Below are positions 1 to 64,000 of a DNA stretch of 64,000 nt, one piece after another. Each line of letters opens with the position of its first letter. The first letter of the stretch is position 1. Source of the DNA: Maricaulis sp. Lineage in GTDB: Bacteria; Pseudomonadota; Alphaproteobacteria; Caulobacterales; Maricaulaceae. The notes under the pieces are model-generated. The model saw nothing but the letters and a program-made list of their open reading frames with translations, made no database searches and was not told the DNA's origin. Made by a program: the position numbers and the translations under genes. Location: NCBI GenBank assembly GCA_017643585.1, contig JAEPND010000001.1, positions 443,834-507,833 on the forward strand. Direction: 5' to 3'.

Positions 1-303
1 TTGATCGCGATCGGCAATATGCTTGGCAAGGCGCGTCCCAACTGGTTTTTCGGCATCCGGACGCCGTGGACGCTTTCCTCTGACCTCGCCTGGGACAAGA
101 CGCACAGGGTTACCGGTCGGCTCATGGTCGTCGGCGGACTCGCCATGCTGGCCGCCGCCGTCCTGCTGCCGCCCAGGTTTGCTTTTGCGACCCTGCTGAT
201 CGGCTCTCTGGTGCCGACCTTTTTCGGCATCGTCTATTCCTATTTCGTCTGGAAATCGGACCCGTCGCGCGAGACACATTCTTCCACCGACAAAGACGAA
301 TAG
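1..303 (+). CDS. SdpI-family membrane protein, 3' fragment
   Basis: Only the C-terminal 100 residues are in the window; the frame is open to the left edge, so the first TTG is probably not the real start. The text contains GKARPNWFFGIRTPWTLSSD, typical of the C-terminal half of the SdpI/YhfL family, followed by two hydrophobic segments (about residues 40-57 and 60-83) and a short charged tail. In Bacillus, SdpI gives immunity to the SDP toxin and acts as a signalling receptor; most proteobacterial members have no assigned role. No toxin gene is visible nearby. Family call is fairly firm, function is not. Confidence 0.75.
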   Translation: MIAIGNMLGKARPNWFFGIRTPWTLSSDLAWDKTHRVTGRLMVVGGLAMLAAAVLLPPRFAFATLLIGSLVPTFFGIVYSYFVWKSDPSRETHSSTDKDE

Positions 304-390
304 CCGGTTTGTCTGCAAAATCTTGCTGGGCGTGCTTGCGATAGCAGCGCGAGAGCGCTAGCGAATGGGCAATCAGTAAAGGAAACGCCC

Positions 391-1623
391 ATGTCCGCCT
401 CGCGTCCGATCAAGAAAGTCGTCCTCGCCTATTCCGGTGGCCTTGATACTTCGGTCATTCTGAAATGGCTGCAGGACAAGTATGACGCCGAAGTGGTGAC
501 CTTCACCGCCGATCTCGGTCAGGGTGAAGAGCTGGAGCCCGCGCGCCAGAAGGCCGAGGCCGCCGGCGTGTCCGAAATCTATATTGAAGACCTGCGAGAA
601 GAGTTTGTTCGCGACTATGTCTACCCGATGGTCCGTGCGAATGCGGTGTATGAAGGCCTCTATCTGCTGGGAACCTCGATTGCGCGTCCGCTGATCTCCA
701 AACGACTGGTTGATATCGCTCACGCCACCGGTGCGGATGCCGTCGCTCATGGCGCGACCGGCAAGGGTAATGACCAGGTCCGCTTCGAGCTGGGTGTTTA
801 TGCACTCGACCCAGATCTCAAGGTGATTGCGCCCTGGCGGGAATGGGAGCTGACCTCGCGCACGAAACTCATCGAATACGCCGAGGCGAACGGTATTGAG
901 GTCCCGACTGACAAGCGCGGCGAGGCACCGTTCTCGGTTGACGCCAATCTCTGGCACACCTCTTCGGAAGGTAAAATGCTGGAAGATCCGTCCGAGGAAG
1001 CCTTCGAGATCGTCTATCAGCGCACTGGTCGTCCGGAAGACGCACCCGATGAAGCGGAATATGTCACCGTCGGTTTCGAGCGCGGTGATGCGGTGTCTCT
1101 GAACGGCGAAGCGCTGTCCCCGGCAACGATCCTGACCCGCCTCAACGAACTCGGTCGCGTGCACGGGATCGGTCGCCTCGACCTGGTGGAGAACCGCTTT
1201 GTCGGGATGAAATCCCGAGGCATCTACGAGACGCCGGGCGGGACCATCCTGATGTCTGCACATCGCGGGATCGAGCAGATCACGATGGACCGGGGTGCGG
1301 CGCATCTCAAGGACGAGCTGATGCCGCGTTATGCCAAGCTGCTCTACGAGGGTTTCTGGTTCTCTCCGGAGCGTGAAATGCTCCAGGCGGCGATCGATGC
1401 GAGCCAGGAATTTGTAAGCGGCGAAGTCCGCCTGAAACTGTTCAAGGGTCGCGCTGACGTGGTTGGAAGAAGCTCCGAGAACTCCTTGTATTCGCTCGAG
1501 CATGTCACCTTCGAAGAAGATGATGTCTATGATCAGAAGGATGCTGAAGGCTTTATCCGCCTGAATGCGCTGCGCCTGCAACTCTTGGCCAAACGCAAGC
1601 GAAAGCTCGGCGTAAACAACTGA
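391..1623 (+). CDS. argG: Argininosuccinate synthase
   Basis: Condenses citrulline and aspartate with ATP to argininosuccinate, the penultimate step of arginine synthesis, in the cytoplasm. The 410-residue length is normal for the family. The N-terminal ATP pyrophosphatase P-loop SGGLDTS is at residues 15-21 (in [13 protein letters not shown]), and the family text [13 protein letters not shown] is present near residue 125. The start is fixed by an AAAGGAAA ribosome site about 6 bases upstream. It appears monocistronic; no argH is in the window. Confidence 0.98.
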
Positions 1624-1833
1624 ATTCCCTATACATATACAGTGCAAATTTGATCAATCGCTGAAAGTCGACCGATCTTTCTCAGGTCATGAAAAATTCA
1701 TTCGACCTATCAGTGCTTTACATCGAGCGCATTGGTCGCAAACCTGATTTGGGATGCTTGGATTGATTAAGCCTGTGTTTACGCTGCTCAGCCAGTGTGC
1801 GCGGGCCATTGGGGGCACCCTAAAGGGTAGGCG

Positions 1834-2985
1834 ATGATCTTGGACTCTGTGCTCGTGACGAGCGTCCTAGATTTGTTTTATATTGCTGTGACAATCATCG
1901 CGATTGTCTCGCTGGTCCGTTACGCCCAGAATTCACGCGCCGGAAACATCGGTTTCGAAATCCGTCTGCTGTGCGCAGGTCTGGCGATCTGGACCGTGTT
2001 CCACGCGATCGACTTCATCTGGTTGGTGATTGGACCGGCCTTCTCCTCGCCGGAAGCCGTTGCCGCATTCTCGGAGCGCATGCATTCCGATTATCGCCTG
2101 TTTACGGATCTCGCAGCGACGGGCTTGCTCGTAGTCGGGTTCCTGCGCCTGCTCGCGCGTTTTCGTGCGCTGTACAGTGACATGGAACGCGATGCGGCCG
2201 ATCTTGCCGACGAGCTGGGGAGCAATCGCGAAAACGAGGATCAATTGCTCGCGTCAGAGCAGACGCAACGGGCAATCGCCAAGTCCAAGACCGATTTTCT
2301 GGTTTCGATCAGCCATGAACTCAGAACGCCCCTCAACGGCATCATCGGGCTCGGAAACTTGCTGGCCAACACCGAGCTCACCAAGGAACAGGCCAAATTG
2401 TTGTCGACCCTTGAACAGTCGGCCCAGGCCATGCTGACGCGGGTCAGTGATGTCCTTGATCTGGCTCGTCTTCAAAGTGGGCAGACCGACTTGCGCAGCG
2501 TCGCCTTCCACCCCTGCGATCTCGCGACCAGCGTCCAGGCCCTGTTCACACCCTTTGCGAACAAGAAGGGATTGAGCTTTGAAACTGCGTGTCTGGACAA
2601 TGCTGACCGGCCCGTTATCAGCGATCATCTCCTGATCAAACAGGCCCTTACAAACATTGTTTCCAACGCGATCAAGTACACACCGACGGGTCATGTGAAG
2701 ATTGAAACGCGTGTCCGGTCCGCTGGCTCTGAACGCCTCTGGCTGGAGTATGTCGTGGAAGACACCGGCGTCGGGATGGATGACGAGCTGCTTGAATTGC
2801 TGGCCGACCCGGACAAGCCGGTCAGTGAGGCCGAGATTGGCGTCGGGCTGGCGATATGCTGGCGGGTGGCCAAACTGCTCGAAGGCCATATCGATGTTGA
2901 GGCGAAGCCCGAAGGCGGAATGCGTGTTTGCCTGGCAATTCAGGTCCAAAGAGAACCGAAGCCTGAAGACGATCACGATAGCTAA
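1834..2985 (+). CDS. Membrane sensor histidine kinase
   Basis: Three hydrophobic helices lie at about residues 9-28, 43-68 and 92-110, followed by a short coiled linker (113-150). A HisKA box SISHELRTPLNG follows with the phosphoacceptor at His161, then an HATPase domain (N box NIVSNAIKY, G1 box EDTGVGMD, G2 text GVGLAI). The G2 region is short and lacks the long ATP lid. There is no receiver domain and no response regulator next to it, so the partner is unknown. The start follows AGGGTAGG. The low-molecular-weight phosphatase gene begins 14 bases downstream and is likely co-transcribed. The stimulus cannot be told from sequence. Confidence 0.9.
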   Translation: MILDSVLVTSVLDLFYIAVTIIAIVSLVRYAQNSRAGNIGFEIRLLCAGLAIWTVFHAIDFIWLVIGPAFSSPEAVAAFSERMHSDYRLFTDLAATGLLVVGFLRLLARFRALYSDMERDAADLADELGSNRENEDQLLASEQTQRAIAKSKTDFLVSISHELRTPLNGIIGLGNLLANTELTKEQAKLLSTLEQSAQAMLTRVSDVLDLARLQSGQTDLRSVAFHPCDLATSVQALFTPFANKKGLSFETACLDNADRPVISDHLLIKQALTNIVSNAIKYTPTGHVKIETRVRSAGSERLWLEYVVEDTGVGMDDELLELLADPDKPVSEAEIGVGLAICWRVAKLLEGHIDVEAKPEGGMRVCLAIQVQREPKPEDDHDS

Positions 2986-2999
2986 GCCTCTTTGTTGAA

Positions 3000-3455
3000 A
3001 TGGAAATCCTGTTTGTTTGCACCGGCAATATATGTCGTTCGCCGCTCGCGGACGGATATGCGCGTTATCTTGTGGAGCGGGCTGGAAAAGACTGGCTCAT
3101 CGACTCGGTCGGAACCGGCGGCTGGCATGTTGGCGAAGCGCCTGATGCCCGAGCTCAGAAAGTGGCTCGACGGCGCGGCTATTCGATTTCGGGCCTGCGT
3201 GGCCGGCAGCTTTCGCCGGACGACTTCCGGGCCTTTGATCACCTTGTTGCGCTCGACAGCAGTCATCTGGATTTTCTCCACCGCCATGCGCCAGACAATG
3301 CTTCAGCCCGGATCAGCTTGTTATCCGACTGGTGTGAAGGGGGGCCCGTCGACATTGAGGACCCCTATTACCAGGATGATGCTGCCTTTGATCGGGCTGC
3401 CGACGAAATTGAGGCCTGCGTAACAGAGCTGGTCCGTCGGCTCGCGGCGAGATGA
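3000..3455 (+). CDS. Low-molecular-weight protein-tyrosine phosphatase
   Basis: The N-terminus MEILFVCTGNICRSPLADG carries the C-X5-R-S P-loop with nucleophile Cys7 and Arg13. The general-acid DP pair lies in DIEDPYYQD near residue 120. The 151-residue length fits the family. It removes phosphate from tyrosine or arginine residues in the cytoplasm; the target here is unknown. It follows the histidine kinase with a 14-base gap, so the two are probably one transcript, which suggests but does not prove a shared signalling role. ArsC-like thioredoxin-fold arsenate reductases share the P-loop, but the DP loop supports a phosphatase. Confidence 0.92.
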   Translation: MEILFVCTGNICRSPLADGYARYLVERAGKDWLIDSVGTGGWHVGEAPDARAQKVARRRGYSISGLRGRQLSPDDFRAFDHLVALDSSHLDFLHRHAPDNASARISLLSDWCEGGPVDIEDPYYQDDAAFDRAADEIEACVTELVRRLAAR

Positions 3456-3503
3456 GGCGATCATCGCGGTGAAAGGATCGATGCCTCGCGGATCGAAATC
3501 CCT

Positions 3504-4043
3504 CTAGCCCAGCGGGTAATCCGCAATGGGTTCGTAGATATTGGCTTCGCCGTGCCTGGGGTGGCTTTTGTACAGAGAGAAATACTGGGCCATCAGCGCG
3601 CCGGAGCGATAGTCCAGCGTACGCTCGACAAAGCGGCGCAGCTTCTCCTCGGGCGTGTGATGCAGATAGGCCAGGGTGACGTGGGGTTTGAAGTGACGTG
3701 GGTCCGCTTTCAGACCCGTACGACGCGCGGCCTTCTCGCAGGCCAGGTTAAGAGCGCTCAATGGTTCCGGGGCGGTTACACCCATCCACAAGGTATGGGG
3801 CTCGGCCTTGCCGAACCAGTTGGCGATACCCAGCTCGAATGTGAACTGGGGCAGGATGATGGAGGATAATTCGCCATCCAGGTCTTCGAGCTGGCGGTCT
3901 TCAACATCTCCGAAAAACCGCAGGGTGATGTGGAAATTCTCGAGCGGCCGCCAACGCGCGCCGGGCACGCCCTTTTGCAAGCGTTTCAGCTCCCGGGCGG
4001 TGTCGGGTGGTATGGGCAGGGCAGCAAACAGGCGAAGCGACAT
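3504..4043 (-). CDS. thpR: RNA 2',3'-cyclic phosphodiesterase (2H family)
   Basis: A 2H phosphoesterase with the two signature motifs HITL (in FHITLRFFGDV) and HVTL (in PHVTLAYL). The family hydrolyses 2',3'-cyclic phosphate to 2'-phosphate RNA ends, and was first known as a 2'-5' RNA ligase. I set the start at ATG 4043, giving MSLRLFAALPIP, because family members begin this way; an upstream in-frame ATG at 4070 would add nine unconserved residues. It is convergent with the phosphatase gene upstream and stands alone. Confidence 0.9.
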   Translation of the reverse strand: MSLRLFAALPIPPDTARELKRLQKGVPGARWRPLENFHITLRFFGDVEDRQLEDLDGELSSIILPQFTFELGIANWFGKAEPHTLWMGVTAPEPLSALNLACEKAARRTGLKADPRHFKPHVTLAYLHHTPEEKLRRFVERTLDYRSGALMAQYFSLYKSHPRHGEANIYEPIADYPLG

Positions 4044-4209
4044 GGACGCTGCACTAGGCGATACCCACATTCATGGCAATGTTTTTCAAGCCTGCAAGGC
4101 CAATAGGGGGACGCGAAACCCGTCCGTCCCTCCTTGCCATTTGCGTTCAAACCGACAATATTCTACGCAAAGCGCTGTGAGCGCCTTCAGCTAATGTGAG
4201 ACGTAAACA

Positions 4210-4974
4210 ATGAACGATTTTTCCCGCACTTACGGCAGTGCACCGTCGATGGACATGTCGGTCGATGCCGGCCTCCGCAGCTTTATGCTCGGCGTGTACA
4301 ACAAGATGGGTCTGGGCCTGGTTGTTTCCGCCGCTCTGGCATTTGTTACGACAAGCGTTCCCGCCGTGATGGAGCTGCTCTACAATGCGGATGAATACCG
4401 TGGCGCGGACGGCGACGTGGTTACTGTTTATACGCGCACCCCCCTAGGCACGATCATCGGCTTTCTGCCGCTTGTCGCCATCTTCGGCTCCATGTTCATG
4501 ATGAAAAACCCGTCCAAATCAGGCGCAAACCTGCTGTATTGGTTCGTGGTTGTGACCATTGGTGCGGGTCTGGGCGTTTGGGGTCTGAACTATACTGGTC
4601 AGAGTGTCGCCCAGGTCTTCATGATCACAGCGGCGTCTTTTGCTGGTCTGAGCCTCTGGGGCTACACCACCAAGCGTGACTTGTCGGGCTTTGGCTCGTT
4701 CCTGATTATGGGTGTAATCGGCCTCATCATTGCGATGGTCGTGAACATGTTCCTGCAGTCCAGCGTGATGATGCTCGCTATCTCCGTCCTGGGCGTTGGC
4801 ATTTTCGCGGGCCTGACCGCCTATGACACCCAGCGTCTGAAAGTGACCTATCACGAGCTTGGTGGTGACGAAGCCGCCAAATCTGTCGCCACATCATTTG
4901 GCGCGCTGTCGCTCTACATCAACTTCATCAACATGTTCCAATTCCTGATGATGTTGCTGGGTAGCCGCGAATAG
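4210..4974 (+). CDS. BAX inhibitor-1/YccA family membrane protein
   Basis: 254 residues with seven hydrophobic helices and family text such as AYDTQRLK (near residue 203) and the C-terminal SLYINFINMFQFLMMLLG. It belongs to the bacterial Bax inhibitor-1 (YbhL/YccA) group of inner-membrane proteins; BsYetJ of this family is a pH-sensitive calcium leak channel, while most proteobacterial members are uncharacterised. The gene is monocistronic and ends at a strong hairpin terminator. Confidence 0.93.
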   Translation: MNDFSRTYGSAPSMDMSVDAGLRSFMLGVYNKMGLGLVVSAALAFVTTSVPAVMELLYNADEYRGADGDVVTVYTRTPLGTIIGFLPLVAIFGSMFMMKNPSKSGANLLYWFVVVTIGAGLGVWGLNYTGQSVAQVFMITAASFAGLSLWGYTTKRDLSGFGSFLIMGVIGLIIAMVVNMFLQSSVMMLAISVLGVGIFAGLTAYDTQRLKVTYHELGGDEAAKSVATSFGALSLYINFINMFQFLMMLLGSRE

Positions 4975-4995
4975 GCTCGGCTTTCTCCGAACAGA

Positions 4996-5027
4996 AAACC
5001 CCCGGCCAAACGGTCGGGGGTTTTTCT
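4996..5027. terminator. Bidirectional intrinsic terminator
   Basis: CCCCCGGCC-AAAC-GGTCGGGGG makes a nine-pair stem with a 4-base loop, flanked by AAAA on the left and TTTTT on the right. It can stop the BI-1 transcript on the plus strand and the DUF2794 transcript on the minus strand. Confidence 0.9.
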
Positions 5028-5045
5028 TTACCGGTTTCGGGAACG

Positions 5046-5381
5046 CTACTCGACGATCGAAAAGCGTTTCTTGTCGAACACCTTGAGGACCTGTTTGAGG
5101 TCCTGGCCCCGTTTGAGGATCTGGCCGGTCATGGACACGACCTTGTACTGGCCCTGCTTCTGCGCCTCCGCCGGGGTTTTAACAATCGTGTACATGGGCA
5201 TCTCGCTGGCCCGCCGGAAGATCGAGAAGACCGCGCAATCCTTCAGCCCGTCAATGGCGTAGTCCTTCCATTCGCCCTGGGCGACAAAGCGACCATAGAC
5301 TTTCAGGATCTCGTCGAGTTCGCGACGATGCCACATGATACTCTGAGGTGCGGATTTCCCGGGGCGCGAGCTTTCAAACAC
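5046..5381 (-). CDS. DUF2794 domain protein
   Basis: A 111-residue protein with the text HRRELDEILKVYGRFVAQGE followed by WKDYAIDGL, characteristic of DUF2794, a small cytoplasmic family found almost only in alphaproteobacteria and without known function. The start is decided by the ribosome site: AGGAGA lies seven bases before GTG at 5381, whereas the longer reading from ATG 5411 would put that site inside the gene and add ten unconserved residues. It shares its terminator with the BI-1 gene. Confidence 0.85.
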   Translation of the reverse strand: MFESSRPGKSAPQSIMWHRRELDEILKVYGRFVAQGEWKDYAIDGLKDCAVFSIFRRASEMPMYTIVKTPAEAQKQGQYKVVSMTGQILKRGQDLKQVLKVFDKKRFSIVE

Positions 5382-5673
5382 ACAAATTCTCCTGACAGTT
5401 GAGTAGCACATTCTAGCTTACAAACATTTTAGGCTCTGCCCAAAAGTCGCCTTATTCCCGGCACCATGCCGCCACAAGGGATCGCCAGTTTTTGCGCGTC
5501 GGCCGGTCGCAGACGGCTTCAGATCCTGGTTTTAGACAGCCCCCCCAGCCCCCCGGATCATGGAGCTAGCCTCCGGTCGACACCACTTCACTAAGCCTCG
5601 GAAACCTAAACCTGACTTCGGACTGGCCAAGCCGGATTTCGCGCGCTACGGCTAGGGTCCAGGAAGGTGAACA
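5382..5673. other. Intergenic region, no gene seen
   Basis: 292 bases between the divergent DUF2794 and ABC genes. It should hold promoters for both. I see no tRNA, no conserved reading frame and no strong inverted repeat; there is a run of C residues around 5540. AGGAAGG at 5661-5667 is the ribosome site of the ABC gene. Confidence 0.6.
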
Positions 5674-6420
5674 TTGTCCATGCTTGAAGCCCGGCGGCTG
5701 ATCAAGAATTTTGGCACCCATCGTGCGGTGGATGATATCTCGTTTACGCTCGAGCGTGGCGAGGTGTTGGGCTTTCTTGGTCCCAATGGTGCCGGAAAAA
5801 CCACGACAATGCGTATGCTGGCAGGCTGTCTGGAGCCTGATTCCGGCTCCGCCCGGATCGCCAATTATGACTGTGTGGCCCAGCGGATTGAAGCCCAGTC
5901 GCGCCTCGGCTTCTTGCCAGAGGGCGCGCCGGCTTATCCTGCGATGACCCCTAGAGGTTTCGTCAAATTTGGACTTCGCGCCCGCGGGTTTGACACGGCT
6001 GCAGTCGCACGGGCGACTGACCTTGCGCTGGACCGTGTACGCCTGGGCGAGGCCTCTGATCAGCCGATCGGGACCCTGTCCAAGGGCTTCAAGCGCCGAG
6101 CGGCTCTCGCCGCCGCCATTGCCCATGACCCGGCCGTGCTGATCCTGGACGAGCCTACTGACGGTCTGGATCCCAATCAGAAAGATGGTGTGCGCACGCT
6201 CATCCGGGACATGGCGCCGGAGAAGGCGATCATCATCTCGACGCACATTCTCGAGGAAGTGCCCGCCGTGTGCTCGCGGGCCATGGTCGTGGCGCGGGGC
6301 AAGATCCTGTTCGACGGTTCGCCCCATAGCCTGGCAGAGCGGGGCCGGGACCACACGGTGGAAAGCGCGTTTCGAGATCTGACGCTCGATCGCCCGGACA
6401 TCCGGGAGAGCGTCGTTTGA
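5674..6420 (+). CDS. ABC transporter ATPase, GldA-like
   Basis: Single ABC domain with Walker A GPNGAGKTT (about residues 36-44), signature LSKGFKRR instead of canonical LSGGQ, and Walker B VLILDEPTDGLDP. The pattern fits the ABC-2 exporters of the GldA/CcmA-like group. The start is TTG at 5674, six bases after AGGAAGG; the ATG at 5680 is the alternative but is twelve bases away. Its stop overlaps the start of the permease gene by four bases. With the next three genes it forms a GldA/F/G-type complex at the inner membrane whose substrate is unknown. Confidence 0.93.
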   Translation: MSMLEARRLIKNFGTHRAVDDISFTLERGEVLGFLGPNGAGKTTTMRMLAGCLEPDSGSARIANYDCVAQRIEAQSRLGFLPEGAPAYPAMTPRGFVKFGLRARGFDTAAVARATDLALDRVRLGEASDQPIGTLSKGFKRRAALAAAIAHDPAVLILDEPTDGLDPNQKDGVRTLIRDMAPEKAIIISTHILEEVPAVCSRAMVVARGKILFDGSPHSLAERGRDHTVESAFRDLTLDRPDIRESVV

Positions 6421-7160
6421 TCCCTACACTCCTGGCGGTCTATCGCCGTGAACTGACAAGCTATTTCCAGACGCCGCTGGCCTATGTCTTCCTCGCGGTG
6501 TTTGCCGTTTCGGCGCCCGCTTTCACCTTCCACGTGGGGCGTTTCTTCGATACCAATCGCGCCGATCTGGCGCCGATGTTCGACTGGATGCCGTGGCTTC
6601 TGGTGATCCTGATGCCGGCCCTGGCCATGCGCAGCTGGGCCGAGGAACGTGACCGCGGCACCTTGGAATTCCTCATGGCATTGCCCATCCCCTTGTGGGC
6701 CTCGACGCTGGGCAAATTCCTTGCCGCGTGGAGCGTCGCGGCGGCGGCGCTGGTGCTGACCTGGCCGCTATGGATAGCCGTGAATTATCTCGGCTCCCCG
6801 GATAACGCCGCAATTGCGACAGGTTATATCGGTGCTCTCTTCCTGGCGGGTGGCTATCTGGCCGTTGGGCAAGCCTTGTCCGCGACGACATCAAACCAGG
6901 TCGTGGCCTTTGTCCTGGGCTGTGGCGCGGCCTTCCTGCTGACCATGGCGGGTTTGCCGCTGGTCCTGTCCGGCCTGGGAGAAGGTGCCCCGGCCTGGCT
7001 GACCGAGTTCATCGCCGGTCTTTCGGCGCTGGAGCATTACAACGGCTTCCGTTTCGGCGTGATTGGCTTGCCTGACCTGGTCTATTTCATCGGATTGATC
7101 GCAGCCTCGCTGTCCTGCGCCGGGGTGCTGGTGGCGGAACGTCGCGGGGGTGGACGATGA
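6417..7160 (+). CDS. ABC-2 permease, GldF-like
   Basis: 247 residues with six hydrophobic helices and the GldF-like opening VYRRELTSYFQTPLAYVF, followed by MRSWAEERDRGTLEFLM, which is conserved in ABC-2 membrane subunits of this type. It starts at TTG inside the TTGA overlap with the ATPase gene and overlaps the GldG-like gene by four bases, so all are translated together. It supplies the membrane channel or anchor for the ATPase. Confidence 0.9.
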   Translation: MIPTLLAVYRRELTSYFQTPLAYVFLAVFAVSAPAFTFHVGRFFDTNRADLAPMFDWMPWLLVILMPALAMRSWAEERDRGTLEFLMALPIPLWASTLGKFLAAWSVAAAALVLTWPLWIAVNYLGSPDNAAIATGYIGALFLAGGYLAVGQALSATTSNQVVAFVLGCGAAFLLTMAGLPLVLSGLGEGAPAWLTEFIAGLSALEHYNGFRFGVIGLPDLVYFIGLIAASLSCAGVLVAERRGGGR

Positions 7161-9001
7161 AACGCTCGCTCTATCTGCCACTGATGATCCTGTCGATCAT
7201 TGTCCTTTTCGTGGCTGGTAATCACTTCGCGGGCCACGCCCTGCGCGGTGCGCGTGTGGACCTGACCCAGAGCGGGCTGTACGGCCTTTCACAGGGCAGC
7301 CGGGACATCATTGACCGGTTGGTCGAGCCGGTGGAGTGGCGCTTCTATTATTCTCGCTCCATCGCCGCCGACAGCCCGGCCATTCGCAGCTATGCCAGCC
7401 GCGTGCGCGAATTCCTGCGCGCCTATGAGCAGCGCAGCGGTGGGCGGATCCGCCTGGTCGAGATAGACCCGGCTCCGTTTTCCGCAGACGAGGATGCCGC
7501 GATCGCTGCCGGATTGACGGCCCTGCCAACGGAAACCGGGGAACAGATTTTCTTTGGTCTCGTGGCGCGCAATTCCATCGATGAAGCCGCGACCATCGCC
7601 TTGTTCGACCCGGCGAACGAGGCTCGGCTGGAATATGAGCTGTCGCGCACGATCGCCGATATCGAGCGGGTTTCTGCGCCGCGCCTGGCGATCCTGACCA
7701 GCCTGCCGATTTCTCCTGACAACGGCGCGCCCAACCGCTTTGTCAGCGAGCTGGCCAGTCGTTACGAGCTGGCCTGGGTCGAGCGCGGGTTTGACGCGAT
7801 CCCGGACGCCTCCGCCCTGTTGGTGCTGCACCCGTGGGACCTGTCCGAGGTCGAGCTTTATCTGGTCGACCAGTTTGCCGTGACCCGCGGTCGCCTCTTG
7901 GTGATGCTGGACCCGATGGCGCATATGGCCTTGCGCCCCGGCCCGGATGGCTTGCCACCGCTGGACGCTGACCGGGGGTCGGATCTGGGTCCGCTGATGA
8001 CGCATTGGGGAGTCCAATGGGATCGCGAGACTGTCTCCATGGACCGGACGCTGGGGCTGGACGTGCAGGTGCGCGAGGCGGATGGCCGCTCGCGGACCCT
8101 GCCCTATCCGCTCTGGTATGCCGTTCCTGGCAGCCTGATGGACCGCGAGGAACTGGCGACCTCCAATCTGGATCTGGGCGTGAATTTCGGATCTCCCGGC
8201 GCCCTGTTTTTTGACGTCGAGAGCGGGTTCGCCGTAACGCCGCTGATCGAGACCTCGCCGCAAGGGGCATTGCTGGACGCGGATATCGCGGCCGGTTCGC
8301 CGTCACCTGACCAGTTGCTGCGTGATTACGAAGCCGCGCCCCTGCCGATCACCATCGCGGCCCGCCTGGAGGGCGCCATTTCCTCGGCTTTCCCGGAAGG
8401 GCCTCCAGCGTCTGACCTGGTGTTCAATCCAGCCGATCACCGTGATGTCTCCGATGCGGTGGGCGAGATCATTCTCGTCGCCGACGCGGACTGGTTGGAC
8501 AATAACTATTATGTGCGATCTGACCCGGCCCTCGGCGACTATATCGTCGCCGACAACCTCAATCTCGCCCTGAACCTGATCGACAGCGCCGTCGGGGATC
8601 GCGCGCTCATCAGCCTGCGTTCGCGTACGCCTGCCAATCGCTCGATGACGCGGGTGGATCGTCTGCGGACCGAGGCGGAGACTGAGTATTTCGCTCTGCA
8701 GTCGCAGCTGGAAACCGAGATCGAAGAGGCACAGGCCCGGCTGCAAAGCCTGACGCGATCGGGTTCTGCTTCCGCGCTGGCCAGCGATGCGGCGCGGGCC
8801 GGCCAGGCGGAAGCCCAGGCCCTGAGGCGGCAGATTTCCGAAACGCGTGAACGCCTGCGCGAGATCGAACGTGAATTCCGTCAGGATATCGATGCGCTGG
8901 ATGCCAGCCTGCAATTCTGGACCATCGGTGTGCCGCCCGCCCTGGTTATCTTTGCGGGCATTGCCGGTGCCATTTTCCGTCGACGTCGGGGGCGCGTATG
9001 A
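7157..9001 (+). CDS. GldG-family ABC-type auxiliary protein
   Basis: A 614-residue protein with an N-terminal membrane helix (about 5-27), a large periplasmic GldG/ABC-type uncharacterised domain (opening text VDLTQSGLYGLSQGSRDII), an Ala/Glu/Arg-rich coiled coil at about 505-585 and a second helix at about 590-610 ending in RRRRGRV. In Flavobacterium, GldG is needed with GldA and GldF for gliding; in proteobacteria such sets are of unknown purpose and this organism shows no other gliding genes here. Four-base overlaps join it to both neighbours. Confidence 0.88.
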   Translation: MKRSLYLPLMILSIIVLFVAGNHFAGHALRGARVDLTQSGLYGLSQGSRDIIDRLVEPVEWRFYYSRSIAADSPAIRSYASRVREFLRAYEQRSGGRIRLVEIDPAPFSADEDAAIAAGLTALPTETGEQIFFGLVARNSIDEAATIALFDPANEARLEYELSRTIADIERVSAPRLAILTSLPISPDNGAPNRFVSELASRYELAWVERGFDAIPDASALLVLHPWDLSEVELYLVDQFAVTRGRLLVMLDPMAHMALRPGPDGLPPLDADRGSDLGPLMTHWGVQWDRETVSMDRTLGLDVQVREADGRSRTLPYPLWYAVPGSLMDREELATSNLDLGVNFGSPGALFFDVESGFAVTPLIETSPQGALLDADIAAGSPSPDQLLRDYEAAPLPITIAARLEGAISSAFPEGPPASDLVFNPADHRDVSDAVGEIILVADADWLDNNYYVRSDPALGDYIVADNLNLALNLIDSAVGDRALISLRSRTPANRSMTRVDRLRTEAETEYFALQSQLETEIEEAQARLQSLTRSGSASALASDAARAGQAEAQALRRQISETRERLREIEREFRQDIDALDASLQFWTIGVPPALVIFAGIAGAIFRRRRGRV

Positions 9002-10047
9002 GCCAGCGTCTTGATCAGCAGCGGCTGAAACACCTCGTTCTCACCGCAGCTAGTGCCGTGGTGATGCTGGCTGGCGCCGTCACGCTCTCGGTCATGGATG
9101 TACGCCAGGCGTGGACGCCGGACGTATCTGGTCCCGTGCTGACCGATTGGAGCGCCAATGTTCAGGCCGCGCGGGAAATCGAGATCGTCAACGCGCAGGA
9201 GCGATTTGTCATCACGCGTTCGCCCAGCGGCTGGACGATGCCCAGCCGCGACGGGTTTGCCGTGCGTCCGGAACGACTTGCGGCTCTGGATAACCTGTTG
9301 ATGAGCCTGGAGTATGAGGGCGCACGGACCGCGGATCCGGGAAAGCATGACCGCCTCTCGCTGGCCGAGGAAGGTCAGGAAAACGGCGCCAATCGCGTGA
9401 TCCTGCGCGATGCTGATGGCCAGGTCCTCGAGGACATCCTGCTCGGCGCGACGCGGGGCGATACGCTGTATCTGCGTTTCCCCGGAGAGGCGCGCACCTA
9501 TGCTGCGCGTTTCGACGCCGACGTTGATACCGGCTTGCTCGCCCAGCCGGCGGATGAGTGGTTAGCACTGGATTTCCTGTCGCTTGGGCGCAATGAAATC
9601 GCCGCTGCCGAGATCCGGCCGGAAGCCGGACCGCAATACCGCCTGGTGCGCGCGGCCCAGAGCTCGCGCAATTTTTCGCTGCGTGAACCAACGGGCTGGC
9701 AACCGATCACGGCAGGCGCTGGCAACGGGCCGGCGACAGCGCTCGGCCGATTGCGTTTCCGCGATGTGCGCCGCGAAGAGCGCCTGACCGGTTCCGTGGT
9801 GGCTTTCCACACGGCCGAGACATTTGACGGGTTGCGAGTGACGCTGGACATCATCGCCCAGGGCGAGACCCGCTGGGCCCGCATCCGCACCGAGGCGATC
9901 ACTGATGACGCCGAAGCCGAGGCGGCACGAATAATAAATGCGAGCCAGGGTTGGGCATTTTTGTTGTCTGATCTCGCGGTCGACCGCATGATTCGTCCAC
10001 TTGACCAGATTGCAAACCCCCGCGCCGCTGAAGCCGATGCGCCTTAA
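8998..10047 (+). CDS. DUF4340 domain protein
   Basis: 349 residues: one N-terminal membrane helix (about 13-32) followed by a periplasmic region with the weak internal repeats of DUF4340 (for example ITRSPSGWTMPSRDGFAV and a later GDTLYLRF segment). DUF4340 proteins are very often encoded beside GldG-type genes. It starts in the four-base overlap with the GldG-like gene and overlaps the VOC gene by eleven bases. It is probably a periplasmic part of the same ABC system. Confidence 0.85.
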   Translation: MSQRLDQQRLKHLVLTAASAVVMLAGAVTLSVMDVRQAWTPDVSGPVLTDWSANVQAAREIEIVNAQERFVITRSPSGWTMPSRDGFAVRPERLAALDNLLMSLEYEGARTADPGKHDRLSLAEEGQENGANRVILRDADGQVLEDILLGATRGDTLYLRFPGEARTYAARFDADVDTGLLAQPADEWLALDFLSLGRNEIAAAEIRPEAGPQYRLVRAAQSSRNFSLREPTGWQPITAGAGNGPATALGRLRFRDVRREERLTGSVVAFHTAETFDGLRVTLDIIAQGETRWARIRTEAITDDAEAEAARIINASQGWAFLLSDLAVDRMIRPLDQIANPRAAEADAP

Positions 10048-10411
10048 TCAGATCACCATCCCGGTGAGCGATATCCCGCGCTCAAAATCCTTCTACATGC
10101 GGCTGGGATTTCGGCTTCTGGTCGATTCCCCGCACTACACGCGCTTCCTTGCTCCGGATGGTGATACGACCTTTTCCCTGCATCTGAGCGAGGACGACGT
10201 CGTGCCCGGCGCGGTGATCTATCTGGAGAGCGACAAGGTCGACAAGGAAGTGGCGCGGCTGCAGGGGCGCGGATTCGAATTCGAGGCCCAGCCGGAGGAT
10301 ACGGGCTGGCTCTGGCGCGAGGCGGTTTTGCGCGATCCGGATGGTCACAAGATCAAGATCTATCATGCCGGCAAGAACCGGGTGGACCCGCCCTGGCGGG
10401 TGAAGGACTGA
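10037..10411 (+). CDS. VOC-family (glyoxalase/bleomycin-resistance fold) protein
   Basis: 124 residues with one vicinal-oxygen-chelate unit: opening MRLNQITIPVSDIPRSKSFY, middle VIYLESDKV, and the closing RDPDGHKIKIYHAGKNR. Candidate metal ligands are in the first and last strands (a Gln at residue 5 and Glu/His residues), but the first position is Gln and not His, so activity is uncertain. The start overlaps the DUF4340 gene by eleven bases, so it is co-translated with the ABC operon. Confidence 0.85.
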   Translation: MRLNQITIPVSDIPRSKSFYMRLGFRLLVDSPHYTRFLAPDGDTTFSLHLSEDDVVPGAVIYLESDKVDKEVARLQGRGFEFEAQPEDTGWLWREAVLRDPDGHKIKIYHAGKNRVDPPWRVKD

Positions 10412-10459
10412 CGGCACGCCCGTATCGACGCCTGCGCGGCCATGCGATAAGCATCCGCG

Positions 10460-11569
10460 ATGACTGATCAACTCGACATTTTCCTGATTGTGGCGCCCGG
10501 GCTGGAAAACCTGCTGGCGGACGAGGCGCGCGAGAAGGGCTTTGCCGTTGGCAAGCTCGAGACGGGCGGGGTCAATCTGCGGGGCGACTGGCCCGAGGTC
10601 TGGCGCGCCAACCTGGAGCTGCGGGGAGCCACGCGGGTCCTCGTGCGGGTCGGTGTCTTCCATGCCGTGCACTTGGCCCAGCTGGACAAGCGCGCCCGAC
10701 GGGTGCCCTGGGCCGAGCTGATCGATCGCAGGCGGACTGTCCGGGTTGATGCAACCTGCCGCAAGTCCAAGATCTATCACGAGAAAGCCGCCACCCAGCG
10801 TGTCGAGACGGCGATCCGTGAAGAGGCGGGCGCGAGCGTAGAGACCGAGGCGGATATCCGCGTCATGGTCCGTATCGAACACGATCAGTGCACGATCAGC
10901 CTGGATACGTCCGGCGAGCTGTTGCACCGGCGTGGCCACAAGGCAGCGGTCAATCGCGCGCCCATGCGCGAGACGCTGGCGTCGCTATTCCTGCGTGATT
11001 GTGGCTATGCGGGCCAGGAGGCTGTGCTGGACCCGATGTGTGGCTCTGGCACCTTTGTCATCGAGGCCGCCGAGATTGCGCTGGGCCTGAATCCCGGCCG
11101 ATCGCGTGACTTCGCTTTCCAGTATCTCAAGACCTTTGATGCGAAACGCTGGGCGAAGATGCGGGAAGAGGCTGACACGCATTCCAGCGATCTGCGCTTC
11201 TTCGGATCGGACCGCGATCCCGGCGCCATACGCATGAGCGGTGAAAATGCCGAGCGATCTGGCGTCGCGCAGCTGTGCGCGTTTTCGCATGTTTCGGTGC
11301 GTGATCTGCAACCGCCAGACTGCGATCCTGGCCTGATCATCATCAATCCGCCCTATGGCGGCCGGATTGGTGATCGAAAGAAGCTTAATGCGGTCTACAG
11401 CTCAATCGGACACGCCTTGAGAAGCCGGTTTTCCGGCTGGCGGGTCGGGATTGTGACCTCGTCCGCCCAGCTGGCCAAGGCCACGGGCCTGCCGCTGGGC
11501 AAGCCCGGCCCGGTCGTCGACCATGGCGGGACCAAAATCCGGCTCTACCAGACACCCGCGCTTCGCTAG
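10460..11569 (+). CDS. THUMP-domain RNA guanine N2-methyltransferase-like protein
   Basis: 369 residues: N-terminal ferredoxin-like and THUMP region (about 1-155), then a Rossmann methyltransferase with the SAM loop LDPMCGSGTFVIEAA and the catalytic IINPPYGGRIGD, whose NPPY marks amino-group methylation of guanine. It resembles the N-terminal half of RlmL and the TrmN/Trm14 group, which modify 23S rRNA or tRNA to m2G. Which RNA is used cannot be decided. There is no C-terminal RlmK-type domain. Confidence 0.92.
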   Translation: MTDQLDIFLIVAPGLENLLADEAREKGFAVGKLETGGVNLRGDWPEVWRANLELRGATRVLVRVGVFHAVHLAQLDKRARRVPWAELIDRRRTVRVDATCRKSKIYHEKAATQRVETAIREEAGASVETEADIRVMVRIEHDQCTISLDTSGELLHRRGHKAAVNRAPMRETLASLFLRDCGYAGQEAVLDPMCGSGTFVIEAAEIALGLNPGRSRDFAFQYLKTFDAKRWAKMREEADTHSSDLRFFGSDRDPGAIRMSGENAERSGVAQLCAFSHVSVRDLQPPDCDPGLIIINPPYGGRIGDRKKLNAVYSSIGHALRSRFSGWRVGIVTSSAQLAKATGLPLGKPGPVVDHGGTKIRLYQTPALR

Positions 11570-11641
11570 GGCGTGTTTCGACACTCTGCGGGAATGCTGT
11601 TAAGCCTCTGATCCAGGAATGATCATGAGGGGAACGAGATC

Positions 11642-13705
11642 ATGCAATCGATCAAATGGCTTGGGGCCGGCATCGCGCTGGCTGCTCTGGCCGCCTGCCA
11701 GCCGGCGAGCGAAACATCCGCTCCGGCTGAGGCTGGCCTGGCGTCCATGCAGGAGGCGTCGACCTTTACTGTCCTGGTCGGTGGAACGCCCATCGGCGCA
11801 CTGGAGATCGCGGCAGCAGACGATGGTTATGCCATCGATTACGAGTACCGCAATAATGGCCGCGGCCCGACCATGGTCGAAAGCGTGCGCCTCGACGAGA
11901 ACGGCCTGCCGCAGAGCTGGACCGTTGAAGGCGCGTCCACCTTCGGCAACCCGATTGACGAGAGTTTTGAATTCGTCGATGGCGAAGCGCGTTGGACGGA
12001 CAATACCGGTTCTGACCAGGCCGTTCCTGCCGGTGACGCCTTTTATGTTCCCGAGAATGCCAGCCCCTACTGGCTGGCGATCGCGGCCCGCGCCCTGATC
12101 GAACAGGAAGACGGTCGCATGGCGGCGCTGCCGGGTGGCGAGCTCAGCCTGTCCGAGATCGAGGATCTCGAGGTTACCGGTGAGCATGGTGATCGCACGG
12201 TCACCAGTTATGCGCTCTCGGGAACGGGTCTCAACCCGACCTATTTCCTGATGCACGGAGACGCGTTCTTCGGCATCATGACGCCGGGTTTTGCCATTCT
12301 GGAAGCTGGGTATGAGAGTGAGGACGAGCGCCTCCGTGGTGTCGCTGCCGAGTATGGCGCGCGCCGGTTCGAAGAAATCCAGCAGCGTGTGGTGCACGAT
12401 TACGACGCCCCGGTCCGCATCGCCAATGTACGGGTGTTTGACAGCCGTGACGAAACCCTGGGCGAGCCGGTCTCTGTTGTGGTGGTTGATAATCGCATCG
12501 ACCGCATTGAGGCCGCTGATGCGCGCGGTGATGGCGAAGTTGTCATCGACGGTGCGGGTGGAACCCTGGTGCCCGGCTTGTTCGACATGCACGGGCATAT
12601 GGGCGAGACGAGTGCTTTCCTGAATATCGCGGCCGGTGTCACCAGTGTCCGCGATATGGGCAATAACAATGATGTTCTCGACGGGCTGGAGGCGAATATC
12701 CAGTCCGGTCGTGTCGCGGGTCCGCGCCTGTTCCGGTCCGGCTTCATCGAGGGCCGCAGCCCGTTCAATTCCAATAACGGTATTCTGGTGTCCAGCGAGG
12801 AGGAGGCGGTTGCCGCCGTCCAGGCCTATGCCGAGCGCGGCTTCCACCAGGTCAAGATCTACAACTCCATGAACCCGGAGTGGATCCCGGCTGTCATCGC
12901 CGAGGCGCATGCCAACAACATGCGGGTTGCCGGTCATGTCCCGGCCTTCACCAATGCCGATGCCATGATCGCGGCGGGTTATGACGAGATGACCCATATC
13001 AACCAGATCGCGCTGGGCTGGGTGCTCGAGGAGGGTGAGGATACGCGGACGCTGTTGCGCCTGACCGCTCTGCGCCGTCTGCCGGGGCTTGATCTCTCCA
13101 GCGACCGTGTTCAGGCGACGCTGGACGCGATGGTCGAGCGCGGTGTGGCGATCGATCCCACCTATGCCATCCACGAGGCCCTGCTGCTGTCGCGCAATGG
13201 CACGCTGTCGCCGGGCGTGGTCGATTATGTCGACAACATGCCGGTTTCCAATCAGCGCGGTGCCCGCACCGCCTGGGCCGACATCGCCAATGACGAGGAT
13301 GATGCCAATTATCGCGGCGCCTACGACCAGCTGACCGAGGTCCTGCGCATGATGCACGAGCGCGGCATCTTCATCGTTCCGGGCACCGACCTTGGCGGGT
13401 CATTCACCCTGCATCGCGAGCTCGAGCTGTACCAGAATATCGGCATGACGCCGGCCGAGATCCTCGGCTGGGGCAGCTGGCAGATGGCCGACTATCTCGG
13501 CGCAGGGGATGATCTCGGTTCCATCGAGCCGGGCAAGATCGCCGATTTCTTCCTGATCCCGGGTGACCCGACGGAGGACTTCAAGGCCATCAAGACCATC
13601 TCCATGGTCATGGCGGATGGCCGGGTCTATTTCCCGACGGAAATCTACCCCGAATTCGGCATCCAGCCCTTTACCGAGGTGCCCAATATCATGGACGGCC
13701 GCTAG
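11642..13705 (+). CDS. Lipoprotein amidohydrolase
   Basis: A 687-residue exported lipoprotein; the lipobox LAAC gives lipidated Cys19. The first part (about 25-250) is an unassigned beta-rich domain. The second is a metal-dependent amidohydrolase with HGH (in PGLFDMHGHMG), a probable bridging Lys in VKIYNSM, then His in VAGHVP and EMTHIN and Asp in PGTDLGG. Substrate may be a peptide or an imidazolonepropionase-like ring. Start after AGGGGAACGAG. It ends at a strong hairpin terminator, so it is a single-gene unit. Confidence 0.92.
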   Translation: MQSIKWLGAGIALAALAACQPASETSAPAEAGLASMQEASTFTVLVGGTPIGALEIAAADDGYAIDYEYRNNGRGPTMVESVRLDENGLPQSWTVEGASTFGNPIDESFEFVDGEARWTDNTGSDQAVPAGDAFYVPENASPYWLAIAARALIEQEDGRMAALPGGELSLSEIEDLEVTGEHGDRTVTSYALSGTGLNPTYFLMHGDAFFGIMTPGFAILEAGYESEDERLRGVAAEYGARRFEEIQQRVVHDYDAPVRIANVRVFDSRDETLGEPVSVVVVDNRIDRIEAADARGDGEVVIDGAGGTLVPGLFDMHGHMGETSAFLNIAAGVTSVRDMGNNNDVLDGLEANIQSGRVAGPRLFRSGFIEGRSPFNSNNGILVSSEEEAVAAVQAYAERGFHQVKIYNSMNPEWIPAVIAEAHANNMRVAGHVPAFTNADAMIAAGYDEMTHINQIALGWVLEEGEDTRTLLRLTALRRLPGLDLSSDRVQATLDAMVERGVAIDPTYAIHEALLLSRNGTLSPGVVDYVDNMPVSNQRGARTAWADIANDEDDANYRGAYDQLTEVLRMMHERGIFIVPGTDLGGSFTLHRELELYQNIGMTPAEILGWGSWQMADYLGAGDDLGSIEPGKIADFFLIPGDPTEDFKAIKTISMVMADGRVYFPTEIYPEFGIQPFTEVPNIMDGR

Positions 13706-13712
13706 GGCCGCT

Positions 13713-13743
13713 GGCGGGGCCGACAGGCCCCGCCGCTCTTTCT
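13713..13743 (+). terminator. Intrinsic terminator of the amidohydrolase gene
   Basis: GGCGGGGCC-GACA-GGCCCCGCC is a perfect nine-pair stem with a 4-base loop, followed by GCTCTTTCT. It lies eight bases past the stop codon. Confidence 0.85.
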
Positions 13744-13803
13744 GCTTGATCTTGTGGGGCGTGCAGCCATATCGCTTAGATACGCCCAGCCGGAGTTTTG
13801 CCC

Positions 13804-14475
13804 GTGACCGAAAAAACCGCTTCCTCGCCGTCCAATGCCCGCCTGCTGATTGATGCCGGCCCGATCGGCGTCTGGATTGTCGTCTATAATCTGTCACGCA
13901 TGTGGTTCGCGGATGAGGCGATCTATATCGGCACCGGCGCCTACATGCTGGCTGCGACCATCGCGATGCTGGCCTCCGTGCGGATCGAGAAACGCGTTCC
14001 GCCCATGCTGGTGATGACCACGGTGATCGTGCTGGGCTTTGGCGCCATGGGGATCTGGCTGCAGGACCCGATCTTCATCTATGTGAAGCCGACCATTATC
14101 AATCTCTTCCTGTCCTGGCTGATCCTGGTGTCGATGGCCTTGCGGATGAATGTCTGGAAGATCTTCTTCCAGCATCTCTTCACCCTGCCGGACGAGGCCT
14201 GGACCGTGTTTTCGGTCCGCTGGGCGATCTGGTTCCAGTTCCTGGCCCTGCTCAACGAATTCCTTTGGCGCCACATTGGCGACGGCACGGTGTCGGAGAG
14301 CGCACGCTGGTTTGCGGACTTCAGCATCACCGAGTCCTTCTGGGCCAATTCCAAGCTGGCCATCCTGTTCCTGGGAATGGGCTTCATGCTCGCCCAGATG
14401 CCCTTGCTGATGAAGTATCAGGCCATGGCCGCCGAGGATGCCGAAGCGGACGCGGACGAGAAAAAAGACGCCTAG
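13804..14475 (+). CDS. yciB: YciB/IspZ-type septation protein A
   Basis: 223 residues with five to six hydrophobic helices and family text DEAWTVFSVRWAIWFQFLAL and NEFLWRH. YciB is an inner-membrane protein that interacts with elongation and division machinery in E. coli. The start is GTG at 13804, eight bases after CGGAG; the in-frame TTG at 13798 is too close to that site. The C-terminal tail is acidic and lysine-rich (AEDAEADADEKKDA). Confidence 0.92.
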   Translation: MTEKTASSPSNARLLIDAGPIGVWIVVYNLSRMWFADEAIYIGTGAYMLAATIAMLASVRIEKRVPPMLVMTTVIVLGFGAMGIWLQDPIFIYVKPTIINLFLSWLILVSMALRMNVWKIFFQHLFTLPDEAWTVFSVRWAIWFQFLALLNEFLWRHIGDGTVSESARWFADFSITESFWANSKLAILFLGMGFMLAQMPLLMKYQAMAAEDAEADADEKKDA

Positions 14476-14479
14476 GGCA

Positions 14480-14509
14480 ACAATCCGTGTTCGGATGATT
14501 GTCATTTTT
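14480..14509 (+). terminator. Possible terminator hairpin or MarR operator
   Basis: ACAATC and GATTGT face each other across an 11-base interval that can itself pair (CCG/CGG), followed by CATTTTTG. It could end the yciB transcript. Its position about 50 bases before the MarR-type gene also allows a regulator site. Confidence 0.4.
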
Positions 14510-14558
14510 GCGTTATATTCCCGATCTATAAGCCCGATGGGACGAAGTGGAGTGGGAC

Positions 14559-15176
14559 ATGCCGAGTTCACAGCCTGATCCAAAGGACTTCAACCTGGCG
14601 GAATCGCCGGGCCATCTGCTTCACCGCGCGCAACAATTCGCCGCGGAGCGCTTCACCAAGGTCATGGCCGGCGCCAAGCTGACCCAGCGTCAGTTCGCGG
14701 TTCTGCACGCCACGGCCCAGCGCGAGGGCCTGACCCAGACAGAGCTGGTCAAGGCGACCGGCATTGACCGGTCAACACTGGCGGAGCTGGTTGCCCGCAT
14801 GGTGCGTAACGGCATGCTGGAGCGAGAAAAGCTCGCGGGTGATGCGCGGGCGAATGCCATCCACCTGTCGACCCAGGGCCGCACACTGCTGGAAGTGGCG
14901 ACGCTGGGGGCGATGGAGGCCGATGCGGCGATCCTCTCGGCCCTGCCCAAGAACAAGCGGGCGAGTTTCCTGGAAACCCTGCGACGCATCGCGCTGACGC
15001 TCGAAAAGGGTGAGGAAGAGGCCGAAAAGCTTCGCAAGAAGGAAAAAGAAAAGAAGAAGAAGGCCAAGAAGAAGGCCAAGGAAAAAGCCAAGGCCAAGGA
15101 AAAGGCGAAGCTCAAGGCGAAGAAGGCCAGGAAGGCCGAGAAGAAGGCCCGCAAACAGGAGGCGGCCGAGGGCTAG
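14559..15176 (+). CDS. MarR-family regulator with lysine-rich C-terminal tail
   Basis: Residues about 15-148 form a MarR winged helix (LTQRQFAVLHATAQ, then recognition-helix text GIDRSTLAELVARMVRNG and the wing DARANAIHLSTQGR). From residue 150 to 205 the protein is almost only Lys, Ala, Glu and Arg, with about 25 lysines, similar to histone-H1-like tails. The start is ATG 14559, six bases after GGAG; GTG 14547 is an alternative that would remove that site. It converges with the 62-residue membrane protein by a four-base overlap. The ligand and targets are unknown. Confidence 0.88.
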   Translation: MPSSQPDPKDFNLAESPGHLLHRAQQFAAERFTKVMAGAKLTQRQFAVLHATAQREGLTQTELVKATGIDRSTLAELVARMVRNGMLEREKLAGDARANAIHLSTQGRTLLEVATLGAMEADAAILSALPKNKRASFLETLRRIALTLEKGEEEAEKLRKKEKEKKKKAKKKAKEKAKAKEKAKLKAKKARKAEKKARKQEAAEG

Positions 15177-15361
15177 TTCAGACGGCCGCGCATGATAGTG
15201 AAGCGGACGAGAACAAACAGGGCTCCAACAATCCAGATCACCGTCGTGGCCTGCAAAAGAAGCTCAGATCCTGAAAGCACAGCTGCCAGCCCGGCCCCTA
15301 GGAAGAGTCCGAGCAGGACAAAGCCCGTTCGCTGCCAAGCGATAAAGCGGGTGTCCAGCAC
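15173..15361 (-). CDS. Small two-helix membrane protein downstream of ccmG
   Basis: 62 residues with two hydrophobic stretches (about 8-29 and 35-53) and a basic end FTIMRGRLN. I do not recognise a family. It starts at GTG 15361, seven bases after GAGG and only four bases past the ccmG stop, so it is the last gene of the ccmC-D-G unit. The spacing and ribosome site argue that it is translated; a role in cytochrome maturation is only inferred from position. Confidence 0.65.
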   Translation of the reverse strand: MLDTRFIAWQRTGFVLLGLFLGAGLAAVLSGSELLLQATTVIWIVGALFVLVRFTIMRGRLN

Positions 15362-15365
15362 GGGG

Positions 15366-15878
15366 TTACCTCGCCAGCTGGGCCTGGCGGTCCAGCAGCG
15401 GATAGATCTGGTTGCGCAGGATGTTCACCGTGACCGGCCCCTCGACTCGGGTGAGCACCTCACCCTCATTGGACAGCACCAGCGTATAGGGCAGTGCGAC
15501 CTCGCCATAGGCGGCGGAAAACGCGCTTCGGCCTGCCCGCATCAAACCCGCATAGGGATTGCCGGTCTCGTCGAGGAAGGCGAGGGTTTCTTCCGGCGTG
15601 CTGTCGATGGCGACGCCATAGATCGTCACACCTTCGGCCTGCAGGGCCTGCAGGAGCGGCATTTCATTGCGACATTCAATACAGGCCGTGGCGAACAGGT
15701 TGAGCAGGGATGCGCCGCGCAGGCTGGCCATGTCGAAGCCGGGCTCTCCGTCGAGCGGTTCAGCCGTAAACACCATGAGCGGTTCGGTAGTCGGATTGGC
15801 CAACTTGTATTGGTGCCATCCCACTGCACCGGCAAGGGCGACCAGCACGATCGCCGCCAGGATCTGGATTACTCGCAT
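15366..15878 (-). CDS. ccmG: CcmG/DsbE-type thiol-disulfide protein
   Basis: 170 residues with one N-terminal signal anchor (about 4-22) and a periplasmic thioredoxin fold. The redox pair is Cys66-Ile-Glu-Cys69 in FATACIECRNEMP, and a cis-proline segment ALPYTLVL follows. CcmG reduces apocytochrome c before heme attachment. The usual Trp before the first Cys is Ala here, and the acidic stretch of typical CcmG is not obvious, so it is a divergent member. It overlaps ccmD by ten bases. Confidence 0.88.
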   Translation of the reverse strand: MRVIQILAAIVLVALAGAVGWHQYKLANPTTEPLMVFTAEPLDGEPGFDMASLRGASLLNLFATACIECRNEMPLLQALQAEGVTIYGVAIDSTPEETLAFLDETGNPYAGLMRAGRSAFSAAYGEVALPYTLVLSNEGEVLTRVEGPVTVNILRNQIYPLLDRQAQLAR

Positions 15879-16033
15879 GGCCCTTCATCCCCTTCCAGCT
15901 CGCGCAGGCGGGCATCGGCCCCTGCACGTTCCAGAAGAGCGAAGACGATTAACGCGACAATGGCAAGGGCAGACGCTCCCCAGGCGCTCCAGACGTAAGG
16001 CGCATACCCGCCCATGCCGAGAAACTCACTCAT
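15869..16033 (-). CDS. ccmD: Heme exporter protein D
   Basis: A 54-residue gene read from the sequence: it begins MSEFLGMGGYAPYVWSAWG, then one membrane helix (about 18-36) and a charged tail with ERAGADARLRELEG. The MGGYAxYVW text is typical of CcmD, which helps release holo-CcmE from the CcmABC complex. It starts in a four-base ATGA-type overlap with the end of ccmC and ends ten bases inside ccmG, as expected for this operon. Confidence 0.93.
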   Translation of the reverse strand: MSEFLGMGGYAPYVWSAWGASALAIVALIVFALLERAGADARLRELEGDEGPCE

Positions 16034-16761
16034 GCGTCCTCCTCCCGCTCGCGGCGGCTGACAATCGCCCGGATGCGCTGCAGGCGCGTGCGCGAGCGCA
16101 GGCGGTAGAAGACCAGCCAGGCCGCCAGCAGTGAATAGGCGCCCATCATCAGGAAGAGCGGCACCAGCTGGCTGCCATCAATACTGGGTCCATCGGCGCG
16201 GATGATCGATGCCGGCTGGTGGAGGCTGGACCACCATTCGACCGAGAATTTCACGATGACCAGGTTAATCACGCCGGCCATGGCCAGGATGGCAGACATG
16301 CGCGCGGCCAGGGCCCGGTCCTCGATGGCAGACCGCAGCGCGATATAGCCCAGATAGACCAGGAACATCACCAGCACCGAGGTCATGCGGGCATCCCAGT
16401 CCCACCAGGTGCCCCACATGGGCTGTCCCCAGACGGCTCCGGTGATCAGGGCCAGAAGGGTAAAGACGGCGCCGATCGGAGCCATGACCTCGGCCGCGGC
16501 GTCGGCCAGCGAATGGCGCCAGACAAAGAAGATGAAACTCGCGCCCGCCATGCCGGCATAAAGCGCCGAGGCCATGTAGGCCGCAGGCACGTGCACATAC
16601 ATGATGCGGATCGTCTCGCCTTGCTGATAGTCCGGCGGGGAGGCGAAGAATGCGTAATAGATCCCGATGACGAAAAGCAGCGCAGCGCCGACCCCGCACA
16701 CCGGGATGGCCCATTTCGCCAGGGCGTCAAATCGCTGGGGATTGGAAAAATAGGACAGCAT
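16030..16761 (-). CDS. ccmC: Heme exporter protein C
   Basis: 243 residues with six membrane helices. The tryptophan-rich heme-handling loop WGTWWDWDAR is at 116-125, flanked by the probable axial ligands His57 (in MYVHVPAA) and His181 (in SSLHQPASI), close to E. coli His60 and His184. CcmC loads heme onto CcmE in the periplasm. Its upstream neighbour is not ccmB but a DUF6265-like gene, so it may need its own promoter within the short 56-base gap or depend on read-through. Confidence 0.97.
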   Translation of the reverse strand: MLSYFSNPQRFDALAKWAIPVCGVGAALLFVIGIYYAFFASPPDYQQGETIRIMYVHVPAAYMASALYAGMAGASFIFFVWRHSLADAAAEVMAPIGAVFTLLALITGAVWGQPMWGTWWDWDARMTSVLVMFLVYLGYIALRSAIEDRALAARMSAILAMAGVINLVIVKFSVEWWSSLHQPASIIRADGPSIDGSQLVPLFLMMGAYSLLAAWLVFYRLRSRTRLQRIRAIVSRREREEDA

Positions 16762-16817
16762 CAGGACGACTTACTGCGCTCCCGGGCGTACGGCAACTGA
16801 CGGGGTGTCGCATCCGC

Positions 16818-17249
16818 TCATTCGCTCAGCGTCCAGCTCCAGCTGATAGGGTCATGGCCCTCGATATCCGAGATGGTCGCTGTCAGCGTGTTTCCTTCGC
16901 GGGCATAGCTGATGCGCTGGGGGAAGTCGTGCTCGGCGTTTGTGAAGGTGGCGCTCTGCTCGCCCTGCTCGGCAAGTTCGAAACAGACAGCCTCGCGGCC
17001 GCCGGGCTGGGCGCAATAATGGGTCTGGTCGAAGGACTGGATGCGGATGAATTCGAACCCGCTGGCCCGGCCATCGCGCAGGGAGCGATTGGTGGCCAGC
17101 ATCAGCCCGCCGCGCATATCGCCCCAGACCTCCTCGCTGATCCGGCCATTGGCTTCGCGGACCCAATGTCCCTCCAGCCATGAAAAATCAGGACTATCAG
17201 TGGGATGAACGGCGCTTGCTAACAGGGCGAGGCTGGCGACAACACTCAT
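16818..17249 (-). CDS. Exported DUF6265-like protein
   Basis: 143 residues; a cleavable signal peptide is likely (first 15 or so residues, cut near SAVHP). The mature part has FSWLEGHWVRE, then WGDMRGGLML and EHDFPQRISYAR, a pattern seen in lipocalin-like DUF6265 proteins of unknown function. The start follows GGGAG by six bases. It lies 63 bases after the cupin gene in the same direction, probably in one transcript, and separates ccmB from ccmC. Confidence 0.75.
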   Translation of the reverse strand: MSVVASLALLASAVHPTDSPDFSWLEGHWVREANGRISEEVWGDMRGGLMLATNRSLRDGRASGFEFIRIQSFDQTHYCAQPGGREAVCFELAEQGEQSATFTNAEHDFPQRISYAREGNTLTATISDIEGHDPISWSWTLSE

Positions 17250-17312
17250 CGGAGGCTCCCGTGATCAATGTCGGCCAGCCTAGCGCGCCCCGCGACAGGC
17301 GGGAAGCTGGCA

Positions 17313-17969
17313 TCAGGCGGGAAGATGCCCGGTCTTCACATAGATGAGACAGCCGTCTTCGCTGAAGGGTGTGTGTTCGGACAGGTGCGGATTGCGCAGC
17401 CAGGTACCCTTGGGATAGTCGCCGAGCTCGTCCTGGAAGGTGCCGTCCAGCACCAGGATTTCCTCGCCACCCCAGTGACGATGGCGATTGAAACGCGTCC
17501 CCGGCTCCCATTTCACCAGGGCGACCCCTTCCGTGCCGGCATTTTGCAGGGGCAGGACGGACAGGCCATCGACTAGGCCCGGTGAGAAGTCAGCCTTGCG
17601 GGTGTCGATCGACTTGGGGGCCAGGTCCATGGGGTCGAACTGGCGCAGTTTCACAAAGATCGTCGCGCCTTCCCGGGTGAAGGGGGTGTGCGAGGAGCCC
17701 GGCGGATTGCGCACGTAATGGCCCGCGGAATATTCCCCGCTCTCATCCGAGAACACACCGTCCAGGACGAGATATTCCTCGCCCAGCTCATGGCCGTGCG
17801 GCTCGAAACTCGAATTCGGAGCAAAGCGGACAATGGTGGTGGCCCGGGCGACTTCATCGCCGATCCGGTCGAGCATCTGGCGCTCGACTCCGGAGGCCGG
17901 TGAGGCCACCCATTCGCGATCTTCCGGCCGCAGGACCACGCGCTCATTGAAGTTGGAATGTAGCTGCAT
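17313..17969 (-). CDS. Double-cupin protein, ChrR-like cupin family
   Basis: 218 residues with two related cupin units. Unit one has EPHGHELGEEYLVLDGVFSD and unit two has NRHRHWGGEEILVLDGTFQD, both giving His/Glu metal ligands; RNPPGSSHTPF and RNPHLSEHTPF are the matching second motifs. The fold resembles the ChrR C-terminal cupin but there is no zinc-binding anti-sigma domain and no sigma factor gene next to it. A palindrome lies just upstream of its start. Enzymatic or sensory role unknown. Confidence 0.85.
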   Translation of the reverse strand: MQLHSNFNERVVLRPEDREWVASPASGVERQMLDRIGDEVARATTIVRFAPNSSFEPHGHELGEEYLVLDGVFSDESGEYSAGHYVRNPPGSSHTPFTREGATIFVKLRQFDPMDLAPKSIDTRKADFSPGLVDGLSVLPLQNAGTEGVALVKWEPGTRFNRHRHWGGEEILVLDGTFQDELGDYPKGTWLRNPHLSEHTPFSEDGCLIYVKTGHLPA

Positions 17970-17980
17970 GATTAAATCTA

Positions 17981-17996
17981 CCTATCAAGTGATAGG
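17981..17996. promoter_or_regulatory. Operator-like palindrome upstream of the cupin gene
   Basis: CCTATCA-AG-TGATAGG has perfect seven-base arms. It ends 11 bases before the cupin ATG at 17969, where a repressor would cover the transcription start or leader. No regulator gene adjoins it, so the binding protein is unknown. Confidence 0.5.
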
Positions 17997-18063
17997 CAAT
18001 GTGGGGTGGCGCGCCTCCGGTTCAAGGGTGGCGGAGAAAAATGTGCTCGGGAACGGTTCGGGG

Positions 18064-18735
18064 CTAGCCCAGGCGAGAGCGCATGGCCGCGGCGATCCCG
18101 AACGGCATCAGGGCCATGGTGCCCAGCGAGACGGCGAGGGTCAGCAGAACCGTCGCCCAGGCGCGGTCATAATCACCGTCCAGCGCGGCGCGGCCCGCGC
18201 CGGCCGCGAAGACAAGGACCGGGATCATCATCGGAATGGCGATCAGCGAGATCAGCAAGCCCCCGCGTCGCACGCCGGCCGACAGGGCGCTGGCAAAGCC
18301 GGCGACCAGGGCCAGGGCCGGGATGGCGGCCGACAGGCCACAGAAGACCACGAGGACCTCGCCTGCATTCAGCCCGTACATCATGCCGCCCAGTGCCCCA
18401 ATCAGCGGCAGCGCCCACAGCGTGGCGAGTGCCTGTCCCATGACCTTTGCAAAGGCGAGGACGGGCAGGCTGATATTGGACAGGGCATAAAGTTCGAGCG
18501 TGCCATCGAAGAAATCATCGGCGAAGCTGCGTTCGCCAAACTGCAGCACGGCCAGCAGGGCGGAAATACCCATGATGCCCGGACCGACGGAGATGAGGGT
18601 CTCGTTCTCGGCGCCAATGGCCAGCGGGCCCAGCGTGATACAGGCGAGGAAAAAGGCAGTCGGGCCTGCAGCACCACCGCCACCGGCCCAGGCCAGTCCG
18701 GCTTCGCGGCCGAGAATGCGCCAGAAGCCCGTCAT
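18064..18735 (-). CDS. ccmB: Heme exporter protein B
   Basis: 223 residues with six membrane helices and the CcmB text FGERSFADDFFDGTLELYAL, which contacts the ATPase CcmA, and SLPVLAFAKVMGQ. It is the membrane subunit of the CcmAB ATPase that powers release of holo-CcmE. It overlaps ccmA by four bases; downstream comes the cupin gene and not ccmC. Confidence 0.95.
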   Translation of the reverse strand: MTGFWRILGREAGLAWAGGGGAAGPTAFFLACITLGPLAIGAENETLISVGPGIMGISALLAVLQFGERSFADDFFDGTLELYALSNISLPVLAFAKVMGQALATLWALPLIGALGGMMYGLNAGEVLVVFCGLSAAIPALALVAGFASALSAGVRRGGLLISLIAIPMMIPVLVFAAGAGRAALDGDYDRAWATVLLTLAVSLGTMALMPFGIAAAMRSRLG

Positions 18736-19385
18736 AATCCGCCCCCCAGCTCCAGCCTCTGGGCGCCGGGCCAGTCGAGATCCTGGTGGGTGGCGGCAAG
18801 AACAATTCCGCCCCGACCGCGATGCCAGGCGACAAGTTCGCCGAGGCGTTCGCGCCCGGCGCGATCAAGCGGGCCGGCAGGCTCGTCCATCAGCCAGAAC
18901 GGCCGGTTCATAACCGCGAGGCGGGCCATGGCCCCCCGTCTTTGCTGACCGCGCGAGAGACGGGCCGGGGGTCGATCGATCAGGTGGCCGATATCCAGCG
19001 CTTTGAGCACCGGCATGATGACCGAGCCCGGTTGTCCGGCCAGGCCTGCCCAGAAGCGCAGGGATTTGCGAAGGGTCTCGTTGGGTTTGAGCCCGTCGGT
19101 ATGACCCAGCCAGGCAATCAGCTCGGCCGGGTCGCCGCCCTCGCCCAGTGCGATTTCTCCACCGGCCTGCGGCAGGAAACCGGCCAGCGTGCGCAGGAGC
19201 GTCGTCTTGCCAGATCCATTGCGTCCGGTCAGGAAGAGCGCGTCGCCCGGATTGAGGGTGAATGAAATATCCTCGCGCAGCACGAACTCGCCCCGTTTGA
19301 GCGTCAGCTGGGATACGCTCAGAGAATGGGCTTCAAGATCAGACAGATCCGGCATCGAGACGGTTTCATTGGGCATTGATCGCAT
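18732..19385 (-). CDS. ccmA: Heme exporter ATPase CcmA
   Basis: Single ABC domain with Walker A GRNGSGKTT, signature LSRGQQRR and Walker B FWLMDEPAGPLD, typical of CcmA. The start is unsettled: ATG at 19385, 19376 and 19355 are all in frame and none has a strong ribosome site; I chose 19385. The most upstream possible start (19472) adds a cysteine-rich stretch that looks non-coding. The gene is divergent from acnA with about 217 bases between them. Confidence 0.93.
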   Translation of the reverse strand: MRSMPNETVSMPDLSDLEAHSLSVSQLTLKRGEFVLREDISFTLNPGDALFLTGRNGSGKTTLLRTLAGFLPQAGGEIALGEGGDPAELIAWLGHTDGLKPNETLRKSLRFWAGLAGQPGSVIMPVLKALDIGHLIDRPPARLSRGQQRRGAMARLAVMNRPFWLMDEPAGPLDRAGRERLGELVAWHRGRGGIVLAATHQDLDWPGAQRLELGGGL

Positions 19386-19602
19386 GTCGCCCAACTTGAT
19401 GGCCAAGGTCAACGCGCAGTGTGTGCATTGCAGCGAAAGCACAGTGCGGCTAAAACGCGCGCAATCGGTCACGACCGGATCCGTCTTCCCGGCGGATGCG
19501 CCCGTCTTTCAAGGCCGCTGCGCATGCAGCGATGGCGCCGCCCAATCAGATAGTCGCCAACCACGTCCGTGGTCTGGCTTGATTTGGATATGAGGAACAG
19601 AA

Positions 19603-22278
19603 ATGGCTTCTTTGGACAGTTTTTCCTGTAAACGCACCCTCACCGCGGCCGGTGAAACCTATACCTATTACGACCTGAAAGTGGCTGAAGCGAATGGCCT
19701 GACCGGCGTCTCGCGCCTGCCCGCTTCGCTCAAGGTCCTGCTTGAGAACCTGCTTCGCTTCGAGGACGGCAAGACCGTCACCAAGGCCGATATCGAAGCC
19801 ATGGCCGAATGGCTGACGACCAAGAAATCCACCCACGAGATTGCTTATCGTCCGGCGCGCGTGGTCATGCAGGACTTCACCGGTGTACCGGCCGTGGTCG
19901 ATCTGGCCGCCATGCGTGACGCCGCGACCAAGCTGGGCGCCGACCCGCAGCGCATCAACCCGCAGGTCCCGGTTGACCTGGTCATTGACCACTCCGTCAT
20001 GGTCGACAATTTCGGTGGCGCGGACAGTTTCGCGAAAAACGTCGAGCGCGAGTACCAGCGCAATGGCGAGCGTTACAAATTCCTCAAATGGGGCGCCAAG
20101 GCGTTCGACAACTTCCGTGTTGTTCCGCCGGGCACGGGCATCATTCACCAGGTGAACCTGGAAAACCTGGCCCAGACCGTCTGGACCAAGGAAGAAAACG
20201 GCGAGACCATCGCCTATCCGGACACCTGTGTGGGCACCGACAGCCACACCACCATGATCAACGGCATGGCCGTTCTGGGCTGGGGTGTTGGTGGAATCGA
20301 GGCCGAGGCCGCGATGCTGGGCCAGCCGGTCTCCATGCTGATTCCGGAAGTCATCGGTTTCGAACTGACCGGCAAGATGCCGGAAGGCGCGACCGCGACC
20401 GACCTCGTGCTCAAGATCGTTGAAATGCTCCGCGCGCGCGGCGTGGTTGGCAAATTCGTCGAATTCTACGGCGCTGGCCTGGACAACCTGTCCCTGGAAG
20501 ACGAGGCGACCATCGCCAACATGGCTCCGGAATACGGCGCGACCTGTGGCTTCTTCCCGACCGACAATGAAACCCTCGCCTTCCTCAAGGCGACCGGCCG
20601 TGACGACAAGCGTGTCGCCCTGGTCGAGGCCTATTCCAAGGCCCAGGGCATGTTCCGCCCGGACTATGAAGCCGATCCGGAATTCACCGATACGCTGCAC
20701 CTGGACATGTCCACCATCGTCCCGGCCGTATCCGGTCCGAAGCGCCCGCAGGACTGGATCGCCCTGACGGGTGCCGCGGAAGGCTTCACCAAGACGATGG
20801 ATACCGAGTACGGCAAGGCTGACGAGCTCGGCAAGTCCGCTCCGGTCGAGGGTGAGGACTTCGCCTTCACCAATGGTGATGTTGCCATTGCGGCCATCAC
20901 CTCCTGTACCAATACGTCCAACCCGTCCGTGCTGCTGGGTGCCGGCCTGCTGGCCCGCAACGCCCTGGCCAAGGGCCTGTCCACCAAGCCGTGGGTCAAG
21001 ACCTCGCTGGCGCCGGGCTCCCAGGTTGTCACCGACTATCTGGAAAAGGCCGGCCTGCAGGATGATCTGGATGCGCTGGGCTTCAACCTCGTCGGTTATG
21101 GCTGCACCACATGTATCGGTAACTCCGGTCCGCTGCCTCCGGCCATCTCCAAGGCGATCAACGAAAACGATCTCGTTGCCACGTCCGTACTGTCCGGCAA
21201 CCGCAACTTCGAAGGCCGCATCAGCCCGGACGTTCGCGCCAACTATCTGGCATCCCCGCCGCTGGTCGTGGCCTATGCGATCGCCGGCACGATGACCAAG
21301 AACCTGACCACCGAGCCGCTGGGCGAGGACCAGGATGGCAATGACGTGTATCTGCGTGACATCTGGCCGACCTCCGCGGAAGTAGCCGAAGCTGTTCGCA
21401 CCGCGATCACGCCGGAAATGTTCGCCGAGCGTTATGCGGACGTCTTCAAGGGCGATGACGCCTGGGGCGCCATCGATGTTGCCGGTGGTCTGACCTATGC
21501 CTGGGATCACACCTCCACCTATGTTCAGAACCCGCCGTATTTCGAAGGCATGACCATGGATCCGGAAGCTCCGGGCGATGTCGTCAATGCCAAGATCATG
21601 GGTCTGTTCGGCGACTCGATCACCACCGACCACATCTCGCCGGCCGGTTCGATCAAGGCCGACAGCCCGGCTGGTCGTTACCTGCAGGAGCGCCAGGTTC
21701 CGGTCTTGGAGTTCAACTCCTACGGTTCGCGTCGCGGCAATCACGAAGTGATGATGCGCGGCACGTTCGCCAACATCCGCATCAAGAACAAGATGCTGGA
21801 CGGCGTCGAGGGCGGCTACACCCTCAAGGACGGCAAGCAGGTCGATATCTACGACGCCTGCATGGAATACCAGGCGGCCGGTACGCCGCTGGTTGTCTTC
21901 GGCGGCAAGGAGTACGGCACGGGGTCTTCGCGTGACTGGGCGGCCAAGGGTTCGCGCCTGCTGGGCGTCAAGGCGGTCATCGCCGAGAGCTTCGAGCGTA
22001 TCCACCGCTCCAACCTGATCGGTATGGGTGTCCTGCCGCTGCAGTTTGAAGAGGGCCATTCCTGGGAAGGCCTCGGCATGAAGGGCGACGAGACCGTCAC
22101 CATCAAGGGCGTCTCCGAGCTCGAACCGCGTGCCTCCATGACGGTCGAGGTCACCTTTTCTGATGGTTCGACCAAGACCGCTCCGGTCAAGGCCCGCATC
22201 GATACCGAGAACGAGCTGGAGTATTTCCGCAATGGCGGCATTCTCCACTATGTTCTGCGCAATCTGGCGCGCGGCTAA
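19603..22278 (+). CDS. acnA: Aconitate hydratase A
   Basis: 891 residues, the normal size of the AcnA/IRP1 type. It converts citrate to isocitrate in the TCA cycle. The three [4Fe-4S] ligands are Cys435 ([11 protein letters not shown]), Cys501 and Cys504 ([12 protein letters not shown]), the same numbers as in E. coli AcnA. The swivel domain has the [10 protein letters not shown] active-site text. Codon use is strongly biased (GGC, CTG, ACC), as expected of a highly expressed gene. A long hairpin follows the stop. Confidence 0.98.
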
Positions 22279-22297
22279 CCTCGCGGAAAGAAAGCTC

Positions 22298-22337
22298 CCG
22301 CCCGTGTCACGGCCAAGTGATTGGCCGACACGGGCGG
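22298..22337 (+). terminator. Long two-part hairpin after acnA
   Basis: CCGCCCGTGTC pairs perfectly with GACACGGGCGG (11 bp), and inside it GGCCAA-GTGA-TTGGCC forms a further six pairs with a two-base AC bulge. There is no U run afterwards, so it may act as a 3'-end stabiliser or Rho-type terminator and not a classical intrinsic one. Confidence 0.6.
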
Positions 22338-22356
22338 TCGTGCTTATCTAGAGCGC

Positions 22357-23103
22357 ATGCGTTTGTTATCGTTCATACTTGCAATGCTCGCCCTTGCCGT
22401 CGTTTCAGCGCCGGCCAAGGCCGGGGAAGATTGCGACAACCGGCCAGTCCTGGTCGAGCTGTTCACCAGCCAGGGCTGCGGTCTGTGCCCGGAAGCCAAT
22501 CGCTATCTGGGTGAGCTGGACCAGCGCCACAATGTCTTTGTTCTCGCCTATGCGGTGTCCTATTGGGACATGTATGGCTGGACAGACACCTTTGCCCGCC
22601 CCGAATACGTGCATCGCCAGCGCGCTTACCTGCCGCGCCTGAACGTACCGCGCCTGTATACGCCGCACTTCGTGGTGGATGGCGTGATCGACGCGCCGGG
22701 CTGGGATCGCGACCAGGTCTCCACCGCGGTTACTGACCGTCTCAACGCAATGCCGGAGAGCCCGGACCTGTCTATCGAGGATGGTCCGTTCGGGTCCTAT
22801 ATCGTGCATCTCGACGGCGAGGCTCCGGAAGAAGCGCTGGATGTCTGGCTGGTCGCCTACAAGCCGGGCTGGGCCACGGTCGAGATCGGTGGCGGCGAGA
22901 ATGCCGGAACCGAAATGCTCCACTACAACATGGTCAAGTCGATCAGCTATCTGGGCAGTTGGTCCGGTGGTGAAGCCGAGCTGGTGGGCGAAAGCTTCCG
23001 CCACTATGGCACGGTGGCCATCGTGCAGGGCGCCAATGGCGGCCCGATCTACGCCTATGCCCACGCCGGCATGTCCGCCAGCGAAGGCGGCCGGACTTAC
23101 TGA
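22357..23103 (+). CDS. DUF1223 thioredoxin-like exported protein
   Basis: 248 residues. An N-terminal signal peptide ends around SAPAKAG. The mature protein opens with VLVELFTSQGCGLCPEAN, the DUF1223 signature with a CXXC pair (CGLC), and later has TPHFVVDG, matching a thioredoxin-like fold. Function is unknown; a periplasmic thiol role is plausible. ATG 22357 is preferred over the upstream in-frame TTG because the signal peptide then begins properly. It lies 79 bases after acnA. Confidence 0.9.
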   Translation: MRLLSFILAMLALAVVSAPAKAGEDCDNRPVLVELFTSQGCGLCPEANRYLGELDQRHNVFVLAYAVSYWDMYGWTDTFARPEYVHRQRAYLPRLNVPRLYTPHFVVDGVIDAPGWDRDQVSTAVTDRLNAMPESPDLSIEDGPFGSYIVHLDGEAPEEALDVWLVAYKPGWATVEIGGGENAGTEMLHYNMVKSISYLGSWSGGEAELVGESFRHYGTVAIVQGANGGPIYAYAHAGMSASEGGRTY

Positions 23104-23115
23104 TCCACTAGCGGC

Positions 23116-23673
23116 TTACCGTGGTGCTCGCTTGGCCAGGATGCGCTGCAGTGTTCGACGATGCATGTTCAGGCGGCGTGCGGTTTCAGAGACATTGTGA
23201 TCACACAGCTCGAACACGCGCTGGATATGCTCCCAGCGCACGCGGTCTGCGGACATCGGGTTTTCCGGCGGTTCCGGCTTGTCATCGGGATGTGCGAGAA
23301 GCGCCTTGATGATGTCATCCGCATCGGCCGGCTTGGACAGATAATCAACAGCACCGGCTTTCACGGCGGCGACAGCCGTTGCGATATTGCCGTATCCGGT
23401 GAGCATGACCACGCGACAATCCGGACGCGAGGCGTGCAGGGATTTGACCACTTCCAACCCGTCGCCATCCTGCAGGCGCAGGTCGCAAACGGCGAAGGCC
23501 GGCGGGTTGGCGCGAGCAACTTCCTTGGCCTCGTCCACGGACCCGACAGCGGACACGATGAAGCCACGACTGGTCATGGCGCGGCCAAGACGCGTGCGGA
23601 ACGGGGCATCATCGTCCAGGATCAGAAGGCTCTTGTCCTCGGGCAATTCGTATTCGATGTCGCTCACAGTCAA
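23116..23673 (-). CDS. regA: Redox response regulator RegA/ActR/PrrA type
   Basis: 185 residues. Receiver domain with Asp20-22, phosphoacceptor Asp64 (AVCDLRLQDG), Thr92 and Lys114, then a proline-rich hinge (PEPPENP) and a Fis-type helix-turn-helix VSETARRLNMHRRTLQRIL. This layout and the nearly invariant recognition helix are those of RegA, the global regulator of respiration, carbon and nitrogen metabolism in response to redox state. It is 27 bases downstream of regB on the same strand. Confidence 0.96.
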   Translation of the reverse strand: MTVSDIEYELPEDKSLLILDDDAPFRTRLGRAMTSRGFIVSAVGSVDEAKEVARANPPAFAVCDLRLQDGDGLEVVKSLHASRPDCRVVMLTGYGNIATAVAAVKAGAVDYLSKPADADDIIKALLAHPDDKPEPPENPMSADRVRWEHIQRVFELCDHNVSETARRLNMHRRTLQRILAKRAPR

Positions 23674-23700
23674 ACCTCTTTGAGTTTGTTCGGTCTCTTA

Positions 23701-25023
23701 CTAGCGGAGGATTGGTCCCGCCTCCACCTTCTCGCGCGGCCAGACAATCGTGACCAAAGCCCCGCCAGCCGCGCTGGAATTTTCGAAGCGGACGGTGCCG
23801 CCGGTCTTTTCGATCATCGTCTTGGCGATGAAAACACCCAATCCCAGTCCACCCTGCCCCGGTGTTCCCGACCGAGTCGTGACATAGGGCTCTCCGATCT
23901 TCGACAAGATCTCCAGGGTGAAACCCGGGCCGTCATCGAGAATGGACACGGTCAGGTCCGTATCGCTCCAATGCCCTTCGACGGTCACACGTGTGGCTGC
24001 GAAGTCCACCGCATTCTCGATGAAATTGCCAATGCCATATAGCAATTCCGGGATGCGGCGCAGGACCGGTTCCGTGGAGTTTTCGGGGCCCTCGAGATGG
24101 ACATCCACCATCGGACCCATGCCGCGCAGAGGTGCAGCCGCCTCTTCCAGAGCAGCCAGGAATTCGACCCGGTCATGGCGTTCGTCAGAGGCTGTTTTCT
24201 CGGCCGTCAGACGCTTCAAAATGTCGCGACACCTGCGCGCTTGGGTCACCAGGAGCTCGGCATCTTCGCGCAGGATTTCATCGTCCTTCAGCTCGCGCAT
24301 CATTTCCTTCGCGGTGAGCTGAATGGTCGCCAGCGGTGTGCCCAGCTCGTGAGCCGCAGCGGCGGCCAGTGCGCCCAGAGCTGAAAGGCGCTGTTCGCGC
24401 GACAGGACGCTCTGGGTGGCCGCCAGGGCGGTGGCCATGGAACGCCCCTCCTGGCTGACGCGCCAGGAATAAACGGCGGTAAAGGCGACGGCGACGAAGA
24501 TCGCAGCCCACAAGCCAATGATATACATGCCCGGAAGGTGGAGTTCCTCGCCACCCAGCCAGGGAAGCGGCAAGCTCCATAGCCACATCGCGCCGGTGCC
24601 GGCCATGGCGATTGCGGCGACCGGCAGCGACCAGCGCGGCGGCAGGGCAGCGACGGCAATGGTCACAGGCGCTGCCAGCATGACGACGAAGGGGTTCTGC
24701 AATCCCCCGGTCAGCATCAACAGGACACAGAGCTGCAGGACGTCATAGGCCAGCTGGGCAAAGGCTTGCCAGTCCTGCGCAAATTGCTGCGGCTGCACGG
24801 CCAGGGTCAACCAGGTATTGATCCAGGCGCTTGTGAGAATGACACCAAGGCAAAAGCCCAGAGGCAGCTCAAAGCCCAGGACAAAGTGGACCAGCAGAAC
24901 GGTCAGGGTTTGCCCGATCACCGCCAGCCAGCGCAGCATCACCAGTGTACGCAGTCGAAGTCGACCAAAGACCGGTGTCAGGTGGGCATCTCCACCATAA
25001 GGATCCCAATCCGCATCACTCAT
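23701..25023 (-). CDS. regB: Redox sensor histidine kinase RegB/ActS/PrrB type
   Basis: 440 residues with six membrane helices (25-185). The ubiquinone-sensing heptad GGLQNPF is at 106-112. The phosphoacceptor is His225 (AAAHELGTPLATI) and the redox-active Cys265 lies in QARRCRDIL, both at the same numbers as in Rhodobacter RegB. The HATPase domain follows (GLGLGVFIAKTMIE). The conserved sensing residues suggest it responds to quinone and thiol state. It is divergent from senC and followed by regA. Confidence 0.97.
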   Translation of the reverse strand: MSDADWDPYGGDAHLTPVFGRLRLRTLVMLRWLAVIGQTLTVLLVHFVLGFELPLGFCLGVILTSAWINTWLTLAVQPQQFAQDWQAFAQLAYDVLQLCVLLMLTGGLQNPFVVMLAAPVTIAVAALPPRWSLPVAAIAMAGTGAMWLWSLPLPWLGGEELHLPGMYIIGLWAAIFVAVAFTAVYSWRVSQEGRSMATALAATQSVLSREQRLSALGALAAAAAHELGTPLATIQLTAKEMMRELKDDEILREDAELLVTQARRCRDILKRLTAEKTASDERHDRVEFLAALEEAAAPLRGMGPMVDVHLEGPENSTEPVLRRIPELLYGIGNFIENAVDFAATRVTVEGHWSDTDLTVSILDDGPGFTLEILSKIGEPYVTTRSGTPGQGGLGLGVFIAKTMIEKTGGTVRFENSSAAGGALVTIVWPREKVEAGPILR

Positions 25024-25157
25024 AATCGATCCTGCACATTTCCGTCATACTTGATGGACATATCAGGTCGCCGCGCCTACTTTCGCACTTGCAGCAATCA
25101 CAGTCATGTTTCGGCATAACATGCTTCGCCGAAACACGAACAGCTCAAGGACGATCA

Positions 25158-25850
25158 ATGCAGTCTCTGTTGGAAGCTTTGCGTAAGGGCCTGAGCCGGA
25201 TTGCTGCTGCGCTGGCGGGCAGCCGGGCCTGGGTCTGGGTTCTCCTGGCCGCTCCGATGGTGATGATGCTGACCTTCCTGACCCTGGCTGCTCGCGACAG
25301 TGGAAACGCCGAGGTTGTCACACGTCCAGCCGCGGTCCGCGTCAGCGGAGAAGCGGCGATCGGCGGCCCCTTCACCCTGGTGGACCACACCGGTGCGACG
25401 GTGACCGAGCAGACCTATCGCGGCAAGGCCATGCTGATCTATTTCGGCTATACCTATTGCCCTGATATCTGCCCGTATTCTCTGCAATTGCTGGCCATTG
25501 CGCTGGATCAGCTGTCCGAAGCGGAACGGGCACAATTCCAGCCCATTCTGATCACGGTGGATCCGGAACGGGATACACCCGAGGCGCTGGCCCAATATGT
25601 CAGCTCCAACGCCTTTCCGGACGGACTTGTCGGGCTGACCGGAACCCAGGAACAGGTCGCTGAAGCGGCCCAGGCCTATCGAGTGGCCTATCTGCGGGCA
25701 GGCGAAGGCGATGATTATTTGATGGACCATTCGTCCATCGTGTTTTTGATGAATTCAGAAGGACGTTTTGTGGATATCTTCAGCGACGGTTTTGACCCGC
25801 AAGTCGCGGCGCGTCGCCTGCAAGACTTCCTTGAGGAACAGGGCGCATAA
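25158..25850 (+). CDS. senC: SCO1/SenC/PrrC copper chaperone
   Basis: 230 residues with one membrane anchor (about 24-44) and a periplasmic thioredoxin fold. The copper ligands are Cys101 and Cys105 in YCPDICP and His191 in MDHSSIVF. The family assembles the CuA centre of cytochrome oxidase. ATG 25158 is six bases after AAGGA; an upstream in-frame start at 25089 has no such site. Its position beside regB matches the regB-senC-regA arrangement known in Rhodobacter. Confidence 0.96.
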   Translation: MQSLLEALRKGLSRIAAALAGSRAWVWVLLAAPMVMMLTFLTLAARDSGNAEVVTRPAAVRVSGEAAIGGPFTLVDHTGATVTEQTYRGKAMLIYFGYTYCPDICPYSLQLLAIALDQLSEAERAQFQPILITVDPERDTPEALAQYVSSNAFPDGLVGLTGTQEQVAEAAQAYRVAYLRAGEGDDYLMDHSSIVFLMNSEGRFVDIFSDGFDPQVAARRLQDFLEEQGA

Positions 25851-25889
25851 TCACGCACATCAAGATGCGGATGCGCTGCGGGAGGCTCA

Positions 25890-27152
25890 ATGCTTTACAG
25901 TGTGTATGAAATGAACCGCCTGGCGATGACGCCCTGGCGGGCTGCCGCGAATGCGACACGCCGGATGATGCGCGCACCCTGGAACCCGATGGGTGACACG
26001 GTTGCCGGGCGCACCATGGCCGCGGCTGCCGAATTGTTTGAATCCGTGACGCGGCGCTATGGAAAGCCGGAATGGATGATCGACGCCACGCTCATCAATG
26101 GGCACACCGTGGCGATCGAGGAAGAGGTTGTCTGGTCGGATTCCTGGTGCGATCTGCTGCACTTCCGCCGTGACCCCCAGGCCCTGGTCGAGGCCCGTGG
26201 CAAGCGTGAGGATCGCAAGGTCCTGTTCGTCGCGCCCATGTCCGGCCACTACGCAACCCTGCTGCGCGGTACGGTCGAGACCTTCCTGCCTGATTGCGAG
26301 GTCTACATCACCGACTGGCAGGATGCCCGCATGGTGCCGGTCAGCGAGGGGCGTTTCGACCTCGATGATTTTGTGGCTTACATCCGCAAGATGATCGCTT
26401 TCCTGGGGCCGGAAGTGCACGTTGTTGCCGTCTGTCAGCCAGGCCCGCCGACCCTGTCTGCCATCGCCCTGATGGCCGAGGACAAGGATCCGAGCCGTCC
26501 TGCTTCCATGACATTCATGGGCTCACCGATTGATACGCGCAAATCACCGACCGCGCCGAATATCCTGGCCGAGGAAAAGCCGTTCGACTGGTTCGCCCAG
26601 AACCTGATCCACACGGTCCCTGCGCCCAATCCCGGTGCCCTGCGCCGTGTCTATCCGGGCTTCCTGCAGCTGGCCGGCTTCATGAACATGAATCTGGATC
26701 GCCATGTGGATGCCCACTGGAACTTCTTCAATCACCTGGTCGAGGGTGATGGCGACAGCGCCGAGAAGCACCGGGTGTTCTATGACGAATACCTGGCCGT
26801 GATGGACCTGTCGGAGGAATTCTACCTGCAGACCATCAGTGACGTTTTCCAGGAGCACAAGCTGGCACGCGGTATCCAGGAGCATCATGGTCGCCGTGTT
26901 GATGTCAGCGCGATCGAAGACATTGCCCTGCTCACCGTCGAAGGTGAGCGCGACGATATCTCGGGGATTGGCCAGACCCAGGCGGCACATGACCTGTGTT
27001 CCAACCTGCCGGACGAGCTGCAGCTGGACTGGGTCCAGCCGGAGGTCGGCCATTATGGCGTCTTCAATGGTCGCCGTTTCCGCGAACAGATTGCGCCGCG
27101 CATGCGTGATTTCTGGGACGAGAAGGGTGGCGCCGCGCTCAAGCGCCGCTGA
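25890..27152 (+). CDS. phaZ: Intracellular polyhydroxyalkanoate depolymerase
   Basis: 420 residues without a signal peptide. The text VCQPGPPTLS carries the nucleophile Cys182 in place of Ser, as in the intracellular PhaZ of Cupriavidus; ERDDIS and a late His in GHYGVFNG complete the alpha/beta hydrolase triad. It degrades stored PHB granules. No phaC is in the window. The gene starts 39 bases after senC and may be co-transcribed with it; it ends at a strong terminator. Confidence 0.94.
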   Translation: MLYSVYEMNRLAMTPWRAAANATRRMMRAPWNPMGDTVAGRTMAAAAELFESVTRRYGKPEWMIDATLINGHTVAIEEEVVWSDSWCDLLHFRRDPQALVEARGKREDRKVLFVAPMSGHYATLLRGTVETFLPDCEVYITDWQDARMVPVSEGRFDLDDFVAYIRKMIAFLGPEVHVVAVCQPGPPTLSAIALMAEDKDPSRPASMTFMGSPIDTRKSPTAPNILAEEKPFDWFAQNLIHTVPAPNPGALRRVYPGFLQLAGFMNMNLDRHVDAHWNFFNHLVEGDGDSAEKHRVFYDEYLAVMDLSEEFYLQTISDVFQEHKLARGIQEHHGRRVDVSAIEDIALLTVEGERDDISGIGQTQAAHDLCSNLPDELQLDWVQPEVGHYGVFNGRRFREQIAPRMRDFWDEKGGAALKRR

Positions 27153-27174
27153 TCCCGGACTTTGCCCCAACAAA

Positions 27175-27200
27175 AAAGGCCCGCCGTTTGGCGGGCCTTT
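27175..27200. terminator. Bidirectional intrinsic terminator
   Basis: AAAGGCCCGCC-GTTT-GGCGGGCCTTT is a perfect 11-pair stem. It is preceded by further A residues, so it serves the phaZ transcript on the plus strand and, with a seven-T run, the acidic exported protein gene on the minus strand. Confidence 0.93.
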
Positions 27201-27215
27201 CTGCGTCTGGTCGGA

Positions 27216-28814
27216 TTATTGCGCGGGTTCAGCAGACACGCTGATGCCCAGTCGGTCGATATCCGGTTCGTCCTGTTCGACAATCATCATCATGTCGCCG
27301 ACGGATGTCGGGCTGGTCGGACGCATGCCCACAGTCACAGAACCCCCGTTGTTGAGGAAGCTGGAAACGGCCGAGGTCAGTTCGCTCATCAGCGGAGCTG
27401 GCACCATCGGGCCAGCGCTGGCGGCGCCCAGCAGAACCAGGGCTGAGGCCTGGGCCCGGGCCTGTTCCGGTGCGATGCCCTGTTGAGTGGCCATGGCACC
27501 AAAGGCGCGATCCAGGATGGACTGGTCAGTGATGCGAACGGAGAACTCGTTCACCTGCAGCGCAGCCATCGCTGCCATGGCAGCCTCTTCGCTGGCATCC
27601 TCGCCATTCTCGGCCGCGTCAGCGACCAGCTCGGCCATCAGGGCGCTGTATTCGTTATAGCCTTCAACGTCCTGGCTGAAATCGATGCGGAAGGCGTCCT
27701 CGACGACGTAATAATTGTCGCCCGAGGTGTAGGCACGGCCCCGCTCCGGCTCGTAGATCGTATTGCCGACAGCGTGCAGGTTCAGTTCGCTATAACCCAG
27801 CATCATCAGGCCCGCAGCGATTTGGGCGCCATTCTCGTGATCAGAGTCAGCGGAGAAGTGCAGGCGGTCCATGACCACGCTGGAATGGACCTCGCCACGG
27901 CGCATTTCGTTCTCGGCGGTTACGGACGCCAGGCTGAGATCGATGCCGGCCGCCTGGAAGTCGAAATCGCTCAGGACGAATTCCGAGAACAAAGAGGCCG
28001 GATTGACCGTCGCGGCATTCATGTAGGACTGCATGAAGCTGGACATGTTGTCGTTCTCGATCGCCGCAAACCACTCGTCAGTGGTCTCGGTGCTCAGGCC
28101 CTCAATCCGGACTTCACCCAGAGCGATACGGACCGGGCCGTCATCGCCCTCATCCGTCTCGATCAGGAAATCGGTCATTTCGAACCGGGCCAGGGCCTCG
28201 GCATCGTCATGCTCGAGGATCATAGAGCCCAGGCTGACCGTGGTCGGGCCATCTTCGCTGTCGACCACCTGGAAACCGCTCATGGCGATGCGGTCGAACG
28301 GGTCTTCACCCAGTTCGAAGTCTTCGTCTTCGCTCTCACCGGGATTGGCAAAAGCCTCGGCGATCATGGCTGCGAAATCTGCATCAGGGCCAGCGATCTC
28401 AAGGGAATCGAGTGAAAGCCCCTCGCCGTCATCACCCTGTGCAGACAGACCGCTCATGGAAAAGGCGTCGAACATCACCCGGCCGTCGCTGGCCAGACGC
28501 GGTGCGCTGAAACGCATTTCTTCGACAAGCAGTTCTCCGCCGTCGAAATCAACGTTGAAATCATCTTCGCCAGCCTTGGTCGGCTCGCTGTCATCTTCAT
28601 CGATATGGAAGACCACATTGGTGAAGACATAGTCGCTACGGGTGAAGCGGCCGCTGTCAAACGAGATCTCGTCGGCCCGGGACTGGTCGAGCCCCATGGC
28701 CGCGATTGCGGCGTTCGCATCAGCTCGGCTGACACGGGTCTGCGCTTCGCCGACGGCAGAAACGGATACGGCCAGAACAAGAGCCGAAACGCTGGATGCT
28801 AAAAGGGTTCGCAC
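27216..28814 (-). CDS. Large acidic exported protein, unknown function
   Basis: 532 residues starting at GTG 28814, six bases after GAGGGAG; an ATG six bases earlier would leave no spacing. A signal peptide ends near SAVGEAQT. The mature protein is very rich in Asp and Glu (for example ESEDEDFELGEDP and DEDDSEPTKAGEDD) and has repeating alternation of short beta-like segments, with a hydrophobic Ala/Gly stretch near the C-terminus (about residues 450-480). I do not recognise a family. Marine exported proteins are often acidic, which fits but gives no function. Transcribed alone, ending at the terminator shared with phaZ. Confidence 0.8.
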   Translation of the reverse strand: MRTLLASSVSALVLAVSVSAVGEAQTRVSRADANAAIAAMGLDQSRADEISFDSGRFTRSDYVFTNVVFHIDEDDSEPTKAGEDDFNVDFDGGELLVEEMRFSAPRLASDGRVMFDAFSMSGLSAQGDDGEGLSLDSLEIAGPDADFAAMIAEAFANPGESEDEDFELGEDPFDRIAMSGFQVVDSEDGPTTVSLGSMILEHDDAEALARFEMTDFLIETDEGDDGPVRIALGEVRIEGLSTETTDEWFAAIENDNMSSFMQSYMNAATVNPASLFSEFVLSDFDFQAAGIDLSLASVTAENEMRRGEVHSSVVMDRLHFSADSDHENGAQIAAGLMMLGYSELNLHAVGNTIYEPERGRAYTSGDNYYVVEDAFRIDFSQDVEGYNEYSALMAELVADAAENGEDASEEAAMAAMAALQVNEFSVRITDQSILDRAFGAMATQQGIAPEQARAQASALVLLGAASAGPMVPAPLMSELTSAVSSFLNNGGSVTVGMRPTSPTSVGDMMMIVEQDEPDIDRLGISVSAEPAQ

Positions 28815-28905
28815 TGTCATCTCCCTCAGAAGTCACGAATTCAGTAGGGGCATACTACGTGACGTAGAGGGGCGAGGGCCATCCCACGAACGGGGGGAAC
28901 GTTAC

Positions 28906-30930
28906 TCAGTTATTCCCGCCCAAGCCCGACAGGAAAGCGCCGATCAGATCGCGTTCTTCCTCTTCCTCGGGATCGGCGGGGGTGGTGCTGGCGTCGACCG
29001 CGGCTTCGGCGTTCTGCAAGGCTGCCATCAGCGCCTCAAGTGCCGTGCTGGTCGGCTCGGAGGCAAGACCGCTCCGGGGCGCATCGAGCATGTATCGATG
29101 GAACACCGTTGCGGGCGTGCTGCCGCCCGTCGCGCGATCTGTCGGTGTGTTGTCATCATTGCCGGTCCACACCACGGTCACCAGGTCTTCGCTGAAACCG
29201 GCGAACCAGGCATCGCGGAAAGAGTTTGTCGTTCCCGTCTTGCCGCCGATATCCAGACCGTCAACGCGTGCACGTCGCCCCGTTCCCCATCCGGTGACTG
29301 CTGAGAACAGGTCCCGCATATTGGCATAGGTGCGCTGATCGAGCACGCGGTCGCCGGCAACCGGGCTGGCCTCATGGAGGATCTCTCCGTCCGAAGTTTC
29401 GATCATCAGGATGCCATGGGCCTCGGCTCTGCGACCGCCATTGGCGAAGGGGGCATAGGCGACCGCCATTTCCAGCGGATTGACCTCATAGGCGCCCAGT
29501 GCGAGCGAGCGGTCGATGCGCAGATGGGTTTCGATACCCAGGCGTTCGGCCAGCCGCGCGATATGGCCGCGTCCGGTTTCCTCGGCGACCTGGACGGCGA
29601 TGGAATTGGACGAGCGCGCGAAGGCCTCGCGCAATGTCATCTCGCCACGGTACTCGTCATTGTAATTGGCGGGTTGCCAGTCTCCAACGCGAACCGGGGC
29701 ATCCGTACGGATATCATCCGGCCGCAGTCCGGCCTCGAAGGCGCTGGCATAGACAAATGCCTTGAACGCAGATCCGGGCTGGCGCTGGGCGAGCAGGACA
29801 CGGTTATACTGGGAGCGTGTGTAATCGCGGCCACCGACCATGGCCCGTACAGCGCCATCATGGGCCAGCGAGATCAATGCGGCCTCGCTGGCGCCGCGCG
29901 CGGCGTCCTCATCGCCAAGCGTGCTTGCGACGGCGTATTCGGCTGCGCGCTGGGCGTCGACGTCCAACGTGGTTGTGATGCGCAGGTCCAGCTCGAAATC
30001 GGGACCCACAATCTCGCGCACGCGTGGCGCCAGCCAGTCGACGAAATACTGGGCGCCGGGACTCGACGCACCGCGTGATACCCGGATCGGGGTCGCTGCG
30101 GCTTCATAGCGTTCGTCAGAGCTGATGCGGCCGGTCTGTTCCATCAGGTCCAGCACGACCGTGGCACGCGCGGCTGCGCGCTCGGCATCGCTGACCGGGC
30201 TGTAGCGGGAGGGCGCCTTGAGCAGGCCCGCCAGGAGAGCGGATTCACCCAGGTTGAGCTCGCTGACGGATTTGCCGAAATAGCGCATCGACGCCGCCTC
30301 AACCCCCCAGGCGCCGCCACCGAAATAGACGCGGTTGAGGTAGAGCTCCAGGATCTCGTCCTTGCTGAACCGGCTTTCCAGCCAGAAGGCGAGCATCATT
30401 TCCTGCACCTTGCGGCGCATCGTTCGTTCCGGTGTGAGGAAGAGGTTCTTGGCCAGCTGCTGTGTCAGGGTAGAGCCGCCCTGGACCACGCGACCCGCGC
30501 GCAGATTGGCCCACAATGCACGCGCAGTGCCGCGAATATCGACACCGAAGTGATCGTAAAACCGTCGGTCCTCGACGGCCAGAACGGCATCCACCAGATA
30601 GGGCGGCAAGTCATCGATTTCGGCCACGCGGCCATGAGCAGAACCCCGGCGCGCAATCAGTCGACCATTCTGGTCGTAGAAGGCGATGGAGGGGGTGCGT
30701 TCGACCTCGGTCAGCCCGGACGTGTCCGGCAGATCACGTGCGATCGCGACCAGCCAGATGCCCAGCGCGACGGCGACGATGAGAGCCGCGGCCGCGCCGT
30801 ATTTGAACAGCCGTCCGATCAGGCTTGGGGATTGGCGCGCCTTGCGGCGGCGAGCGGCAGCGCGGCGCTGGGCAGGCGAGCGGCGGCGTTCGCTGCTGGG
30901 GCGTCGCGATTGAACCGGCTTGCGTGCCAT
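28906..30930 (-). CDS. mrcA: Bifunctional penicillin-binding protein 1A type
   Basis: 674 residues. A very basic cytoplasmic tail (1-36) precedes one membrane helix (about 38-62). The GT51 glycosyltransferase has EDRRFYDHFG with catalytic Glu near residue 120, then QQLAKNLFL. The transpeptidase has SXXK in GSAFKAF, SXN in RSSNSIAVQ and KTG in GKTGTTNSF. It polymerises and crosslinks peptidoglycan. ATG 30930 is chosen because the longer reading adds unconserved residues. It ends with an acidic, low-complexity stretch. Confidence 0.94.
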   Translation of the reverse strand: MARKPVQSRRPSSERRRSPAQRRAAARRRKARQSPSLIGRLFKYGAAAALIVAVALGIWLVAIARDLPDTSGLTEVERTPSIAFYDQNGRLIARRGSAHGRVAEIDDLPPYLVDAVLAVEDRRFYDHFGVDIRGTARALWANLRAGRVVQGGSTLTQQLAKNLFLTPERTMRRKVQEMMLAFWLESRFSKDEILELYLNRVYFGGGAWGVEAASMRYFGKSVSELNLGESALLAGLLKAPSRYSPVSDAERAAARATVVLDLMEQTGRISSDERYEAAATPIRVSRGASSPGAQYFVDWLAPRVREIVGPDFELDLRITTTLDVDAQRAAEYAVASTLGDEDAARGASEAALISLAHDGAVRAMVGGRDYTRSQYNRVLLAQRQPGSAFKAFVYASAFEAGLRPDDIRTDAPVRVGDWQPANYNDEYRGEMTLREAFARSSNSIAVQVAEETGRGHIARLAERLGIETHLRIDRSLALGAYEVNPLEMAVAYAPFANGGRRAEAHGILMIETSDGEILHEASPVAGDRVLDQRTYANMRDLFSAVTGWGTGRRARVDGLDIGGKTGTTNSFRDAWFAGFSEDLVTVVWTGNDDNTPTDRATGGSTPATVFHRYMLDAPRSGLASEPTSTALEALMAALQNAEAAVDASTTPADPEEEEERDLIGAFLSGLGGNN

Positions 30931-31055
30931 GGGATTTCCCGCTTGAGACCTGTAATTACATGCCGTGAACAGGGTTAATTCGGAATGAATCGAACCCTTA
31001 GCGCTTGCGCTTCTCAAGAAGCCCCGTCACCATGTTTCTAAACAGGGGCATCAAG

Positions 31056-31244
31056 ATGACCATCAAGCGTTCTTTTCTGGTTCTTGCCGCGGCATTTGCA
31101 GCGGTGAGCCTGTCTGGCTGCATCGCGATTTACGAGGGCGAGGATGCGGTTTGTCCGCACGGCGATCCCAACCAGGGCAGCTGGCCCTATTGCGGTCCCG
31201 CGGAACCGGGCGGCATGGCCAGTGATGATGGTCCGCGCTACTAG
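31056..31244 (+). CDS. Small lipoprotein
   Basis: 62 residues. A signal peptide leads to the lipobox LSGC with lipidated Cys22; the mature 41 residues contain a second Cys pair (AVCPHGDP and WPYCGP) and are rich in Pro, Gly and Asp. ATG 31056 is seven bases after AGGGG. No family is recognised. It converges with the antiporter gene by a four-base overlap. Confidence 0.75.
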   Translation: MTIKRSFLVLAAAFAAVSLSGCIAIYEGEDAVCPHGDPNQGSWPYCGPAEPGGMASDDGPRY

Positions 31245-33076
31245 GCGTTCGCCTCTGGTGGCGCAAACCTGATCAATAGCGTACCCGGTGTGTCGGGTAG
31301 CGGCTTGCCGCTGCCCAACAGGTGGAGCTTGCCATTTGGCAATTGCGCCAGAACGATGTCACCGGCGCTGTCAGGCTCGGCCAGACAGTCCTCCAACGTG
31401 TAGCTTTCCGTCAGTCGCGTGGCTCTGAACGTCCAGCCCTGCCACCAGTCTCGCGCGAGGCCTTCATAGCCGCGACCCTTGCGGATCAGCGTGCGTCCCC
31501 GCGCCGTATAGACGATTGCGCGCGGGTCCTCGTCCGTCACATTCCCCTCGGTCTTGCCGTCAAAGCCCGAGAGCTGGAACACGCGGCTGCGGCCCAGTTC
31601 CGGTGCGTATTCCACACAGACCAGGGCGTTGTAGGCGTCATTATGGGTTGCGGCGAGGAGGGCGGCGAAACGCGCCGGTTCCAGTCGCCAGTCGGCGGTT
31701 TCTGACAGGACTTCGCCGTAATAGACATCATGGCCGTTCAGACGGGCTTGGCGCAGGCGTCTCCAGCCGATATCCGCAATGGTAACCGGAATGTCGTGGG
31801 CTTTGAGGGCGTCGGCAAGACCCAGGCTCCACGGGTTGGCTCCAACGATGAGCAGGCGTTCCGGTCCGTCCTGTGACAGGCCGAGGACCTTGGCCAGCGG
31901 CGCCACCGCAAACCCGCATCCAAACACGCTGATAAAGATCGTCATGAAGACCAGCGGGGCCAGGATGGCGGCGTCTACCCGGCCCACGGCGGTCAGGGAG
32001 GCGGCCAGGTGTCCGGCGGCCGCCGCGGCCACCACACCGCGCGGCCCGACCACGCCGATGAACGTCGTCTCCTTGAGGTCGAGTCCGGATTTGAAGGTGG
32101 CAAGGGCAACCGAAAGCGGTCGCACAATCAGCATGAAGATGGCGATGAAGGCGAAGTGTTGGGGGCCCAGTGCGGCGAGGTCATCCGGACTGAGGTCGGC
32201 TGCGAGAACGACAAATACGCTGGCGACCAGAATGGCGGCAATGCCTTCCTTAAAACGTCGCATTTCCTCGATCGAGGCAAGACGTGAGTTGGCAACGACC
32301 AGTCCGAAAATGGCAACGGCGACCAGCCCGGTCTCCGAGGCCAGCTGTTCCGCGGCAGCAAAACAGACCAGCACGGCCGCCAGCACCAGCGGTGCCTTCA
32401 TCGGCTCGGGCACCAGTCCGCGGCGGAAGGATTGCGAGAGGCCAAGGCCGAAGGCGAACCCCATCAGCCCGCCGATCAGCGCGCCCATGGTCAGGAAGCC
32501 GGCCGCGGCGACCCAGTCATGGCCCAGCGCGGTCTGGCGGATGGCTTCGAACATGAAGACCGCACACAGTGCGCCAATCGGATCATTGACGATGCCTTCC
32601 CATTTGAGCACGGAGGCAATGCGTGGCGGCAGTTTGGCCTGGCGCAACAGGGGCAGAACCACTGTCGGACCTGTGGTCGTCAACAGGGCGCCGATCATGA
32701 AGGAGATGTCCCAGGCCAGCCCGGCCACATAGTGCAGCGCTACCGCCGTCAGTGCCCAGCCCAGCGGGAAACCGAGGAAGACCATGCGGCGCACGGGTGC
32801 TGAAGCATCCCTCAGCTCACGGAAATTGAGCGTGATGCCACCCTCGAACAGGATGACGGCCACGGCCAGCGCAATCATCGGGCGCAGGTATTGCTGGAAG
32901 CTGGCCTGCGGATCGAGAACAGGCGCACCCAGCGCCAATCCAGCGATGGGACCGAGTAACAGGCCGGCCCCCATCATCAGCACGATGGACGGCCAGCGCA
33001 GTCGCCAGGCCAGCCACTGGGCGACAATTCCTGAACCGGCGATGAGCGCGATAGTCAGCGTGAGGTCAGGCTGCAT
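31241..33076 (-). CDS. CPA-type cation:proton antiporter with TrkA-like C-terminus
   Basis: 611 residues. About twelve membrane helices span residues 1-400, with text GAGLLLGPIAGLALG, FEGGITLNF and NDPIGALCAVF (the ND pair of the transport site) and a GPRGVVAAA segment. The cytosolic rest (about 410-611) has a Rossmann-like RLLIVGANPWSLGLADAL, resembling a TrkA-N nucleotide-binding regulator. It probably exchanges Na+ or K+ for H+. It is divergent from the small gene at 33158. Confidence 0.9.
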   Translation of the reverse strand: MQPDLTLTIALIAGSGIVAQWLAWRLRWPSIVLMMGAGLLLGPIAGLALGAPVLDPQASFQQYLRPMIALAVAVILFEGGITLNFRELRDASAPVRRMVFLGFPLGWALTAVALHYVAGLAWDISFMIGALLTTTGPTVVLPLLRQAKLPPRIASVLKWEGIVNDPIGALCAVFMFEAIRQTALGHDWVAAAGFLTMGALIGGLMGFAFGLGLSQSFRRGLVPEPMKAPLVLAAVLVCFAAAEQLASETGLVAVAIFGLVVANSRLASIEEMRRFKEGIAAILVASVFVVLAADLSPDDLAALGPQHFAFIAIFMLIVRPLSVALATFKSGLDLKETTFIGVVGPRGVVAAAAAGHLAASLTAVGRVDAAILAPLVFMTIFISVFGCGFAVAPLAKVLGLSQDGPERLLIVGANPWSLGLADALKAHDIPVTIADIGWRRLRQARLNGHDVYYGEVLSETADWRLEPARFAALLAATHNDAYNALVCVEYAPELGRSRVFQLSGFDGKTEGNVTDEDPRAIVYTARGRTLIRKGRGYEGLARDWWQGWTFRATRLTESYTLEDCLAEPDSAGDIVLAQLPNGKLHLLGSGKPLPDTPGTLLIRFAPPEANA

Positions 33077-33157
33077 GTCTTTTAGTGATCTCGTCTGATG
33101 TCGCGTTTTGATGGGAGCACCGCCGCTGGGGCGATGCGTGATGTCGGGGAGGCCAAG

Positions 33158-33403
33158 ATGGACCAGTTACCCTATGAAGCACAGACTGCACTTGTTTCCG
33201 CTATAGCCGCAACTCTGATCGGTGGATCTGTTTCCCTGCTGGGAACGTCCACGGTCGCAACCGCTGCGCGCCTCGCTGCGGAATTCGCAATTCGACGCCG
33301 CTTTGCCATGGCTCTGGGCCTGGGCGCGCTGGGCGGCACGGGCGCTTGGTTTGGCGGCCTGTTCGACGGCGCAACCTCACAGGTCGCGATGCTGCTGGGC
33401 TAG
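33158..33403 (+). CDS. Small hydrophobic protein
   Basis: 81 residues with two hydrophobic segments (about 11-30 and 48-76) rich in Gly and Ala. No family recognised. ATG 33158 is chosen since GGGGAGG lies five bases upstream; a longer start at 33098 lacks such a site. It converges with the next gene by four bases. Confidence 0.6.
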   Translation: MDQLPYEAQTALVSAIAATLIGGSVSLLGTSTVATAARLAAEFAIRRRFAMALGLGALGGTGAWFGGLFDGATSQVAMLLG

Positions 33404-33939
33404 GCGGACGACGCCTCGTCATCCGGGTCGGCGTGAACGAACTCGAAGCCGATCTCGCGACTGCCATAGGCGCCGTGTTCGTAGTGGTCGGACTGTTCCT
33501 TGAACCAGTCGATCAGGTGATCTTCCAGCTGGGCGAACAACTCTGTCAGGTCGGCTTCGCTGATCGGCAGGCCCAGGGAGAAATGACGCCCGCCCTCGAT
33601 GCCGATATCCATGGCCGGGCCGTTTTTCGAACAGGTCAGGACCAGGCGCAGCCAGTCGCCGGAGCGCGAGACCTTGACGGCCAGGCCAAAACTGATCGGT
33701 CCAAGCGGCAGGAAGCCGGTGCCGGAGACAGAGAATGCGCCGCTCTGATAGGGCTGCGGCGCCCAGGCCCCCTCAGGCGGGACCAGGAAAACGCATTTGC
33801 CCGGTCCGCCGAGATAGCGGCAAAAGCCGATCGCGACATTTTCCGCGACCGACCGGATCTGCGCATAATTGTCCAGCGAGAGGGTTCCATAGCGCGATGC
33901 CGCATCGGCCAGGTCATCAAATCGCGTTCTGTCACTCAT
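33400..33939 (-). CDS. Conserved hypothetical cytoplasmic protein
   Basis: 179 residues, no signal peptide or membrane helix. It begins MSDRTRFDDLADAASRYG and ends in an acidic tail (HADPDDEASSA). Start ATG 33939 follows GGGAGAG. The composition and codon use match neighbours. I do not recognise a domain. It is divergent from the glycerophosphodiesterase lipoprotein gene. Confidence 0.7.
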   Translation of the reverse strand: MSDRTRFDDLADAASRYGTLSLDNYAQIRSVAENVAIGFCRYLGGPGKCVFLVPPEGAWAPQPYQSGAFSVSGTGFLPLGPISFGLAVKVSRSGDWLRLVLTCSKNGPAMDIGIEGGRHFSLGLPISEADLTELFAQLEDHLIDWFKEQSDHYEHGAYGSREIGFEFVHADPDDEASSA

Positions 33940-34000
33940 TTGTCTCTCCCACCGGTTACAGCTGCACGCTAGTCTGCGCCGCACGTCTTGGGGAGAGAAA

Positions 34001-34990
34001 ATGCGTCATATCTTGCTTAGCGCCCTGTCGGGCCTTGCTGTCATTGCCTGTTCCACCGAACCGGTGAGTGAACCGGCATCAGAGCCGCATGTCTGGCAGA
34101 CCCTTGATGGGGCGCCCACGCTTGTCATCGCGCATCGCGGCGCCAGCGGTGAGTTGCCCGAGCACACGCTCGAGGCCTATCAGCTGGCGATTGAGCAGGG
34201 CGCCGATATCATCGAGCCGGATCTTGTGATGACCCGGGACGGGGTGCTGGTGGCGCGCCATGACCGGTATCTTTCGACGACGACGAATGTGGCGGACAGG
34301 CCGGAATTTGCAGAGCGTCGCCGGATGTCCGGCCAGCGTGAAGACTGGTGGGTGGAAGATTTTACCCTGGCGGAATTGCGGACCCTGCGCGCGCGCCAGC
34401 CGCGAGCGGACCGGGACCAGACCTTCAACGACCAGTTCCTGATCCCGACATTTGAGAACGTGCTCGACCTGGCCGCCGCCGCAGGCGTTCGGACCGAACC
34501 CGAGGTCAAGGCGCCGGGACATTTCGTGTCCATCGGCCTCGACCCCCTGCCGGAACTGGTGCGGATCCTGAGGGAGCGCGGGCTGGATGGCGCTGATGCG
34601 GCAACATCCGTCCAGTGCTTCGAGCCGGCCTTCCTGGCGCGGCTCGACGCGGAGATCGATACACCTTTGCTGATGCTGGTGTTTCCCATGCAGGAGATCG
34701 ATCCGGATGTGGGGCCACTCGTCCCAAGCGTAGCGCTGGCCGATATCGCAAGCTTTGCCGATGGCGTGGGCCCCAGCAAGGCCTTGCTGATCGATGCAGA
34801 AGGTGCCGATACCGGGTTCGTGGCGGAGGCGCATGCGCTGGGCCTGGCGGTGCATCCGTGGACATTCCGCGATGACCAGCCAGCGGATATCGATACGGAC
34901 GCCGAACTGCGTCGCATCTATGCGCTGGGCGTGGACGGTATCTTCACCGACTTTCCGGCGACGGCCATTCGCGTCCGGGACGACATGTAG
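34001..34990 (+). CDS. glpQ: Glycerophosphodiester phosphodiesterase lipoprotein
   Basis: 329 residues with a lipoprotein signal (lipobox VIAC, Cys17). The GDPD barrel begins VIAHRGASGELPEHT, holding the catalytic His and Arg, with metal-binding EPD in DIIEPDLVMTRDG and the second catalytic His in LVARHDRYL. It hydrolyses glycerophosphodiesters to glycerol-3-phosphate and an alcohol at the outer membrane or periplasm. No glpT neighbour. The bidirectional terminator at 34996 follows. Confidence 0.94.
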   Translation: MRHILLSALSGLAVIACSTEPVSEPASEPHVWQTLDGAPTLVIAHRGASGELPEHTLEAYQLAIEQGADIIEPDLVMTRDGVLVARHDRYLSTTTNVADRPEFAERRRMSGQREDWWVEDFTLAELRTLRARQPRADRDQTFNDQFLIPTFENVLDLAAAAGVRTEPEVKAPGHFVSIGLDPLPELVRILRERGLDGADAATSVQCFEPAFLARLDAEIDTPLLMLVFPMQEIDPDVGPLVPSVALADIASFADGVGPSKALLIDAEGADTGFVAEAHALGLAVHPWTFRDDQPADIDTDAELRRIYALGVDGIFTDFPATAIRVRDDM

Positions 34991-34995
34991 GCACA

Positions 34996-35030
34996 AAAAA
35001 AGCGCGGCCCCGCGTGGGACCGCGCTTTCT
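34996..35030. terminator. Bidirectional terminator between glpQ and the cold-shock gene
   Basis: AAAGCGCGG-CCC and GGG-ACCGCGCTTT form a long stem with a CGCG-type loop and one unpaired A; seven A residues on the left give a T7 run for the minus-strand cold-shock transcript, and TTTCTT ends the plus-strand one. Confidence 0.88.
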
Positions 35031-35048
35031 TAAAACCGTGTGACCGGA

Positions 35049-35261
35049 TTAGTCAGCCAGCTGCAGGTTTACAGCTTTCGGACCCTTGCCACGCTTGTCG
35101 GGCTCGGTTTCGAAAGTGACCTTCTGACCGTCTTCCAGACCCGGGAGACCGGAGGACTGAACAGCGGTGATGTGGACGAAGACGTCAGCGCCGCCCTCTT
35201 CCGGAGTGATAAAGCCAAAGCCTTTGCTCTGGTTGAAAAATTTGACCGTACCGTTGGCCAT
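35049..35261 (-). CDS. cspA: Cold-shock-domain protein
   Basis: 70 residues, one cold-shock domain with RNP1 (KGFGFI) and RNP2 (VFVHI). It binds single-stranded RNA/DNA and melts mRNA structure. The second half has the acidic linker [16 protein letters not shown]. Start ATG 35261 follows GGAAGG. The strong, biased codon use suggests high expression. Confidence 0.96.
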
Positions 35262-35629
35262 GATGGGAACCTTCCCTGAATGCAATGCGCCGCGTCCGGG
35301 CGTACTTGTCGTTTGCGCTGCAGCGTCCTGCTGCACAATACGGACGTAAAAGTCGGGGAAGGCTGAGTTATTCTCAATCAGATCCGCACTCGAACGATCG
35401 GACCCGGTAGGCTATTCAGTATTCCGTCCGGCCCTTGGGCCGCCCGTGGGGACCAATGAGCACGCTTCCGTCTGGAACGCAAATGAAACTATTATGATTG
35501 TGCTATTGCACGCAGGAGTTCGCGCGTGATTTGCTGCCGCTGGATAGCGAGGATGTCCTCGATGTGTTTCCGGGGCCAGGCCGATATCGCTGATGTGATT
35601 GGGTCGCTCGATGAGACTGGAGCTGGTCC
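35262..35629. other. Cold-shock gene leader and intergenic region
   Basis: 368 bases without a gene. On the minus side this should carry the cold-shock promoter and a long 5' leader; on the plus side the promoter of the small membrane protein at 35630. A short palindrome CGGCCC-TT-GGGCCG is present near 35430, and a TGAG-AATAA-CTCA repeat near 35365. I could not identify a riboswitch or a small RNA. Confidence 0.5.
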
Positions 35630-35932
35630 ATGAGACGCCGTCGTATGCTTGAAAGATCCCAGCGCGCGAGAGAGACGCGCGACCGCATGGGCGGGGGCGA
35701 TTTCAACCCGGCCGGCATGATCCGCATCGCCGGTTTTGGCGCCGCCATTGTCGTCGCGGTGGCCGTCTATATCGGTTTCCACCGGGGCGATGAGACGATA
35801 TATGACGGCCGTTGGGGCGTCATGGAGCGGCTGATCCGCCCCATCATTTTCGGTGCGAATGCGCTGGAACTGCTGGCCCTGGTCTTTGCCGGGCTGATTG
35901 CCTGGCGTGTCTGGAAAAAGATGCAGTCTTAG
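35630..35932 (+). CDS. Small two-helix membrane protein
   Basis: 100 residues. A very basic first 20 residues is followed by hydrophobic segments at about 30-50 and 75-92 and a basic end (WRVWKKMQS). No family recognised. GGAG lies just ahead of the ATG; an in-frame ATG five codons later is also possible. Converges with the next gene by four bases. Confidence 0.6.
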   Translation: MRRRRMLERSQRARETRDRMGGGDFNPAGMIRIAGFGAAIVVAVAVYIGFHRGDETIYDGRWGVMERLIRPIIFGANALELLALVFAGLIAWRVWKKMQS

Positions 35933-36102
35933 AAATTATTGCTGTTGCGCACCTGGTTCATGGCGTCCACGGCACGGCCATGCTTGTCGTCGGGTGTGCT
36001 TGCGGGACCACCCTTCCCGAACTTGGCCATGATCACGACAAAAATCGCGATAAAAATCAGGCCACCACCAAAGAACATACCGATAAGCACTAGCGGATCC
36101 AT
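35929..36102 (-). CDS. Small single-helix membrane protein
   Basis: 57 residues; one helix (about 3-26) with a Gly-rich centre, then a charged C-terminal tail (GKGGPASTPDDKHG). ATG 36102 is five bases after GGGAGG, so the longer reading from 36150 is not favoured. No family recognised. Confidence 0.65.
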   Translation of the reverse strand: MDPLVLIGMFFGGGLIFIAIFVVIMAKFGKGGPASTPDDKHGRAVDAMNQVRNSNNF

Positions 36103-36243
36103 ATCGTCCTCCCAGCTTGTCTGTTGCGAGCCTAGAGGCAGGAAATACATCCGTCCATGAATTCCGCTCTAGCCAGGCCGAAAGCATGGGGTTATTGGCA
36201 AGCCTCCAATGTTTGGAAAATTTGTGCGCGAAAGGATTGAATG

Positions 36244-37263
36244 ATGGGTTTGAAGGTCGCGGTATTCGGTGCAACGGGCGCTGTCGGCAAGGAAATGCTC
36301 ACAATCCTCGCGGAGCGTCTTTTCCCGGCCGAGGAGGTTTTTGCCCTGGCCAGCCGCAAGTCCATGGGCGTTGAACTGTCCTATGGCGACAGGACTCTTG
36401 TCTGCCAGAACGCGGAAACCTTTGATTTCTCGAAAGTCGACCTGGTGCTGATGTCAGCCGGTGGCGATCCGTCGCGCGAATGGTCGCCGAAAATCGCGGC
36501 TGCGGGCGCCATTGTCATCGACAACTCCTCGGCCTGGCGCATGGACCCGGATGTCCCCCTGGTCGTACCGGAAGTGAACCCGGAAGCGCTCGATGGTGTG
36601 TCCCAGAAGGGCATCATTGCCAACCCGAACTGTTCGACCATCCAGCTGATGGTGGCGCTCAAGCCGATCCATGATCGTGCCAAGATCAAGCGCGTGAACT
36701 GTGCGACCTATCAGTCGGTGTCCGGCGGTGGCCAGGCGGCCATGGACGAGCTGTGGACCCAGACCAAGGGCATCTACGTCAATGACGAGGTCGAGCCGCA
36801 GGCTTTTACCAAGCAGATTGCCTTCAACGTCATCCCCCACATCGACACCTTCATGGAAGACGGCGCGACCAAGGAAGAGTGGAAGATGATGGTTGAGACC
36901 AAGAAAATTCTCGATCCGTCCATCAAGCTGTTCGCCACCTGCGCCCGCGTACCGGTCTTTGTCGGCCATTCCATCGCCGCCCATCTCGAGCTGGAAGAAG
37001 AGCTGTCGGCCGACGAGGCGCGCGAACTGCTGCGTGTCAGCCCCGGCCTGATGGTCGTCGACAAGCGCGAGGACGAAGGCTACGTTACTCCGGTTGAAAG
37101 CGTGGGTGAGTTCGCGACGTTTGTATCCCGCGTGCGCGAGGATCCGACCGTCGAGAACGGCCTGGCCCTGTGGGTCGTGTCGGACAATCTGCGCAAGGGC
37201 GCGGCCCTCAACGCAGTCCAGATCGCGGAAGGCCTCCTCAACCGGGGCCTGCTGAAGGCATGA
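36244..37263 (+). CDS. asd: Aspartate-semialdehyde dehydrogenase
   Basis: 339 residues. It reduces aspartyl phosphate to aspartate semialdehyde with NADPH, the branch point to lysine/diaminopimelate, threonine and methionine. The NADP loop GATGAVGKEML is at 8-18; the nucleophile Cys lies in NPNCSTIQ (near residue 130), and the HIDTFMEDG and RVPVFVGHS segments follow. ATG 36244 is seven bases after AAAGGA; ATG 36241 is only four away. The next gene starts in its stop codon. Confidence 0.97.
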   Translation: MGLKVAVFGATGAVGKEMLTILAERLFPAEEVFALASRKSMGVELSYGDRTLVCQNAETFDFSKVDLVLMSAGGDPSREWSPKIAAAGAIVIDNSSAWRMDPDVPLVVPEVNPEALDGVSQKGIIANPNCSTIQLMVALKPIHDRAKIKRVNCATYQSVSGGGQAAMDELWTQTKGIYVNDEVEPQAFTKQIAFNVIPHIDTFMEDGATKEEWKMMVETKKILDPSIKLFATCARVPVFVGHSIAAHLELEEELSADEARELLRVSPGLMVVDKREDEGYVTPVESVGEFATFVSRVREDPTVENGLALWVVSDNLRKGAALNAVQIAEGLLNRGLLKA

Positions 37264-37757
37264 TGCGCATGTTTAGCCGCAAGCCCCAGCCTGCGATCAA
37301 AGAACTCCAAGACGTACCCCAATGTTCGATCGGGGCTCCTCTTCCAATCGTCCTGGCTGAAGAACACCATTTGGCGCTTGTCTATCTGGCGGAGTCATTT
37401 GAACGCGACTGGGATGGAGTCCCTAGATTGGTTGGTCTGGATACGGGCCGAGAGGCCGCAATTACAATTCGATTTCAACGACCCCGATTGCATAAATTGG
37501 GTCCACCAAATGAAGAGGGCATCTCGACTCACCCGCTCGCTCGGCACGGGCTACAAGCGCATGGGGCTTTCGAGGCTTACAACACCGAATTGCTCCAAAA
37601 AGTCGCGCGCATGACAGCGCATAGACACTTCGTATTCTCTTTTCGCGACAGCACCCTCGAAGTGATCGCAAAGGATTACTCGGTCGAAAAAACGGACAAT
37701 ACATCTGTGCTCGCTGCGGCCGGCGCAGTTCTGGATAGTTGGTCAGAGAGCCAGTGA
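37260..37757 (+). CDS. Unknown protein translationally coupled to asd
   Basis: 165 residues. The gene begins at ATGATG overlapping the asd stop, so it is translated by re-initiation. No membrane segment and no recognised domain; text includes VPRLVGLDTGREAAITIRF and MTAHRHFVFSFRDSTLEVIA. The base composition is visibly AT-richer than asd and codon use is less biased, which suggests a later arrival. Close spacing hints at a partnership with asd but I cannot support a function. Confidence 0.7.
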   Translation: MMRMFSRKPQPAIKELQDVPQCSIGAPLPIVLAEEHHLALVYLAESFERDWDGVPRLVGLDTGREAAITIRFQRPRLHKLGPPNEEGISTHPLARHGLQAHGAFEAYNTELLQKVARMTAHRHFVFSFRDSTLEVIAKDYSVEKTDNTSVLAAAGAVLDSWSESQ

Positions 37758-37848
37758 GATGCGCCAATTGATGCGGCCTTTGTAACAAGAAGTGGGTCGC
37801 GCTTTGGTGCGGCCCTTCCTATGTGTGGGGCTCAAGTCGAGGAACCCC

Positions 37849-38754
37849 ATGACCGCCATCGAGTCGCACAATCAACGCACTGCGCTTGCCGCAGGCCTGT
37901 CCGCCTATCTGATCTGGGGCGTTATACCGCTCTTCTTCCAGGTGCTCGACTTTGCCTCGGCAGCCGAGGTGGTCATGCACCGGGTGATCTGGGCCGTGCC
38001 TGCGCTCGGGATTATCCTGGCGGCGGCCGGCAAGCTGCGTGAAGCGGCCACGGCCCTGCGCAAAACACGCGTGCTGCTGACCCTGATCGCGACCTCTCTG
38101 ATCATCTCCGTAAACTGGTTCGGCTTTACATGGGCGGTGACCAATGGCCAGGTGCTGCAGGCCTCGCTGGGCTATTATATCAATCCGTTGATGAGTGTGG
38201 CTGTCGGCGTTGTCGTCCTGCGCGAACCGCTGGGGCCCTGGCGAATTGCTGCGATCGTGCTGGCAACGCTGGGTGTGCTCAACCTGATTATTGCCGGCGG
38301 GGAAGTGCCCTGGGTGGCGCTGATGCTGGCTACCAGTTTCACGGCCTATGGCTATTTGCGCAAAACCGTCGCGGTGGATGGTCGGGTCGGCCTGTTCTGG
38401 GAAGCGGTGATCATGACCCCCTTCATGCTGGCCGGGCTGTACTGGCTCGCCACCACGGGGGAGATGCATTTCTTTGACGGCGCCTATGAAGCGGCCCTGC
38501 TGATCTCGGCGGGTATCGTCACGGCCGTGCCGCTGATGTTCTACATCATCGGGGCGCGGGGCCTGCGCCTGTCGACCATGGGGATCATGCAATTCATTGC
38601 TCCGACCCTGCAATTTGTCATCGGCATGCTGGGCGGCGAACCTTTCACCACTGCACACATGGTCACGTTTGGCTTGATCTGGGCGGGCGTTGCGACCTTT
38701 ACTTACAGCCAGTTGCGGCGCCAGGGCCGCGAGCCAGCCACGGACGCGAAATGA
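37849..38754 (+). CDS. rarD: RarD-type EamA permease
   Basis: 301 residues with ten hydrophobic helices in two EamA repeats and the RarD texts AYLIWGVIPLFF, VNWFGFTWAV and GYYINPLMSV. RarD was first tied to chloramphenicol sensitivity in Pseudomonas; substrates remain unclear. ATG 37849 follows GAGGAA; an upstream in-frame start adds a non-membrane, unconserved stretch. It overlaps the epoxide hydrolase gene by four bases. Confidence 0.93.
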   Translation: MTAIESHNQRTALAAGLSAYLIWGVIPLFFQVLDFASAAEVVMHRVIWAVPALGIILAAAGKLREAATALRKTRVLLTLIATSLIISVNWFGFTWAVTNGQVLQASLGYYINPLMSVAVGVVVLREPLGPWRIAAIVLATLGVLNLIIAGGEVPWVALMLATSFTAYGYLRKTVAVDGRVGLFWEAVIMTPFMLAGLYWLATTGEMHFFDGAYEAALLISAGIVTAVPLMFYIIGARGLRLSTMGIMQFIAPTLQFVIGMLGGEPFTTAHMVTFGLIWAGVATFTYSQLRRQGREPATDAK

Positions 38755-39710
38755 CTGATTTTCCTGCCCCGACCCGCATCAAGACCAATGGTATAGAGCT
38801 TTCCGTGCACCTGGCCGGACCCGAGGACGGGCAGCCCTTGCTGCTGGCGCACGGCTGGCCGGAGCTGGCCTATTCCTGGAAGAACCAGATCGGGGTGCTG
38901 GCGGATGCCGGTTATCGCGTGATCGTGCCGGATCTGCGCGGCTTTGGTGGTTCGGACTGTCCGACGGACAAGGCGTCCTACACCATGGACACGCTCGTGG
39001 CGGATCTGACCGGGCTGCTTGATGCGCTGGGGCATGAGACGGCCGTCTTTGTCGGTCATGACTGGGGCGGGATCATCATCTGGCACGCGGCCATGCTGGC
39101 CAAGGCGCGTGTGGCTGGCGCGATCGGAGTCAACACGCCGCATCTGCCGCGTGGTTCGGAGCCGCCGACGCATGCCTTCCGCGAGATGGGCGGGGATGAT
39201 CACTACATCCTGCGTTTCCAGGAGCCGGGTTATGCCGAGCAGATCTTCACCGGTCGCGAGGATGATTTCTTCGCCTTCATGATGGGCAAGCCTCCGGCGG
39301 CGGATCGGCTGGACGGTCTCTACCCCCACATCACCCATATCCCGAAAATGTTCGAGAGGTTCACCGGGCGCGACGAGGCTGACATTGTCGTTGGCCCCGA
39401 GGATCGCGACTATTACGCGGACGCCTATCGCAAGTCCGGCTTTTATGGCGGGATCAATCTCTACCGGAATTTCGATGCCAACTGGGAGCGCATGGGCGGT
39501 GTCGATCACCGGCTCGCAATGCCGTGCCTGATGGTGTCCGCTGATGCCGATTTCATGCTGCCACCGAAACTGGCGGGCTGGATGCAAGCGCTCTGCAAGG
39601 ACGTGGAATTCAACGTCATCGAAGGGTGTGGTCACTGGACGATGTGGGAGCATCCCGAGCAGTTGAACGCCATCATGCTGGACTGGTTGCAGCGCCGTTT
39701 TCCTGCCTAG
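38751..39710 (+). CDS. Epoxide hydrolase-like alpha/beta hydrolase
   Basis: 319 residues. The oxyanion motif HGWPE is at 34-38, the nucleophile is Asp104 in VGHDWGG (Asp, not Ser, supports epoxide hydrolase or dehalogenase chemistry), a candidate ring-opening Tyr is in GGINLYRNFDANWE and the base His is in GCGHWTMWE near the end. Its start lies in an ATGA overlap with rarD, so the two are co-translated. Confidence 0.9.
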   Translation: MTDFPAPTRIKTNGIELSVHLAGPEDGQPLLLAHGWPELAYSWKNQIGVLADAGYRVIVPDLRGFGGSDCPTDKASYTMDTLVADLTGLLDALGHETAVFVGHDWGGIIIWHAAMLAKARVAGAIGVNTPHLPRGSEPPTHAFREMGGDDHYILRFQEPGYAEQIFTGREDDFFAFMMGKPPAADRLDGLYPHITHIPKMFERFTGRDEADIVVGPEDRDYYADAYRKSGFYGGINLYRNFDANWERMGGVDHRLAMPCLMVSADADFMLPPKLAGWMQALCKDVEFNVIEGCGHWTMWEHPEQLNAIMLDWLQRRFPA

Positions 39711-39832
39711 GCGGATGCCTTCCCCACTCGCTCCTCAACCTTTAGCTGTGCAAAGTGGTAAGTAAACGCAACTAAGTGTTGATATCGTTGTCAATACGCC
39801 ATAATTGTATCGTTAGGGCGAACAGGTGGCGT

Positions 39833-40267
39833 ATGAAGGCTGAATATCTAACAACGATCAATCAGATGGAACGCTTGGCGATTATCTCGGCTGAAGGGCC
39901 TGTGACGCCACGCGGATTCTATGATGCCCATGAGGAGCTGCGCCGGCTTCCGGACTGGAGGCCCGACCTAGACTTTCTGGTGGTGCTGCAGCCGGGTGCT
40001 ACTCTGGAGCTCGTGAATTTCAGCGACATCAGCCTACATTCGGACCTTTTTCGGTCCTGGAATGCGACCTATCGCAATGTCAAAAACCCCAAAACCGCGG
40101 TCGTGACGGCCTCAAACATTTTTACGGCTGCGTGCACGTTCTGGGCGGCTTTGCGCCGTGATGATTGGCGGGTAGACGTCTCATTTCATCCCGATGAGCT
40201 CAGCGCGATGAGATGGATACAGACCCGGCGGGAAGAGCTGGCGCAGGTTGGGCTTGCTGCTGGCTGA
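39833..40267 (+). CDS. Unknown small protein
   Basis: 144 residues, no signal or membrane segment. Its strand-helix pattern (for example LDFLVVLQPGATLELVNFS, then AVVTASNIFTAACTFWAAL) resembles STAS/SpoIIAA-like folds, but I cannot confirm that. AGGTGG precedes the ATG. The upstream 120 bases are AT-rich and the gene is less GC-biased than its neighbours. Confidence 0.65.
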   Translation: MKAEYLTTINQMERLAIISAEGPVTPRGFYDAHEELRRLPDWRPDLDFLVVLQPGATLELVNFSDISLHSDLFRSWNATYRNVKNPKTAVVTASNIFTAACTFWAALRRDDWRVDVSFHPDELSAMRWIQTRREELAQVGLAAG

Positions 40268-40315
40268 CGCCAGTATCAATCTCAGACTCCACCAGATGAA
40301 ATTGGGGTGTCGCGC

Positions 40316-41455
40316 CTAGAGGCAGGTATAGACCGCTTCAATCAGGCGCATGGGCCGCGGATCGCCGGCCAGGAAGTGCTGTTGGCGGTTCATCACATAG
40401 GCGCCGGACAGGCGATTGACCGGGTCGGCAAAGGCGCAGGACCCGCCCCAGCCGGAATGTCCAACCGTTTCCGCGACCGGACCGTAGAGCTGGGCCCGGG
40501 TATTGCGCATGACACCGGCCGCCCAGGACAAGTCGAACGGCAGGACCTTGTCCTCGCCCGCCACGCGTTCCTCGACCAGGGCCTCCAGGGTTGCATCCGA
40601 AATGAAACGATGGCCGTCGAGTTCGCCGCCCATGGCGTAAATACTCATCAGACGAGCCAGTGCCCCTGCGGTCGCGTGGGCGTTTGCCGCCGGGAACTCC
40701 GCCATACGCCACTCCCGGGCGCCACGCCGCCCCGGTGAGGACCAGGCTTTGAGGAAGGCCAGCTCGCGTACTGGATTGACGTCGCCCAGATCGGGCATCT
40801 GGCGGGGCATGGCGTGTTCCGCCGTGCGGGCGTGTTCGCTTTCGGGCAGGCCGACATGAAAGTCGATGCCCTTGGGGCCGCAGATCTCTTCGCGAAGAAT
40901 GGCACCGATCGAGCGACCATCCGTGCGGCGGGCCAGGGCGTCTGCAATAAATCCGAAGGTGACCGGGTGATAGCCCGAGCCCTCGCCCAGCGGCCAGAGC
41001 GGGCGCTGACGGGCAAGCTTGTCCTCGATCAGGCCAGCATCGAACCAGTCGCCGGCATCCATGGGCTCGGAAATGCCGGACAGGCCAGACTGATGCGACA
41101 GGGCCTGGGCCACGGTGACAGCAGATTTGCCGCCGCCCGCGAATTCCGGCCAATAATCCGCAACCGGTGCGTCATAATCCAGCAAGCCGCGATCCACGAG
41201 CTTGGCGATGACCAGGGCCGCGATGGCCTTGCCGGTGGAATAGACCGGGATCAGGGTCTGGTCGGTCCAGGCCGTGGTCTTCTTGCGATCCGCCCACCCT
41301 GCATGAATGTCGATGACGCGTTCACCACCGATACGCAGCGCAAAACCTGCACCGATCTCGTCATACTGGCGCCAGTTATCGGCAAAGACGTCGCGCACAT
41401 GTTCAAATCCGGGCGCGACATGGCCGTGTACATCGGGAAGCGTGAGGGTTGTCAT
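40316..41455 (-). CDS. Class C beta-lactamase-like serine hydrolase/esterase
   Basis: 379 residues without a signal peptide. The catalytic SXXK is Ser73-Thr-Gly-Lys76, and the second motif Tyr162 is in GSGYHPVTFG; HSGWGG takes the place of the KTG box. Cytoplasmic relatives are EstB-type esterases and not antibiotic-resistance enzymes. The substrate cannot be predicted. Confidence 0.92.
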   Translation of the reverse strand: MTTLTLPDVHGHVAPGFEHVRDVFADNWRQYDEIGAGFALRIGGERVIDIHAGWADRKKTTAWTDQTLIPVYSTGKAIAALVIAKLVDRGLLDYDAPVADYWPEFAGGGKSAVTVAQALSHQSGLSGISEPMDAGDWFDAGLIEDKLARQRPLWPLGEGSGYHPVTFGFIADALARRTDGRSIGAILREEICGPKGIDFHVGLPESEHARTAEHAMPRQMPDLGDVNPVRELAFLKAWSSPGRRGAREWRMAEFPAANAHATAGALARLMSIYAMGGELDGHRFISDATLEALVEERVAGEDKVLPFDLSWAAGVMRNTRAQLYGPVAETVGHSGWGGSCAFADPVNRLSGAYVMNRQQHFLAGDPRPMRLIEAVYTCL

Positions 41456-41505
41456 GATCCGTGGCTAACCTGTTCCGTGGGTCCGGATCAAGCCGCGAAC
41501 GGTGA

Positions 41506-42366
41506 TCAATCCAGAGGTCTGGCTGTCAGCCGGATATGCGGCTCTGAAACGTCGCTCCGGGCGGCCACAAGCGGTAGCTCCGGCGAACGCCACTCCCGGG
41601 CCCGGTGGATAACCGAAGCGGTGACCGAGACGGCGTACTCCAGCGCGTCCCGTACAGGCTGACGATTGACCAGGGCGCCTGCAAATGCGGCGGTGAGCAG
41701 ATCGCCCGTGCCCCGGGGGACATCCATCTGACGCTCGTGCTGAACCAGCCAGGCCTGCTCCTGGTCCACATACATCACCCCAATCTCACCGCCGCAGGGT
41801 ATCGAGCTGACCAGTGCCGGGCAGTCGAGCGAGCGGGCGGCCCGCAGCACGGACGCCGTGTCCGTCAGGCTGCGCCTTGTGATCAGGCCAAGCTCGAACA
41901 CGTTGGGTGTGATCAGGTCCGCACGGGACACCAGCTGGTCGATAATTCCGGCCGCGATGGCGTTGGAGACATACAGCCCGTCGGGCGCATCCCCCATGAT
42001 CGGGTCAACAATCACCAGCGGTGTGTTGGAGTAGGCGTGCAGACCATTGTAGTGGCGCGGGCTCTTGCGGATGACATCAATCACCGACCCGGTGTCATAA
42101 ATCTGGCCGACATCCGCATAATACCCGGTCAGCACCACATCGGTCAGCGACAACATGCCATTGTCTGCCACGCCGGAGAGCATGCCCTGGAACATGTCCT
42201 GTTCAACTTCACCGCCGCCGGGCTCGCCCCAGCCCGGGTGCCGACCGTAAAGAACGGTGGGCACAAGCATGGTGTCCACGCCCGCTGTGTTGAGCACGAA
42301 GCGGGAATTGGCACCGCCGACCATGGAGGCGGAAACATGAGAGGTCAGCAAAAGAGCCATCGGCAT
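41506..42366 (-). CDS. pdxY: Pyridoxal kinase
   Basis: 286 residues of the PfkB/ribokinase-like pyridoxal kinase group. Recognition texts are YGRHPGWGEPGGGEV (near residue 40), TPNVFELGLI, and the anion-hole/catalytic DVPRGTGDLLTAAFAGAL with the GTGD Asp. It phosphorylates vitamin B6 vitamers with ATP. The gene is divergent from the CitE-like gene with only about 45 bases between them, so the promoters must overlap. Confidence 0.93.
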   Translation of the reverse strand: MPMALLLTSHVSASMVGGANSRFVLNTAGVDTMLVPTVLYGRHPGWGEPGGGEVEQDMFQGMLSGVADNGMLSLTDVVLTGYYADVGQIYDTGSVIDVIRKSPRHYNGLHAYSNTPLVIVDPIMGDAPDGLYVSNAIAAGIIDQLVSRADLITPNVFELGLITRRSLTDTASVLRAARSLDCPALVSSIPCGGEIGVMYVDQEQAWLVQHERQMDVPRGTGDLLTAAFAGALVNRQPVRDALEYAVSVTASVIHRAREWRSPELPLVAARSDVSEPHIRLTARPLD

Positions 42367-42410
42367 GAATTTTATGCTATATCGCTTCTCTCACATTCGG
42401 AATGCCCCTC

Positions 42411-43259
42411 ATGAGAAGACTTATTCGTTCAGCACTTTTTGTGCCGGCCTCCAAACCCAGAGCCATCCAGAAAGCGGCCCATCTGGGCGCAGACATGCTC
42501 ATCCTTGATCTGGAAGACGCTGTAGGTTCCGGTGAAAAGGAGGAGGCGCGTCAAGCTGCCGAGACGGCACTACAGATCTGGTCCGGCGCCGGCGCGGTGC
42601 GTGCGGTTCGGATCAATGCCCTGGAGACTGAGTGGGGTGCTGCAGACATTGCCGCCGTGGCGCGCGCTGATGCGGTCGTCCTGCCCAAGATCGAACAGGT
42701 GGGCGATCTGCACGAGGCCCGGTCGGCCCTCAACGCCCACGGTTCGTCGATCCCGATCTGGGCCATGATAGAGACCCCGAAAAGTGTCCTGTCTGTCGCC
42801 TCGATCGCAGCGGCGACCGGTACAGGTCTGGCTGGCTTGATCGCCGGGACGAATGATCTCTGCAAGGATTTGCGTTGCAGGCCGGACCATGACCGCATGG
42901 CGTTGGTTCCGCACCTGGCCCAGATCGTATGCGCTGCGCGGGCGAGCGGTCTGTATGCTCTTGATGGTGTCTATAACCACTTCCTCGACCCCAAGGGGTT
43001 TCGGGCCGAGGCGGAACAGGGTTATGTGCTGGGCTTTGACGGTAAGTCCCTGATCCATCCCAATCAGGTTGATCTGGCGCATCTGTATTATGGTCCGTCG
43101 GCGGACGATCTGGAATTTGCGGCGCGCGTAGTTGCAGCGTTCGCGGCGCCTGAAAACGCGGGCAAAGGCGTGATTTCCCTTAATGGTGACATGATTGAGC
43201 GCCTGCACCTGGACGCTGCGCGGACGCTGTTGGCGATGGGTGGAGACAATGACGCCTAG
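42411..43259 (+). CDS. HpcH/HpaI aldolase, citrate lyase beta-like (CitE-like)
   Basis: 282 residues. The opening MRRLIRSALFVPASKPRAI, the metal/substrate segment ILDLEDAVGSGEK, IWAMIETPKS and GKSLIHPNQV are CitE/malyl-CoA lyase-like. No citrate lyase alpha or acyl-carrier subunits are nearby, so it probably cleaves a beta-hydroxyacyl-CoA such as malyl- or citramalyl-CoA. The start at 42411 fits the family; ATG 42402 would add three residues. Confidence 0.9.
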   Translation: MRRLIRSALFVPASKPRAIQKAAHLGADMLILDLEDAVGSGEKEEARQAAETALQIWSGAGAVRAVRINALETEWGAADIAAVARADAVVLPKIEQVGDLHEARSALNAHGSSIPIWAMIETPKSVLSVASIAAATGTGLAGLIAGTNDLCKDLRCRPDHDRMALVPHLAQIVCAARASGLYALDGVYNHFLDPKGFRAEAEQGYVLGFDGKSLIHPNQVDLAHLYYGPSADDLEFAARVVAAFAAPENAGKGVISLNGDMIERLHLDAARTLLAMGGDNDA

Positions 43260-43344
43260 ATGGCGTTCGCAAAGAAGTTGCAGCCCCAAGGTTGAAAACC
43301 TACCCCGTTAACGGCTTTGATCGGGTGCAGAAGAAGGAAGAAGA

Positions 43345-43698
43345 ATGACCGATTCGACGACCATTTGGCACAATCCACGTTGTTCCAAATCGCGCCAGAC
43401 CCTGGCTCTTCTCGAGGCGCGGGGCGGTGAACTTGATGTGCGTGAATACATGGACGACATGCCCAGCATTGACGAGCTGAAGGATGTCATGACCAAGCTC
43501 GGCTTCACCTCGGCGCATGAATGGCTGCGCAAGAACGAGGCGGATTATCGCGAGCTGGGCCTCAAGGCGATCGAGGATGAGGAGGTCCTGCTGGATGCGA
43601 TGACCAAGTATCCGCGTCTGATCGAACGTCCGGTCGTAATCCACGGCGACAAGGCCATGATCGGCCGCCCGCCCGAGCAGGTGTTGGAACTGTTCTAG
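43345..43698 (+). CDS. arsC: Glutaredoxin-coupled arsenate reductase (ArsC/YfgD type)
   Basis: 117 residues with the active-site text HNPRCSKSRQ (Cys13), then YMDDMPSIDEL and RLIERPVVI holding the conserved Arg. The family reduces arsenate using glutathione and glutaredoxin. There is no arsR or arsB neighbour, so a YfgD-like role in general metabolism cannot be excluded. It converges with the DUF4166 gene by four bases. Confidence 0.93.
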   Translation: MTDSTTIWHNPRCSKSRQTLALLEARGGELDVREYMDDMPSIDELKDVMTKLGFTSAHEWLRKNEADYRELGLKAIEDEEVLLDAMTKYPRLIERPVVIHGDKAMIGRPPEQVLELF

Positions 43699-44225
43699 CC
43701 CGCCGGCGTCAGTCGACCGGAATATCTGACAATCCGCCCCAGGCCGGGCAGGCGGAGCTCGACATCGAAGAGATGTTTGCCGTCGGCTGAAGCTTCGCGC
43801 GCATCGACATGCGGGCGTATCAGGCGTGGCAGGGGAATTGACCAGAGTTGCACGCGCTCCAGTACAAACTGGATGCCGGCCTCATTGCCCTGCAACAAGA
43901 AGTGGAGGGTAAATGGCCCGAATTTCTCGAGCAGGCGATTTCCTTGTGTCCATTGCCAGGTCGCGAACCGTTGGCCGTCATACCAGCGTTCCAGCCATTC
44001 CCCCTCGCGCTCTGCGGTAACCCGGACGCGGGTGGGAATTTGCTGACCTGACTTTGGAAGTCGCATCAAATCCGCGAGCAGGCGTGAGAAGGCGTTGTTC
44101 CCGCGTTGGATATCGGCTTCACCGACGAGTTCGCAGACCGGGGTCGGTGCGTGGAGAAACCGTGTCGTGTCGGGCAAGGCGAGCCAGTCTTCCCCCAAAA
44201 TCCGCTCATACAGATGGTGTGTCAT
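43695..44225 (-). CDS. DUF4166 protein, distal copy
   Basis: 176 residues. It starts MTHHLYERILGEDWLALPD and has LLADLMRLPKSG, RWYDGQRFAT, LLEKFGPFTLHFLL and the closing RIVRYSGRL, which together match DUF4166, a beta-rich family of unknown function. It overlaps the epimerase gene by twenty bases. With the regulator, the other DUF4166-like gene and the epimerase it forms a tight unit of four. Longer in-frame starts lie within the epimerase and are not conserved. Confidence 0.82.
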   Translation of the reverse strand: MTHHLYERILGEDWLALPDTTRFLHAPTPVCELVGEADIQRGNNAFSRLLADLMRLPKSGQQIPTRVRVTAEREGEWLERWYDGQRFATWQWTQGNRLLEKFGPFTLHFLLQGNEAGIQFVLERVQLWSIPLPRLIRPHVDAREASADGKHLFDVELRLPGLGRIVRYSGRLTPAG

Positions 44226-45696
44226 GCACGTGATCCAGATGTTCATGAGGCGTGGCGTGCCTGGCCAGCAGGTTTTGGCACGCCCCCTCGATTTCCGGGA
44301 AGTTGAAGCGGAAACCAGCCGCTTGCAAGGCGTCGGGTCGAACGCGTTGGCTGGCCAGGAAGAGATCCGCCATTTCACCCAGAACGGTTTTCAGCAGGAT
44401 TGCGGGAATGGGCAAGAGCAGTCCGGTGCCGGCGATAGAGCGCATCACCTGGCGGTGACGGACCTGCGTCGGTGCCACAACATTGACAGGTCCATTCATC
44501 CGCGGCTGATCCAGCGCAAATTCTATGGCTCGCAGAGCATCAAGTTTGTGCACCCAGCTCATCCACTGTCGCCCGCAGCCGAATTGCGGCGTTACACCAA
44601 ATCTGCGGCCAAGGGCGAGTTTGGGGAAGGCGCTGCCATCGCGACCAAAGATCAGCCCGAAGCGCAGGCAACACACGCGAACGCCCGCTGCGGCGGCCCG
44701 GTTGGCCTCGTTTTCCCAGACCCGGCAGAGATCTGCGGTGAACTCGCCCAAGGGCCGGCTGGCATGTTCCGGTAACGCCGTTTCACCGCGATTGCCATAG
44801 GCGCCGACGGCGGACGCATTGACCAGAACTTGCGGCTTGTTGTGCAGGCGATGAACGAGCGCGATAACAGCGGCGGTCGGTGTCAGGCGGCTATCCAGCA
44901 ATACTTGTTTGCGGCCGTCCCACCAGGGCATGTCGGCGACGTTGGCGCCAGCCAGGTTGATGATGGCATCAATTTGCGTTTCCGCCGCAAGGCGTTGCAG
45001 ATCATCGACGACGCTTACATTCTTTCCGAACATGGCGGCCGCCTTGAGTGTGTCGCGGCTGAGTATGATCAGGTGGTCGCCACGCAGCTGCAGGCGGTGA
45101 ACCAAGTCCTGACCCAGAAACCCTGTGGCGCCCGTGACAAGAACGGTTCTGCCGCTGGCCACGACAGGCCCTGTCGCGATGCGACCGCGCGCGCGACGAT
45201 TGAGCGTGACCCAGGCCAAGGCATCGCGTATGCCCCAGATCAGCACGCCAGTGCCGGCGAGGCTGAAGAACAGGCTCCACAGTCCGCGATCAACCGGTGT
45301 CAGTGCGCCGGGCAATTGTGCCCACCCCCAGAGGATCGGGATCAGAAGTGCCAGGAATACTCCGTAATTGATGGCCAGGACCGTATGAAGAATGCGTTCC
45401 AGTGGCGGGAGTTTGCGCGTGCGATCTTCTTCCAGGAAATCGGCGAGCGTGATCAGGATTTCGCTCACCAGTACAATACCGAGGGCGATAGCCCAGGGGC
45501 CGTGCGGCTCGATCCAGCCGAAGATCAGGAATACGATGGCATAGATCAGTTCCCGGGCGGCGTGCAGACCGATTTCGGTTCGCGCAGAAACGCGCCCGGG
45601 TAAGCCTTCTGACAACTCGTGATGCCAGAGGTTATCGAACCCTCCGAGCAGAATCTGAACGGTCAGAATCACGAAGACGATGTCCAGAGCAGGCAT
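44206..45696 (-). CDS. Membrane-anchored TIGR01777-family epimerase
   Basis: 496 residues. Residues 1-185 carry about five hydrophobic helices, an unusual addition. The rest is an extended short-chain dehydrogenase of the TIGR01777 sugar-nucleotide epimerase type: VLVTGATGFLGQDLV for NAD binding, IINLAGANVAD, VNASAVGAYGNRGE and LRFGLIFGRDG. The ribosome site AAGGAGGG is five bases before ATG 45696. The upstream gene stops one base before this start, so the two are translationally coupled. Substrate unknown; the membrane domain suggests a lipid-linked one. Confidence 0.9.
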   Translation of the reverse strand: MPALDIVFVILTVQILLGGFDNLWHHELSEGLPGRVSARTEIGLHAARELIYAIVFLIFGWIEPHGPWAIALGIVLVSEILITLADFLEEDRTRKLPPLERILHTVLAINYGVFLALLIPILWGWAQLPGALTPVDRGLWSLFFSLAGTGVLIWGIRDALAWVTLNRRARGRIATGPVVASGRTVLVTGATGFLGQDLVHRLQLRGDHLIILSRDTLKAAAMFGKNVSVVDDLQRLAAETQIDAIINLAGANVADMPWWDGRKQVLLDSRLTPTAAVIALVHRLHNKPQVLVNASAVGAYGNRGETALPEHASRPLGEFTADLCRVWENEANRAAAAGVRVCCLRFGLIFGRDGSAFPKLALGRRFGVTPQFGCGRQWMSWVHKLDALRAIEFALDQPRMNGPVNVVAPTQVRHRQVMRSIAGTGLLLPIPAILLKTVLGEMADLFLASQRVRPDALQAAGFRFNFPEIEGACQNLLARHATPHEHLDHVHDTPSV

Positions 45697-45697
45697 T

Positions 45698-46336
45698 TCA
45701 ACCCTCCTTTGGGTCTGTGCAGACCACCCGTTGGTCAAACACCCGTCCGAACCACGCATGGTCGCTAGTCAGGTGAAATTCAAAGCGGTGATCGTCGAGC
45801 GCGCGGTGAACGACGCGGATATGTCCCGGCGTCAGCCAGTCGGGCAGGCGCAACTGGCGACAGCCAAGGTCCAGGAGAAAGGCGTCACTGGTGAAGACCA
45901 GCGCACCACCCTCCACACTCAAGAAAAGGCGCATCGCAACCAGGCGGGCGCATTCCAGGAGCCGATTGTCAGCGGCGATGCGTTTCGTGGAGCGTACGTG
46001 CTCGACTGTGCCGTCTGTGCGGATGTAATCGCGCATCCACGTCATGCCTGCGCGACCAGGCTTTAGCTGGATCCGCGCCTGAAGGTGGCCGCGGCTGGTG
46101 GGCAGTGGTCGCCCAATCAGGATGCACAGCCAGGCCATCAGGCGGCCGGCTGTGTTGGCGTGTAGCCATGCTTCCCCTTCATAGGTGCGGGGTGTTTCAT
46201 TGGAGAACCGCTTCCGGATGGCCGGGTGCAGAGACTCCCGTTGCTGCGGTGTCAGCAGCGCCAGGGGCGACCGCCCGTGTGTCGCATTTCTGGAATTTCT
46301 GTCTAGACAGAAATCGGGCGCCAAAAAAACACCCAT
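45698..46336 (-). CDS. DUF4166-like protein, proximal copy
   Basis: 212 residues. Segments AGRLMAWLCILIGRPLP, TWMRDYI, LLECARLVAMRLFLSVEG, LRLPDWLTPGH and HRFEFHLTS line up in the same order as the motifs of the DUF4166 protein at 43695, so I read them as paralogues. The ribosome site AGGAGG is about five bases before ATG 46336, which overlaps the end of the regulator gene by a TGATATG junction. An operator-like palindrome lies inside codons 8-14. No signal peptide. Confidence 0.7.
   Translation of the reverse strand: MGVFLAPDFCLDRNSRNATHGRSPLALLTPQQRESLHPAIRKRFSNETPRTYEGEAWLHANTAGRLMAWLCILIGRPLPTSRGHLQARIQLKPGRAGMTWMRDYIRTDGTVEHVRSTKRIAADNRLLECARLVAMRLFLSVEGGALVFTSDAFLLDLGCRQLRLPDWLTPGHIRVVHRALDDHRFEFHLTSDHAWFGRVFDQRVVCTDPKEG
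46296..46313. promoter_or_regulatory. Operator-like palindrome, internal copy
   Basis: TTTCTGT-CTAG-ACAGAAA, perfect seven-base arms with a fully palindromic centre, lies within the first codons of the proximal DUF4166-like gene. It matches the site at 46877-46894 in both arms. Confidence 0.65.
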
Positions 46337-46337
46337 A

Positions 46338-46862
46338 TCACCCTCCTACAAACTTTGCGATGCGGGTTCCGAGCTTCATCAGCTTGATCAGGGTTCCCTG
46401 GGGAACGTCACGCATCTGGCCGTACCAATCGGTCAGATTGGTGACGAAGTCCTCCATGCGCTTGAGGCGTTCCGCGGCCACTTTCGGGGTTTCGGGGTCC
46501 TGTTCCGCATAGGCTGCGCACTCCTGAAGAATGGCGATTGTTGGATCGATTTCCCGCTTCTTGCGCGCGTCTGCGATGGCCATCAGCATGTCCCAGGGCT
46601 CGTGCGTCGCCACGAAATGATCACGGCGATCGCCGAGTTTGTGCTCGAGCGAAACCAGTCCAAAGGCTTGCAGTTCCTTCAGCGAGTTGGAGACGTTGGA
46701 CCGTGCAATTTGCAGAATGTCCGTGATCTCTTCGGCGTGCAGCGGTTCGTCGGCCAGATAAAGCAGGGCATGGATCTGAGCGATGGACCTGTTCACACCC
46801 CATCGCGCGCCCATCTCACCCCAGTGGACGACGAATTTTTGCATGGGCGCCGAGAGTTTCAT
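46338..46862 (-). CDS. GbsR/MarR-type transcriptional regulator
   Basis: 174 residues with an extended winged helix: VVHWGEMGARWGVNRSIAQI, then HAEEITDILQIARSNVSNSLK (helix-turn-helix) and the wing KLGDRRDHFV, typical of the GbsR subgroup. In Bacillus GbsR represses choline uptake; here the targets are more likely the three genes that follow, since their junctions overlap and two matching palindromes flank this gene. ATG 46862 is preferred over GTG 46898 because the palindrome at 46877 lies between them. Confidence 0.88.
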   Translation of the reverse strand: MKLSAPMQKFVVHWGEMGARWGVNRSIAQIHALLYLADEPLHAEEITDILQIARSNVSNSLKELQAFGLVSLEHKLGDRRDHFVATHEPWDMLMAIADARKKREIDPTIAILQECAAYAEQDPETPKVAAERLKRMEDFVTNLTDWYGQMRDVPQGTLIKLMKLGTRIAKFVGG

Positions 46863-46876
46863 TGTTTTGTCCGCTA

Positions 46877-46894
46877 TTTCTGTACAGACAGAAA
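46877..46894. promoter_or_regulatory. Operator-like palindrome at the GbsR-type promoter
   Basis: TTTCTGT-ACAG-ACAGAAA with seven-base arms lies 15 bases before the regulator start. A second copy is at 46296-46313. The position suits autorepression. Confidence 0.65.
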
Positions 46895-47043
46895 ACACCG
46901 GTATTTGATTGTGCGCAAGCGCCGGATTGTCGCATCTTCAGGCGGGCAGGGCGTCGTGAATAGTTTAAAATTGGCTTTTGAGGCACAAGTTTAGCCAAAA
47001 TGGCCTGGTCGATTCTTGCGAGACTGCGGAAAGGCAGGTGCGC

Positions 47044-49140
47044 ATGGCGTTGCAGTCCTCGGGTGACGGAGTGAGTGAAGCCGAAATCGCGCGTCGGTAT
47101 ATCCGCGAGCTGTCCGAGCGTCTGATTGCCGTTCCCGATGACCAAGTGCTCGATGCGGCCGTCAAGGCGATCAGCGAGATCTGTGGCGCCTCGCTTGTGC
47201 TTGTAAGCCGGGTCTTCGATACGCGTCAGCCGGTCTTTGCCTATGCCATTCATGACCGCATTGGCGGTGCTACCGCCTATCAATACCCGCTGCGCGGAAC
47301 GCCGTGTGAGCAGGTCTTCAAAAATCGCCAGCCTTTCATCCGCACGACGGGTATCCAGGATGATTTCCCCGAGGATGCCGACCTGGAGGCCATGTCCCTG
47401 ACCGCTTATGCCGGCATTCCTCTTGAGGATGCCGATAAATACTGCATGGGGCTGACAGCGGTACTCTGGCAGGAGGAACCGCAGCACCCCTATGCGACGG
47501 TAGAAATGCTCAAGGCCATCGAGCCGCGTCTCGTTGCGGGCGTTCAGCGCCTTGATGAGGAGAAGCGCAAGGCGCACGAGTTGGAGCTTCGCCTCGATGA
47601 ATATGTCTCCCGGATGGATGTCGCGCTCGCATTCTCCGAAATTGGTGTCTGGGACTACAATATCGATACCGGTGAGCTGGTTTGGGACGAGCGGATGTAT
47701 GCGCTCTACGGGCGCAGCAGATCGGATGCCGCGCTGGCCTATGAAGCCTGGTTATCGACCCTTCATCCGGACGACAGGGTCGGCGCTGAAGCTGCGGTAT
47801 CGGAAGCCATCGGCCGGAAGTCACGCTTTGACACGCAATTTCGCATTATCCTGCCCGATGGCGCGATGCGGTGGATCCGCGCGGCGGGTCGCGTCGTTGA
47901 GATTTCCACCGGTCAAACCAAGATGATCGGGTGCAACTGGGATGTGACCCGTGATGTAGAGATGCAGACCCTGCTGGCCGCACAAAAAGACGCGGCAGAG
48001 GCTGCAAATGAGGCGAAGTCCCAATTCCTGGCCAATATGAGCCATGAAATTCGCACCCCGTTGAATGGCATTCTCGGCATGGCCCAACTGCTCCGGCGCA
48101 CGCAGCTGGATGAACGTCAGGATTATTTCACCAAAACGATCATTTCGTCAGGCGATATTCTGTTGGCGCTGGTCAATGATGTGCTCGATCTCGCACGCAT
48201 CGAATCCGGAGCACTGACGCTGGACCGTGAGGTGTTCAGCCTGAGCGAAATCATCCAGTCAGTCTGTAACACGCTGGCCGCGCCGGCTCGGGCGAAAGGC
48301 CTACAATTGATTGCCGAGGCAGATCTGGCTGAGGGTGACTATCGCTGGGGGGACGCCAAGCGGTTGCGCCAGGTTCTGCTGAACCTGATGGGCAATGCCG
48401 TCAAGTTCACGGACGTTGGCGAGGTCGTTTTGAGGGTCGAGCGACTTGAGGACGCGGTCATCCGTGTGGAGGTCGTCGACACAGGTCCCGGTATTGCTCA
48501 GGATCGCCAGGCTGGCCTGTTTGACCGCTTCACCCAGCTGGATTCCTCGAACACCCGTGTTCATGGTGGCGCCGGCCTGGGCCTGGCGATCTGTCGTGAA
48601 CTGGTCACGCTGGCAGGCGGGTTTATCGGTGTGAAAAGCGCCCAGGGCGAAGGGGCGACATTCTGGATTGAGCTGGAATTGCCGCTTGCGAGCGCCCCCA
48701 ATGCCGCAGACGACGGCGCGACCGGAGCCAGCACATCGCACGCTGCCACACATCTGAACGGGTCGAAGATCCTGATTGCCGAGGATGTGGCGCATAATCG
48801 GGACGTTCTTGTCGAAGCGCTCAAGGAACACGGATGCGACCTGGTGGCGGCTGCGGACGGGCGAGAAACCTTGGCACGATGGCGGGAGGGAGATTTCGAT
48901 GCCCTGCTTGTGGACCTGCACATGCCGCGCCTGTCCGGGGATGACGTCATCCGCCAGGTTCGGGCGCAAACGGGCAGTGGCGAGCGAGTGCCGATTTTCG
49001 CGGTGACGGCTGATGCATCGCTGGCCACCCGCGATGAATTGTTGCAACTTGGCGCGGATGAGTATTTCACCAAGCCAGTGGATCTCGACTTGTTGATCGA
49101 CCGGCTCAAACTGCACCTGCAATCCTCCACGCGAGTTTGA
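47044..49140 (+). CDS. GAF-PAS hybrid histidine kinase
   Basis: 698 residues, soluble. Order: GAF domain (about 20-165), PAS with PAC (about 190-305), HisKA with His334 in [12 protein letters not shown], HATPase ([24 protein letters not shown]) and a C-terminal receiver ([13 protein letters not shown], phosphoacceptor in [15 protein letters not shown]). No membrane helix, so it senses a cytoplasmic signal. ATG 47044 follows an AGGCAGG site. A single-domain receiver gene starts five bases after its stop. Confidence 0.95.
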
Positions 49141-49144
49141 CCCT

Positions 49145-49528
49145 TTGAGCCCGATTTCTGTTGCTGTTGTAGACGATGACCCGGTCGAACTGGTCCTGCT
49201 GACGGAGATCGCGGCAGAGGTTTCTCCCGAGACGGTCCTGACCGGTTTCAGCTCGGTTGAGGCTTTCGTTCAGGAACAGGTCCAGCAATTCGCCCTGGTC
49301 CTGCTCGATCGTCGGATCCCGCCGTACCGGGACTATTCGGAAACCCTGCCTATGCTGGCTGACGCCGGCTACGACAAGCGGGTCGCCCTGATGACCGCGC
49401 ATGATCCGGGGCTGGAAATCGGTGATTACCCGTTCTCGATCACGGGGCCTGTCGACAAGCTCGACCTGCTCAAGCCGGACGTCCTGAAGGCTGTGCTCAC
49501 TGCGTCGCCGCTCCCACGCCGTTGGTGA
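49145..49528 (+). CDS. Single-domain response regulator
   Basis: 127 residues with a receiver only: Asp10-12, phosphoacceptor Asp55 (LVLLDRRIPP), Thr84 and Lys105. There is no output domain, so it probably relays phosphate from the adjacent hybrid kinase. It starts at TTG 49145, five bases after the kinase stop. Its last 32 bases overlap the end of oxyR on the opposite strand. Confidence 0.85.
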   Translation: MSPISVAVVDDDPVELVLLTEIAAEVSPETVLTGFSSVEAFVQEQVQQFALVLLDRRIPPYRDYSETLPMLADAGYDKRVALMTAHDPGLEIGDYPFSITGPVDKLDLLKPDVLKAVLTASPLPRRW

Positions 49529-50414
49529 GCTCGGACTTGATCGCATCCGCGATCTTGATGGCTTCATCCGCGCGGGCGCTGCCGCGACGCCAGGCAATGC
49601 CGATCTCGCGGCCGGCGACGGGCGGGTCGAAGGACTGCACATTCAACCCCATGCGTTCGACCAGGCCTGCATCCACCGCCATTTTTGGCAACAGGGTCGC
49701 GCCCATGCCCGAGCGCACCATCTGGACGAGCGTGTGAAGGCTGGTGGCCGCGAAGTCACTGCGGGCTTCACCAGCGCTGCAAGCGGCCAGCGCATGGTCG
49801 CGCAGACAATGACCATCCTCCAGCAGCAACAGGGGCTCGCCTTTCAGATCGCTGGCTTTCAGCTTGTCCTTGCGGGCAAGTGGGTGGTGCTGGTCGCTGG
49901 CGAACAGGAACTCGTCTGACGCGATCGCGTGGGAATCGATGCCGGGCGCCTCGAAGGGCAAGGCAACCAGGGCAGCGTCCAGCCGTCGCTCGCGCAGGCC
50001 TTCATAAAGCCGGGAAGTCAGGTCCTCACGCAGAAACAGTTCAAGGTTTGGATAGGCTGCCCGTAGCGCCGGCAAAACGCGCGGCAGCAGGAAGGGCGCG
50101 ATGGTCGGGATGACGCCCAGCTTGAAACTTCCGGTCAGGGGTTCGCCGGCCGCCTGGGCCGCCGTTACAAGGTCCTCGGCCTCGGTCATGACGATGCGTG
50201 CGCGCTCGAGAACGGCCGTTCCGGCGGGAGTCAGGACGGCGCCCCGTGCTCCGCGTTCTACCAGGACAGTACCCAGTATGCTCTCCAACTCCTTCACCGC
50301 CGCACTCAGCGTGGGTTGGGTGACGTGGCTGGCTTCGGCGGCGCGCGAAAAGCTTCCATGCTCCGCGAGAGCGATCAGAAACTGGAGTTGGCGCAGGGTG
50401 GGGAGAATCGTCAT
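49497..50414 (-). CDS. oxyR: LysR-type peroxide sensor OxyR
   Basis: 305 residues. N-terminal LysR helix-turn-helix (GSFSRAAEASHVTQPTLSAA) and a ligand domain with the redox pair Cys203 and Cys212 in EDGHCLRDHALAAC, the same nine-residue spacing as Cys199/Cys208 of E. coli OxyR. The conserved Cys pair supports activation by hydrogen peroxide. ATG 50414 is chosen; an upstream in-frame start would cover the OxyR site. It is divergent from ahpC. Confidence 0.96.
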   Translation of the reverse strand: MTILPTLRQLQFLIALAEHGSFSRAAEASHVTQPTLSAAVKELESILGTVLVERGARGAVLTPAGTAVLERARIVMTEAEDLVTAAQAAGEPLTGSFKLGVIPTIAPFLLPRVLPALRAAYPNLELFLREDLTSRLYEGLRERRLDAALVALPFEAPGIDSHAIASDEFLFASDQHHPLARKDKLKASDLKGEPLLLLEDGHCLRDHALAACSAGEARSDFAATSLHTLVQMVRSGMGATLLPKMAVDAGLVERMGLNVQSFDPPVAGREIGIAWRRGSARADEAIKIADAIKSELTNGVGAATQ

Positions 50415-50417
50415 GCC

Positions 50418-50454
50418 ATAGATATTCCCTATGACAATCCAAAAAACAATCCAT
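50418..50454. promoter_or_regulatory. OxyR half-site in the oxyR-ahpC gap
   Basis: ATAG-N7-CTAT at 50418-50432 exactly matches half of the OxyR consensus (ATAG-N7-CTAT repeated with N7 between). The second half at 50440-50454 is degenerate (CAAA-N7-CCAT). The site lies just before the oxyR start and about 90 bases ahead of ahpC. Confidence 0.65.
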
Positions 50455-50539
50455 TGGATTTGTATTCGATGCACTGGCATAAGGCCGCCATCAAACAGAA
50501 ATGAACCGCATCTGGTTCACTGAATTGCTGGAGAGAAGC

Positions 50540-51085
50540 ATGCTGGGTATTGGCGAAAAACTGCCGGATTTTGAGATTGTTGGCGTAAAGCCGGGCTTCA
50601 ACGCTCACGAGGAAAACGGTGAGTCTGCGTTCGAGCCGATCACGCAGGAAAGCTTTGAGGGCAAGTGGAAGGTCATCTTCTTCTACCCGAAGGACTTCAC
50701 CTTCGTTTGCCCGACCGAGATCGTTGCTTTCGCAAATCTGGAAGGCGAGTTTGCCGACCGCGACACGGTTGTCATGGGCGGTTCCTCCGACAATGAATTC
50801 TGTAAGCTGGCCTGGCGCCGCGAGCACCCGGACCTGAACAAGCTGGGTATGTGGCAGTTCGCTGACACGACCGGCTCCCTGATCGACGCTCTGGGCGTAC
50901 GCTCCGAAGAGGGTGTGGCTTACCGTGCAACCTTCATTGTCGACCCGCACAATGTCATCCAGCACGTTTACGTCACCAACCTGAATGTTGGCCGCAACCC
51001 GGAAGACACGCTGCGCGTCCTCGACGCCCTGCAGACCGACGAGCTTTGCCCGTGTAACCGCCCGATGGGTGGTGAGACGCTCTAA
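50540..51085 (+). CDS. ahpC: Alkyl hydroperoxide reductase, peroxiredoxin subunit
   Basis: 181 residues. The peroxidatic Cys57 is in FTFVCPTE; a C-terminal pair Cys170 and Cys172 (ELCPCNRP) contains the resolving Cys. The text is of the AhpC type that works with AhpD in actinobacteria and alphaproteobacteria and not with AhpF. ATG 50540 follows GGAGAG. It lies divergent to oxyR and upstream of ahpD, so the three form a peroxide defence unit. Confidence 0.97.
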   Translation: MLGIGEKLPDFEIVGVKPGFNAHEENGESAFEPITQESFEGKWKVIFFYPKDFTFVCPTEIVAFANLEGEFADRDTVVMGGSSDNEFCKLAWRREHPDLNKLGMWQFADTTGSLIDALGVRSEEGVAYRATFIVDPHNVIQHVYVTNLNVGRNPEDTLRVLDALQTDELCPCNRPMGGETL

Positions 51086-51223
51086 GGTGTCCCTGGCCCG
51101 ATCCAGTCCGCATGCTGGATCGGGACGTGCCCCGGGCCTGGCCTCCACCCCCCAGCGAGGTCGGCCCGGGGTTTGATTTCCCGTATTATTGAAACTGATA
51201 CGCATTCCGAACAGGAGAGAGAA

Positions 51224-51748
51224 ATGGCGATTGATGAACTGAAAAACGCGCTGCCGGACTACGCCAAGGATCTCAAGCTGAACCTGTCTTCTCTGGCCCG
51301 CGAGACCGTGCTTGATGACGAGCAGAAATGGGGATCCTTCCTCGCCTCTGCCCATGCCATCGGTGAGCCCCAGACCCTCAAGGCCATCTCGGCCGAGGCT
51401 GAAGCTGTGCTGAGCCCGGAGGCGCTGACCGCCGCCAAGGCCGCCGCAGCCATCATGGGCATGAACAATGTCTACTACCGCTTTGTCCACCTGGCTTCGA
51501 ACAAGGATTACGGCACGCTCCCGGCCAAGCTCCGCATGAATGTGATCGGCGCACCGGGGGTCGAGAAGACCAGCTTCGAGCTCTGGTCCATGGCCGTGTC
51601 CGCGGTCAATGGCTGTGGCATGTGCATGGATGCGCACGAGGCCGAGCTGCGCAAGCACGGACTGACCACGATTCAGATCCAGGCCTCTGTCCGGATCGGT
51701 GCGGTCGTCAATGCGGTTGCCAGCGTTCTGCGTGCCGAAAGCGTGTGA
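51224..51748 (+). CDS. ahpD: Alkyl hydroperoxidase AhpD
   Basis: 174 residues with the AhpD active site: Glu119, Cys131, Cys134 ([11 protein letters not shown]) and His138, close to Mycobacterium AhpD Glu118, Cys130, Cys133 and His137. It reduces AhpC, linking it to lipoyl-bearing enzymes. ATG 51224 follows AGGAGAG. It lies 138 bases after ahpC; the gap has no terminator that I can see. Confidence 0.97.
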
Positions 51749-51788
51749 TCCGACGCCCCTGGATGAACACGATCAGTGACTATGAATG

Positions 51789-51817
51789 ATGGCGAGGCCT
51801 CGCGGTCTCGCCATTTT
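51789..51817 (+). terminator. Intrinsic terminator of ahpCD
   Basis: ATGGCGAGGCC-TCGC-GGTCTCGCCAT forms an 11-pair stem with one G-T pair and is followed by TTT, 41 bases past the ahpD stop. Confidence 0.85.
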
Positions 51818-51885
51818 CGTATTCACGCGCGCCTGTGGATAATTTTTTTCGCGTAACTCGATGTTATTTCGCGAAAATTGGAAAC

Positions 51886-51913
51886 TTGTGCATATAATAA
51901 TATTCCGTATAAT
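51886..51913 (+). promoter_or_regulatory. Sigma-70-like promoter
   Basis: TTGTGC and a perfect TATAAT are separated by 16 bases in an AT-rich stretch. The predicted start of transcription falls on or next to the ATG at 51920. Confidence 0.55.
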
Positions 51914-51919
51914 GATCGA

Positions 51920-52225
51920 ATGTCGATGATAGACAGGACATTCGATCCCTGGCCCAAGCGTGCGCACCGCCAAGGGCGGCCTGCAAGCGGGTCCCAGACA
52001 TGGTTCGGGCAGGAAACCGGCTGGTCAGCCCAGCATTACTGCGACCTCAGCTGGGTTGCCGTATTGCTGCCGGTCGGCGTAGGCGCGGTCCTGATTGGTC
52101 TTGCGGCCCTGGTATCCGCGCCAGAGCTGGCGTCTGTCCTCGGCCTCGCCGCAGCCGGCTTCCTCATTTTCGGCCTGCGCCGCACCGTCATGCGCCTGAT
52201 TGCAACCCTGCGCCGCGCCGATTGA
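51920..52225 (+). CDS. Small membrane protein
   Basis: 101 residues. A hydrophilic N-terminus (DPWPKRAHRQGRP) precedes two close hydrophobic helices (about 44-63 and 68-86) and a basic end (RTVMRLIATLRRAD). No family recognised. A strong promoter-like pair lies just ahead, so the start is either ATG 51920, possibly leaderless, or ATG 51926; the longer frame from 51878 would contain the promoter. Confidence 0.65.
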   Translation: MSMIDRTFDPWPKRAHRQGRPASGSQTWFGQETGWSAQHYCDLSWVAVLLPVGVGAVLIGLAALVSAPELASVLGLAAAGFLIFGLRRTVMRLIATLRRAD

Positions 52226-52296
52226 CGTAGACCCTCCACACTTTAGTGTGCCCCCAGCAATTTCATTCGAAGGGTGTGCCCCTTCGGGAAGGGGAG

Positions 52297-53580
52297 ATGA
52301 TGAGCTGGTGGTTCAAGATCAAACTGTGGCAGCGCGTGCTCGTTGGCCTGGTTCTGGGTATTGTTGTCGGGTTGGTTCTGTCCAGTGTGATGGGCCAGGA
52401 GGCCGCAGCCAGCTGGATCGATAGCTATCTTCGCCCGCTTGGATCGATGTTCATCCGCTTGATCCGGATGTTGATTGTTCCGCTCATCTTCACAACGCTG
52501 GTTGCCGGTGTGATGGCAATGGGTGACCCAAAGAAGCTGGGTTCGCTCGGCGTCAAAACCCTGCTCCTCTATTTCGGTACGACCTTGGTTGCTAACATCA
52601 TCGGTCTGAGTGTCGGAACAGTGCTGAAACCTGGCGAGGGAGTTAGTTTCGCAGGTGTGGAACCGGCGCCCGACGCGGCCGCCTCCGAGCCCGAACCGAT
52701 CATTGACCGCTTACTTGCTGTCATTCCTGAGAACCCGGTCGCAGCTCTGGCGGATGGTGACGTCCTCGCGATCATCTTCTTCTCGCTTTTCTTGGGCGTG
52801 GCAATCCTGGCCACCGGCAAAGCCGGCCGCCCTGTCGGAGACCTCTTTAACTCCGCCTCGGAGGTGGTCCTCAAGATTACTCACTGGGTGATGGAATTGG
52901 CGCCGTTCGGTGTGTTTGGACTTGTCGCCTATACCACCGCCAGCCAGGGCGTAGAAACACTGATGGCGATCCTTGGTTTGGTTGTAGCGGTCTATATCGG
53001 TTTGTTTATTCACGCCCTGGTGACGTACGGTTTCCTAGTTCGCGTTGTCTTGAATTTGCCATTGATCAGGTTCTTCCGCGGGCTGACGGATCCGATTGCT
53101 GTCGCGTATTCGACGGCCTCATCGTCCGCGACTCTGCCGGTCACGATCGCGGCGGCATCCGATAATCTCGGATTGAAGAAGTCGGTGGCGGGCTCAGTCC
53201 TGCCCTTGGGCGCCACGATTAACATGGATGGTACAGCGCTTTATCTGGGTATCCTTGCCCTCTTCACCGCACAGGCGTTCGGATATGACCTGACCCTGAC
53301 CCATTACTTCCTCATCGCGGTGACAGCCGCTGCCGCTTCAATCGGGGCCGCGGGCATACCGTCAGCATCACTGTTCTTGCTTGCGACGGTTCTGAACACG
53401 TTCGGAGTGTCTGCGGAACATCTGGCTCTGATCCTGGGTCTCATCTACCCCGTTGACCGCATCATGGACATGGCCCGCACGGCTGTGAACGTGACCGGCG
53501 ATGCCGCTGTGGCCACTGCCGTTGCGAAGTGGGAAGGTGAGCTGGACGAAGAGACCTTCAAGAAGCCGGCAGTCCTCTAG
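52297..53580 (+). CDS. Dicarboxylate/amino acid:cation symporter (DAACS)
   Basis: 427 residues with eight or so helices and re-entrant loops. The substrate region has STASSSATLPVTIAA, then LPLGATINMDGTALY and GAAGIPSASLF, typical of GltP/DctA/GLT-type Na+ or H+ symporters for glutamate, aspartate or C4-dicarboxylates. The start at ATG 52297 follows GGGAAGGGG, with the next ATG at 52300. The stop is 12 bases before the interrupted gene. Confidence 0.94.
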   Translation: MMSWWFKIKLWQRVLVGLVLGIVVGLVLSSVMGQEAAASWIDSYLRPLGSMFIRLIRMLIVPLIFTTLVAGVMAMGDPKKLGSLGVKTLLLYFGTTLVANIIGLSVGTVLKPGEGVSFAGVEPAPDAAASEPEPIIDRLLAVIPENPVAALADGDVLAIIFFSLFLGVAILATGKAGRPVGDLFNSASEVVLKITHWVMELAPFGVFGLVAYTTASQGVETLMAILGLVVAVYIGLFIHALVTYGFLVRVVLNLPLIRFFRGLTDPIAVAYSTASSSATLPVTIAAASDNLGLKKSVAGSVLPLGATINMDGTALYLGILALFTAQAFGYDLTLTHYFLIAVTAAAASIGAAGIPSASLFLLATVLNTFGVSAEHLALILGLIYPVDRIMDMARTAVNVTGDAAVATAVAKWEGELDEETFKKPAVL

Positions 53581-53592
53581 GGGCGGCGCCGG

Positions 53593-54216
53593 ATGACGCT
53601 GCCCTCGTCCCGGGTCCTGGAGTTGGTCATCGCGGTAAGCGTGGTGATCATCTCCCTCGCCTCGCTCTTTGTCGCGCTCTACCAGGGGCGCGTCATGGAG
53701 CAGACGATGCAGGCCAGCGTCATGCCGCTGATCCAGGCCGGCACCAGAAATTACGACGCCGAGAAAGAGGACTGGGTCCTCCGGCTCGAGGTCCGCAATA
53801 CCGGGCTTGGCCCGGCCCGTATCGACTATCTGCGCCTGATGCAGGGCGACCGGCCGGTCGCCAGCCTGGGCCGCTGGCTTGCGGAATGCTGTGCCCCGGA
53901 CGGCTTGTCGGCCGAGCAGCGCCTGGCCCACGTACAGAGCGTGTTCGGTGCACGGGAGATCGTGCTCGTCACCGAGTCCTTCAATGGTCGCTACCTGGCC
54001 CCCTAGGAAACGGCTTATGCCTATCAGACCGATCGTCCCGACGCCGAGACCCAGCCCCGGGGCTACGCCCTGTGGGAAGCCCTGAACAGCGCCCGTTTCG
54101 ATGTTGATATCGAGATCTGTTATTGCTCGGTTTTCGACCAGTGCTGGCGCGCCCGCTTCCCCGAGCAATCCCGCGAAGAGGTCGCGCAATGCGTTGCGCC
54201 CGTTCGCGAGGAATAG
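53593..54216 (+). pseudogene. Unknown membrane-anchored protein gene with in-frame amber codon
   Basis: An ATG reading frame runs from 53593 to a TAG at 54004 (137 residues): one N-terminal helix (about 9-29) and an extracytoplasmic domain with LRLEVRNTGLGPARIDYLRL. Directly after the TAG the same frame stays open for another 69 codons to a TAG at 54214, with coding-like third-position GC and text such as YALWEALNSARFDVDIEICY and CSVFDQCWRARFPEQ. This looks like one gene of about 207 residues broken by a single stop codon. A nonsense mutation, a base error or read-through would all fit. The family is not named. Confidence 0.7.
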
Positions 54217-54278
54217 GCCGACGCTGATCCAAGCCGCCCTGTCAGGCGTATTCCGACCAGAACACGTCTGGAGTCGGA

Positions 54279-54599
54279 ATGTCGCTATTGTTTCGCCTTG
54301 TCGCCCTGGTGGGTGGCCTCATCCTTACAGCCCTGATCTGGTGGGCGATCGAGACCGGTAATTTCGGTGCGGCCGGAGACTGGCTGTTCAACCACCCCTG
54401 GGGGATCGTCACCCTGGTGGACCTGTATCTCGGCTTCGTCATGTTTGCCCTGGTCATAGGTCTGGTCGAGCGAAGCTGGCCATCGCGCCTGTTCTGGATC
54501 CTGCCGATTTTCGTGCTCGGCAATGTCTGGAGTGCCCTGTGGCTGATCCTGCGCGCCGGTCGTGTGGTCACGGCCTTGAGACAGGCCTCGAAGATTTGA
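54279..54599 (+). CDS. Small three-helix membrane protein
   Basis: 106 residues with hydrophobic segments at about 3-23, 41-62 and 68-92. Texts WGIVTLVDLYLGFVMFALVI and FWILPIFVLGNVWSALWL may be DUF1475-like, but I am not certain. The context gives no function. Confidence 0.65.
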   Translation: MSLLFRLVALVGGLILTALIWWAIETGNFGAAGDWLFNHPWGIVTLVDLYLGFVMFALVIGLVERSWPSRLFWILPIFVLGNVWSALWLILRAGRVVTALRQASKI

Positions 54600-54715
54600 G
54601 TCCAATTCGACCGATATTTATCCCGCATTAAGCACAAATACCGATTGCCGGGCCCTGATAGCACGGTGTTAACGGAATCAGGCTGGAACAAGAGCCTGTA
54701 ACCGGGAGGATTGTC

Positions 54716-54901
54716 ATGACCAAAATGGTGTCTGGCGTTGAAAATCTGACCAAGACGGCCCTGCTCTGGCTCACCCTGTGTGCCGTGGGCGCATCGATTT
54801 ACGGCGGGCTGATCGCCAGCCAGCCGGAACCGCGTACGCTCACGCTCGCCGAAGTCGAGACAGACCAGCCGGTCGCCCCCGTGACCGCGTCGCTCGACTA
54901 G
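54716..54901 (+). CDS. Small single-helix protein
   Basis: 61 residues with one helix (about 13-33) and a short Thr/Glu/Pro-rich periplasmic tail. A GGGAGG ribosome site precedes the ATG. No family recognised. It converges with the nitrilase gene by four bases. Confidence 0.6.
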   Translation: MTKMVSGVENLTKTALLWLTLCAVGASIYGGLIASQPEPRTLTLAEVETDQPVAPVTASLD

Positions 54902-55833
54902 TTGCTGGATGTTCGCACGGTCGCTTGGACCGCGTGATTGACCTGCAGCTCGAAGACATCCGGGCGGCCGTAATGGCCGCTGGCGTCGAAATCGAACTTG
55001 CCCCGGGCGACATCGGCGAGATCCAGCTCTGCCACGACGAGCGCGTCTCGACCGAAGACCGGTTCGCACAGGACGTCACCCAGCGGAGAAATGATGCACG
55101 ATCCGCCATTGATCAGCACGGTCGACGGGTCATCGCCTTGTACCGGGTGGTAGTCGTCAGGGCATTGCGACCGCGTGAAATAATGGTTTGCAGACAAGAC
55201 GAAACACCGGCCCTCCAGCGCGATGGTCCGCATCAGCGATAACCAGGTCTCGCGATCGTCCACGGTGGGCGCGCAATGGATGACCGGTTGCTGGGCGTAG
55301 AATGCCGAGCGCGCCAGCGGCATGAAATTCTCCCAGCAGATCAACGCGCTCATCGGACCGAACGGGGTGGGCGTCGCCTCCAGGGTGGAGCCATCGCCAA
55401 AGCCCCAGATCAGACGCTCCATGGCCGTCGGCATCAGCTTGCGACGCCGATTGGCGAGGCGACCGTCCGGCGCAAAGGTCAGCACCGAACAATACAGCGT
55501 ACCGCCAGCGCGCTCGATCACCCCGGTCACCAGCCAGGCATTGGCGGCGCGGGCCATCTCTCCCATGCGCTCACAGGCCGGTCCGGGAACATCGATTGCG
55601 CTCTCGAAATAGCGCGCGAACCAGTCCCGGCCCTCGGCGGTGCGCGAGCCCACTCGGGCCCCGAAATCATGTCCCTTGGGATAGCCGCCAACAAACGCCT
55701 CCGGAAACACGATCAGTCCGGCCGCTTCGTCGCGGGCACGCTGGACCCAGTCCTGCATGCGGTCGAGCGTGGCTTCCGTGTCGAACAATTGCGACCCGGT
55801 CTGCACGATGGCGGCTTTCACGGTCTGGTTCAT
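54898..55833 (-). CDS. Nitrilase
   Basis: 311 residues of the carbon-nitrogen hydrolase fold. The triad is visible: Glu45 (FPEAFVGGYPKG), Lys132 (RRRKLMPTAMER) and Cys166 (LICWENFMPL). The CWEN text is that of true nitrilases, which turn nitriles to acids and ammonia. ATG 55833 is preferred since the protein then starts MNQTVKAAIVQTGS, like family members. Cytoplasmic; substrate unknown. Confidence 0.94.
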   Translation of the reverse strand: MNQTVKAAIVQTGSQLFDTEATLDRMQDWVQRARDEAAGLIVFPEAFVGGYPKGHDFGARVGSRTAEGRDWFARYFESAIDVPGPACERMGEMARAANAWLVTGVIERAGGTLYCSVLTFAPDGRLANRRRKLMPTAMERLIWGFGDGSTLEATPTPFGPMSALICWENFMPLARSAFYAQQPVIHCAPTVDDRETWLSLMRTIALEGRCFVLSANHYFTRSQCPDDYHPVQGDDPSTVLINGGSCIISPLGDVLCEPVFGRDALVVAELDLADVARGKFDFDASGHYGRPDVFELQVNHAVQATVRTSSN

Positions 55834-55890
55834 ATCCGCGTATTCCTTGACTCTGCTGGACACTAGGGCTAAACGCCCGGCTTCATCACG

Positions 55891-55983
55891 CAAGCTCTGA
55901 GGCTTGTCTTACCTGCACATCTTCCCAAATGGGAGGGGGAGGCAGGCGAGAACTCCGCTCGGCGAAGGTTTCGCTCAGCGGAG
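55891..55983. repeat. Three consecutive hairpins in the ffh leader
   Basis: CAAGC-TCTGAG-GCTTG (55891-55906), CCTGC-N4-CTTCCC-AAAT-GGGAGG-N5-GCAGG (55912-55946) and CTCCGCT-N2-GCGAA-GGT-TTCGC-N2-AGCGGAG (55953-55983) lie in a row before ffh. They could be an intergenic palindromic repeat or a structured mRNA leader; SRP RNA motifs (GGAAGCAGCC) are not present. Confidence 0.55.
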
Positions 55984-56025
55984 CTGATTTGCTTTGGGTG
56001 ATCGAAACTTGAGGAAGGCGAACGC

Positions 56026-57582
56026 ATGTTCGACACGCTTACAGAACGATTAGGCAGCGTCTTTGACCAGCTGACCGGCCGCGGTGTCCTGAGTGAAAAG
56101 GATGTCGATGTTGCCCTGCGCGAAATCCGCGTGGCGCTGCTGGAGGCTGATGTCGCCCTGCCTGTCGTCAAGACAGCGGTCGCCCAGATCCGTGAGCGCG
56201 CTGTCGGCGAAGAGGTCATCCGTTCCATCAAGCCGGGTCAGCAGGTCATCAAGATCGTGCATGACGCGCTGGTCGACCTGCTGGGTGGCGAGGGTGAGCC
56301 GGAAGGCCTGCAGTTGGAAGGTGAACCGCCGGTCGCTATCCTGATGGCCGGTCTGCAGGGTTCGGGTAAGACGACCACCTCGGCCAAGCTCGCCAAGCGC
56401 CTCAAGGATATTCACAAGAAGAAGGTCCTGTTGGCCTCGCTCGACACTCGCCGTCCGGCGGCGATGGAACAGCTGCAGCAGCTGGCGGGCCAGGTCGATG
56501 TCGGCTTCCTGCCGATCGTGGAAGGCCAGCGCGCGGTCGATATCGCCAAGCGCGCCATGACCGCCGGCAAGCTGCAGGGCTATGACGTTGTCATCCTCGA
56601 CACCGCAGGCCGGACCTCGATCGATGAAGACATGATGGCCGAGGCGCATGCGATCGCCGCCGCCACCACACCACACGAAACCCTGCTGGTCGCGGACTCG
56701 CTGACCGGCCAGGACGCCGTCGAGACGGCCAAGCGCTTCCATGAACGCCTGCCGCTGACCGGCCTGGTCCTGACGCGTATGGATGGTGATGGCCGGGGCG
56801 GTGCAGCGCTGTCCATGCGCCATGTAACCGGCCTGCCGATCAAATTCCTCGGTGTTTCCGAAAAGCCGGACGGCCTGGATGCTTTCGATGCCAAGCGCGT
56901 TGCCGGCCGTATCCTCGGTCGTGGCGATATTGTCTCGCTGGTTGAAAAGGCCGCCCAGGATCTCGACCAGGAAAAAGCCGCCCGCATGGCCAAGAAAATG
57001 GCCAAGGGCAAGTTCGATCTCGAGGATCTGCGCGAGCAGTTCGGTCAGCTGAAAAAGCTCGGCGGTCTCGGATCGATCATGGGCATGCTGCCGGGCATGA
57101 ACAAGGCGGCCATGGCCCAGGCCAACGCCGCCGGCATGGATGACAAGATGCTGTCCCGCCAGGAAGCCATCATCCTGTCCATGACCAAGCAGGAACGCGC
57201 CAAGCCGGAGATTCTCAAGGCCAGCCGCAAGAGGCGGATCGCGGCCGGTGCCGGTGTTGAGGTCGCGGACGTCAACAAGCTGATCAAGATGCACCGTCAG
57301 ATGGCGGACATGATGAAAAAGGCCTCCAAGAAGGGCCGCGGCGGTCTCGCCGGCATGCTCGGTGGTGGAATGCCGGGCGGCATGCCTCCGGGCGCTGGCG
57401 GCATGAACCCGGCCGATCTTGGCCAGGCGACACAGGATTTGCTGGGCGGCAAGGCCCCTGGCGGTGGCAATCAACTGCCCGGTCTCGGCTCGGGCCAGGC
57501 GCCACAAGGATTACCCGGACTGGGAGGCGGCGCGCCGCAACTCGGACCGGACGGACTTCCGATCGGATTTCCGAAGAAATAA
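56026..57582 (+). CDS. ffh: Signal recognition particle protein Ffh
   Basis: 518 residues: N domain, GTPase G domain with the P-loop [10 protein letters not shown] (near 110), DTAGRTSID and [11 protein letters not shown], and the Met-rich M domain with [10 protein letters not shown] Gly/Pro/Met-rich tail (about 440-518) extends beyond typical ends. It binds 4.5S RNA and signal sequences of nascent membrane proteins. It is first in the operon ffh-rpsP-rimM-trmD-rplS. Confidence 0.98.
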
Positions 57583-57620
57583 CGCGTAATTACAGACTAC
57601 TAGAACCAAGGAATACCAAA

Positions 57621-58067
57621 ATGGCTCTCAAAATTCGTCTCGCCCGTGGTGGCGCCAAGAAGCGTCCTTACTACCGCATCGTTGTTGCTGACAGCCGCAT
57701 GCCGCGTGATGGTCGTTTCATCGAGAAGATCGGCACCTACAACCCGATGCTCCCGAAAGACGGCGAGCGTGTCACGCTCGACATGGAAAAGGTGAAGTCC
57801 TGGATCGCCAAGGGCGCCAAGCCGTCTGACCGTGTTGGCCGTTTCATCAACCAGATCGACGCAGACGCGTGGGCCTGGGAAGCTGGCAACAACCCGAACA
57901 AGGGCAAGCCGGGCGTAAAGGCCCAGGAACGTCTCGCCGAGAAGGCCGAGAAGGAAGCCGAGCGCAAGGCTGCTGAAGAAGAAGCCAAGGCGGCTGCCGC
58001 TGAAGCTGAAGCCGCTGCTGCTGAAGCTCCGGCCGAAGAAGCTGCTGCTGAAGAAGCGTCTGAGTAA
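57621..58067 (+). CDS. rpsP: 30S ribosomal protein S16 with Ala/Glu-rich tail
   Basis: 148 residues. The first 80 or so are standard S16 ([20 protein letters not shown]), followed by a long tail from about 95 that is nearly all Ala, Glu and Lys. Such tails are common in alphaproteobacterial S16. An AAGGAATACCAAA leader precedes the ATG. Second gene of the operon. Confidence 0.97.
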
Positions 58068-58082
58068 TTCAGGCCATTCAAT

Positions 58083-58110
58083 CGTCATCCCTGCCCTGGC
58101 AGGGATGACG
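58083..58110. repeat. REP-like palindrome between rpsP and rimM
   Basis: CGTCATCCCTGCC-CT-GGCAGGGATGACG has perfect 13-base arms. Its sequence resembles the widespread short palindromic repeat whose translation reads HVIPARAGMT in many proteobacteria. It could act as an RNA hairpin that tunes operon expression. Confidence 0.75.
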
Positions 58111-58125
58111 TGACGAGGGTTCCTT

Positions 58126-58680
58126 ATGGCCAAACCTGCCGATGATCTTGTCTTCGTCGCAGCCATTGCCGGTGCGCATGGCGTGCGGGGCGAATGCAAG
58201 GTGAAGAGCTTTACCGGGGAACCGGAAGCAGCGTTTGGCTATGGGCCCTTCCTGGACGGTGCCGGCAAGGTCCTGTTCACGCCCAAGCGCTGGCGTGTGG
58301 CCAAGGATGCCTTTGTTGTCGCCTTCAAGGAGCCGATGACACGGGAACAGGCCCAGTCCGCTCGCGGTACCAAGCTCTTCGTTCCGCGTGAGGCTTTGCC
58401 CACGCTGGACGAGGACGAATTCTACCATTCCGATCTGCTCGGATTGAAAGTCCAGTCCTTGGACGGCTCTCCCATGGGCCGGATCAAGGCGATCCATGAT
58501 TTCGGCGGCGGTGACCTTCTGGAAATCGTCGACACGCCGGACCGCAAAGGGGCCTGGATGATCCCCTTCACGACCGAACAGGTCCCCCACGTCTCCATCA
58601 CGGACCGCCTGGTCACGATCGCCCCTCTTGAAGAGGTGGAAGGCGACAAGGAGCGGGATGCGGAAGATGGCGGAGAATAA
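58126..58680 (+). CDS. rimM: Ribosome maturation factor RimM
   Basis: 184 residues with the RimM barrel start VAAIAGAHGVRGECKVKSFT and the PRC-barrel part DEDEFYHSDLLGLKVQ. It helps assemble the 30S head around S19. Third gene of the operon; the trmD start lies within its last codons. Confidence 0.96.
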   Translation: MAKPADDLVFVAAIAGAHGVRGECKVKSFTGEPEAAFGYGPFLDGAGKVLFTPKRWRVAKDAFVVAFKEPMTREQAQSARGTKLFVPREALPTLDEDEFYHSDLLGLKVQSLDGSPMGRIKAIHDFGGGDLLEIVDTPDRKGAWMIPFTTEQVPHVSITDRLVTIAPLEEVEGDKERDAEDGGE

Positions 58681-59404
58681 TCCCCGAAACCCCTGGACCG
58701 CATCGGTTCTTACCCTCTTCCCGGACGCCTTTCCGGGACCGTTGGGTGTATCAATTATTCAGACAGCTGCGAATCATGGGCTCTGGGCGCTAGAAACTGT
58801 GGACATTCGGGATTTTTCCCGTCATAAGCACCGCTCCGTGGACGACACCCCGGCCGGCGGAGGCGCTGGTATGGTGCTCAGGCCGGATGTCGCAGCGGAA
58901 GCGATCGATGCGGTTCAGTCTCGCTGGCAAGGTGAGAAACGGCCGTTGATCTATTTGACACCGCGGGGAAAGCCGCTCACTCAGGCCCGGGTTCGGGAAT
59001 GGGCGGAGGGTCCGGGTGTCGTTGTGTTTTGTGGACGTTTTGAGGGCCTGGACGAACGGGTCATCGAGGCCCGCGAAATGGAAGAGGTCAGTGTTGGCGA
59101 TGCCGTACTGGCCGGGGGCGAGGCGCCCGCGCAGCTTCTGATCGAAGCTTGTGTGAGACTGCTCCCCGGCGTGCTTGGCGACCCGGCATCGGCCGAAGAT
59201 GAAAGTTTCGAGGGTGATCTCCTCGAATATCCTCACTACACCCGTCCGCGGGTTTGGGAGGACAAGGAGATCCCGGAAGTACTGCTCTCGGGGCACCATG
59301 GTCGGATCGAGGCCTGGCGTCGGGAACAGTCGGAAGAGATTACGAAGGCGCGTCGGCCGGACCTGCATGAAAGGTTCAAGGGACGCAAGGAGAATGCACG
59401 ATGA
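58658..59404 (+). CDS. trmD: tRNA (guanine-N1)-methyltransferase
   Basis: 248 residues. The SAM knot texts [27 protein letters not shown] and [10 protein letters not shown] and the HYTRP end are those of TrmD, which makes m1G37 in tRNA to prevent frameshifting. Start ATG 58658 (four bases after AAGGAG) overlaps rimM by 23 bases; ATG 58667 is an alternative. Its stop overlaps the rplS start (ATGA). Confidence 0.97.
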
Positions 59405-59796
59405 ACATGATCGAGCAGCTGGAAAAAGAAGAAGCCGCCCGCGTCCTGGGTGACAAGGAACTGCCGAAGTTCGACGCTGGTGATACCCTGCGCGTACACG
59501 TCCGCATTAAAGAGGGCAGCCGCGAGCGTATCCAGGTCTTCGAAGGCGTTTGCATCGCGAAAAACGGCGGTGGCGTGAACGAGAGCTACACGGTTCGCAA
59601 GATCTCCTTCGGTGAAGGTGTCGAGCGTGTCTTCCCGGTTTATTCGCCGCTGATCGAGCAGATCGAAGTCAAGCGTCGCGGTAAAGTCCGTCGCGCCAAG
59701 CTCTATTATCTGCGTGACCGCCGCGGTAAGTCCGCACGTATCGCCGAGCGTACGACCGGTCACGACATCGAAAAGCGCGCTCCGAAGAAGAAGTAA
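59401..59796 (+). CDS. rplS: 50S ribosomal protein L19
   Basis: 131 residues with [32 protein letters not shown] and [20 protein letters not shown], typical of L19, which lies at the 30S-50S interface. Coupled to trmD by a four-base overlap, and last gene of the operon before a terminator. Confidence 0.98.
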
Positions 59797-59820
59797 GCGT
59801 CTTTCGCGTGACGCGATTAC

Positions 59821-59853
59821 AAAAACCCGCTGGTTCATGCCGGCGGGTTTTTT
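59821..59853 (+). terminator. Intrinsic terminator of the ffh-rplS operon
   Basis: AAAACCCGCTGG-TTCATG-CCGGCGGGTTTTTT has eight paired positions with one T-G contact and ends in six T residues, 25 bases past the rplS stop. Confidence 0.9.
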
Positions 59854-59935
59854 GCGTTTGGCTTTACGCAAGGTGCGCAGGCTATACGGGAAAGTCGTCT
59901 TGACGCGGCTGTCGACGCAAGCCTCAACTGGCTCC

Positions 59936-60640
59936 ATGACCCAGTCCCTTTTTATCCTGACCGGCTCCGGCGTTTCAGCAGAGTCCGGGCTTGGAACCTT
60001 TCGCGATACGGACGGGCTGTGGGCGAAGTTTGACTGGCGTGAACTGGCGACGCCGGAAGCTTTTGCCAGCAAGCCCGAACAGGTCCACGCCTTCTATAAT
60101 GCACGCCGGGCCGGACTGAAGGATGCCCGGCCCAATGCAGCTCATCATGCGCTTGCCGATCTGGAAAAGGCCTGGCTTGCGCAGGGCGGGGATTTCCTTC
60201 TGGTGACACAGAATGTGGACGATCTGCATGAGCAGGCAGGATCTGAGCGCGTGGTGCATATGCACGGCGAATTGAAGAAGATGCGCTGCGAGGCGTGCGG
60301 CTATGTCCACGACGCGTTTGACGAGATCACGACGGACCTTCCCTGCCTCAATTGCCGCGAGGCTGGTGGTCTCAGGCCTCATATCGTCTGGTTCGGGGAA
60401 ATGCCCATGGAGATGGAGCTGATCTATGACCAGCTGGAGGCGTGCGACCTCTTTGTCGCCATCGGAACCTCGGGCACAGTCTATCCCGCTGCCGGATTCA
60501 GCCAGATTGCCAAGCAGAATGGTGCGCGTTGCCTAGAGATCAATCTGGCGGATACGGACACTTCGCCCCTGTTCGATGAGGTTCGAAAAGGCGTTGCTAC
60601 ACAGGCGGTTCCGGCCTGGGTGGCAGACATGGTGGGTTGA
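59936..60640 (+). CDS. cobB: Sirtuin, NAD-dependent protein deacylase
   Basis: 234 residues. NAD loop TGSGVSAESGLGTFR (GSG variant of the usual GAG), catalytic His110 (HMHGELKKMRC) and zinc ligands Cys118, Cys121, Cys137, Cys140. Tyr54 and Arg57 (AFYNARR) correspond to the Tyr-Arg pair of SIRT5/CobB that allows desuccinylation as well as deacetylation. It would reset lysine acylation of metabolic enzymes. ATG 59936 gives the usual size. Confidence 0.95.
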   Translation: MTQSLFILTGSGVSAESGLGTFRDTDGLWAKFDWRELATPEAFASKPEQVHAFYNARRAGLKDARPNAAHHALADLEKAWLAQGGDFLLVTQNVDDLHEQAGSERVVHMHGELKKMRCEACGYVHDAFDEITTDLPCLNCREAGGLRPHIVWFGEMPMEMELIYDQLEACDLFVAIGTSGTVYPAAGFSQIAKQNGARCLEINLADTDTSPLFDEVRKGVATQAVPAWVADMVG

Positions 60641-60655
60641 GTCCTTAATAGAGGG

Positions 60656-61069
60656 TTAATGCGTTTGCGCCTCGATGGCGTGCATATCCGCGTCCGAGAG
60701 TCCGAAATGGTGGCCGATTTCGTGTATCAGGACATGTTGGATGAGATGATCGAGCCGCTCATCACCGCGCTCGACCCATTCCGCCAGAATAGGGAGCCGG
60801 TAGAGGAAAATCCGATCGGGAAAGGGCTGCGCCCAGCTGATCGATTTCTGTCCGAGATCAATGCCCTGATAGAGACCGGACAGCTGATAGGGATTCTTGA
60901 TCCCGAAATGGTCTAGCACCTCCTGCTCCGCGAAGTCGGAGATGAAAATGGCGATGTCCTGAGAGTTCTGCCGGAAAACATCGGGCAGATCGTCATAGGC
61001 GCGTTGTGCCATGACCTCGAAATCTGCGGCCGTGATGGAACGTGGGTCGGTGACTTGATGCGGGTACAT
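60656..61069 (-). CDS. Zincin-like metallopeptidase family protein
   Basis: 137 residues with the HEXXH motif in HVLIHEIGHHFGLSD near the C-terminus and a helical N-terminal part. It resembles the small metallopeptidase family once called DUF1025. Active residues are intact, but the substrate is unknown. ATG 61069 has a weak ribosome site. It converges with cobB. Confidence 0.88.
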   Translation of the reverse strand: MYPHQVTDPRSITAADFEVMAQRAYDDLPDVFRQNSQDIAIFISDFAEQEVLDHFGIKNPYQLSGLYQGIDLGQKSISWAQPFPDRIFLYRLPILAEWVERGDERLDHLIQHVLIHEIGHHFGLSDADMHAIEAQTH

Positions 61070-61188
61070 GAGACAGAGATAGGAAGGCCGATCTCTGCTT
61101 CCAACCCCTGCGGGCCAAGTCGCTAACCTCACTTGAACCCGGTGTCACCCCGAACTAGGCTGCGACCCTGAAATCCTGCGGGGGAGAC

Positions 61189-63204
61189 ATGCGTGTATTT
61201 GGCGTTCTAGGGCTTGCGCTTGCACTGGCGAGCGAGGCGGAAGGTTTTGCGCAATCCGAGCGGACGCCTCCGCCGTTGCCGACCGAGGCCGAGTTCGCCC
61301 CGGCCCCTGCCTTTGTCGAGAGCGAGGAGCTGATCGATCCGCGCCGGGCGCAATTCGAGCCTTTCGGTGGAACCCGCTATCTCCTGGTGGATGACCAGCA
61401 TGACACCCGCACCGACACGCCGGTCCACTATCGTCGCCGGGCCATCTATGTCGAGAATGTCACCGGGGTTACCGAGGCCGCGAGCTTCGAAACCATGTTC
61501 AATCCGACCTTCCAGACGATCCATTTCCATCATATCCGCGTCATCCGCGATGGCGAGATCGAGGATCGGACCGACCGGACCTCTATCGAATTCGCCCGCA
61601 TGGAAACCGAGCGCGACCGCCAGATCCTCAATGGGGAAGCGACGGTTCTGATCCGCCTGGATGATGTGCGTGTCGGTGACATCGTCGATTACGCCTACAC
61701 GATAACCGGGAATAACCCGACATTCGCGGGCCATGATTTCAAACAGTTCAACCTTAATTACGGCATCCCGATCGAAGCGCTGAAAGTCCGCACCATATGG
61801 AACCGGGATGATGTCGGTTTCTGGGATGTCTGGACCGGGCAGTCCGACGAGATCGAGGAGGTCGTGACGCAATACGAGCACCAATTACGGCTCGATACCC
61901 AGGGGCGGGACTCTGTCGACTACGAGCGCGGAGCCCCAATCTGGGTCAATCAATACCCAACCCTGCGGGTCAGCAGTTTCCGTGACTGGAACGAGGTGGC
62001 CTCCTGGGGGCGGCCTCTGTTCGAGCTCGATGTTCCCGAGGAAGTCGTTGACCTGGCCGACCGTTTCCGGCGCGAACACGATCGACCGGAAGACCAGCTG
62101 GTCGCCGCGCTGCGCTTTGTGCAGGACGAGATCCGTTATCTGGCCTTGACCTATGGTCAGGGTGGCTATGAGCCGGCGACCCCGTCCGAGACGCTTGAGT
62201 ATCGCTATGGCGACTGCAAGGCGAAGACTGTGCTGTTTGTGCAGCTGGCCCGAGAGCTGGGATTTGAGGCCCATGCCGCCTTTGTCAGCTTGAGCTTTGG
62301 CCGCGGAATTGACGGCTTCTCGCCCAGTCCCGGTGCGTTTGATCATGTCATCGTGCGCCTGACCCATGACGGTCGGTCGATCTGGGTCGACCCGACCCAG
62401 TCGCAACAGGGCGGTCGGCTCGATACGCTGATCCAGGCCGATTATGGCTGGGCCCTGCCGCTGGATGGCCGGACCGAGACGCTTGTGGATATGAGCCTGT
62501 CCAGTCCCCAGGGCACCGAACCGACGACGGTCGTTCACGAAGTCATCGATATTTCGGCGGGCCTCGGCGAGCCGGTCACCATGATGGTCGAGACGGTGTT
62601 TACCGGCATGGATGCGGACAGCATGCGCTATCAGGTGGCCAGTGTGGGGCGCTCGGGGCTGCAGCGCTCCTATCTGGATTTCTACAACCGCACCTTCGGC
62701 GAGGCCGAGCATGTGGAACGCATCACGATCGAGGATGATCGTGATGCCAATCGTCTGGTGATCTCGGAAAATGTCTGGCTGGGGTCACCCTATGAGCCCG
62801 CGGCAGACGGGACGTATGAGTCCTTCGTTTTCTTCGCGCACTCGCTCAGTAGCATTGTCGATACGGAGAGCGATCGTCGACGCGATTATCCGCTTGCGGT
62901 CGCCCATCGCGCCCACGCACGCCATACGGTGGAAATGCGGCTGACCAACCAGGGTCTGGGCTGGAACCTGCCGGACGAGCGCACGGTGCTGGAGAATGAC
63001 GCTTTCACATTCACGATGCAGACCCGTTTCAGGGGTGATACCTATCGTCTCGAATTCGAGCGCGAGAGTGCGGCTCATACGGTCGAGCCGGGGCCAGCGC
63101 TGGAAGCTCTGCGAGAGCACGAGGACATGTTGAACGCCTTGTATTACGGCGTGGAGATCCCGACCCCGAACCCGAACTTCCTGACGGGAAAGCCGGGGAA
63201 ATAG
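61189..63204 (+). CDS. DUF3857 transglutaminase-like exported protein
   Basis: 671 residues. A signal peptide (about 1-22) precedes a DUF3857 region (to about 250) and a transglutaminase core. The Cys-His-Asp triad is visible: Cys343 (YGDCKAKT), His386 (FDHVIVRL) and Asp401 (WVDPTQ). Relatives often act in the periplasm on unknown proteins, perhaps as peptidases or crosslinkers. A GGGGGAG site precedes the ATG. mmcB follows, separated by a LexA box. Confidence 0.9.
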   Translation: MRVFGVLGLALALASEAEGFAQSERTPPPLPTEAEFAPAPAFVESEELIDPRRAQFEPFGGTRYLLVDDQHDTRTDTPVHYRRRAIYVENVTGVTEAASFETMFNPTFQTIHFHHIRVIRDGEIEDRTDRTSIEFARMETERDRQILNGEATVLIRLDDVRVGDIVDYAYTITGNNPTFAGHDFKQFNLNYGIPIEALKVRTIWNRDDVGFWDVWTGQSDEIEEVVTQYEHQLRLDTQGRDSVDYERGAPIWVNQYPTLRVSSFRDWNEVASWGRPLFELDVPEEVVDLADRFRREHDRPEDQLVAALRFVQDEIRYLALTYGQGGYEPATPSETLEYRYGDCKAKTVLFVQLARELGFEAHAAFVSLSFGRGIDGFSPSPGAFDHVIVRLTHDGRSIWVDPTQSQQGGRLDTLIQADYGWALPLDGRTETLVDMSLSSPQGTEPTTVVHEVIDISAGLGEPVTMMVETVFTGMDADSMRYQVASVGRSGLQRSYLDFYNRTFGEAEHVERITIEDDRDANRLVISENVWLGSPYEPAADGTYESFVFFAHSLSSIVDTESDRRRDYPLAVAHRAHARHTVEMRLTNQGLGWNLPDERTVLENDAFTFTMQTRFRGDTYRLEFERESAAHTVEPGPALEALREHEDMLNALYYGVEIPTPNPNFLTGKPGK

Positions 63205-63230
63205 GTACGCTAACGCCCACCTTGTCTCGT

Positions 63231-63245
63231 GAACAAAGGTGGAAC
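63231..63245. promoter_or_regulatory. LexA box of mmcB
   Basis: GAAC-AAAGGTG-GAAC is a perfect direct repeat GAAC-N7-GAAC, the alphaproteobacterial LexA site read on the complementary strand. It ends 11 bases before the mmcB ATG at 63257. Confidence 0.85.
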
Positions 63246-63256
63246 ATAATGGGCGG

Positions 63257-63709
63257 ATGACGAGCTCTTCAGTCGCATCCGCCAGTAATCCCGATATTGA
63301 TGACGCCCAGGCGCTGGCGCGTGGCGCAGCGCGGCTGTTCTGGCAGCTTGGTTACAGCGCCATACCCGAATTTATCCTGCCGGATGGGCGGCGCGCGGAT
63401 CTGTTTTGCGTGGGCCGCAAGGGCGAGATCGCGATCCTGGAGATCAAATCCGGCGTCGCCGATTTTCGTGCGGATAATAAATGGACGGATTACTCCGAGT
63501 ATTGCGACACCTTCTATTTCGCGGTCTCGCAGCGCTTCCCGCATGATCTCATTCCGCCGCAATGCGGTCTTGTCATTGCGGATGGTTTTGGAGGGGCCAT
63601 CGTGCGGGAGAGTCCGCTGGACAAGCTGTCTGCCGCGCGCCGCAAGGCAATCACCCTGAAATTCGCCCGGGCCGCGGCCGACAGGGTGATGCGTGCCGGC
63701 GAGGACTAG
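63257..63709 (+). CDS. mmcB: MmcB-family DNA repair protein
   Basis: 150 residues with a PD-(D/E)XK-like nuclease core: YSAIPEFILPDGRRADLFC, then IAILEIKSGVADFRADNKW, in which Asp and Glu-X-Lys would be catalytic. Caulobacter MmcB is needed for resistance to mitomycin C. ATG 63257 is preferred over GTG 63239 because the latter lies inside the LexA box. The immediate start region has no clear ribosome site. Confidence 0.93.
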   Translation: MTSSSVASASNPDIDDAQALARGAARLFWQLGYSAIPEFILPDGRRADLFCVGRKGEIAILEIKSGVADFRADNKWTDYSEYCDTFYFAVSQRFPHDLIPPQCGLVIADGFGGAIVRESPLDKLSAARRKAITLKFARAAADRVMRAGED

Positions 63710-63796
63710 GTGTCAAAGCTATGAAGGTTGTTCACCCGGGGCTGGGTTGAGAGATTGGGGTTGCAACACTCCACCTCTTAGCCAGGAGTTCCCCGG

Positions 63797-64000
63797 ATGA
63801 ACGTCCACAAGAATGCGCGCCTGACGCCGCGCGGTCGAGCGATTTTGGTACATCGGATTGAACACGAGGGCTGGCCTGTCAGCCGGGCGGCTGAGGCGGC
63901 GGGTGTGTCGCGGCGCACAGCCTGGCGCTGGCGTTCGCGTTATCGACGTGATGGCGAAGCGGGTTTGCAGGACCGCTCATCGCGCCCACATAGCTGTCCT
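63797..64000 (+). mobile_element. IS481-type transposase, 5' part, truncated by the window edge
   Basis: 68 codons are open to the right edge. The start, ATG 63797, is eight bases after AGGAG. The text NARLTPRGRAILVHRIE and the helix-turn-helix-like GVSRRTAWRWRSRYRRDG, then GLQDRSSRPHSCP are the usual N-terminal pattern of IS481/IS3-type transposases. The left inverted repeat is not certain; it may lie between 63710 and 63770, shortly after mmcB. The rest of the element is outside the window. Confidence 0.8.

Follow-up and report, generated by a model that had tools for sequence, protein, structure and literature searches.

CydE of Alishewanella sp. WH16-1 is a GbsR-type regulator whose footprint, according to the accessible text of its report, covers TATTTCAGAAATTTCTGAAAGTTCA at its own promoter; it represses the operon to which it belongs, with sulfate reported as the releasing agent (PMC6096048). 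The locus described here resembles that of CydE in its GbsR-type regulator and, by prediction, in the co-transcription of the targets and repression of the regulator's own promoter, whereas the CydE targets are cytochrome bd genes (accessible text of PMC6096048) and the predicted targets in our window are DUF4166 and TIGR01777 genes. CioR of Chromobacterium violaceum is described as a direct autorepressor; it differs in controlling cytochrome bd, and the words motif and palindrome are absent from its main text as far as accessible (PMC11837568). Searching the open-access literature for GbsR together with the MarR family and Caulobacter returned the CioR paper only. Bacillus GbsR, OpuAR and OpcR share the fold family, MJ223 (1KU9) serving as template, and likewise adjoin their targets, but these are glycine betaine synthesis genes and Opu transporters, with choline or betaines as inducers (PMC6207618); the four-gene unit examined here contains no glycine betaine or Opu genes. 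A survey of the GbsR family placed 106 of 179 proteins by their neighbours (transporter, cytochrome bd, betaine or Opu genes) and left 73 unplaced; within its accessible text there is no DUF4166 or TIGR01777 class, and the words epimerase and desaturase do not occur (PMC6207618).

The four-gene unit and its regulator

The window, that is, the whole 64,000-nucleotide stretch of Maricaulis sp. DNA that was analysed, holds four genes on the minus strand, encoding a GbsR/MarR-type regulator (46338..46862; 174 amino acids; Pfam MarR_2, 39.9 bits, E = 4.9e-10), a first DUF4166 protein (45698..46336; 212 amino acids; Pfam PF13761, 78.5 bits, E = 6.8e-22), a TIGR01777-family oxidoreductase (44206..45696; 496 amino acids; NCBIfam TIGR01777, 277.8 bits, cut-off 207.35) and a second DUF4166 protein (43695..44225; 176 amino acids; PF13761, 92.9 bits, E = 2.7e-26). 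For the profile scan, the TIGR01777 gene was read with 3 and the second DUF4166 gene with 2 codons added upstream. Successive genes are separated by 1, 1 and −20 bases: the stop codon of the regulator gene and the ATG of the first DUF4166 gene are fused in TGATATG, coupling start to stop, the TIGR01777 gene starts 1 base past the first DUF4166 stop, and the second DUF4166 gene overlaps it by 20 bases. The preliminary description had named the same four genes with tight or overlapping spacing, and was right to do so; in calling the first DUF4166 protein ‘DUF4166-like’ it gave the correct family and understated a protein that is a true member by score. The oxidoreductase has a DUF1731 domain near its C terminus and four hydrophobic stretches within residues 1–119 (Pfam/NCBIfam scan for the domain). 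No Rfam match to an RNA element was found across 43300–47500.

The regulator is GbsR-type, as first proposed, with a MarR-like winged-helix fold and MJ223 (1KU9) as the nearest solved structure; a profile of 16 regulators matched 1ku9_A at 2.4e-19 over positions 12–142. All 16 members matched the model of CudC, a GbsR member (NF047500; best 8.4e-16), but the window regulator scored 45.5 bits, far below the cut-off of 218. A possible alternative in-frame start, GTG at 46898, lies upstream of the palindrome discussed below.

The palindrome before the regulator gene

Two exact copies of TTTCTGT-N4-ACAGAAA lie 581 bases apart in the window, at 46296..46313 (TTTCTGTCTAGACAGAAA) and 46877..46894 (TTTCTGTACAGACAGAAA; + strand), just as had been claimed. 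At up to 2 mismatches the window has 3 matches, whereas 100 shuffles averaged 0.07, which excludes chance as the source of the pair. The 3.1-Mb genome holds 3 exact copies, all at gene starts, so that the suggested whole-genome search for further palindromes yielded one more. The 7 places found in this genome at up to 2 mismatches do not exceed the 8 found with the reversed pattern, and only the 3 exact copies therefore stand above noise; the looser TTTCWG plan matched at 4 places and its control at 2, with C1:4094 as the additional place. The copy at 46877..46894 (site 1), a predicted operator, overlaps the probable −10/start region. It does precede the regulator ATG as previously stated, at a distance of 14 bases and not 15.

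We surveyed 249 genomes of the order and, at a threshold of E 0.001, found the regulator in 63, of which 59 gave strong matches. The exact palindrome occurs in 50 of the 249, including 48 of the 59 with a strong regulator and 2 of the 190 others (Fisher p 4.7e-38), and is absent from 11 of the 59; the reversed-pattern control matched 4 of the 249. Within the genus, 15 of 19 genomes carry the regulator and 14 of these 15 have the upstream site at ≤1 mismatch (11 exact), the remaining one (G054) having 2 mismatches; noise at this level is such that the reversed control matches 3 of 19 genomes at ≤1 mismatch. For a wider comparison, 41 of the 65 regulator places in the order genomes were taken with wide flanks and joined to the best 80 of 581 named loci, and two duplicates (L094 of L045, L095 of L048) were dropped, giving a pooled set of 119 loci. 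Those best 80 include regulators from Kiloniella, Kordiimonas, sphingomonads, Azospirillum, Methylobacterium, Steroidobacter, Woeseiaceae and Duganella, among others. Going by the classes to which we take the genera in the record titles to belong, loci with site 1 span alpha-, beta- and gammaproteobacteria.

The looser plan TTTCWG-N6-CWGAAA, at ≤1 mismatch, precedes the regulator gene in 116 of the 119 loci, the exceptions being L120, L153 and L159. The accessible report on CydE places TTTCAG-N6-CTGAAA within its footprint, the same 18-base plan, differing by 1 base per 6-base half-site or 2 per 7-base arm (PMC6096048). Given this shared plan, the 116 preceded regulators and the co-occurrence across the order, we think it very probable that the regulator has its own operator in this palindrome. 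That the palindromes are instead sites of another regulator, or a dispersed repeat that has nothing to do with the GbsR protein, would fit two genomes with the exact palindrome and no regulator (G040 and G067) and one, 69% complete, with the third site and no regulator match (G306). We regard this as highly improbable in view of the same co-occurrence, the plan held in common with the CydE footprint and the restriction of exact copies to three in the genome, every one at a gene start.

In the site 1 profile pooled over the 119 loci, two further triplets flank the palindrome as outer wings: TTC (−8 to −6) and GAA (+23 to +25). A TTG-type −35 box lies 24–30 bases upstream of site 1 in relatives (76 matches in the 116 loci); 23 of these 116 have an in-frame ATG at operator position +8, and the N terminus then starts M(T/S)E, as in TATATTTCTGTCATGACAGAAATT. 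On the basis of this upstream box and the ATG at +8, site 1 in the relatives looks like a leaderless promoter whose −10 element, start point and start codon are covered by the operator. A sigma-70 scan of 43300–47300 found no promoter (1.1 expected in shuffles); the promoter reading of site 1 draws on the relatives. Blocking of the polymerase at site 1 would be the simplest mechanism.

Variation in the half-site showed a pattern at residue 59, which we take, from the MarR fold, to lie in the recognition helix. Scoring was possible for 113 of the 119 rows, with 10 symmetric and 5 one-sided sites under the label AA kept apart. Among the 94 regulators whose site is purely TTTCTG, 93 have N or T at residue 59 and none has V or M; of the 19 with a TTTCAG half, 10 have V or M, so that all 10 V/M-59 regulators have a TTTCAG half-site. 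Independent pairs on the tree gave no support for covariation (7 pairs, differing in 1–2, p 0.5–1), in a comparison that is underpowered. The divergent regulators L075–L077 are followed by cydAB-like genes (L075 by eye from the translation, the others by clustering) and have TTTCAG-type sites, like CydE.

The second site, past the regulator gene

The copy at 46296..46313 (site 2), also a predicted operator, lies 24 bases past the regulator stop, in the first codons of the first DUF4166 gene, directly preceded by the T-run TTTTTTTGGCGCCCGA (46314..46329, minus strand). CydE has a second site too, which, in the accessible account, is of another sequence and within the promoter region, not past the regulator gene as here (PMC6096048). 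Among the 119 loci, 47 have site 2 at ≤1 mismatch, 14–65 bases past the regulator stop and independent of which gene comes next; a match to TTTCTGT-N4-ACAGAAA as good as site 2 was seen in 7 of 4,000 random 320-base stretches from the same loci. By a simple start-codon rule the site stands ahead of the next gene in 35 of these 47 loci and within the open frame in 12, so the placement in the first codons, correctly noted for the window, is the minority arrangement among relatives. The expectation that both sites are kept in relatives held for the upstream one, present in all 15 regulator-bearing genus genomes if the 2 mismatches of G054 are allowed, and for the downstream one only in those 47 loci.

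In the 23 loci with a site 2 offset of 14–28 bases, a TTT box, included in the T-run of the window, occupies operator positions −12 to −10 without exception (23/23, against 5.4% elsewhere in the same stretches). Position −9 is G in 15 of them and A in 6, and −7 is C in 15. The box is not conserved in the 24 site 2 loci with longer offsets. A terminator before site 2 was considered and rejected as a general feature, because hairpins of −12 kcal/mol or below occur in only 4 of the 23 loci (L044, L047, L048 and L104).

We favour site 2 as an additional point at which the structural genes are controlled, and for its mode of action rank an internal promoter slightly ahead of a roadblock, with looping unlikely. 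Tentatively, site 2 may be the operator of a separate internal promoter with a W-tract UP element, a TTGNC −35 element and the operator over the spacer and −10. This would account for the W-tract, TTT, G or A, any base and mostly C found at a fixed distance in all 23 short-offset loci, and a next start codon after site 2 in 35 of 47 loci leaves room for a transcription start and a ribosome site; against this, −10 conservation is absent beyond the operator itself, position −8, where A is expected, is unconserved, and so is the box in the 24 long-offset loci. A roadblock, in which the bound repressor halts RNA polymerase past the regulator gene so that the regulator is made and the structural genes are not, seems to us rather doubtful. 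It agrees with the position of site 2 at 14–65 bases past the stop irrespective of the following gene, and from stall geometry and pause sequence the TTT box, followed by G (15/23) or A (6/23), would presumably lie close to the RNA end of the halted polymerase. Yet the tract before TTT is A-rich in 7–8 of the 23 loci and not a plain U-tract, strong hairpins ahead of it are confined to the four loci named above, and the long-offset loci again lack the conserved box.

The preliminary description had suggested looping as one of two options, the other being a roadblock. In a loop, repressor dimers bound at the two sites would hold the intervening 581 bases together and so lock the promoter of the regulator. 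Two exact sites do flank the regulator, and 46 of the 119 loci have both at ≤1 mismatch, but site 2 is missing from 70 of the 116 loci that have site 1. Moreover, the spacing runs from 571 to 690 bases in 33 different values and shows no helical phase for periods of 10.0–11.0 (R 0.10–0.12, p about 0.63–0.73), which makes looping improbable; the idea was not borne out.

A third site and the genes probably controlled

The third exact palindrome (G000:C15:4696–4713) is part of a longer inverted repeat of 38 bases in which a single position is unpaired. The gene that follows encodes a hydrophobic protein of at most 153 amino acids, and its first in-frame ATG comes 7 bases after the palindrome; a second ATG, 19 bases past the site and with GGAGG ahead of it, is the likelier start. 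The gene for a 137-amino-acid protein comes next, and the locus is flanked by glutamyl/glutaminyl-tRNA-synthetase and NAD-synthase genes (Pfam). Since a third exact site heads this distant small-membrane-protein locus, the regulon is not self-contained as first thought.

In all 15 regulator-bearing genomes of the genus the exact palindrome stands just before a small membrane protein gene of this family. G088 (99% complete) has no regulator. A related gene is still present there, with the same neighbour on either side; the third site is absent, with a best match of 5 mismatches over 6 kb and 7 just upstream of the gene. Two further genomes without a regulator match also lack the site: in G301 (94% complete) the best match has 4 mismatches in 3 kb, and G304 (89% complete) has neither the third-site gene nor the site. 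The small membrane proteins M1 and M2 have no Pfam family match. A profile match to the small membrane protein that follows the regulator in sphingomonads (hhalign 90%, E 1.6e-6) is suggestive, bearing in mind that membrane proteins match easily.

Genes downstream of the relatives' regulators vary from locus to locus. The commonest, by rough counts from a crude gene caller over 121 loci including the two duplicates, are epimerase-type dehydrogenases (40) and DUF4166 genes (35 clustered entries). Operons that include a fatty-acid desaturase gene are those of L047, L048, L070 (Pfam) and L131 and, by blastp clustering, L044, L072 and L073; other neighbours are DUF3429, DCC1-like, DUF2269 and DoxX-fused dehydrogenase genes (Pfam on representatives), and small membrane proteins without a family. 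AlphaFold2 modelled the second DUF4166 protein as helices and about ten strands forming a beta barrel (mean pLDDT 96.1). In Foldseek its nearest solved folds were nitrobindin and fatty-acid-binding proteins (best E 1.3e-3, prob 1.00, TM about 0.5), with no match at E 0.001 or below, so that the predicted barrel resembles these proteins weakly. This likeness, together with the desaturases in relatives' operons, suggests by association that the controlled set serves membrane-lipid upkeep.

We consider it probable that the unit is an autorepressed operon, joined by a second locus through the third site, with site 2 as extra control and a role in membrane or lipid upkeep. A GbsR/MarR-type dimer would bind TTTCTG-N6-CAGAAA and the TTC/GAA wings outside it, a site that covers the −10/start region of the regulator's own promoter, and would shut off the regulator, DUF4166, TIGR01777 and DUF4166 genes until a signal releases it. 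Through the identical third site the same regulator would repress the small-membrane-protein locus, and site 2 would add control of the structural genes, as an internal-promoter operator or a roadblock. Computation establishes the sites and their conservation, the association with the regulator across genomes, the third target and the predicted fold; binding and repression, the action of site 2, the releasing signal and the link to lipids are inferences from these.

Repression of this kind is an ordinary, known mechanism, whereas the gene set looks new; the odd conserved feature is the boxed second operator past the regulator gene. Open-access literature, a scope that excludes subscription papers and in which absence is not proof, contained no paper with DUF4166 and none joining it to GbsR. 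Nothing was found there for GbsR with a palindrome, an operator and a repressor together, or with an NAD-dependent epimerase and a transcriptional regulator, and only papers unrelated by title for GbsR with desaturase, the GbsR family with Alphaproteobacteria, and TIGR01777 with regulon. More speculatively, and with considerable doubt, the loci might form an undescribed, Proteobacteria-wide class of GbsR regulon devoted to the upkeep of membrane lipids. In such a class, the operator for the regulator's own gene covers the start point (and in some relatives the start codon), a second operator with an invariant TTT box immediately past that gene uncouples the regulator from effector output in a roadblock- or pause-coupled manner, and DUF4166 is a lipid-binding barrel.

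DUF4166, TIGR01777 and small membrane proteins make up a common yet little-studied gene set, for which this analysis provides a concrete candidate operator, a predicted regulon of two loci and a naturally occurring control without the regulator. The stereotyped site 2 poses a testable question, namely how a repressor can control its own gene separately from its effectors.

Operators within coding sequence

Among the 116 loci of related regulators whose upstream palindrome (site 1) matches TTTCWG-N6-CWGAAA with up to 1 mismatch, 23 place an in-frame ATG of the regulator gene at the very centre of the palindrome (L054-L056, L058, L060-L074, L093, L145, L149 and L151). This arrangement suggests that these regulators are translated from a leaderless mRNA, with start codon and operator fused. 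A second overlap with coding sequence was seen where site 2, the copy following the regulator stop codon, falls within the next gene. Here, the translated operator supplies the early residues S-x-x-T/S-E-I of the encoded protein (L100, L113, L123 and L141); as read from the sequences, these residues are an imprint of the DNA site on the protein.

Genes flanking the operon

In the window, the regulator gene is adjoined by a divergent gene for a hybrid histidine kinase with GAF, PAS, HisKA, HATPase and receiver domains (46978-49140). Among the relatives' loci examined, the only kinase match adjoining the regulator was a remnant in L039, all others lying kilobases away. At the other end, an ArsC-family gene lies tail to tail with the last operon gene, their ends overlapping by 4 bases (43695-43698).

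Operators at cydAB-like and membrane-protein genes

Three divergent GbsR-type regulators (L075-L077) precede cydAB-like genes and have TTTCAG-type operators. In this they match CydE of Alishewanella sp. WH16-1, which controls cytochrome bd genes and has an operator of this type.

At the locus where a third copy of the palindrome precedes a small membrane protein gene (L078-L088), a conserved CTGCGTCACCCCGCCACAT-like stretch lies ~20-40 bases upstream of the operator, and part of it may be a -35 region. An exact operator is also present at this locus in genus members G098, G302 and G303, despite regulators only 48-51% identical to that of the window, a pattern resembling replacement of one regulator by another.
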